Shown here piece after piece: positions 1 to 29,230 of a stretch of DNA of 29,230 nt. A program made the translations under genes and the position numbers. Source of the DNA: a virus; IMG/VR virus record IMGVR_UViG_3300030382_003460, positions 1 through 29,230 of that record; one strand, given 5' to 3'. The notes beneath the pieces are model-generated. The model searched no databases. It was not told the DNA's origin and worked only from the letters and a program-made list of their open reading frames with translations. How positions within the stretch are numbered: the first letter of the stretch is position 1; each line of letters begins with the position of its first letter.

Positions 1-129
1 CCCTGTAATCGATGCCAGGCCAAAGATAATACAGTCTTCAGCTTCTCCATGGTGTGATTTGAGATCATATAGATATTCTCTTCTGATCTGACAATATATA
101 ACAGGTATGTTTGCGTTTAAATAAGCCAT
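1..129 (-). CDS. Conserved phage protein, C-terminus missing (runs off window)
   Basis: This is the first 43 codons of a minus-strand gene whose end lies beyond base 1. It starts at ATG 129-127, with a GAGGA ribosome site about 6 bases upstream, so it is a real start and not a shadow. The protein begins MAYLNANIPVIYCQIRREYL and continues with an acidic, His-containing stretch (residues 25-33) and a hydrophobic IIFGLASI. I recall similar short proteins in marine tailed phages but know of no function for them. It follows the oxygenase-like gene by nine bases and so probably shares its transcript. No catalytic motif is visible in the part present. Confidence 0.75.
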   Translation of the reverse strand, partial: MAYLNANIPVIYCQIRREYLYDLKSHHGEAEDCIIFGLASITG

Positions 130-138
130 AAATTATCC

Positions 139-732
139 TCATTTTATTTTCATCCACTTACGATTTTCAAACCCACTTTCTATCAAAGTTATTGGAAAGC
201 TACAACTAATCCTTTTATCTGTTTGAGGAGTTACATGATGATATATACCCGCAGGGATAAATACATACTCTCCCGTATTTAAAACTTTTTCAAGTTTAGT
301 TTCAGAAAAAATTTCTACTTTTATAGCTCCTTCCGAAGACACAATTAAGTTATGACTTTCATCTTTGTGTTTTTTAAAATGATTAACTGTTTTATTTAAA
401 GAAAAATATATATGACAATCAACAGACTTATTAAAAATATTTTCTAATTCTTGAGCTAGTTTATTAATTTTTTCATTTATTTTACTACAATCATTTATAT
501 AGCATGTATTATCTTTCGTAATTTCTTCAATGGCATCAATTGGCCAACTGTTATGATCAGTTGACCAACCACTAGTGATCCATGAATACTTTTTAGTGGG
601 GCCACATATTCTAAACCTATTCATACTCATGAAAGGTCTTAAATTTAAGATTTTTTCAAGCTCCTCGTATGAAAAAAGTTTTGTTTTTAGTTCTCCAAAG
701 CTTACTTGATCTACTTTCAGAGCACTTAACAT
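139..732 (-). CDS. Cupin/JmjC-like protein, possible Fe(II)/2-oxoglutarate oxygenase
   Basis: This 197-residue protein has a C-terminal half typical of the double-stranded beta-helix fold. It carries an H-x-D at residues 122-124 (in HKDESH), then short beta strands, then LNTGEYVFIPAGIYHHV with the distal histidine at 165/166. An HxD...H triad in this order is how cupin-type and JmjC-type 2-oxoglutarate oxygenases bind iron; that is family knowledge, and the assignment here is inference from the pattern alone. Residues 83-102 are probably helical. It could instead be a non-catalytic cupin. The gene is very AT-rich, sits downstream of the polymerase, and starts two bases after the stop of the 36-residue membrane protein. 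The substrate is unknown; phage oxygenases of this kind are suspected to modify nucleotides or proteins. Confidence 0.6.
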   Translation of the reverse strand: MLSALKVDQVSFGELKTKLFSYEELEKILNLRPFMSMNRFRICGPTKKYSWITSGWSTDHNSWPIDAIEEITKDNTCYINDCSKINEKINKLAQELENIFNKSVDCHIYFSLNKTVNHFKKHKDESHNLIVSSEGAIKVEIFSETKLEKVLNTGEYVFIPAGIYHHVTPQTDKRISCSFPITLIESGFENRKWMKIK

Positions 733-734
733 TG

Positions 735-845
735 CTATTGAATGATAATTAATAAAACAACGATTGCTATAATTATAGCAGTAACTTTTTTATGAGCCAT
801 TGCTAAAGAACTTAGTCTCGTTGCGTGTGCTTTTAGTTTTTCCAT
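735..845 (-). CDS. 36-residue single-pass membrane protein
   Basis: A short gene with a perfect AGGAGGT ribosome site six bases before ATG 845-843. The product starts MEKLKAHATRLSSLAMAHKK: a basic, amphipathic N-terminus followed by a strongly hydrophobic run of about 15 residues (22-35, rich in Ile, Val and Leu) and a terminal Gln. It should sit in the inner membrane with the basic end in the cytoplasm. The strong ribosome site and the tight spacing to both neighbours (nine bases after the polymerase, two before the oxygenase-like gene) argue that it is translated. It is far from the lysis genes, so holin activity is only one possibility; I do not recognise a family. Confidence 0.7.
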   Translation of the reverse strand: MEKLKAHATRLSSLAMAHKKVTAIIIAIVVLLIIIQ

Positions 846-854
846 AGTTACCTC

Positions 855-2708
855 CTATTTAATATTACCCCAATTTTTACCAAATTCATAGTCTACTTTA
901 TTTGGAACTTCTAACTCTACAGCACCTTCCATTATATCTTTTATTTTTTGGGCTTCCTTTTCAGAACCTATAGAAATATCTAATTCGTCATGTACTTGAA
1001 GATGTGGAATAATTCCTTCTTTGTGTAATTCAATCATAGCTTTCTTTGTCATGTCTGCAGCAGATCCTTGAATCAATCTATTTAAAGCTTTATATGTGAA
1101 TGCTCTTTTGATCCCTGGTCCGTGTTCCGCGAGCGCTGCATCGTGAGGCAATGCTTTATGTATACCGAATTGATTGGGCTCCCACAAATGAAACCTACAA
1201 AGTCGACCAAGAAGAGTTCTAACTTTCCCTGCTTCTTGTGCTCTGGACATTACGGATTCCATAAGTTGTTTAACAAATGGAACCTTAGAATGATACTGTT
1301 TAAATAATTTTTCGGCTTCTAATTTATTTATACCGAGCTCAGCTTGTAATTTATTTTTTCCCATTCCATAAAACAAACCTAAATTAATAGTTTTGGCTTG
1401 GAATCTTCCAATGTCAGCCATATCAGCTACAATCTGGTGGAAGTCTGCGTCCCCTTGCATATAAGCATGTACAACTTCATCAACCCCATATAAGTTTTGT
1501 AATGCTGCATAATGTACTACAAGTCTTGGCTCTTGTTGGTTGTAATCAAAACAACCCCAAGTATGATCTTGCTCAGGTAAAAATAAGGATCTGATCCGTG
1601 GGCCGAGATCCTTGTTGCGAGCAGGAATCTGCTGTAAATTGGGGTTATTCATCGAAAATCTACCAGTGACTGTCCCACCGCCATCTCCACGCAATTGGTT
1701 AATCTCCGCATGGATACGGCCGTTTAAACTATACTTTAGAATGGTATCTATAAATGTCGTGTGAGCCTTATTAATCTCACGTGCTTTTGCTATACATTTG
1801 ACCACATTATGTGGGTGATTCGCTAAAAAATTCTTGGTAAATGATGGTGCTCCAGTCTTCTCTGTTCTGTCATATGGCAAACCGAGTTTATCAAATACTT
1901 TGGCAATAGACCTTGCAGCCCAAATTTGAACATCAATCCCCGTACTTGTCCACACTTCACCAAGCATTTTTTTCTCTTGTTCTATTAATGTTTTCTTTTC
2001 GATCGCGGCTTGTTCTTGATTTACACGTACACCGAGAAACCGCATATCTACTAGAACAGGAAACAACTCTATTTCCATATCGAATATAGATTGAATGTCC
2101 TGGTGTAAAATTTCTTTTTTACATTCCTGCCACAACTCCAGTGTGAGTTGTGCGTCACGCTCCGCGTAAGCACCAACGTACATGGCTGGAAGTTTATACA
2201 TTTCTGCTTTTGGATCTATGCCCCAGGATTTAGCTGCTTCATATAATGCTGATTCATTTTTTCCTCTTCCAACGTAATCTCTGGATAAACTATTTAAATC
2301 ATAACGTAATCGGTTTTCATCTATAAGAGCGGAAGCAATCATAGTATCTACAATTTTTCCTTTTATTTTTATTCCTAAAGATCGTAACCAACAAACGTCG
2401 TACATTGCATTGTGAAATATTTTTATTGAGTCAGTATTCATTTGGTCCTGTAACCATTTAAGAACCATCTTACGATCCATGTTACCACCACCCTCGTGAG
2501 CTATTGGATAATAAGCACACCAATCAACGGTGGCCAACGAAATACCTACTACTTCACCAACTTTAACCACAGAACCAGATCCCATTCTTTTATTTAGATT
2601 TGGATCTTTTGTTTCTAAGTCTATAGCTATTTCATCGTATTTAGATAGGTCTGGAAAATCAGTTGGTGGTATCCACTCGGTTTGTGGTCTAAATAAAGGT
2701 ACCTGCAT
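855..2708 (-). CDS. Family A DNA polymerase (Pol I type) with 3'-5' exonuclease
   Basis: This is the phage replicative DNA polymerase, 617 residues, in the size range of short phage Pol I enzymes that lack a 5'-3' exonuclease domain. The N-terminal proofreading domain shows Exo I (AIDLET, D30/E32), Exo II (FHNAMYDVCWL, N100/D104) and Exo III (YVGAYAERDAQ, Y181/D185). The polymerase domain shows motif A (DYNQQEPR, 388-395), motif B (RFQAKTINLGLFYG, 435-448) and motif C (VHDE, 572-575). In motif B the residue equivalent to E. coli Phe762 is Leu (L443), a type reported as common in marine viral polymerases. The start codon shares one base with the stop of the DUF3310 gene (TAATG), so translation is probably coupled. 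No separate 5'-3' exonuclease gene is visible in the window. Confidence 0.97.
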   Translation of the reverse strand: MQVPLFRPQTEWIPPTDFPDLSKYDEIAIDLETKDPNLNKRMGSGSVVKVGEVVGISLATVDWCAYYPIAHEGGGNMDRKMVLKWLQDQMNTDSIKIFHNAMYDVCWLRSLGIKIKGKIVDTMIASALIDENRLRYDLNSLSRDYVGRGKNESALYEAAKSWGIDPKAEMYKLPAMYVGAYAERDAQLTLELWQECKKEILHQDIQSIFDMEIELFPVLVDMRFLGVRVNQEQAAIEKKTLIEQEKKMLGEVWTSTGIDVQIWAARSIAKVFDKLGLPYDRTEKTGAPSFTKNFLANHPHNVVKCIAKAREINKAHTTFIDTILKYSLNGRIHAEINQLRGDGGGTVTGRFSMNNPNLQQIPARNKDLGPRIRSLFLPEQDHTWGCFDYNQQEPRLVVHYAALQNLYGVDEVVHAYMQGDADFHQIVADMADIGRFQAKTINLGLFYGMGKNKLQAELGINKLEAEKLFKQYHSKVPFVKQLMESVMSRAQEAGKVRTLLGRLCRFHLWEPNQFGIHKALPHDAALAEHGPGIKRAFTYKALNRLIQGSAADMTKKAMIELHKEGIIPHLQVHDELDISIGSEKEAQKIKDIMEGAVELEVPNKVDYEFGKNWGNIK

Positions 2709-2917
2709 TATTTATAATCTCTTTCTATTGCCATTTCGCAATAATGAATTGCCTTTAATAAATCTTCTTTTTTATTTTTTTGTTTGTGCCTGCATAAATA
2801 TTTTATAGCATTCCCCTCCGCGAACGGAATATTATTTTTATTTATAAATTCACTTGGCTGAATAACCATTGATTGATAATGGGAGCCACCTATTTGTTTT
2901 TTATATGCCTTACTCAT
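2708..2917 (-). CDS. DUF3310 family small protein
   Basis: This 69-residue protein matches DUF3310 from memory: GGSHYQSMVIQPSEF, then an acidic GNAIKYLCRHK block (residues 35-45) and the C-terminal KKEDLLKAIHYCEMAIERD helix. The family is widespread in phages, usually among replication genes, and has no agreed biochemical role, although it is sometimes labelled a nucleotide kinase, which I would not support from sequence. The start overlaps the helicase stop by four bases (ATGA) and the stop overlaps the polymerase start by one base (TAATG). Helicase, DUF3310 and polymerase therefore form a translationally coupled set, probably made in matched amounts, which suggests a replication accessory role. 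Confidence 0.9.
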   Translation of the reverse strand: MSKAYKKQIGGSHYQSMVIQPSEFINKNNIPFAEGNAIKYLCRHKQKNKKEDLLKAIHYCEMAIERDYK

Positions 2918-4404
2918 ATTTTAAAACTTTTGTATATATCCTTCGGTCTAATAATATGTAAATGTTCTTTGGTTCTGGTTGCACCCACATAAAACAATCT
3001 ATTTTCATCATCAGGATATCTTTCATAATTTTTTTGAGTATTATTACTTAAATCAGTCAACAACACTACGTTCTGTGCTTCTCCTCCTTTTACACCATGT
3101 ATCGTAGATAAAGTAATTCGAGGATCTTTATTTAATTGTTCCCCATTTTCTCTCATTCTTCTAATGTATCTAATTTTTTCTTCAGGAGCTTGATCAAAGG
3201 CTTCATACCAAACATTTTTAGTATTTAAACCTTTGTTATTATATAATTCATCAACACTATAAAAGGCATCTTTATCTAAATATTGTATATTCTCTTTGGC
3301 AAAATTATTTGGAGACATATAAGAAGAAATTCTTTTGACTTGATCCATACTTAAAGGAGTTCCCTTGCGAGAATTCTCCCAATCAGTCACAGCTTCGTAT
3401 AAATCTTTTTCATATCCTTTCTTAAATTTATTTTTATAATACATTCCTTTAGAATATAATACATTTTCTAAATCCTCCAACATATATCTAGTTCGAGCTA
3501 AAACTAACCATTCACCTTGAGACATATCTACATTTTGAAATTCATAATAATAAGAGAGAAGACCACGTTCAGTTTTAGGTTTCCATTGTTTATGAATACG
3601 ATTAGAAATTCTTCCCACAATATTCATTGCAACATCATGAACTGCTCTAGGTATTCTGTAAGATTGTGTAAGGTTTAAAAGTCTTCCTTTTTGTGTAATA
3701 AAACTATCTACATCTGCGCCTGCCCATCTAAATATAGCTTGATCATCATCACCTGCTATATAACTATCTCTTGTTTTATCCCATATTGTTTTAGCCATTT
3801 GCCATTGAACTCTAGATAAATCTTGAGCTTCATCTATAAACACTACATCAAATTTAGGAGAGGCATCGCTTAAAACAAACTGAGTTATCATATCCGTAAA
3901 ATCAATTAAATTATATTCTTTTTTATAGGCTTCTATTTCATTTGAAACAATTAATAGATCTCTTAAAGAAACATCTTGAGTATGTTCTTTTAAATTATAC
4001 TGTCTTTCAGGTGTAATGCTTCTTAGTTTTGCTAATTGAATTATTCTAAGTATATCACTATTGGTACTAAAAATTCCGGAATACTCATTGTCATATTCAT
4101 GATAGTCTAATCTTATATTTATTTTTTTTCCTAAATCTTCGTAATGTTTTTTCTGCATTACGTTTTCTTTTTTAATTCCTAGAGTTCTAAAAGCTAAAGA
4201 ATGGAGAGTTCTAAAGTATGGTAAATCATCTTCTGTTAAATTAAATTTTTCTACTGCTCTATCTCTTGCTTCGTACGCGGCTTTTTGAGTAAAAGAAAAA
4301 TAACCAATACGATTAGGATCTGTATTTTTTAAATATTTATCTACTTCATTTAAAAGAGTAGTAGTTTTCCCTGTTCCTGGTGGTCCTAATACAATAGTTT
4401 TCAT
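2914..4404 (-). CDS. UvrD/Dda-like superfamily 1 DNA helicase
   Basis: A 496-residue SF1 helicase that unwinds DNA with ATP. Motif I (Walker A) is GPPGTGKTT at 7-15; motif Ia lies around FSFTQKAAYEA (36-46); motif II is FIDEAQD (189-195); motif III is GDDDQAIFRWAGA (218-230); motif IV is around LTQSYRIPRAV (245-255); motif V is TLSTIHGVKGGE (431-442); and motif VI is FYVGATRTKEHLHI (471-484). The set is complete, so it should be active. The protein is shorter than UvrD/PcrA (about 700 residues) and closer in size to T4 Dda. It sits between the HNH gene and DUF3310/polymerase. As no DnaB-like helicase is seen here, it may be the main fork helicase of this phage, which is inference. Confidence 0.93.
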   Translation of the reverse strand: MKTIVLGPPGTGKTTTLLNEVDKYLKNTDPNRIGYFSFTQKAAYEARDRAVEKFNLTEDDLPYFRTLHSLAFRTLGIKKENVMQKKHYEDLGKKINIRLDYHEYDNEYSGIFSTNSDILRIIQLAKLRSITPERQYNLKEHTQDVSLRDLLIVSNEIEAYKKEYNLIDFTDMITQFVLSDASPKFDVVFIDEAQDLSRVQWQMAKTIWDKTRDSYIAGDDDQAIFRWAGADVDSFITQKGRLLNLTQSYRIPRAVHDVAMNIVGRISNRIHKQWKPKTERGLLSYYYEFQNVDMSQGEWLVLARTRYMLEDLENVLYSKGMYYKNKFKKGYEKDLYEAVTDWENSRKGTPLSMDQVKRISSYMSPNNFAKENIQYLDKDAFYSVDELYNNKGLNTKNVWYEAFDQAPEEKIRYIRRMRENGEQLNKDPRITLSTIHGVKGGEAQNVVLLTDLSNNTQKNYERYPDDENRLFYVGATRTKEHLHIIRPKDIYKSFKI

Positions 4405-4405
4405 T

Positions 4406-4933
4406 TTAATAAATTCCTGACGCTATTTTTTTTTCTTCATAAGACATACCCCTTGGTCTTTTTGTGCCTATATTATTTTTTGAATTTGTAGTCCATCTTA
4501 AATTACTAACTCTATAATCCAGCCTGTCATCATTTATGTGATCAACAATTAATTTTTTTTTAATATCATCATTTATAATAAAAGCTTCTGCTGCAGTTCT
4601 ATGTAATCTAAACTCTAAGGTAATTGTTGGACTATAATTGGTTAAAGTTATAGTACTTCTTATATAAGTTCTATGTAATGTGCTTGATAAAACACGTCCT
4701 GTTTCCATGTTTTTTATGTAAGGAAAGTTCTCACCTAAATCTGGTCTAAATTTATTAATACCTCCAGTTTTAAATATATAAAATTTATCTTTAGGTAAAA
4801 GTTTATATGGATGTTTTCTTTTTTCATCAAATAAATTAACGTCAATGTCAGTAAGATCTACATAATCTACATTTCTTATTTGTGTTTTGTAATCATCATA
4901 TTCTGGAAATAAAAGTAATTGTTCTCTTATCAT
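4406..4933 (-). CDS. HNH-type endonuclease-like protein
   Basis: I place the start at ATG 4933-4931 (175 residues, beginning MIREQLLLFPEYDD), not at an upstream GTG that would overlap the primase. The reason is that this ATG forms an ATGA overlap with the 23-residue gene before it. The C-terminal part is an HNH_3-type domain: LHRTAAEAFI (110-119), VDHINDDRLDYRVSNLRWTT (130-149), SKNN (151-154), with H111, D131-H132 and N144/N154 in the expected places. Such domains occur in free-standing homing endonucleases and in some DNA-processing enzymes. The N-terminal 90 residues match no DNA-binding module I know. Its tight coupling with primase and helicase genes (the stop is one base before the helicase ATG) suggests a resident replication-module gene and not a recent homing insertion. 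Confidence 0.82.
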   Translation of the reverse strand: MIREQLLLFPEYDDYKTQIRNVDYVDLTDIDVNLFDEKRKHPYKLLPKDKFYIFKTGGINKFRPDLGENFPYIKNMETGRVLSSTLHRTYIRSTITLTNYSPTITLEFRLHRTAAEAFIINDDIKKKLIVDHINDDRLDYRVSNLRWTTNSKNNIGTKRPRGMSYEEKKIASGIY

Positions 4934-5001
4934 AATGTAACCAATATCCAAGCTGCTGTTAATACTATTAATAAAGCTAAATCCGAATTCATTTCTTGCA
5001 T
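4930..5001 (-). CDS. 23-residue membrane peptide between primase and HNH genes
   Basis: A very short gene easily missed by gene callers. It starts at ATG 5001-4999, exactly overlapping the primase stop (TAATG), with an AAGGA ribosome site nine bases upstream inside the primase end. It ends in a TGA that overlaps the HNH start (ATGA). The product is MQEMNSDLALLIVLTAAWIL followed by VTL: an acidic seven-residue head and a 16-residue hydrophobic span. Both junctions match the coupling patterns used elsewhere in this genome, which is the main evidence that it is real. The function is unknown; it could anchor something to the membrane, or serve as a translated relay that delivers ribosomes to the HNH gene. 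Confidence 0.6.
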   Translation of the reverse strand: MQEMNSDLALLIVLTAAWILVTL

Positions 5002-6500
5002 TAATATACATCCTTAGGTTTAAATTGTTTAGGTGTATAAACATTATCTTGCCGTGTAAATTCATTAACACTAGTTACTGTTATTTTTTTCTTACCTATA
5101 GTTTCTCTTACAACTTCACACCCACATTTATCTCGTAACATAATAAGAGTCTCGTCATATTTTTCTGTCCATCTTCTTTTGAGTAAAAATTTATTAAAAA
5201 ATTCTCTAAACACAAAATAATGCTTTCCAGCATTAGTCCAAACATTTCCAAACATCATATCTTCTTTTTTAACACCAGCGGCTGTTCTATCTGTACAATA
5301 TTCTTCTAAATGATCTAACAATTGCTCAATTTTGGAAGACCCCATTGGAGGTTCTACAATTTCTATATTGGAAAATAATAATTTAACCATATCGGTAAAT
5401 TCTTTTTTCTTTAAGGTAGGTGGAACTTTATTTACTTGTTCCATAACTGCTCTTTGAAATAATCTTTGTTCTTGTAAATAAGAAGTATCTCTTAATCTAA
5501 CTCTTTCACCATCTACATTAACCCAATAATATGGCTCATCAAGATTTACTTTTTGTAAGTCATTTAAATCTGGAAATAATGATTGTCCTTTTATTCCATA
5601 AGGTCTTTTTAAACATAATTTTTTATCACAATGATTACACATTGGATCTTCCTGACATTTAAAACCTAATTCTTTTTTCTCGTGATATTTTATTTTATCT
5701 TGAATGGTTTTGTCATCTAGTGGTGGGTCAAAGTATTTATAATTAAAAGCATTAATATGCTTTTGCCATTCCTCAGGCCATTTTCTTTTAGCGTATTGAA
5801 TGTATTGATAAATCACTCGATCTCTCCCATCATTTAATTTGTTCTGAGTTAATGACTCAATACAAGGAGGACCATCACTAAATTCTGATTCAGGTCTTTT
5901 TAATTCTAATTTTTCTAATTCTTCTGGAGTAAGTCTTTTGATAGCTAAAAAAAATTGCGATAGTGTAATTGCTTCACCTTTAAAGTTAAAGGCATATCTT
6001 GTTGTTTTTTCTGAATTAAAATATGGTAAATTAAGAAAATTTCCTGTATCATCTTCCGATTTTAATTCAACTTGTTTGGGAAAAACTTCTGCGTTACCAA
6101 ATCCTAAAAACGCACTAATAGAACTTAGCTTATCCCTCATTAAAGAAGCATCCACTGGAACGGTAGTAAATAAAAATATATGTGCTCCTCCACTTTTAGA
6201 ACGACACATAGTAAGAGGTAAACGAAAATTGTTTATAAGGTCTATAATTTTTTTATGATTTAAATTATATTTATCAACGTCTATACATCCCCATTTACAT
6301 TTATTATTTTCATCAATAGGTATAATTCCTAGACTTGGTTCTATTCCTTTGAGGTGGTTAGTCCACAATTGGTCGGTAACGGCTTCTCTTTTAACAAAAG
6401 ATTTTCCCTTAATTTTGGTTCCATCAGCGTTTTTCTTTTCGACGTAGGTACATCCATGGGCTCTTTGTAATCCTGAAAATAAATCAATAAAATTTTTCAT
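5001..6500 (-). CDS. Archaeo-eukaryotic-type primase (AEP/primase-polymerase)
   Basis: The start is ATG 6500-6498, with AAAGGA five bases upstream; a longer frame from 6548 would cross a GC-rich hairpin. The 499-residue protein has an AEP catalytic core: WGCIDVD (D74 and D76 as the metal-binding DxD), RSKSGGAHIFLF (100-111, with H107 as the conserved His), then VFPKQVELKSEDDTGNFLNLPYF (139-161), a block characteristic of TOTE-like and phage AEP primases. A PriCT-like helical region follows (about 222-275), then a cysteine cluster C282-C288-C291-C296, likely binding zinc or an Fe-S cluster. The last 170 residues are unassigned and contain a probable winged-helix-like region. It should lay RNA or DNA primers for the neighbouring polymerase. 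No helicase domain is fused to it. Confidence 0.85.
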   Translation of the reverse strand: MKNFIDLFSGLQRAHGCTYVEKKNADGTKIKGKSFVKREAVTDQLWTNHLKGIEPSLGIIPIDENNKCKWGCIDVDKYNLNHKKIIDLINNFRLPLTMCRSKSGGAHIFLFTTVPVDASLMRDKLSSISAFLGFGNAEVFPKQVELKSEDDTGNFLNLPYFNSEKTTRYAFNFKGEAITLSQFFLAIKRLTPEELEKLELKRPESEFSDGPPCIESLTQNKLNDGRDRVIYQYIQYAKRKWPEEWQKHINAFNYKYFDPPLDDKTIQDKIKYHEKKELGFKCQEDPMCNHCDKKLCLKRPYGIKGQSLFPDLNDLQKVNLDEPYYWVNVDGERVRLRDTSYLQEQRLFQRAVMEQVNKVPPTLKKKEFTDMVKLLFSNIEIVEPPMGSSKIEQLLDHLEEYCTDRTAAGVKKEDMMFGNVWTNAGKHYFVFREFFNKFLLKRRWTEKYDETLIMLRDKCGCEVVRETIGKKKITVTSVNEFTRQDNVYTPKQFKPKDVY

Positions 6501-6510
6501 AATTCCTTTA

Positions 6511-6549
6511 GTTGGCGGGGCGATTCCAGTCTCCCTTTGTCGCCCCAAC
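6511..6549 (-). ncRNA. GC-rich RNA hairpin in the primase leader
   Basis: In the minus-strand transcript, GGGGCGA (6523-6517 complement) can pair with TCGCCCC across a 16-base purine-rich loop. A further GTT/AAC pairing continues it past a three-base bulge, and an alternative register gives 5+5 pairs. The stem is strikingly GC-rich for this genome. It ends directly before the TAAAGGA ribosome site of the primase, leaving that site free. There is no T-run, so it is not an intrinsic terminator. Candidate roles are a binding site for a regulator (as in T4 gp32-type autoregulation), an RNA processing site or a DNA origin structure; none is shown. Confidence 0.5.
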
Positions 6550-6551
6550 CG

Positions 6552-6578
6552 TTCCCTGAAGTGGTTATTTTTAGGGAA
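6552..6578 (-). other. Second, weaker inverted repeat between unknown gene and primase
   Basis: TTCCCT at 6552-6557 and AGGGAA at 6573-6578 form a six-base-pair stem with a 15-base AT-rich loop, just after the stop of the 255-residue protein gene and immediately before the larger hairpin. Two hairpins in an 80-base gap of an otherwise gapless operon suggest a control or processing point between the two genes. The stem alone is short enough to arise by chance. Confidence 0.3.
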
Positions 6579-6581
6579 TTC

Positions 6582-7349
6582 TTAAAAGTGACTTTTGGTT
6601 GCGGTGTTAGAATCAGAACTATGCTTAGCTTCTACTTCTCCTTTAGATACTTGCTTAGAAAAAGCTTTAGCCATTTCATATGATCCTCTGTCTTTTACAG
6701 GTTCAACCTTAGACACATCCCAACCAAACCATGTACCTTTGTCATTAGACTGTTGTACACTTCTTAATTTATAAACGTGACTAAATGATGGCGGCTGATA
6801 AAGACCGTTTTTACCTCTCAAAATAACGTTATTCATCATTGAGTTCCACTTACGACTTGTTTTTAATTGAGTCGCTTTCATGGAAAGTAAAGCCCTTTGA
6901 GGGACTCCATTCAATTTGATAACGTAATGAGACGCAGTGGTTTCAAGATAATTGCCGTTAGCTAATCTATCTTTATTCCCTTTGTCTCTTGTGGTTTTAG
7001 GTAGGTCGTCTCCAGCTTCATATATTTTTACTGGTGCTCCCCCACTTTCACCTCTGTCTTTCCACTCAATGTACTGTCTTTTATAATACACCGGTAAGAC
7101 ATCTATCCCCTTTTCACCATCAAACAGTTCATTTGTAACTGTATTGATTATCATGCCAGGTTCTGCCCCCTTGACATATTTTGCATCTCTCTTGTTGCAT
7201 TCAGGAGATAATTGACTCAAGATTTTCAAAAACGGAAGTGCTTGATCCTCTTGTGTCATTGCACCAGTATCCTGATGCTTATCAGCTTCAAACATATCAG
7301 TTGATAATGCTCCAGCTGGTTGTTTTTTCATTACTTCTTGTTGGTTCAT
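6582..7349 (-). CDS. Conserved phage protein of replication module, possible ssDNA-binding role
   Basis: A 255-residue soluble protein that I do not recognise with certainty. Residues 38-68 (LPFLKILSQLSPECN... GAEPGMIINT) and 80-100 (KGIDVLPVYYKRQYIEWKDRG) form a block I have seen in hypothetical proteins of replication modules in diverse phages. The rest alternates beta strands with basic patches (KLKSRKWN-like segment near 165), and the last 25 residues are polar and probably disordered (SDSNTATKSHF end). An acidic or disordered tail after a beta-rich core is common in single-stranded DNA-binding proteins, but this tail is not clearly acidic, so the role is only a suggestion. An AAGGA ribosome site lies about 11 bases before the ATG. 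The gene directly precedes the hairpin leader of the primase. Confidence 0.8.
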   Translation of the reverse strand: MNQQEVMKKQPAGALSTDMFEADKHQDTGAMTQEDQALPFLKILSQLSPECNKRDAKYVKGAEPGMIINTVTNELFDGEKGIDVLPVYYKRQYIEWKDRGESGGAPVKIYEAGDDLPKTTRDKGNKDRLANGNYLETTASHYVIKLNGVPQRALLSMKATQLKTSRKWNSMMNNVILRGKNGLYQPPSFSHVYKLRSVQQSNDKGTWFGWDVSKVEPVKDRGSYEMAKAFSKQVSKGEVEAKHSSDSNTATKSHF

Positions 7350-7351
7350 GA

Positions 7352-7906
7352 TTATTGTTTCCTTTTTATTGTTGTTTTATTTCCAATGAAAACATTGAAA
7401 AGTTCCGTTGGCATTTCTTTACCGCCTTCGATTCGTTCACGGACTAACGCTTTCAGGGTCATAGGCTCAACCTTCAACTTTTGTGTCGGTTGATGCCCTT
7501 GACCCCTCGCAAGTTCAGCGTAATTCGCTGCCTTGTTATCTTCGTTACGACCAAAGGAGACCGTGATTTCATTCTTTATAATATCTCCAAGACCGTTTTG
7601 ACGAAGCCAGTTAAACGCCTTCTCTTTATTGGCTTGAGTAATTGTGGCGCTATAATTTGTTTTAACTTCTACTGATGATCCATCAGCAAGTTTAAGATAA
7701 GATAATCCCATTTCTGCTAACATTGTTGGAATTACTTCTCCTGAAACATGTTCTAAATCTTTTTTTCTTTGTTTTAAAAATTCTTCTTTTAACTCAATAT
7801 CTTGTTGTATTGATTGCATCTCTTTTATTTTAGTTGCAAGTTTATCAATATTAGAAGTTTTTTCTACAACATCTTGTTTATCTTCTTCAAAATTAATTTC
7901 ACTCAT
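7352..7906 (-). CDS. Coiled-coil protein of replication module, unknown function
   Basis: This 184-residue protein begins with an acidic N-terminus and a likely coiled coil at residues 14-52 (charged heptads through KLATKIKEMQSIQQDIELKE). A small domain follows: PTMLAEMGLSYLKLADGSSVEV (60-81), then KEKAFNWLRQNGLGDIIKNEITVSFGR (95-120). The C-terminus is basic. The layout (coil, then a beta-hairpin domain that recurs in podovirus early regions) is familiar, but I know of no biochemical role. AAAGGA lies seven bases before the ATG, and the start overlaps the end of the preceding gene by eight bases, so the two are co-transcribed. It is followed two bases after its stop by the 255-residue protein gene. 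Confidence 0.8.
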   Translation of the reverse strand: MSEINFEEDKQDVVEKTSNIDKLATKIKEMQSIQQDIELKEEFLKQRKKDLEHVSGEVIPTMLAEMGLSYLKLADGSSVEVKTNYSATITQANKEKAFNWLRQNGLGDIIKNEITVSFGRNEDNKAANYAELARGQGHQPTQKLKVEPMTLKALVRERIEGGKEMPTELFNVFIGNKTTIKRKQ

Positions 7907-8306
7907 CTATTTTTCCTTTCTCGAATAAATTTATTTCTATTGGATAATATTTTCTTTCTTGTTTGTCCCATTTTAATAATTTATATTTTCCGTTTGTTAT
8001 ATCAGATACAATAGAACAAGCAACTCCAATGATTGCTGGGTCGCCCGTTAACAATAAATAATCTTGAGAAGAGTAATCTTTCAACCCTTGTCTCAATTTA
8101 TATATTAACGGGCCAGGAGAAAATATGATTTGAGAAAGCTCGGGGAGTAAAAATTTAAAAGCGCCATAGTTGGCAGCACCCATAATATTAATTTTAGGTT
8201 TGCCCTCTCGAGTTCCCGCGATTTCTTGAATCACATACACTGTTGGTGACCGTGTTTTCCAAGCCTCAAATGGTAAATCATTCTTCCGAGCTTTCATACT
8301 TGACAT
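7899..8306 (-). CDS. Unknown conserved protein, first gene of the replication operon
   Basis: A 135-residue protein (132 if it starts at the second ATG, 8297-8295) with no motif I recognise. It has a basic N-terminus (KARKNDLPFEAWKTRS), a central beta-rich region and a hydrophobic stretch near residues 90-104 (PAIIGVACSIVSDIT) that is too interrupted for a clear membrane segment. It is the first minus-strand gene after the strand switch. The ATG at 8306 lies inside the predicted -10 element of the minus promoter, while ATG 8297 lies two bases after the predicted transcription start. I therefore favour 8297 and a leaderless mRNA; no Shine-Dalgarno sequence precedes either ATG. Confidence 0.75.
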   Translation of the reverse strand: MSSMKARKNDLPFEAWKTRSPTVYVIQEIAGTREGKPKINIMGAANYGAFKFLLPELSQIIFSPGPLIYKLRQGLKDYSSQDYLLLTGDPAIIGVACSIVSDITNGKYKLLKWDKQERKYYPIEINLFEKGKIDE

Positions 8307-8327
8307 ATATAGTAGATGTGTTATAAA
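8300..8327 (+). promoter_or_regulatory. Sigma-70-like promoter for the SNF2 helicase gene
   Basis: TTGACA (8300-8305, perfect -35) is followed by a 16-base spacer and TATAAA (8322-8327, 5/6 of the -10 consensus) on the plus strand. Transcription would start near 8334, eight bases before the ATG at 8342. It is the only gene on this strand, so a private promoter is required, which supports the call. It overlaps the opposing promoter almost completely. Confidence 0.65.
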
Positions 8328-8334
8328 AAGTCAA
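8306..8334 (-). promoter_or_regulatory. Sigma-70-like promoter for the replication operon
   Basis: On the minus strand TTGACT (8334-8329) is followed by an optimal 17-base spacer and TATATA (8311-8306). Transcription would start near 8299, two bases before the ATG at 8297. The -35 element of this promoter lies just beyond the -10 element of the plus-strand promoter and vice versa, so two RNA polymerases could not bind at once. Confidence 0.6.
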
Positions 8335-8341
8335 TAGAAAG

Positions 8342-9772
8342 ATGAATTATAAATTTAAGACAAAGCCCTATAAGCATCAAACTACTGCTTTAGAAAAGTC
8401 GTGGAATAAAGAAACGTTTGCTTATTTTATGGAAATGGGAACGGGTAAAACAAAAGTCCTATTAGATAATACGGCAATGCTTTATGATAAAGGTAAAATT
8501 GATGGTGCCTTAATTGTAGCTCCCAAAGGAGTTGTATCTACGTGGTATAATCAAGAAATTCCTGCTCATCTTCCTGATCACATAGAAAAAGTGGCAGTAA
8601 TGTGGCAAGCAAATATAAATAAAAAACAACAAGATAAATTAAACCAACTGTTCAAAACGGGCCAAGAACTTCATGTATTAATAATGAATGTAGAAGCCTT
8701 TAGTACAGACAAAGGTAGATTTTTTGCCACTAAATTTTTAAGATCACACAAAACGTTAATGGCGATAGATGAATCCACTACAATAAAGAACCCCAAAGCA
8801 AAACGTACTAAAAACATTTTAGATCTTTCTTCTTTAGCTAAATATAGAAGAATAATGACAGGTTCTCCTGTAACTAAGAATCCATTGGATTTATATAGCC
8901 AATGTGAGTTTTTAGATCCAGCACATCTAGATTTTGTGTCCTATTATGCTTTTAGAAATAGATATGCTGAAATGAAAACATTACATATTGCCGGTAGATC
9001 TATTCAAGTTGTAAGCCATTTTAAAAACTTAGGGGAACTGTCTGATCAACTACAAACGTTTTCATATAGGGTATTAAAAGAAGATTGTTTAGATTTACCA
9101 AGTAAAATATATATGAAAAGAGAAATAGAATTAACTCCTCAACAACAAAAAGTATATAAACAAATGAAGCAAGAAGCGTTAGCTACACTTAATGGTAAAA
9201 CTGTAACTACAATGACGGCATTAACACAGTTAATGAGACTACATCAAATAACGTGTGGTCATTTTTCTGCGGATGATGGAAGTATTCAAAGCATTAAGAA
9301 TAATAGATTATCTGCCTTGTTAGAAATTATAGAGGAGGTAGAAGGAAAAGCCATTATATGGGCCCACTATCAACACGATGTAAAAACCATTGTTAAAGCC
9401 ATAGAAAAAGAATATGGTCCGGGGTCCGTGGTTCATTATTATGGCAAAACGCTACCCGAACAACGAATCAAGGCTCTTAAAAATTTTAAAGAAAAATATA
9501 AATGTAGGTTTTTTGTAGGAACTCCACAAACTAGTGGTTATGGATTAACTTTAGTAACAGCTAACACGGTTATTTATTACTCTAACGGATATGATTTAGA
9601 AAAAAGAATGCAGTCGGAAGACAGAGCACACCGAATAGGACAAAAAAAATCGGTAACATACATAGATCTTATAGCAGAAGAGACTGTGGATACTAAAATT
9701 GTTAAATCCCTTCGTAAGAAAATTAATATAGCATCAGAAGTAATGGGGGAAGAACTCCGTAAATGGATTTAA
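8342..9772 (+). CDS. SNF2-like superfamily 2 helicase/translocase
   Basis: This 476-residue protein is a compact SNF2/SWI2-type ATPase that moves along double-stranded DNA. It shows the Q-like KPYKHQ at 8-13, motif I EMGTGKT (31-37), motif Ia IVAPKGVVSTW (58-68), motif II AIDEST (141-146; DEST in place of DEAH), motif III MTGSPVTKN (172-180) and motif VI QSEDRAHRIGQ (424-434), the signature of the SNF2 branch. There is no extra nuclease, RING or bromodomain, and its length is minimal for the family. Similar phage proteins are thought to act in replication, recombination or displacement of bound proteins; no specific role can be read here. It is the sole plus-strand gene, driven by its own promoter and ending in a hairpin terminator. 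A weak AGAAAG precedes the ATG. Confidence 0.93.
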   Translation: MNYKFKTKPYKHQTTALEKSWNKETFAYFMEMGTGKTKVLLDNTAMLYDKGKIDGALIVAPKGVVSTWYNQEIPAHLPDHIEKVAVMWQANINKKQQDKLNQLFKTGQELHVLIMNVEAFSTDKGRFFATKFLRSHKTLMAIDESTTIKNPKAKRTKNILDLSSLAKYRRIMTGSPVTKNPLDLYSQCEFLDPAHLDFVSYYAFRNRYAEMKTLHIAGRSIQVVSHFKNLGELSDQLQTFSYRVLKEDCLDLPSKIYMKREIELTPQQQKVYKQMKQEALATLNGKTVTTMTALTQLMRLHQITCGHFSADDGSIQSIKNNRLSALLEIIEEVEGKAIIWAHYQHDVKTIVKAIEKEYGPGSVVHYYGKTLPEQRIKALKNFKEKYKCRFFVGTPQTSGYGLTLVTANTVIYYSNGYDLEKRMQSEDRAHRIGQKKSVTYIDLIAEETVDTKIVKSLRKKINIASEVMGEELRKWI

Positions 9773-9793
9773 TCCCCCAAAACATAGGATATA

Positions 9794-9816
9794 CGCGCGA
9801 GGCGCGCAGAATTTTT
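9794..9816 (+). terminator. Intrinsic terminator after the SNF2 helicase gene
   Basis: CGCGC (9794-9798) and GCGCG (9802-9806) form a compact GC stem with a GAG loop, followed after five bases by TTTTT (9812-9816). It lies 22 bases after the helicase stop, where a terminator is expected between convergent genes. The other strand has no T-run after the stem, so it should stop rightward transcription much better than leftward. Confidence 0.6.
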
Positions 9817-9823
9817 AAAATCG

Positions 9824-10234
9824 TTATTTGATTTTAATTTCCTTAGTTTTTTTGTTTTCTGGTGGATTGTAAAATAATTCCACTTTCAACATTCCATCTT
9901 CAAGCTTAGCTCCTTTACACTCTACGTATTCAGACAGTTGTAGTCTTTTAACGAAAGCTCTTTGAGCTACTCCTTTATGGATATAGTTGTCAGCATCGCT
10001 TTTGATTTTGCCAGCAATAGATAAGACTCCATCTTCTACTGTGACTTTAACATCTGATTTTTTCCAACCAGCTAAAGCCATCTCCAAGATGTAGTTCTCA
10101 TCATCTATCTTTTTTATATTATAAAAAGGATAGCTACTATTGTACTCTTCCATTTGGAAGAATCTTGTGAAGACATCTTCAAAGCCAATAGTTCTATTTA
10201 GGAATTTATTTATATTTATTAGATCATGCATCAT
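9824..10234 (-). CDS. Hsp20/alpha-crystallin family small heat-shock protein
   Basis: A 136-residue small chaperone that would hold unfolded proteins, probably as an oligomer in the cytoplasm. The alpha-crystallin domain spans about residues 38-125: YPFYNIKKIDDENYILEMAL, AGWKKSDVKVTVEDGVLSI, the RAFVKRLQL strand and the signature KLEDGMLKVEL (the G-x-L end of the domain). A short C-terminal tail has KEIKIK, an I-x-I-like motif that in this family mediates oligomer contacts. The N-terminal arm (FLNRTIGFEDVFTRFFQ) is of IbpA/Hsp20 type. An AGGAGG ribosome site precedes ATG 10234 by two bases and ATG 10231 by five; the second is the better start. Hsp20 genes are known from cyanophages and other marine phages, where they are proposed to assist virion assembly or protect host proteins. 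Confidence 0.95.
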   Translation of the reverse strand: MMHDLININKFLNRTIGFEDVFTRFFQMEEYNSSYPFYNIKKIDDENYILEMALAGWKKSDVKVTVEDGVLSIAGKIKSDADNYIHKGVAQRAFVKRLQLSEYVECKGAKLEDGMLKVELFYNPPENKKTKEIKIK

Positions 10235-10287
10235 AACCTCCTTGTTAGACAGTTAATAAAATGAGCCCCTAAAGCACCCATAGATCT

Positions 10288-10315
10288 AATATAGTTTATT
10301 TAAAGTAAATTGCAA
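10288..10315 (-). promoter_or_regulatory. Candidate promoter upstream of Hsp20
   Basis: On the minus strand TTGCAA (10315-10310), a 16-base spacer and TATATT (10293-10288) would start transcription near 10281, giving a leader of about 47 bases with the AGGAGG site of Hsp20. It lies partly inside the end of the 38-residue gene. The -35 match is only 4/6, so it is tentative. Confidence 0.3.
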
Positions 10316-10412
10316 GTAGCATTAAAAATAAAACTAATCCCTGATACTTATTAAATAATGTAACGAAGATAGTTTGATGACATGCTTTGCATTTTTCCCA
10401 TACAAATTTCAT
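10296..10412 (-). CDS. 38-residue membrane protein with a CxxC motif
   Basis: A short gene with GGAGGAACA directly before ATG 10412-10410. The product begins MKFVWEKCKACHQTIF, giving C8-x-x-C11 followed by His12, and ends with a hydrophobic segment at about residues 24-37 (GLVLFLMLLAIYF). A CxxC next to a single membrane span could bind metal or form a disulfide. It lies 12 bases downstream of the endolysin gene and so belongs to the lysis segment; a role as a second holin or accessory lysis peptide is possible but unproven. Its short length and lack of homologues that I recall keep the function open. The strong ribosome site argues that it is translated. Confidence 0.7.
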   Translation of the reverse strand: MKFVWEKCKACHQTIFVTLFNKYQGLVLFLMLLAIYFK

Positions 10413-10424
10413 TGTTCCTCCTTA

Positions 10425-10883
10425 TTAAATAGGCGCGTAACAAGTCTTATTATTTTCGTCTTTATATGCTTTCAAATACTGTCTTCTATTTTTTCCTTGT
10501 GAATAGGAGCAGTGGACCCAGCCCGAGTTAGGATCTGATTCGTTCCAGTACTCGAGAATGAGTTGATCGTATTGAGTGTTGTAATGAATCCAATCTGATA
10601 ATTCTTTATTTGATACCCCAAATATTTCAAAGTCCGCCGCCTCTCCTTTTGCATGTTGCGACGTGGTTTTGCTGCCTATGGCAGTGCACAATTCTGGAGA
10701 GCGATATCCGCTAGAAACGGTCACTACGCGTCCAAAGTGCTCTCTGACAGGCTGTAGGACGTTCGCACAGAGCGATTTCAGGTTCTCCTGGTGCTCCTCA
10801 CTAGGGGTATTATCAATGCCCTTCCTCGCGGCTGTCTGGGACTTTGTCAGTTCTTGTAAGCTAAAATTCTCTGATAATTTCAT
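10425..10883 (-). CDS. Peptidase M15-type endolysin (D-Ala-D-Ala peptidase-like)
   Basis: This 152-residue enzyme should cut peptide cross-links in the cell wall to release phage. The M15_3 signature is clear: SSGYRSPELCTAIGSK (57-72), SQHAKGEAADFE (75-86) with zinc ligands H77 and D84, the LILEYW strand with E111, and GWVHCSY (121-127) with the third zinc ligand H124. The start at ATG 10883-10881 is chosen because it forms an ATGA overlap with the stop of the holin candidate; a longer frame from 10943 uses a non-ATG start and would overlap that gene by 64 bases. No signal peptide is visible, so export should depend on a holin. The N-terminal 50 residues (FSLQELTKSQTAARKGIDN) are the usual helical lead-in of the family. 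Confidence 0.93.
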   Translation of the reverse strand: MKLSENFSLQELTKSQTAARKGIDNTPSEEHQENLKSLCANVLQPVREHFGRVVTVSSGYRSPELCTAIGSKTTSQHAKGEAADFEIFGVSNKELSDWIHYNTQYDQLILEYWNESDPNSGWVHCSYSQGKNRRQYLKAYKDENNKTCYAPI

Positions 10884-11074
10884 GATAAAAAATGTTGAAA
10901 CAATTGTAAAGCTACAGCCCCCACCGTAGCTAAAAGAACCCAATAGATTTTATCTATCTTGCCACCCAATTCATGAATACCTTTGTGCATGTGATTAATA
11001 TCTCGCTTCACACCCTTTATGTGTCCGTAAAGGGATACAATATGTTCTCTTGTTGTCTTCGGTTCTATTGCCAT
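10880..11074 (-). CDS. Holin candidate, single C-terminal membrane segment
   Basis: A 64-residue protein with a soluble, amphipathic N-terminal part (residues 1-42, rich in Lys, His and Glu) and one hydrophobic segment at about 43-62 (IYWVLLATVGAVALQLFQHF). This layout, a cytoplasmic helix followed by a C-terminal anchor, resembles XhlA-like/hemolysin-type phage membrane proteins. Its place directly before the endolysin, with a four-base ATGA overlap, makes holin the natural reading, although a single anchor with this topology is also compatible with an accessory lysis protein. Its start overlaps the stop of the 1468-residue gene by one base (TAATG), with AAAGGA five bases upstream. Confidence 0.7.
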   Translation of the reverse strand: MAIEPKTTREHIVSLYGHIKGVKRDINHMHKGIHELGGKIDKIYWVLLATVGAVALQLFQHFLS

Positions 11075-14000
11075 TAAGTCCTTTTCGCAATCTCTTGTTC
11101 ACTTGGTGACAATAACGCTGTCTCGGTTCGTGTCAAGCCTGTTGTAGGATTAATTTTTGAGGTATTTGCAGCCAATTGAGGCATACTTGTTGGGGGTAAT
11201 GGCGGAGTCTTCATTTTTTGACTCATAGGACTACCTGGCATAATAAGTTTCTTAATACTTGGTACAATTTTTTCCATTTGTTTTTCTATAAATCCTTTTT
11301 CTTTTATAGGATTACCCTGTTGATCATATAAAGTTTGACCCTGTTTATTTTTCATATAAGTTTCTTGGTCTGGTTTATATCCTTGAGGAAATAATTTTTT
11401 TCCATAATATTGGTTTTTAACTCTATCCAATTGGCTTTTCGGAAACGCCCATTGTTTATTAAGAAACCATTGATAAGCTGTGGTATCAGCCGAATCTTCT
11501 CTAAGTCTTTTTTTAATTTGGTCTACTTTTTTATTAAATCTAGTTTCAGAATAATTAGTTGGAGTAAATCTTCCCAACATTAAATTATTAATAACATCCG
11601 GGTTTACATTTTTTTCTTTTAAAATTTGTCTTATTTTTATACTACCTACACCCAAAAGTTGTAGATCTTTAATTCTCATATACATATCCTTTTGAATTCT
11701 AAAATCATCTTCTTGCATTTCTATAAAGGAATCCACTAAATCGGAAGGAGTTCTTGTTGTCCAATTTTCTGGCGTATAAAACCTATCTGTTTCATCTATG
11801 CTTCTTCTTGCTTTGTTAAATTGTGTTGCATAAAAACCTAAATCTGCTTTGCCATCCACTCTTATTAATCTAATACCAGATAACAATGCTACTAATTCAT
11901 CAAAGGTATTCACAGGTTTTCCTCCTTTAGTTAGATCTTTTCTAAGACCCTCACTTATTTTTTCAGCAGTGATCATAACACCAGGTTTAACTCCCTCTAA
12001 AACATAAGCGAATGATTTATTTATTTTATCAGAAAGATCATCACCTTCTGTATAAACTCTACCCCCTTGCGGTTTAGCTCCTCTTCTTGTAGTTACATCT
12101 ATTAATCTATCAAATCCTAAAGGCTCTGATACAAAAGGTTCTAAAAATTCCTGTATAGGACCGTCTGGTTTAAACAATAAATTCAACATAAAATCATCTA
12201 CCTCAGCAGGATTTAAATTTTGATCCTTCATTTGTTTTAAAGCTGCTTCAATAGGTCTTTGAATAACATCGTAAGGCATGAAATAAGTAAAATTAATCAT
12301 TAAGTTTTCTCCATTTTTCCATGACTGTAATGGAATTAAAGTAGCAACCCTGTTCCATGGGGCCGCGAAAGATCTTTTATATGCGTCCTGTTGAGATCCA
12401 GAGGTGTCAGTTAAATATTCAGCAAGTCCCCCTACAGCTTTTCCTAATCCATACAAAGTTAAAGTACTTCCAGTTATTCTTCTTATTCCTATTTGACGAA
12501 TAGCTGCATTAGGATGTGAAGCTAGTTTAAGTCCAAGCGCAATATTAGTAGTGCTAGTTCTTATAATTTCAGCTGGAAAAGATATAAAGTTTCCAAGAGG
12601 TAATCTTCTTAAAGCTTGAATTACAGGAGGAACTTTACTGTAAGTAGGATAAGAATTTCTTATCATCCATGCCGCCATTTCATCTAAAGCATCATCTAAA
12701 TTTTTAGCAGCTCCTGTGGCTATGTTAGTTTTATTAAAAGGTTCTCCAATATGTTTAAATAAATCAGCTACATCATCAACACTTTTCATGCCTGCATCTA
12801 GTAATTGAGACTTGTCAAAGTTCCAACCATATATTTTCCAAAGATTATCTCCTCCAGCATATACTCTTGCTACTTTATCGGTAGGAGTCATTTTAATTAA
12901 TCGATCAAACAATCCATCTAAAGTATTTACTTTTCCTACTTTAATATCGTCTAATACTCCCTTTAATTCCATAGCTACAATGTTTTCATCTATCACTCCA
13001 AGTCGTGTAAGTTTTTGAACAAAATCATTAAATTGACTAGGAGTAATTATTTCATTAGCATTAGATACAGTTTTTTCTTTTCCCGCTTTAAAAATATCAT
13101 TCATTACAATTCGCATGGAATCCAATACACTAGCTTTTCCCCCTACATGACCTGCGTTAAGAGCAAAGGTTGAGGCTGATGTAACATTACGAACTTGAGT
13201 TACAGGAGAGTATAAGGTCTTACCTATTTGAACTCCTGTTTTCATTTGAAGCATGTGTCTAAAGAAAGCGTTCTCCACGAAATATTTTAAGGTGCCTCCT
13301 AAACCTTGAAACATTTGTGCAAACTCAGGTGAGGTATAAAGACCCTCTAGGTTAGTCTTTAATATACCTAATCGTGGAATTTTATTTATTTTTTGAGGAG
13401 CTCTATAAACATTTCTAGCTGCGTCTCTTGAAGTAAATAACCAACCTTCTTTTAATCCTTGTTGAGCTATAAAGTCAGCTGAATTTTTAGCCATAGTTTG
13501 AGTGACAGCATTGGTTGCTGTGTTAAGCACAGAAAATTTAGCGTTTCTTTCTCGTCCTAATAAATTCTTAATTGCTGTAGGCAGTTCTTCTCCTGTTTTT
13601 AAAAACGCATATTTTTTATCTTGTAATATATTTTTAGAAATAAATCTTAAAATATCTAAAGGATTCTGACCATCTCCTCTGCCAGTTAACATTATTTCAT
13701 CCACCATTTCTTTAGCGGAAGCTGTATAGGCTGCATTAGGTTGCATGTTAGGGTAATTCAGTCTAGCAAGTTTCCTCTTTTCTTTATCTTTAAGTACTAT
13801 ATTTTTTTTAAGCCATTCAGTTGCACCATTAACCACTTTGACAGGAGGAACATAGTTTTCATTAGTAAAGATTTTAAAAGATCTAACCATATAATTACCT
13901 GTATTTCCTCGTAGAGTCTTTTCTATATCTTTAGTTACTTCATCTCCTTGTTTACCTTTAGGAAGAGCTTTTCTAAAAGCTTCCATAGTTTTAATTAATT

Positions 14001-15480
14001 CTTTTCGAACTTGTTCAGTTGTGTTTTGAAGATCTTTAGGTAAAGTGCTTAATGTTCTTTGTCCTTTTAAATATTCATCTACTTGATCCATAAAATATTT
14101 TTCTCCAGCAGGTGAAGTTTTATTTCCTTTATATCTTCCTTCAAATGCTTTGGCTAAATTATAAACTTTATGTTCAAGAGATTCGAAAGCTCTATCAAAT
14201 TTTCTAGCCACAGATCTTGCATAAAGATTTACTTCCTCTTTAGCTCTCTCAATTGTTTTAGGGTTTTTACCATATGATCTAAACCAAGATAAAAAATTGT
14301 CTAAACTTTTAGCGCTTCGTTTCATGGCATCTGGACTTGTAGCTGAACCTAATCTCCATTGTTCAAATGGCGGAAAATCTTTTCTATTTTTAAAATGTCC
14401 TTTAATAGTGGGAGCTAGAAGTTTTGTAAGCGTCCAATCTGTAGCTCCTCTAAGAACTTTACTTGTTTTTGTTACAGCAGGTTTAGTCCACTCTCTAGAT
14501 AAAAGATAGGCAGGCGGTTTAAATATAGCCCAGTCCACTCCTCTAGCACCTATCCTAGCTGTTTGTTTTAATGCCCATTTAGGACCAAGATATTTATAAC
14601 CAAGTTGTAAACCTTTTCCCATAAGAGGAAAACCTCCTCCTACTATCAATCCTTCAGCTCCATATTTAATTTTGTTTTTAAAAACAGCTGCAGCTTTTTT
14701 TCTACCAGTTAAACCTTCTGTGCTAGAAGGTTGAGTAAAACCTATCGGCGTGATGGCTCCTCGACCTGGTTCAGAAGCAATAAAATCAGTAGCAGCACCA
14801 ACGCTTGCCCACTCTAAAGCTCTTCTTGCAATTTTACTGGTCTTGGTTGCTTTATTGATTCCTAATAGTTTATAAATGGGAGCTAAAGCATTAGCTCTCA
14901 TAACTAATTTAGTAATTAAGGTTCCTGGTATAGCATATTGTACTCCCAAAGAAGTTAACTCACCCCTCCATGTTTCAGGCTCATCTGGTTTAATTCTACC
15001 ATCATTTAACCTTTCTTCGAGATCATTTGTAAAATCTGTTCCTAAAGCAAAATCAGTAGGGGCTGTTATTAAAGAAGTTAAAGCCCCAGTTAATTTAAAC
15101 GCACCTGATTCAAATCCTTTAGCAATTTCATCAAGACCATCGATGTAGTCTCTTTCTTTCATACCCTTCGATTCACGTATGAATTTATTAATATTATAAA
15201 AAGGTGGTTTTTCTTTTCCGGTTTTAGAATCTTTTGCTGGAAGTAAAGTTTGAGCAAAATATCGAGTAGGTTCTAAAATATTTCGAAGAGTAGCAACTCC
15301 AGCCGTTTGAGCGTCATCATCTATTCCCCAGATATATCTAACAGGTCTTTTTGGAGCGCTGTATTTTTCAAGAGAAGCTAAAACTGCTTTTTGAAAATCA
15401 GTGTACTTTTCTAATTCTTTTTCTTTTTCCTTTTGGGGAGCAACGTCTGTTTTGTAGCGCTCGTAGGGCTTAACGGCCAT
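11074..15480 (-). CDS. Very large virion protein, probable internal/ejection protein
   Basis: At 1468 residues this is the largest gene in the window. It has a basic, charged N-terminus, many amphipathic helices, and hydrophobic stretches such as the ones near 131-146 (AFKLTGALTSLITAPT), 276-286 (GLIVGGGFPLM) and 970-1010, but no clear signal peptide. No lysozyme, transglycosylase or protease motif is obvious by eye. Size, position after the tail genes and before lysis, and helical composition match the internal virion (ejection) proteins of short-tailed phages such as T7 gp16, which form a channel through the cell envelope; this is inference. The C-terminus (from about 1390) is Pro/Thr-rich and probably disordered. 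A GGAGG site lies six bases before the ATG, inside the end of the preceding gene. Confidence 0.7.
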   Translation of the reverse strand: MAVKPYERYKTDVAPQKEKEKELEKYTDFQKAVLASLEKYSAPKRPVRYIWGIDDDAQTAGVATLRNILEPTRYFAQTLLPAKDSKTGKEKPPFYNINKFIRESKGMKERDYIDGLDEIAKGFESGAFKLTGALTSLITAPTDFALGTDFTNDLEERLNDGRIKPDEPETWRGELTSLGVQYAIPGTLITKLVMRANALAPIYKLLGINKATKTSKIARRALEWASVGAATDFIASEPGRGAITPIGFTQPSSTEGLTGRKKAAAVFKNKIKYGAEGLIVGGGFPLMGKGLQLGYKYLGPKWALKQTARIGARGVDWAIFKPPAYLLSREWTKPAVTKTSKVLRGATDWTLTKLLAPTIKGHFKNRKDFPPFEQWRLGSATSPDAMKRSAKSLDNFLSWFRSYGKNPKTIERAKEEVNLYARSVARKFDRAFESLEHKVYNLAKAFEGRYKGNKTSPAGEKYFMDQVDEYLKGQRTLSTLPKDLQNTTEQVRKELIKTMEAFRKALPKGKQGDEVTKDIEKTLRGNTGNYMVRSFKIFTNENYVPPVKVVNGATEWLKKNIVLKDKEKRKLARLNYPNMQPNAAYTASAKEMVDEIMLTGRGDGQNPLDILRFISKNILQDKKYAFLKTGEELPTAIKNLLGRERNAKFSVLNTATNAVTQTMAKNSADFIAQQGLKEGWLFTSRDAARNVYRAPQKINKIPRLGILKTNLEGLYTSPEFAQMFQGLGGTLKYFVENAFFRHMLQMKTGVQIGKTLYSPVTQVRNVTSASTFALNAGHVGGKASVLDSMRIVMNDIFKAGKEKTVSNANEIITPSQFNDFVQKLTRLGVIDENIVAMELKGVLDDIKVGKVNTLDGLFDRLIKMTPTDKVARVYAGGDNLWKIYGWNFDKSQLLDAGMKSVDDVADLFKHIGEPFNKTNIATGAAKNLDDALDEMAAWMIRNSYPTYSKVPPVIQALRRLPLGNFISFPAEIIRTSTTNIALGLKLASHPNAAIRQIGIRRITGSTLTLYGLGKAVGGLAEYLTDTSGSQQDAYKRSFAAPWNRVATLIPLQSWKNGENLMINFTYFMPYDVIQRPIEAALKQMKDQNLNPAEVDDFMLNLLFKPDGPIQEFLEPFVSEPLGFDRLIDVTTRRGAKPQGGRVYTEGDDLSDKINKSFAYVLEGVKPGVMITAEKISEGLRKDLTKGGKPVNTFDELVALLSGIRLIRVDGKADLGFYATQFNKARRSIDETDRFYTPENWTTRTPSDLVDSFIEMQEDDFRIQKDMYMRIKDLQLLGVGSIKIRQILKEKNVNPDVINNLMLGRFTPTNYSETRFNKKVDQIKKRLREDSADTTAYQWFLNKQWAFPKSQLDRVKNQYYGKKLFPQGYKPDQETYMKNKQGQTLYDQQGNPIKEKGFIEKQMEKIVPSIKKLIMPGSPMSQKMKTPPLPPTSMPQLAANTSKINPTTGLTRTETALLSPSEQEIAKRT

Positions 15481-15481
15481 A

Positions 15482-16561
15482 TTAAACCTCCTGCGGTAGC
15501 ACTAGGTTTATGTTATATTTAGTATTAAAATTGTCTACGTCTTGTTGAGTTTGAATCATTGCAAAATCTTCTAAAGCTTGAGCACTTTGCGAAAGAAGCA
15601 TTACAATATCATCTGAAATAGAATCAGGAAGTCTTTCTCTTAATTCATCATAAGATATATCCGTAGGTTGAAGTTCTGGCGTTTCTTCACTTACTGCAAA
15701 TGCTTCGCTTTCTAAAACATTTTGACCTTCTCCCATGGGTTCTACAGGTCCAGCATTTTGATAGCCTATTCTTCCACCTTCAGCTTTCTTTTCATCAACC
15801 ATTCGTTCACCAGATGTCATAATAATTCTTCTAACTTCTACAATAGCATCTTGATACATTCTTTGTTGTCCGTCTGCATCGGGAGGATATTTTTTAATTT
15901 TAGCTCCAGGATTTTTAGGATCATCTATCAGTTCATCTTGTTTAGCGGACAAGATACCTTGTAATAATGAATCTACCACTTGTTTATTTCCTAATACAGT
16001 TTGAAGTAATTTATCTTCTTTTTTAAGTTGACCAATAGTTGTTTGTGCTTGTCTATAAGCTAATAATTCATCATCATTAAGGTTATCTTTCCCTTTTTTA
16101 TCTAATTTCCATTTTGTAGTCACCGCGTCTTGTAGAGCTTGTAACATCACTTGATCTTTATAAAGCTTACCGCCTGCCTCACTTCCTAACATTTTTGCTT
16201 CAGCATCTATTAAAGATGAAAAGATGTCCGCCTTAGTTTGACCTCGAGCTTGAGAATCTACATCTCCTCTAGCTAAAAATCTTTGAGTTGGTCCTTTTAA
16301 AGCTTGAGCAGCTGTTCCAAAAGTACCGGCCCCTGATGGCGTCGTTGCCCATTCTAAACCAAAATCCATTAGGTATCTTCCAAGGTCTCTTTTAGAATCT
16401 CTTCCCGGATATATTTTTTCTGTAATTTCTTCCGACACATCATAGAGTCTTGGATAGTCTACTCTTCCTGCTTTTTCATAACCTGGTCTATCTAAACCAG
16501 AAGTTATTCCAGTTGCCGATCCTCCTCTACGAAATAAAGGTCTATTTAATACTCTGCTCAT
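15482..16561 (-). CDS. Virion-associated protein with one GGRIGY motif
   Basis: A 359-residue, mostly helical protein I cannot place in a named family. It opens with a basic SRVLNRPLFRRGGSATGI segment, has a long charged helical middle (about 100-245), then the short motif AEGGRIGYQNAG at residues 260-271 and an acidic tail. The same motif occurs three times in the protein two genes upstream (positions 250, 412 and 487 there), so the two products probably share a partner or a structural site. Its start overlaps the previous stop by one base (TAATG), and its stop is one base before the large virion gene, so dosage is linked. The position among internal virion genes suggests a core or ejection component; that is inference. 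Confidence 0.7.
   Translation of the reverse strand: MSRVLNRPLFRRGGSATGITSGLDRPGYEKAGRVDYPRLYDVSEEITEKIYPGRDSKRDLGRYLMDFGLEWATTPSGAGTFGTAAQALKGPTQRFLARGDVDSQARGQTKADIFSSLIDAEAKMLGSEAGGKLYKDQVMLQALQDAVTTKWKLDKKGKDNLNDDELLAYRQAQTTIGQLKKEDKLLQTVLGNKQVVDSLLQGILSAKQDELIDDPKNPGAKIKKYPPDADGQQRMYQDAIVEVRRIIMTSGERMVDEKKAEGGRIGYQNAGPVEPMGEGQNVLESEAFAVSEETPELQPTDISYDELRERLPDSISDDIVMLLSQSAQALEDFAMIQTQQDVDNFNTKYNINLVLPQEV
15761..15778 (-). repeat. GGRIGY motif copy in the 359-residue protein
   Basis: This encodes Gly-Gly-Arg-Ile-Gly-Tyr at residues 262-267, preceded by Lys-Ala-Glu. It is one of four copies of a short protein motif spread over two genes, with different codons in each copy, so the conservation is at the protein level and not the result of a recent DNA duplication. 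Confidence 0.7.
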
Positions 16562-17370
16562 TAGGTTCTTTTACCCCCCAACCATGCACCACCAAGGAAT
16601 GTTCCAATTCCTAGAGCCGTTTGTAAAGGCGTTGGATTAGGCGTTGAAGTAAACTGAGTTCTTCCTGGATACCCTGAAATTAAAGATCCAACTCCACCCC
16701 CGTAGGTTTGAAGTCTTTCATAAGGTTCCATCGCCTGCATTCTTTCTTGTTCTCTTGTTGCATCTAAAAGAGCTTGTTCTTGAGCCTGTTGTCTTGCGCC
16801 CACCTGACCCAAAGTACCAATTCTTCCCGCTGCTAATGATGGTTGTAATTGTGCTAAATTCATTTGTTGTGTGTAATCTGTTTGTGCTAATCCCTGAGCT
16901 TGTGTAAATGCATCTTGTAACATTCTTGCTTGAAGGGAAGCTCTATCTAATCCTCTTTGAGAACCATACTCTCCTAGTTGTACTCCCGCTCTGCCAGCTC
17001 CAAGTACTCCTAGTTTAGCTTGTTGATCTCTTAAACCTTGTTCCTGAATTTGTGTTTGCTTATCATATTCAGTCATAGTCGCATCGATAACATCCGTTTG
17101 ATACGGCGTCATGAAAGGTTTGTAAGCTTGAGGTCCGGTTAAAGCTTGAGCCGCTGTTAAATATTGTTGATAACCACCTAATCCTGTGGCACCCGTATCT
17201 CCAGCTAACGTTGCAGCTTGAGTTTGTAAAGGATCTTGGCCTGCTACTTGTGGTGCATACTTCTGTTCATCTAATTCAATAGAAGTTAAACCCTTAAGTT
17301 GTTTTAAATAATCTTTACCTGCTTCTTCTACAAAGGGTGCTGGTAATACTTGTGATTGTTGTACAGCCAT
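16561..17370 (-). CDS. Gln/Ala-rich helical virion protein, possible internal core protein
   Basis: This 269-residue protein is rich in Gln, Ala and Gly, with a long helical middle. The recognisable block is residues 86-140 (FMTPYQTDVIDATMTEYDKQ, then QGLRDQQAKLGVLGAGRAGV), which I have seen in structural proteins of marine podoviruses. The last 30 residues are Gly-rich and hydrophobic (LGIGTFLGGAWLGG at 252-265) and could insert in a membrane during ejection. Composition and place in front of the 359- and 1468-residue genes make it comparable with the small internal virion protein gp14 of T7, but I see no direct sequence match. Both ends are one-base TAATG overlaps, which fixes the start and ties it to the GGRIGY proteins. 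Confidence 0.7.
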   Translation of the reverse strand: MAVQQSQVLPAPFVEEAGKDYLKQLKGLTSIELDEQKYAPQVAGQDPLQTQAATLAGDTGATGLGGYQQYLTAAQALTGPQAYKPFMTPYQTDVIDATMTEYDKQTQIQEQGLRDQQAKLGVLGAGRAGVQLGEYGSQRGLDRASLQARMLQDAFTQAQGLAQTDYTQQMNLAQLQPSLAAGRIGTLGQVGARQQAQEQALLDATREQERMQAMEPYERLQTYGGGVGSLISGYPGRTQFTSTPNPTPLQTALGIGTFLGGAWLGGKRT

Positions 17371-19073
17371 TATGCTACTCTACTCTCCAGTTGTTTCATT
17401 GTCTTATACATTTTATCTGCACCTCGGTCAACGTCTCCGTCTCCTAAACCTTTTACAGCATCTGCTGTAAATACAAATTCATTTCTACTTAATCTTGCTG
17501 GTACATCATCAGCTTTTTCTGCTTTACCGATTGGTACAAATCCCCCACCTCTTAAATCCATTTCATTTCCACCGAGACTCATTAATCCACCTTCAGCTGC
17601 TCCGATTCTTCCGCCTTGAGCACGACCGCCAACTATTTCAAAGTATGCATCATCATCCATAGCTATTTGAGATGCTTGTTCAGTAGAATAACCCAAAAAT
17701 TCTAAATGTTCTACTCTGTCCCACCACCATTGAGGTCCAGCCATTTGTCCTTCAATCTCTTCCATTTGATCCATAGGTCTTTGTTCTACTTCTTCTACTT
17801 CTTCCACAACATCCCCTATTGCATATCCAATCCTTCCACCATCAGCTGCTTGGTAAGGACTAATTTCAGGTACAGGTCTTTGGTTTTCTTGAGGTTGAAC
17901 CATATCTTGATAGAATCGTTTCATTTGATTAAGACGAGGTTGATCTCTTAAACGTTGTTCTTGAGGTATTTGAGTAGCGTCTCTCGTCCAGTCTGGTAAA
18001 CGTTTCATTGCACCCATCGTTGCTGCATTTCTATTAGATACAGGTTTCATTATCTGTGAGTCCTCTCTAATAGATGCAATGTCAGTTGTTCTTGGCATTT
18101 CTCCACCTGCTCCAGTTTCAGTAATAACTGTATCTATGAAACTTGCGGGTCCTGATTGACCTTGTGACATAATTCCTTGTCCTGGCATACTCATTCTATT
18201 TTGAAACATTTGTTTTAAAATTTGTTGTATCTCTAATTCTGTTTTACCTTCTGCTCTTAATTTTTCAATCATCTGTAACATTTCTGCAGAAGTCTGTCCG
18301 CCTGCAGCATAACCTATTCTTCCACCGTCAGCTCTTTTAATAGATTCCCACGGTGGTAAGAAAGTTAAATTTTCACTAACACGTAAGTTTTCATAGGTTG
18401 CTTTATCACCACTATCAATAGCAGCTTGAACTTTCATTTGAATATCATCTAAACCGATTTTACTTCCTCGATCTCCTATCAGATCAGAAATCCTTGCTTG
18501 TTTTTTATTTTCTCTTGCTTGTAAACCTGCTATTCCCAATAAACCGGCTCCAGCTCCTACAGCTACTTTTAAAGGATCTATTTTATCAGTGCCTTTTTTA
18601 TAAAATAATGCACTTCTTAGTTTGTCCCACCCAGAAGCTTTGTCCTCTTGGTTATTAGATATTACTCTGTTAGTTCCAGCTTCAAGGACATTTTTTTTAG
18701 TCCAGGGATTGGTTGCATCAAAACCTAAAGGTCCTCCCATAGTCATATATGCGCTTAGAGGATCTCTATTAACAAGTGCAGAAGCAGTCATTAGTCCTCT
18801 TCCTATATTAGTTGCTCCCAGAGGTGTAAAAGCTAAAGCTGTTTGAGTTATGGGGCTTCTTAAAACTTTTTTAGCGCCTCTTGCAATTTTTTTAACAATA
18901 CTTCCAAGACCATATTTCTGTCTTACTTGATCTTCAATTCCTTCCATTTGCGTTTGTGGTCTCATTTGCGTTTGTGGTCTTCTATCTCCCTCGTATGTTA
19001 TAGACGGGGCTCCTGCTTTTAAATCTTTGTTAGAAGTCATTTCTATTGGTAATTGTAAATCTGTTATAGCCAT
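17370..19073 (-). CDS. Virion protein with three GGRIG(Y) motifs and a conserved C-terminal domain
   Basis: A 567-residue protein of low complexity between recognisable pieces. GGRIGYA occurs at 250-256 and 412-418, and GGRIG at 487-491, each after an Ala-Asp/Gln and in a flexible, Met/Gln/Pro-rich context. The C-terminus (about 498-567) is compact: EMDLRGGGFVPIGKAEKADD, VPARLSRNEFVFTADAVKG, then a DKMYKTMKQLE helix. I recall this tail from many marine phage proteins, with no function assigned. A hydrophobic Gly/Ala segment lies near 168-180 (VAVGAGAGLLGIAG). An exact 18-bp tandem duplication near the N-terminus doubles RPQTQM. No good ribosome site precedes the ATG at 19073, and a short gap separates it from the gene upstream. 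Confidence 0.75.
   Translation of the reverse strand: MAITDLQLPIEMTSNKDLKAGAPSITYEGDRRPQTQMRPQTQMEGIEDQVRQKYGLGSIVKKIARGAKKVLRSPITQTALAFTPLGATNIGRGLMTASALVNRDPLSAYMTMGGPLGFDATNPWTKKNVLEAGTNRVISNNQEDKASGWDKLRSALFYKKGTDKIDPLKVAVGAGAGLLGIAGLQARENKKQARISDLIGDRGSKIGLDDIQMKVQAAIDSGDKATYENLRVSENLTFLPPWESIKRADGGRIGYAAGGQTSAEMLQMIEKLRAEGKTELEIQQILKQMFQNRMSMPGQGIMSQGQSGPASFIDTVITETGAGGEMPRTTDIASIREDSQIMKPVSNRNAATMGAMKRLPDWTRDATQIPQEQRLRDQPRLNQMKRFYQDMVQPQENQRPVPEISPYQAADGGRIGYAIGDVVEEVEEVEQRPMDQMEEIEGQMAGPQWWWDRVEHLEFLGYSTEQASQIAMDDDAYFEIVGGRAQGGRIGAAEGGLMSLGGNEMDLRGGGFVPIGKAEKADDVPARLSRNEFVFTADAVKGLGDGDVDRGADKMYKTMKQLESRVA
17601..17615 (-). repeat. GGRIG motif copy 3 in the 567-residue protein
   Basis: This encodes Gly-Gly-Arg-Ile-Gly at residues 487-491, followed by AAEGG. 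It lacks the Tyr found in the other copies and lies just before the conserved C-terminal domain. Confidence 0.6.
17820..17840 (-). repeat. GGRIGYA motif copy 2 in the 567-residue protein
   Basis: This encodes GGRIGYA at residues 412-418, preceded by Ala-Ala-Asp and followed by an acidic stretch (DVVEEVEEVEQ). Confidence 0.65.
18303..18326 (-). repeat. GGRIGYAA motif copy 1 in the 567-residue protein
   Basis: This encodes GGRIGYAA at residues 250-257, preceded by Arg-Ala-Asp and followed by GGQTS. The spacings to the next copies are 162 and 75 residues, so this is a scattered linear motif and not a regular repeat domain. Confidence 0.65.
18945..18980 (-). repeat. Exact 18-bp tandem duplication
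   Basis: The 18-base unit catttgcgtttgtggtct occurs twice in direct succession without a mismatch. In the gene it doubles Arg-Pro-Gln-Thr-Gln-Met in frame. Exact identity implies a recent slippage event in a region that tolerates length change. Confidence 0.9.
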
Positions 19074-19127
19074 AATTATGTTAGTTAAATTTTTAAAAAA
19101 GGCAGGAATTTCACCTGAACTTTCACA

Positions 19128-19331
19128 TTACTTTGTTTTTGGAAACAAATCAAGTCCTGGAGCATGAACTATTACATCTTGTTGAATGTCTCCTTCGGGT
19201 ATGTTTTTAGCCCTCCATTCTTGTTCGTTTTTATATGTTTCTCCTGTTTTTTTGTTTATTATAGTTGTTTCTACCTTTGTAGGTTTAATAATAGGAACAT
19301 CTTTCCCATTAATTTTTACTGTTTCATTCAT
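19128..19331 (-). CDS. Small unknown protein of the tail/virion operon
   Basis: A 67-residue hydrophilic protein (MNETVKINGKDVPIIKPTKV at the start) rich in Lys, Glu and Thr, with no membrane segment and no motif I recognise. The start is fixed by a one-base TAATG overlap with the stop of the 115-residue beta-rich gene, so it is co-translated with it. It ends 54 bases before the next gene, one of the longer gaps in this operon. That gap holds a CAGG/CCTG stem followed by CCTTTTTT on the coding strand, which could act as a weak transcript end, but the stem is only four pairs. Confidence 0.65.
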   Translation of the reverse strand: MNETVKINGKDVPIIKPTKVETTIINKKTGETYKNEQEWRAKNIPEGDIQQDVIVHAPGLDLFPKTK

Positions 19332-19678
19332 TATGTTACTACCTGTCTAGGCTTAATTTCTAATATAGAAGCCACTATGTGAAGCCTATCAGCTGTGGCA
19401 GCGGTTGCTTTTAAGATCTCATCTTCTTGAATTACTAAAGGCCCAGTAAGTAATTCAACTGTAGTATTAGCACTTACAGCTTTTACCTTGAATAAACTAA
19501 ATACATCGGATCCAGCGGTCAAAGTTAGGGTAATAGTATCCCCTGACCCTGAGTCATCACTAACGAGAATGGATTTAACAATCCCCGTAGTTGCTGAAGG
19601 ACATGTATATAAAGTCGTAGCAGCTGTGCTAGTTAAGTCTTTTTTAGCGTTTATAAATGTATTTCCTTGAACAGCCAT
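19331..19678 (-). CDS. Small beta-rich virion protein
   Basis: A 115-residue protein of Ser, Thr, Ala and Val with alternating short strands (ATTLYTCPSATTGIVKSILV, then GDTITLTLTAGSDVFSLFKV). This composition is typical of small tail or head decoration proteins that are secreted into the virion in many copies; I do not recognise a named family. Residues 14-24 (KDLTSTAATTLYTCP) resemble the opening of several marine phage structural proteins, from memory. It is bounded on both sides by one-base TAATG overlaps, with the 54-residue gene before and the 67-residue gene after, forming a coupled chain that begins at the tail nozzle gene. Confidence 0.7.
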   Translation of the reverse strand: MAVQGNTFINAKKDLTSTAATTLYTCPSATTGIVKSILVSDDSGSGDTITLTLTAGSDVFSLFKVKAVSANTTVELLTGPLVIQEDEILKATAATADRLHIVASILEIKPRQVVT

Positions 19679-19842
19679 TAGTTTAAAAAGAATGCTTCCG
19701 CATTTACCTCATCTTTAACATCTGATTGATAAGTAGAATTAAGTTTCTCAATTACAGCATCTAAATCTCTTATTAAAGATTGAAACACTTGTTCATCATA
19801 TTCTTTGCTAGCTCTAGTAAGTGCTTGTACAATTTTTGCCAT
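19678..19842 (-). CDS. 54-residue helical protein after the tail nozzle gene
   Basis: A small gene with ATG 19842-19840 in a TAATG overlap with the stop of the 718-residue gene, and a TAA (19680-19678) that overlaps the next ATG in the same way. The product starts MAKIVQALTRASKEYDEQVF and is predicted helical and acidic throughout, ending NAEAFFLN. The exact fit between two coupled genes, the absence of any gap and the protein-like sequence make it a confident real gene despite its size. I recall similar 50-60 residue proteins at this place in marine phages. The function is unknown; it could be an assembly factor or a minor tail part. Confidence 0.8.
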   Translation of the reverse strand: MAKIVQALTRASKEYDEQVFQSLIRDLDAVIEKLNSTYQSDVKDEVNAEAFFLN

Positions 19843-21998
19843 TATCTTCTTCCATCCGCTTGAACATCTAATCTAAACGTCCCAAGTTTCCAATTCTGAG
19901 AGGAGCCTGTATTTTCAATTTTTAAAGCTACTGATCTGGCTCTTGCTCTGGTATCAACTTTAGTTGTAGTTGAGGCTACCGTAAAAGGTCCTAAAGGGGA
20001 ACTTGCTTGAGTGCTATTAGAATAATCTTTTAAATTTAATGTAACTTGAGTGTTTCCTGTTTGTGAAACAAAATCAGGAATAAATCTTCTTATTTTCATA
20101 AGATATTCTCCATCTCCTCTAAAGGTAATTCCTTCTTTAGCGTCTTGAGTAATGTCATAATCTCCGGATTGAACGTTAGCCAATACTGCAGTAACCGTTC
20201 CTCCAGACACTACTTGATCAGTCCCTGTTTCTTGCTCATAATAAATAGTGCTTCCATCAGTATTTCCTTGAACGTCATAAGAGGCGTCGTCCGATGATCC
20301 ATAATAAGAAGCATGAGGTTTATCGAATACGGCTGAATCAGCCCATGCAGTTCTAGGAAGAGTTCCTACAGTCCATACAGGACGTTGAGGAGAAGATTCT
20401 AAATAATTATAAGTCACGACTCTATTCATAGTATCGGAAGAACTAGTTCCGTAGAACCAAGACACTTCACCAAACAAGTTATTAAGACCTGCATTAATTA
20501 AATCTCTAGCGTTGGTATTTATATCTTCATAAACATAATCTTCCACTAAACATAATAAAGATTCGAGTTTACCTGTATATCTAAAGAAACCGTTTTCTGA
20601 CATCCAATAAGCATTCCCGTCTACTTCTGTGTTGGCATTTTTACCAATTAAACCACAGTTAGTTCCTACTTGTGAGAAAGTAAAAGTAAATGGTTGGCCT
20701 ACAAATCTCATTAAGAATAAAGCAGTATCTGTCCAAATATAAAGTGCATCTCTACCACGCCTAGCTCCCATGATCCGTGATCCGCCAGTCAGTCTTTGCG
20801 TACCAGCTGTATTGGTCGCTTTAGGTGCGTACGTGTTAATGTCTTCTTGGTCCGAGAACCTAATGAACATATCATCTTGGGTAGTTGTTGTTCCAATAGT
20901 GGTTTCAGTTCCAAAAAATACTAAATGTCTATCGGGTGTAGATACAACCATATGTCTTGAAGCTGTGGGTGCTCCCGAAATTACAGTTGCTCGAGTACTA
21001 GTGGCACTGCCGGCATCTGCGTCCCATTCAAAACATTTTCCATTATAAATTAAAGCTATTAATTTTGTTCCATAGTTGTCAAAGATCCATAATCCAGGAT
21101 CAATAATAAAGTCTTCACTTGAGGCTTCACCCCATGCCATGTATTTAGAAATATCTGTAACTGTAGCACCGCTACTATGAGTGGCAGCCGTTGTACCATT
21201 AACCTCTCTAGCACCACCACTTAAAATGTTAGTGGAAGTATCATTAGCTGCAAAACTAATGTCCTCAGAATCAACTCTAATTTCTCCAGAAGTTGGAAAA
21301 GAAGCCGAACTCGTTAATGGAATATCTGTTACAGCAGCATTAATTCCAGAAGAAAGAGTCGTGGTTGCTGGACCCTTGACCGTTCCACCAAATAATCCTG
21401 TTCCAAAACCTCGACCACTTACTTGTTGAGAAGGACCTACAGGTTCATAATATTCAATCGTGGCACTTCCTGAAGTTGTTATAGGGCCGGATTGTTCAGT
21501 CTCTCCCATTGTTATAGTAATCGTGGTAGGAGTAGGAACCGTTATAACTTCAAATCTTTGGTCATCAAAATCAGAACTTGTAAATGTAGATCCACTTATC
21601 GTTACGCTACTGGTTCTAATAATGTCACCAGGCTGCATACCATGACCACTAGAAAAAGTTATTGTCACAGTGGCAGATGATGAGCTTGTAGTAAAACAAC
21701 TCGTTTCAGTAAAAGTAGTTTTGATAGGGTGGATGTCGTAATAAGTTCCACCAGAATATACATATAAAATTTTATTAGATCCAAGAGCAGCATATTTAAC
21801 CCCATTACTATCTAAGAAATGATGAATGGCTCTTACTGCTCCAGTAAGTTTATCCGCTCCTAATTGATCCCAACCTCCTATTTTTTCAGGTACTCCATAT
21901 CTAAAACGGACATTATCACAATCTATCCATTGGCCCTCAGCGGCAGTGGCAGTGATTTGCTTATTAATTCCAGGTTGAAAAAATAGTTTCTGTAACAT
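19842..21998 (-). CDS. Tail nozzle/stabilisation protein (P22 gp10-like / T7 gp12-like)
   Basis: This 718-residue beta-rich protein should form the distal tail tube of a short-tailed phage. The start MLQKLFFQPGINKQITATAA and the following EGQWIDCDNVRFRYGVPEKI (21-40) are typical of phage stabilisation/tail-tube B proteins. The large middle and C-terminal part shows WDADAGS..., the HMVVSTPDRHLVFFG strand and DALYIWTDTALFLMRF-type propeller-like strands. Residues 100-270 are Ser/Thr-rich and probably form an inserted domain. A -10 element TATAAT lies just upstream and the ATG is predicted only two bases after the transcription start; there is no Shine-Dalgarno sequence. The gene heads a chain of TAATG-coupled small genes. 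Confidence is high for a tail protein, moderate for the exact family. Confidence 0.85.
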   Translation of the reverse strand: MLQKLFFQPGINKQITATAAEGQWIDCDNVRFRYGVPEKIGGWDQLGADKLTGAVRAIHHFLDSNGVKYAALGSNKILYVYSGGTYYDIHPIKTTFTETSCFTTSSSSATVTITFSSGHGMQPGDIIRTSSVTISGSTFTSSDFDDQRFEVITVPTPTTITITMGETEQSGPITTSGSATIEYYEPVGPSQQVSGRGFGTGLFGGTVKGPATTTLSSGINAAVTDIPLTSSASFPTSGEIRVDSEDISFAANDTSTNILSGGAREVNGTTAATHSSGATVTDISKYMAWGEASSEDFIIDPGLWIFDNYGTKLIALIYNGKCFEWDADAGSATSTRATVISGAPTASRHMVVSTPDRHLVFFGTETTIGTTTTQDDMFIRFSDQEDINTYAPKATNTAGTQRLTGGSRIMGARRGRDALYIWTDTALFLMRFVGQPFTFTFSQVGTNCGLIGKNANTEVDGNAYWMSENGFFRYTGKLESLLCLVEDYVYEDINTNARDLINAGLNNLFGEVSWFYGTSSSDTMNRVVTYNYLESSPQRPVWTVGTLPRTAWADSAVFDKPHASYYGSSDDASYDVQGNTDGSTIYYEQETGTDQVVSGGTVTAVLANVQSGDYDITQDAKEGITFRGDGEYLMKIRRFIPDFVSQTGNTQVTLNLKDYSNSTQASSPLGPFTVASTTTKVDTRARARSVALKIENTGSSQNWKLGTFRLDVQADGRR

Positions 21999-22006
21999 AA
22001 ATAGCC

Positions 22007-22034
22007 ATTATATATACTTTTTAAGAGAGATCAA
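22007..22034 (-). promoter_or_regulatory. Candidate promoter for the tail nozzle gene
   Basis: On the minus strand TTGATC (22034-22029), a 16-base spacer and a perfect TATAAT (22012-22007) would start transcription near 22000, two bases before the ATG at 21998. The gap is AT-rich, so chance matches are easy, but the lack of a ribosome site at this gene fits a leaderless transcript. Confidence 0.45.
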
Positions 22035-22370
22035 TTAATCCTTTGGAACAAACATAGTCCATTCTAGCGTATGGGTTAAATCGTTCACACTTAGTATTCT
22101 TGAATTAGTCTTTTTTAAATACCTATGAATCTCATTAATATCAAGTATAATCCACTCTTCAATACCATCAAATACCATTTTTTCCGCTTTAGTGAGTCTA
22201 TGACCTCTTTTACCCAGCTGATTATTAGGTAATTGCTGCATTTCTCTTACATCAAATTTAAAGGATTGATTTGATTTTTTAAGCATACCTTCTATATGCC
22301 ATCCTTCAAATTTATTAGGGTATTTAATATTAGTTAAGGATTTAGCAAAATTAGTTACTATCGATTTCAA
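22035..22370 (-). CDS. Unknown accessory protein next to a 2OG oxygenase
   Basis: An open frame of up to 111 residues whose start is unclear. The longest form begins with TTG at 22370 and overlaps the oxygenase gene by 20 bases; the first ATG is at 22286 (83 residues). The sequence before that ATG (NKFEGWHIEGM) looks like real protein, so I favour the longer form. It is Lys/Asn-rich, with RGHRLTKAEKMVFDGIEEWI near residues 55-74, and has no motif I recognise. Together with the oxygenase it forms an AT-rich pair set into the tail genes, uncoupled from them. This arrangement suggests an acquired accessory unit whose two products may act together. Confidence 0.5.
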   Translation of the reverse strand: MKSIVTNFAKSLTNIKYPNKFEGWHIEGMLKKSNQSFKFDVREMQQLPNNQLGKRGHRLTKAEKMVFDGIEEWIILDINEIHRYLKKTNSRILSVNDLTHTLEWTMFVPKD

Positions 22371-22893
22371 ACTGATTATAAAAGTTAAATGCTAAAGAAT
22401 ATCTTTCTTGTAGTGATTGATTTGTTGGAACTGAATGAGATATCATGGAATGAAATAACAAAAATTTGCCGGGTGTTGGTTTTATATTTATATTATATTG
22501 AGGAAAATAAATAGGTTCTCCTTCGGTAAGATATAAGACACCACCTATTTCTGCGTTTCTATGATCATGATTCCTCACATGATCCCCAGGATTTAATATA
22601 TTTCCCCAAGCTTCTTTTAATCTAACTTGAATAGATCTGGTATGATGAGAAAGTAAAGGCATAATACTTTTAATAAATTCTAAAAATTTTTCATCATTTA
22701 CAAAACAATCCCAAGAAGTCATTTTGCCAGAAACATTGGTTGCATAACTATGTTTATCGGAAATGTTTTCTTTAATTTTATTAATATAATAATTATAATC
22801 TATTTCAGATTGTCCTTCATATAACCATGTTGGAATCATTACATCTTTAGTGTAATGTTTTAACATAATGTGATTAGATTTTTTATTTTTCAT
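22351..22893 (-). CDS. 2-oxoglutarate/Fe(II)-dependent oxygenase
   Basis: A 180-residue protein with the core of the phage 2OG-FeII_Oxy_5 type: EAWGNILNPGDHVRNHDHRN (94-113), IGGVLYLTEGEPIYFP (116-131), PGKFLLFHSMISHSVPTN (141-158) and ERYSLAFNF (163-171). The likely iron ligands are H109 and/or H111 with H153, and R164 should bind 2-oxoglutarate. All are in order, so it is probably active as a hydroxylase; the substrate cannot be read. Related enzymes are frequent in marine phages. The gene lies between the fibre-related 138-residue protein and the tail nozzle, without the coupling seen in its neighbours and at lower GC, as expected for an acquired gene. AGAAAG precedes the ATG. Confidence 0.85.
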   Translation of the reverse strand: MKNKKSNHIMLKHYTKDVMIPTWLYEGQSEIDYNYYINKIKENISDKHSYATNVSGKMTSWDCFVNDEKFLEFIKSIMPLLSHHTRSIQVRLKEAWGNILNPGDHVRNHDHRNAEIGGVLYLTEGEPIYFPQYNINIKPTPGKFLLFHSMISHSVPTNQSLQERYSLAFNFYNQFEIDSN

Positions 22894-22913
22894 TTATTCT
22901 TTCTAAAAAATGA

Positions 22914-23330
22914 TTATGGGGAATATTCTATACCGTCTCCATCTCTCCAATTTGTTACTGATTCATCCCAATCCCATCCTTCATAAGGAACTGGTTTTGC
23001 TACTGGGGGTTCCCATAATTGAGTACTTGCATTTAATGTCCAACTAGGAAAAGGTTGGGGTTGTCTAAAGGCATCTACAACAGGATCGTATATATATCCT
23101 ATACCCGCAAAATTATATCTTAAAGGAGTTCCTCCATTGGAATGTTGATTTCCTCTAGTATGAATTGAAGTTTGTTTCCAATTTGCTGTAGGTTCTTTAT
23201 AAATATTTCTTAAAAAAGCAACTCCTAATGCTTCTTGTTCATTTCCGGTTTCATCAGTTATAACGGCATTATGAATAACATGTACATTTGTTACAATATT
23301 TTCATTATTAATTTTTGCAAAATGAGCCAT
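22914..23330 (-). CDS. Tail-fibre-associated protein (cyanophage/pelagiphage type)
   Basis: A 138-residue protein starting MAHFAKINNENIVTNVHVIH, with NEQEALGVAFLRNIY (30-44), WKQTSIHTRG (51-60), YNFAGIGYIYDPVVDAFRQP (72-91) and PFPSWTLNASTQLWEPP (93-109). I know this sequence type from fibre regions of marine T4-like and T7-like phages, where it occurs alone or as a domain at fibre ends; the exact role is not established to my knowledge. Several aromatic-Pro motifs (WTL, WEPP, YEGWDWDE) could bind sugars. It begins by a one-base TAATG overlap with the Gly-rich adhesin gene, so the two are made together. It may be an adhesin partner, cap or assembly factor. Confidence 0.75.
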   Translation of the reverse strand: MAHFAKINNENIVTNVHVIHNAVITDETGNEQEALGVAFLRNIYKEPTANWKQTSIHTRGNQHSNGGTPLRYNFAGIGYIYDPVVDAFRQPQPFPSWTLNASTQLWEPPVAKPVPYEGWDWDESVTNWRDGDGIEYSP

Positions 23331-24181
23331 TATGCTGTGTACGTCCCCGTTCCTGTATATTTTAGAATTTTGTAATCTCCACTTGTTGTAACAGTTGGGG
23401 AACCCGTTGTAGTTCCAGTATAATCTCCACTTAACATTTTTAAAATAACGACTCCAGATCCTCCGGCTTTTCCTGTGGCACCACCTGCATCTCGCGCTCC
23501 GCCACCACCGCCTCCGGTATTAGCTGTGCCTACAGTTGCTGCTGCTCCGTGAGTTCCACCTTGACCGCCTCCGCCTTGACCGCCTGAAGCGACACCACTT
23601 TGAGAGCCACCTCCGCCGCCACCGGCGTAATAAACTCCTGCGCCTGTAATTGAACTAGATGTTCCGTCTCCTCCAGTTCCTCCGCCGCCAGGAGATCCTG
23701 TATTTCCAGCTTGTGCGTGACCTCCGCCACCACCAGCTCCCCATTGAGGACCAGAGTTTCCGCCATCGTTTCCTTCTGCGGGAGAATAACTTCCTTCATT
23801 TCCAGATCCTCCAGCTTTGCCGGTATTACCACCGCCTCCGCCGGAACCGCCGTCTCCTCCAGAGGTGTCCGTGTTATGACCTCCGCCACCACCTCCTCCG
23901 GTAGAAGATATAGTTGTGATTCCTGATCCTGCTATTGAAGAATCATCTCCTTTTGTACCTCGATTGACATTGTGGCCTGCGCCACCGCTACCTACTGTAA
24001 TTGTATATTGAACTCCTGAAGTAGGAGTAAAAGTGCTTGTTCTATAGCCGCCAGCTCCTGCGCCACCGCCAACCGTGCCACTTCCACCGCCACCGGCCGC
24101 AACTATTAAATATTCAAAATCTGAGAGACCTGCCGCGCCAGCTGACATGAAACCTAGGGTTCTATATCCAAATTGTGTCAT
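23330..24181 (-). CDS. Glycine-rich tail adhesin / receptor-binding protein
   Basis: This 283-residue protein is more than one third glycine. It starts with FEYLIVAAGGGGSG (22-35) and ends its Gly region with GGSGVVILKML, both hallmarks of Gly-rich phage and bacterial surface domains, followed by a short Thr-rich C-terminal piece. Between them runs a series of G-rich segments of varied length separated by short polar loops. Such sequences can form stacked polyglycine II helices, as described for the gp38 adhesin of Salmonella phage S16; the loops there bind the receptor. The transfer of that fold to this protein is inference. The region is GC-rich relative to the genome because of Gly codons. 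It follows a tail fibre gene. Confidence 0.8.
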   Translation of the reverse strand: MTQFGYRTLGFMSAGAAGLSDFEYLIVAAGGGGSGTVGGGAGAGGYRTSTFTPTSGVQYTITVGSGGAGHNVNRGTKGDDSSIAGSGITTISSTGGGGGGGHNTDTSGGDGGSGGGGGNTGKAGGSGNEGSYSPAEGNDGGNSGPQWGAGGGGGHAQAGNTGSPGGGGTGGDGTSSSITGAGVYYAGGGGGGSQSGVASGGQGGGGQGGTHGAAATVGTANTGGGGGGARDAGGATGKAGGSGVVILKMLSGDYTGTTTGSPTVTTSGDYKILKYTGTGTYTA

Positions 24182-24198
24182 ATACTTTTATGCTCCTA

Positions 24199-25416
24199 TT
24201 ATGCGTCGTTAGCAGCGTCTGTAGTAAAGTATAATTTAATACCTAGTAATCTAGCATCTCCTGTAAATGTGTCACTGCCGTCTGCTGCATCTCTATAAAG
24301 CTGGAAAAAAGTTAAATCATCATCTGCTGGTGAGCCAGCGATTGTGATTGCACTACTTGTTCCTGTAACTTGTACGTCTTCTACCGTTCCAATTCCAGCA
24401 TCTGTAACTTCTTGCGCTGTCCCAAAAACTACGTCTGCGGTATCACTATCACTACAGCTAACACCTTGAAGTCCAAATATACAGTCTCCCGTATTCGTAT
24501 TGCCTGGTGACCACCAAGCTTGAAAAGTTACTGTTCCTAAATTCCATGATTTAGGCATTGCTATAGAAAATTGTGCATATTCAGCTGTACTTGCATCAAA
24601 ATCTAAAACTTTTAAATCTGGTCTAGTTGCTGTTGTTTCTACTTGTTGGGCATCAGCTCCATTTGTTGATGATCCATACATAGCCGCGGCGGGAATCCAT
24701 ATAGTTTCCGTTCCTGCAACTTTAACTGCAGCTGAACCTGATTTAAGAACTCCTGATCCTTTAGGATTTAAATTTAAATCAACGTTTGTTTCACCTGTTG
24801 AAGAAATAATTGGACCATTTCCAGTCGCAGCATTTGCTAATGTAATTTCGTTAACAGCTGAACTTGTTGCTGTTAATAAAGCTAGTTCATTTCCGTTAGT
24901 ATCTAAAATTGAAGTTCCAATTTTAGGAGACGTTAAAGTTTTGTTTGTTAAAGTTTGTGTTCCTGTTGTTGTAACATCACCAGCGGGTAAGGTATCTATA
25001 TCTGGATTAGTTCCATCATTTGCAGTTGCGAATACAACAGCATCACCTTTGTTTGTTGTTCCAAAAGTAAACGAATCACCAGATCCTGATACATATTTAA
25101 ATTGTACTGTGTATGCACCTGATGTTGAATTTCTTAAATAATAAAAAGTTTGAACATCTAATGGAATAGTTACGATTTGATTTCCTGTAATAGAACCTGT
25201 GAATTCAATCATTCTATGAGATAGAACTGCACCAGTTGATCCATCAGAAACTGAAAGAGTTGTAGTCTGTGCACCACCTGCTATATCTTGTACAGTCCAT
25301 CCGCCAACTATTTGTTCTATAATCTCTAAGTTTGTATTAGTCTTTGTTCCCCATGTACCGGCATTTTCGCCAGTTGCCATTTTTTCAACACCTAAGGGTG
25401 TGTATGTTGATGCCAT
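24199..25416 (-). CDS. Tail fibre protein
   Basis: A 405-residue beta-rich protein. Residues 1-40 (STYTPLGVEKMATGENAGTW, then GTKTNTNLEIIEQ) form the attachment end common to fibres of marine phages. Near residue 155-168 it carries TGTQTLTNKTLTSPKIG, the linker motif known from many phage tail fibres before the trimeric shaft. The C-terminal part from about 240 (IWIPAAAMYGSSTNGADAQQ, then LDFDASTAEYAQFSIAMPKSW) looks like a compact sugar-binding head. It should trimerise and contact the cell surface, with the Gly-rich protein next door as tip or partner. AGGAGA lies ten bases before the ATG. Confidence 0.85.
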   Translation of the reverse strand: MASTYTPLGVEKMATGENAGTWGTKTNTNLEIIEQIVGGWTVQDIAGGAQTTTLSVSDGSTGAVLSHRMIEFTGSITGNQIVTIPLDVQTFYYLRNSTSGAYTVQFKYVSGSGDSFTFGTTNKGDAVVFATANDGTNPDIDTLPAGDVTTTGTQTLTNKTLTSPKIGTSILDTNGNELALLTATSSAVNEITLANAATGNGPIISSTGETNVDLNLNPKGSGVLKSGSAAVKVAGTETIWIPAAAMYGSSTNGADAQQVETTATRPDLKVLDFDASTAEYAQFSIAMPKSWNLGTVTFQAWWSPGNTNTGDCIFGLQGVSCSDSDTADVVFGTAQEVTDAGIGTVEDVQVTGTSSAITIAGSPADDDLTFFQLYRDAADGSDTFTGDARLLGIKLYFTTDAANDA

Positions 25417-25434
25417 ATTTATTTATCTCCTAAT

Positions 25435-26298
25435 TTACGCCGCTATATTTACATCTGTATACGTTGTGGAACCTTCAATGTCAACATCTTCGTAACCTGC
25501 AGAAGATTCAATATCAACATCTTTGAAATATACCGGGTATAATTCGCCTACATTACCACTAATTGATAAACTCGTCAATCCTACAGACATATCCGTAGGA
25601 CTTATAGATCCCACCGAACCACTAAAAGAAACACCGCTAAAACTCACGGTCATTGCATCTGGGGTTATAGCCCCTACGGAAGCTGTAAATGAAACTCCTG
25701 AAATATTAATAAGTTCTTGTGGTATAAAACTACATCCAGCAGCATTTTGATAAGCAGTAAATTCAACTCCTGTTAGTCCAACTACATCGGCTGGTGCTAT
25801 TGCTCCTACTGAAGCTGAAAAAGATTGGCTTCCTGCACCAACTACCATGTCAGCGCCATTATTAACTGACCAACCCGTTCCTTGAGAAGCGGTAATAGAT
25901 AAACCACTTGGTGTATCTACGTAATCAACTTGGATGCTTGAAGTACCTTGAGAAGCAGTAACTTCAACTCCTGTTAAACCAACTACATCTGCTGGAGTAA
26001 GATTCCATTCACCCCAAGTACTTTCTCCATATGCAATAGTTCCCCAACCATTTTCACCAACTTCAACGGTTCCAATGTCAAGACCATCAATTTCTACTAC
26101 TAAACCAGATGATCCCCAATTTTCATAACCATAAGCATCGGATCCCCATCCAACATTTATTTCAGTTGTAACTGTAACTGATGAATTAAAACCTGTGGAA
26201 AAAGATAAACCACTTATGGATATTGGTACTGTATTAGATTGCCAGGTATTTTCACCCCAGGCTACTGAAGGATCATCACCACCCCAAATTGAAGCCAT
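25435..26298 (-). CDS. Repeat-containing virion protein with WG motifs and beta repeats
   Basis: This 287-residue protein is built of repeats. Residues 1-97 contain WG elements (SIWGGDD, VAWGENTW, VGWGSDAYGYENWG, NGWGTIAYGESTWG). Residues 100-255 hold about six imperfect units of roughly 20 residues around Pro-x-x, VGLTGV, then FTASVGAI or similar. The end has three short units FKDVDIESSAG, YEDVDIEGSTT and YTDVNIAA. It resembles small repeat proteins of T4-like cyanophage and uvMED virions and is likely an extended fibre or decoration protein on the tail or head. No enzyme motif is present. A strong AAGGAGG lies nine bases before the ATG. The unit-like build invites rapid length change by recombination. 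Confidence 0.75.
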   Translation of the reverse strand: MASIWGGDDPSVAWGENTWQSNTVPISISGLSFSTGFNSSVTVTTEINVGWGSDAYGYENWGSSGLVVEIDGLDIGTVEVGENGWGTIAYGESTWGEWNLTPADVVGLTGVEVTASQGTSSIQVDYVDTPSGLSITASQGTGWSVNNGADMVVGAGSQSFSASVGAIAPADVVGLTGVEFTAYQNAAGCSFIPQELINISGVSFTASVGAITPDAMTVSFSGVSFSGSVGSISPTDMSVGLTSLSISGNVGELYPVYFKDVDIESSAGYEDVDIEGSTTYTDVNIAA

Positions 26299-26312
26299 AA
26301 GGATCTACCTCC

Positions 26313-26765
26313 TTAAGCTAATCTTAGAATAGCTGTGGTTGCTCCTGCTGCGGGAAATTGAATTGTAAAAGTTCCAGAAGAAACTGTTTTATCTCCACCA
26401 AACGCAATTATACAAACTGCATCTGTTGTGCTGGATCCGCCATCAGTTGTAGTATTGTAAATCATTGCACCATTCGCTGTGAATGAAGCTGAAGTCCAAG
26501 ACACATCTGCGAAGTCTGTGTAAGCAGTTGTGCTTGACAAAGTTACGCCTTGATTTGTTAATGCTGATCCGCCTGCTGTGTAAGCAGTTCCAGAAGAATT
26601 AGTGATTTCGTTTGAAGTGCTGTAGTCTGTTGTAGTTGCATCTAAAGATGCAGAACTTGTAAACATAGCGATTTTAAAAGTATCTCCACCTGAAGAATCA
26701 AAGTCGTGTTTACCACTTAAAAGTTCACTTTTAAAACTTGAACAAACTGCTGATGTTATAGCCAT
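26313..26765 (-). CDS. Small virion structural protein (MAITSAVCSSFK type)
   Basis: A 150-residue Ser/Thr-rich beta protein starting MAITSAVCSSFKSELLSGKH, with DTFKIAMFTSSASLDATTTDYS (28-49), a central YTAGGSALTNQGVTLSS and a C-terminal strand pair SGTFTIQFPAAGATTAILRL. I recall near-identical proteins in many marine phages, annotated only as structural. The fold is probably a beta sandwich and the protein probably decorates head or tail in many copies. It sits between connector and repeat-protein genes, with a clean AAGGAG site seven bases before the ATG. Abundant virion components often carry such strong ribosome sites. Confidence 0.75.
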   Translation of the reverse strand: MAITSAVCSSFKSELLSGKHDFDSSGGDTFKIAMFTSSASLDATTTDYSTSNEITNSSGTAYTAGGSALTNQGVTLSSTTAYTDFADVSWTSASFTANGAMIYNTTTDGGSSTTDAVCIIAFGGDKTVSSGTFTIQFPAAGATTAILRLA

Positions 26766-26776
26766 TTTTTTTCTCC

Positions 26777-27496
26777 TTAAGGACTCGGCGAATCAATTTT
26801 AATTCTGACCGTACCGTCCGTATAATCGTCTCTACGTCTTCTTCCTATCTGTTGAGAAGCAAACGTTTGTATACTATCTTTATACTTTTGTTCATATAAT
26901 GTCAACATATCCATAGGCCCTTTTAAATAACCATAAGCCTCCACTAAACATGCATATAATAGGAGTTGAGGATAGTTTACACTAATATAATTAGTTTGAT
27001 TACTGGACTCTAAAGTAGCCGGTCTTTTATCATAATGAACTCTAAAGTAATAATTTGAATCTGGAGTAGGGGCTAGCATATAACCACCTGAATTCGTTGA
27101 ACCGTCTCCTGTAGCTCCTCCAAACATAGCATAATATTTAGGCATTCCTGTTACGTCGGCACTACCATCTCCTGTTAAATCTTCTATATATTCAGATAAC
27201 CAAGTCACGTCTTTTTTGATAAGCCATCTGTTAGTTCCAGTAGCGACTGAAGTAGAATCATATACTTCTATACCTCTCGTAAATATTGCACCAGATGGAG
27301 CATATATACTATTCTTATCTGTTACTAAATTTCCATCTTGCATATGTCGATCGGCATCAATTGGGACATCTTGACATATTCTAGATTGAGCATTTAAAAT
27401 AATATTTTCTAAAACATCAGTACTTAAAACATTTGAATCTGTTTCTGTGTAATTTCTAAGTTGTGTGACCAATGTGCTGTAAGATATTCCTGCCAT
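26777..27496 (-). CDS. Head-tail adaptor, SU10-type / tail-tube A-like
   Basis: This 239-residue protein matches adaptor proteins of short-tailed marine phages, from memory. It has TLVTQLRNYTETDSNVLSTD (8-27), VLENIILNAQSRICQDVPIDADR (28-50), a beta region with IKKDVTWLSEYIED (94-107), GGYMLAPTPDSNYYFRVHYD (136-155), and the helical end LLLYACLVEAYGYLKGPMDM (173-192). It should sit between portal and nozzle, joining head and tail. The C-terminus is basic (QIGRRRRDDYTDG), which may touch DNA or the portal. The ATG is in a one-base TAATG overlap with the preceding gene, in the recurrent context GCATAATGGC. Confidence 0.8.
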   Translation of the reverse strand: MAGISYSTLVTQLRNYTETDSNVLSTDVLENIILNAQSRICQDVPIDADRHMQDGNLVTDKNSIYAPSGAIFTRGIEVYDSTSVATGTNRWLIKKDVTWLSEYIEDLTGDGSADVTGMPKYYAMFGGATGDGSTNSGGYMLAPTPDSNYYFRVHYDKRPATLESSNQTNYISVNYPQLLLYACLVEAYGYLKGPMDMLTLYEQKYKDSIQTFASQQIGRRRRDDYTDGTVRIKIDSPSP

Positions 27497-28122
27497 TATG
27501 CTTCAATAGTCACGGGTCCAATTGAACACCCGGCTCCTCCTCCGTTTTTATCTCCTAGTGTAGCTGTATCAGTATTAACAGTAAAATAAAAATAATTTGC
27601 TTTTGCATAATCTGAATCCACTCTTGCCCCGCTTCTATATAAGCCTGTTGTAATTGCATAACCTGCAGCTAAGGCTAGTTTTGCTCCAGTAATTCCGTCA
27701 AAACTTTGAGGATCATTATATCCAAAAACTGAAGTTCCATTAACTCCTGTTACTGGATCGTAAGCAGTTCCTGTGCCTGGCGATGTGGTTATCGAACCTC
27801 TAATTCTGTAAGTATCTCCATCAGTTAAACCGTGACCAGGAAACCAAACGTTAATAAGTCCAGAACCTGCTCCATAAGTTTCAAAAGGATCATCACGTAA
27901 TAATCGAGTCACCGCCGGTGCCGTTCTAGACGGTCTTACTTTTGGTAAAGAAACTCCATCCGCGCTAATTGGTTTAGGTTCTAATTGTGGTTGTTTAGGT
28001 TCATATTCTGAAACATGTACAAATGCTCCATTCCATTCCGTTACCATTTCTCTCCATGGATATTGGAGTCCAGATCTATCTGAAATAGCTAATGCTCTTT
28101 TTCCTGATGCATATTTTGGCAT
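27496..28122 (-). CDS. Structural protein of the connector region (MPKYASGKRA type)
   Basis: A 208-residue protein whose N-terminus MPKYASGKRALAISDRSGLQ and WREMVTEWNGAFVHVSEYEP (23-42) is one I know from many marine myo- and podoviruses, where it is called a structural or neck protein. The rest (from about 85) is beta-rich with FPGHGLTDGDTYRIRG, like a small immunoglobulin- or fibronectin-type domain that could decorate the virion. It lies between the two adaptor genes. Its ATG follows the stop of the previous gene by two bases, without a ribosome site, which suggests re-initiation; it passes ribosomes on by a TAATG overlap. The molecular role is not established. Confidence 0.7.
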   Translation of the reverse strand: MPKYASGKRALAISDRSGLQYPWREMVTEWNGAFVHVSEYEPKQPQLEPKPISADGVSLPKVRPSRTAPAVTRLLRDDPFETYGAGSGLINVWFPGHGLTDGDTYRIRGSITTSPGTGTAYDPVTGVNGTSVFGYNDPQSFDGITGAKLALAAGYAITTGLYRSGARVDSDYAKANYFYFTVNTDTATLGDKNGGGAGCSIGPVTIEA

Positions 28123-28124
28123 AA

Positions 28125-28880
28125 TTAAATATTTGGATAATACGTCTTAGGTGTAATATATGTACTAGACGCTGATCCATCCTCCGCTAATGCTCTTGCT
28201 AATTCATCCTCATATAATAATTTTTGAGTTTGAATTCTATCTGGAGCATATTTTTGTGCTAAATAAAAAGATAATCCTGTAACCATACAAGGCAAAAATC
28301 TATATGGTGCATCCGTTGCATCTGTGTAAGTTCCATCAACATCTTGAATTCTTTTAATATAATAAATGTGCATGTCTTTAGATGCGTTTGAAGAATCAGC
28401 GGTTGGATAAACACTGATACTTACGTGATCTATAAATCTTTGAACCCAATATTGATTAGGAGTTCCTTTGGAAAGTTTGTTTGAAAATCCCGCATAAGTA
28501 GATCTATCTACTTTTGTCATAGGAGTATCTGATTGAGTAGTCTGAGTTCTATTGCTTCTTAATTGAGCTTCTAGAACATCAGTAATTCCATAAATTCCAT
28601 TAGTAGGGGTAGTGGTTGCACTCGTTCCATCAGCTGATGTACGGTAAAATTTGTATTCTGTTTGACCTTCAATTAAATCAATATTGGTTTCTCCAATTTC
28701 CCAATAATGAATTCCTCTATTACCCCATTCCGATAATAAAAGATTTAAAGATCTTCTGGCATTTCTTAATTGATAGCCAGCTGTTCCTTGTATACCAATT
28801 CTTTCATAAGCCTCTTCGATTAAATCATCAATCGCAAAGTTCTTATCAAAGACGTATGTACCAGAAGTAGTATTCGCCAT
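28125..28880 (-). CDS. Head-tail connector protein, P22 gp4-like
   Basis: This 251-residue protein has FDKNFAIDDLIEEAYERIGI (11-30) and QLRNARRSLNLLLSEWGNRG (37-56), the helical pattern typical of P22 tail accessory factor gp4-type adaptors, followed by HYWEIGETNIDLIEGQTEYK (58-77), a beta segment, and a helical end with YRFLPCMVTGLSFYLAQKYA (193-212). Such proteins bind below the portal ring and lengthen the channel. The match is from memory of the family pattern; no catalytic motif is present (gp4 of P22 has been reported to have muralytic activity, which I cannot assign here). A GAGGG site precedes the ATG. The preceding and following genes are virion components too. Confidence 0.75.
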   Translation of the reverse strand: MANTTSGTYVFDKNFAIDDLIEEAYERIGIQGTAGYQLRNARRSLNLLLSEWGNRGIHYWEIGETNIDLIEGQTEYKFYRTSADGTSATTTPTNGIYGITDVLEAQLRSNRTQTTQSDTPMTKVDRSTYAGFSNKLSKGTPNQYWVQRFIDHVSISVYPTADSSNASKDMHIYYIKRIQDVDGTYTDATDAPYRFLPCMVTGLSFYLAQKYAPDRIQTQKLLYEDELARALAEDGSASSTYITPKTYYPNI

Positions 28881-28891
28881 TGACTACCCTC

Positions 28892-29221
28892 TTACGTAAA
28901 TGCGCCAGTAACTACTAAAAAATCACAGTTAGTTAGATCAGCGTACATTCCAGTATCACAATAAATACCGTCTCCTGGAAGTGTTACAGAAAAATCAGAA
29001 TTATCTGCAGTTCCCCATTGAGCTTCAAATACTAATGCAGAAGCAGTTTTGGAACTATCAGATTCATTATAAATTTTGACACTTCCTCCAGCTCCAGTTG
29101 CTTGAGCTTGCACTGCCATGATTCTAGCTTTTGTAATATTAACTGCTGAACCACTTGCATATTTTTGCATTTGGCCATCTGCTGTGAGCGCTATAGTTTG
29201 TCTTACATTTCCTATTGCCAT
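28892..29221 (-). CDS. Small beta-rich virion protein
   Basis: A 109-residue protein beginning MAIGNVRQTIALTADGQMQK, with Ala-, Ser- and Thr-rich strands (ARIMAVQAQATGAGGSVKIY, TLPGDGIYCDTGMYADLTNC) and a terminal FLVVTGAFT. Its pattern is close in style to the 115-residue protein at 19331-19678 (both end their fold in a short hydrophobic strand after a Leu/Asp turn), so they may share a fold, but I cannot show homology by eye. Likely a decoration or tail component. GGAAAA lies just before the ATG; the upstream gene is outside the window, so coupling cannot be judged. Confidence 0.65.
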   Translation of the reverse strand: MAIGNVRQTIALTADGQMQKYASGSAVNITKARIMAVQAQATGAGGSVKIYNESDSSKTASALVFEAQWGTADNSDFSVTLPGDGIYCDTGMYADLTNCDFLVVTGAFT

Positions 29222-29230
29222 ATTTTTTCC

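Follow-up and report, generated by a model that had tools for sequence, protein, structure and literature searches.

Interlocked divergent sigma70-type promoters between the SNF2 helicase gene and the replication operon of pelagiphages: a probable compact bidirectional promoter

The 35-bp element at the strand switch between the SNF2 helicase gene and the replication operon of a pelagiphage fragment is, as judged from its sequence, probably a compact bidirectional promoter for host sigma70 serving both transcription units, and not a bistable switch. One polymerase would bind at TTGACA/TATAAA and transcribe the SNF2 helicase gene rightward, and another, facing the opposite way at TTGACT/TATATA, would transcribe the replication operon, from the gp32-like gene to the DNA polymerase A gene, leftward, with the first gene of this transcript almost leaderless. 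The overlapping footprints would lead to mutual exclusion, and the strengths of the hexamers would set the ratio of the two transcripts. Such an element may serve to let the host enzyme express the two replication units together from as little DNA as possible.

The stretch analysed (the window) is a virus record of 29,230 bases, corresponding to about half of a 58-61 kb genome. Among annotated phages it stands closest to 023Pt_psg01 and to two pelagiphages, HTVC027P and HTVC023P; the DNA comes from a pelagiphage of the HTVC023P/HTVC027P kind. The features discussed here are listed in Table 1. The start codon of the gp32-like gene was read as the ATG at 8297 (MKARKNDLP...) and not that at 8306, the resulting N-terminus matching gp01 of HTVC027P in length. 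No convincing DNA-binding regulator was found among the scanned proteins of the 29 kb record, which covers about half of the genome. HTVC027P encodes no RNA polymerase and depends on that of its host throughout (PMC12753301). The hairpin at the convergent junction of the SNF2 and hsp20 genes is very GC-rich and is followed by a run of T. The HNH endonuclease gene (4406-5071), between the genes for the primase and the UvrD-like helicase, perhaps codes for a mobile endonuclease; the reading frame upstream of it overlaps the primase gene.

Table 1 Features at and around the strand switch (positions in the window)
Feature	Position	Strand	Basis or remark
Interlocked divergent promoter element, TTGAC ... 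GTCAA, 35 bp	8300..8334	.	Sequence, pair score, conservation
Plus promoter -35, TTGACA (SNF2 helicase)	8300..8305	+	Sequence
Plus promoter extended -10, TGT TATAAA	8319..8327	+	Spacer to -35 of 16 bp
Minus promoter -35, TTGACT (replication operon)	8329..8334	-	Sequence
Minus promoter -10, TATATA	8306..8311	-	17 bp to its own -35
Predicted start of SNF2 mRNA	8334	+	8-nt leader; inferred, 7th base past the -10
Predicted start of replication-operon mRNA	8299	-	2-nt leader, almost leaderless; inferred
SNF2-family helicase gene (PF00176/PF00271)	8342..9772	+	Sole long plus-strand gene of the window
Terminator-like hairpin past SNF2, ahead of the convergent hsp20 gene	9794..9806	+	Consensus scan only
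First gene of the minus operon, Pam3 gp32-like (PF23992)	7899..8297	-	Pfam E 9.5e-32
Remaining minus operon	855..7906	-	Pam3 gp33-like, Pam3 gp34-like, AEP primase, HNH endonuclease, UvrD-like helicase, DUF3310, DNA polymerase A

Re-reading of the sequence between 8300 and 8334 confirmed the hexamers and spacings given in an earlier note on this DNA, TTGACA-16-TATAAA on the plus strand and TTGACT-17-TATATA on the minus strand, as well as the interlock, in which the -10 of either promoter sits between the -35 and the -10 of the other. The description of both as near-consensus fits the plus promoter (11 of 12 positions) better than the minus promoter (9 of 12). The plus promoter also has a TGn extended -10, which the note had not mentioned (TGT at 8319-8321, directly before TATAAA at 8322-8327). 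Both strands, in the window and in its relatives, have the features of alphaproteobacterial sigma70 promoters, i.e. a TTGACA-like -35, a TATANN-like -10 and a spacer of about 17 bp, with T at -7 being optional; host RpoD would be the factor expected to recognise them. When +1 is placed seven bases past each -10, following the typical distance in PMC8407463, the predicted starts (8334 and 8299) lie 35 bp apart, so the footprints of two polymerases would coincide on the same DNA. The claim that only one polymerase could be accommodated at a time thus agrees with steric reasoning from the overlap of the predicted footprints.

The inverted repeat formed by the TTGAC/GTCAA ends, to which the earlier note had also drawn attention, is present, but by itself it is no rarer than chance: the reversed pattern occurs twice per strand in this AT-rich record of 29,230 bases, and the bare repeat was dropped as evidence. 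The pair of promoters exceeds what chance would give. With a matrix not demanding T at -7, the plus promoter ranked 3rd and the minus promoter 10th of 58,460 start positions. The interlocked pair ranked first of 233,480 placements with this matrix (score 21.6, against 15.0 for the runner-up), and none of 2000 dinucleotide shuffles of the 160-nt region reached its score. With the textbook E. coli matrix the pair was only at rank 11, because both -10 hexamers lack T at -7. The -7 position was relaxed only after the sequence had been seen, which makes the matrix test weak when taken alone; the relaxation is justified by start-site data from alphaproteobacteria, in which more than 60 % of sigma70 -10 hexamers have no T at -7 (PMC8407463).

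The strongest evidence that the promoter pair is more than a chance occurrence is its conservation. SNF2 and gp32-like loci were gathered by protein similarity, those with identical 90-nt upstream sequences being counted once; loci that had been retrieved by means of the DNA pattern itself did not enter the counts. The exact pattern TTGAC-N23..28-GTCAA was found in 206 of 257 distinct loci in which a gp32-like gene is divergent from SNF2, a count that does not represent independent events, since the loci are mutually related and are the best-ranking matches to a small number of query proteins. Both promoters and their spacing are thus conserved in most of the relatives compared. The other 51 loci comprise 47 of the HTVC027P type (46 with TTGAC only, and L478), one with a single mismatch in the minus pentamer (L286), one with a weak minus -35 (L256), one in which the promoters are apart (L064) and phage DSL-LC04, a distant member of the set. 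In the SNF2 tree the interlocked form occurs in 127 of the 149 rows of one large clade. TATA was present at the place of the own -10, 16-19 nt from the end of TTGAC, in 288 of 342 strand-elements, compared with 38.1 ± 5.2 after shuffling, although 11 of 40 plus halves in the class of 34-bp elements have no TATA at the expected distance. The modal spacer was 17 on both strands, the predicted divergent starts were 31-39 bp apart, and T at -7 was present in just 32 % and 35 % of cases on the two strands, a scarcity which matches the expectation for alphaproteobacterial sigma70 (PMC8407463).

The same comparison bears on the possibility that TTGAC and GTCAA form the two halves of a site for a dimeric regulator, from the phage or the host, and that the likeness to promoters is secondary. 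The inverted repeat of the pentamer is perfect and is retained in most relatives, and among the 34-bp elements the two arms of one locus resemble each other more than arms taken from different loci. In the larger class of 37-bp elements the opposite holds, and since arm symmetry is thus above the permutation level in one class and below it in the other, dyad symmetry as such does not appear to be maintained. The distance between the half-sites also varies, the element being 33-38 bp long across relatives. The own -10 lies at a steady 16-17 bp from its -35 (TTGAC to its own distal -10 mostly 17-18), whereas TTGAC and the neighbouring -10 of the opposite strand are anywhere from 1 to 7 apart, which fits two promoters and not a palindromic operator. 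Moreover, where the promoters have become separated, the pentamer which serves as the -35 of no promoter disappears. With a variable length and inconsistent arm symmetry in place of the fixed spacing and symmetric arms of a dimeric operator, this explanation was rejected and is considered very unlikely.

Several relatives show other arrangements of the two promoters. In L064 the divergent gene order is kept and the promoters stand apart, with 26 bp between the two -35 hexamers. Its sister in the tree, L532, is interlocked and has the minus promoter TTGACA-16-TATATT-GTCAAGC-ATG, the corresponding sequence of L064 being TTGACA-16-TATATT-GCTAATT-ATG; the promoter's own hexamers and the 7 nt to the ATG are thus retained, and only the pentamer belonging to the plus promoter is lost. 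In L036, L274 and L077 the element is separated from the gp32-like gene by a minus-strand gene of 199 amino acids, and the gp32-like gene has a one-sided promoter, TTGACA-16-TATATT or TATATG, located 7-8 nt from the ATG and without GTCAA. In L046, L504 and L511 the element is still found at the strand switch, with SNF2 either behind an additional plus-strand gene or about 590 nt away; L504 and L511 belong to the HTVC027P clade and their element has the shared -10 form of that clade. The HTVC027P group, which is nested in the large clade, has plus TTGACT-17-TATATA and minus TTTACT-16-TATATA with one common TATATA, the minus -35 being TTTACT in 46 of the 47 loci of this type and TTGCTT in one. 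HTVC027P had at first been taken to have lost its minus promoter; this was withdrawn, TTTACT-16-TATATA making use of the TATATA of the plus promoter. In the HTVC023P group, outside the large clade, the interlocked element is absent and the divergent order is kept; candidate promoters recognised by eye only are TTGATT-17-TAAATA and TTTGCA-16-TATATT, with the -35 hexamers side by side. The divergent gene arrangement therefore outlives the interlock.

Some further observations were made on these and more distant phages. The HTVC023P clade (L085/L082 record ends; L171-L249) has a different conserved intergenic block, TCAATATATTATT..TTGATT..TGCAAACAAATAATTTAAATAATT, resembling back-to-back promoters, and its minus gene has a strong Shine-Dalgarno sequence, AAGGAGG. 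Phage DSL-LC04 (L089), from freshwater and with a gammaproteobacterial host on record, has the gp32-like and SNF2 genes in divergent order. The interlock is absent there, the intergenic region is longer, and between the primase and helicase genes there is one for a small protein carrying the annotation sigma-G factor. Contigs binned as Marinimicrobia and Cytophagaceae genomes (L608 and L609) carry the same phage type, probably as phage DNA mis-assigned by binning rather than as a sign of true hosts.

If only one direction worked, the hexamers of the other would be chance matches in AT-rich DNA. The -10 of the minus promoter in the window is indeed weak by E. coli rules and scores modestly, and a generic sigma70 consensus scan of the window listed neither promoter, because a hit there requires T at -7 together with 9 matches out of 12. 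Against this, the -10 hexamers belonging to both promoters are conserved far above the shuffled level, the gp32-like gene of L036, L274 and L077 still has the minus promoter, by itself, in front of it, and in L064 the plus promoter keeps its hexamers even though it is apart from the minus promoter. A single working direction is accordingly regarded as very improbable.

Of 137 distinct interlocked loci, 96 have an in-frame ATG for the first minus gene at 34-39 nt, most often 36, counted from where the minus -35 starts, whatever the length of the element; the distance of this ATG from the other TTGAC was more variable (standard deviation 1.7, compared with 1.1). This steady distance from the minus -35 fits a start codon at or just past the predicted transcription start. 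The psg01 group differs in having a longer leader. On the other side, GAAAG at 8337-8341 of the window directly adjoins the ATG of SNF2 at 8342; the motif is found 2-4 nt past the element on the SNF2 side in most relatives, recurs at the gp32 transcript start, and precedes the ATG of the inserted genes by about 8-10 nt. Given this last distance it may be a Shine-Dalgarno-like site, which we presume would pair with the tail of the 16S rRNA. A role of GAAAG as an upstream promoter element was disfavoured, because the motif of L064 remains within the transcribed parts instead of moving with the -35 hexamers.

The earlier note had proposed that expression of the helicase and of the replication operon would be antagonistic, with the switch set by promoter occupancy. 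For this to be so, mutual exclusion itself would have to be selected, with the two units expressed in opposition. The interlock is kept in most lineages although the spacing could have drifted apart, and the HTVC027P clade, with its altered geometry, still has one common -10. In bidirectional promoters of E. coli, competition was negligible at basal strength, weakening of one -35 having left the divergent transcript of five basal promoters unchanged, and appeared once one -35 was strengthened (PMC12825309); both -35 hexamers are strong here, near consensus and thus in the regime in which competition appears, so competition is possible. Both genes, however, have replication functions, and exclusion alone would give alternate firing, with no memory; exclusion without feedback yields alternation and a ratio, not a switch. 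The promoters of L064 are apart, and the HTVC023P clade is without the element, its candidate hexamers placing the -35s side by side. The note had named loss of one promoter with gene order kept as a finding that would count against its proposal, and this was borne out in part, the HTVC023P clade, the HTVC027P clade and L064 all showing other geometries. The antagonistic switch did not hold up as proposed, and we consider it unlikely. A related idea, which we also consider unlikely, is that steric exclusion itself is selected across pelagiphages as a regulator-free device, in which polymerase occupancy would fix the ratio of helicase to replication proteins and perhaps damp expression noise, the promoter geometry (interlocked, with a shared -10, or apart) evolving as a tuning knob.

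Overlapping divergent promoters of related design are known, and the element interpreted here as a compact bidirectional promoter is a variant of them. In the Pc/Pr pair of the Bacillus subtilis plasmid pLS20, the hexamers favoured for Pr fall on the -35 and -10 of Pc, in the opposite order, and both promoters use the housekeeping sigma factor (PMC4207663). The exchange of boxes is the same as in the phage element, although exact in pLS20 and offset by a few bp here. In pLS20, Pr is weak, needs RcoLS20 and drives the regulator, and looping makes a real switch (PMC4207663), whereas the phage element has two -35 hexamers near consensus, serves replication genes on either side and is not flanked by a regulator gene. 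Its neighbours in the window code for SNF2, the Pam3 gp32/33/34-like proteins, primase, helicase and polymerase, and the scanned window proteins include no convincing regulator. The bidirectional promoters described by Warman, Grainger and colleagues are pseudo-symmetric sigma70 sites which are used in either orientation by one polymerase at a time, often between divergent genes (PMC12825309; PMC10268837), and the phage element likewise has sigma70 sites in both orientations between divergent genes. Promoters of that class, which are common, share one -10 and have starts 7-25 bp apart, mostly 18 (PMC10268837). The element in the window differs in having two separate -10 hexamers and predicted starts 35 bp apart (31-39 in relatives), whereas the HTVC027P clade, with a single TATATA for both directions, fits the class, and for HTVC027P divergent starts about 19 bp apart are predicted. 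Alphaproteobacterial sigma70 promoters resemble the element in their TTG-type -35, 17-bp spacer and mostly missing T at -7 (PMC8407463), but they usually act in one direction and the species set of that study is without SAR11.

Exchanged boxes, as in pLS20, and promoters with a shared -10 were thus known already; the new finding is that many pelagiphages have kept a two-sided interlock of near-consensus promoters, beside relatives in which it has been undone. The interlocked pair in about 200 distinct loci, together with the separated, one-sided, shared -10 and element-free relatives, forms a natural series, suited to the question of whether competition between polymerases at bidirectional promoters is exploited or simply put up with. 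The element is also a candidate host-type promoter for the annotation of phages of SAR11.
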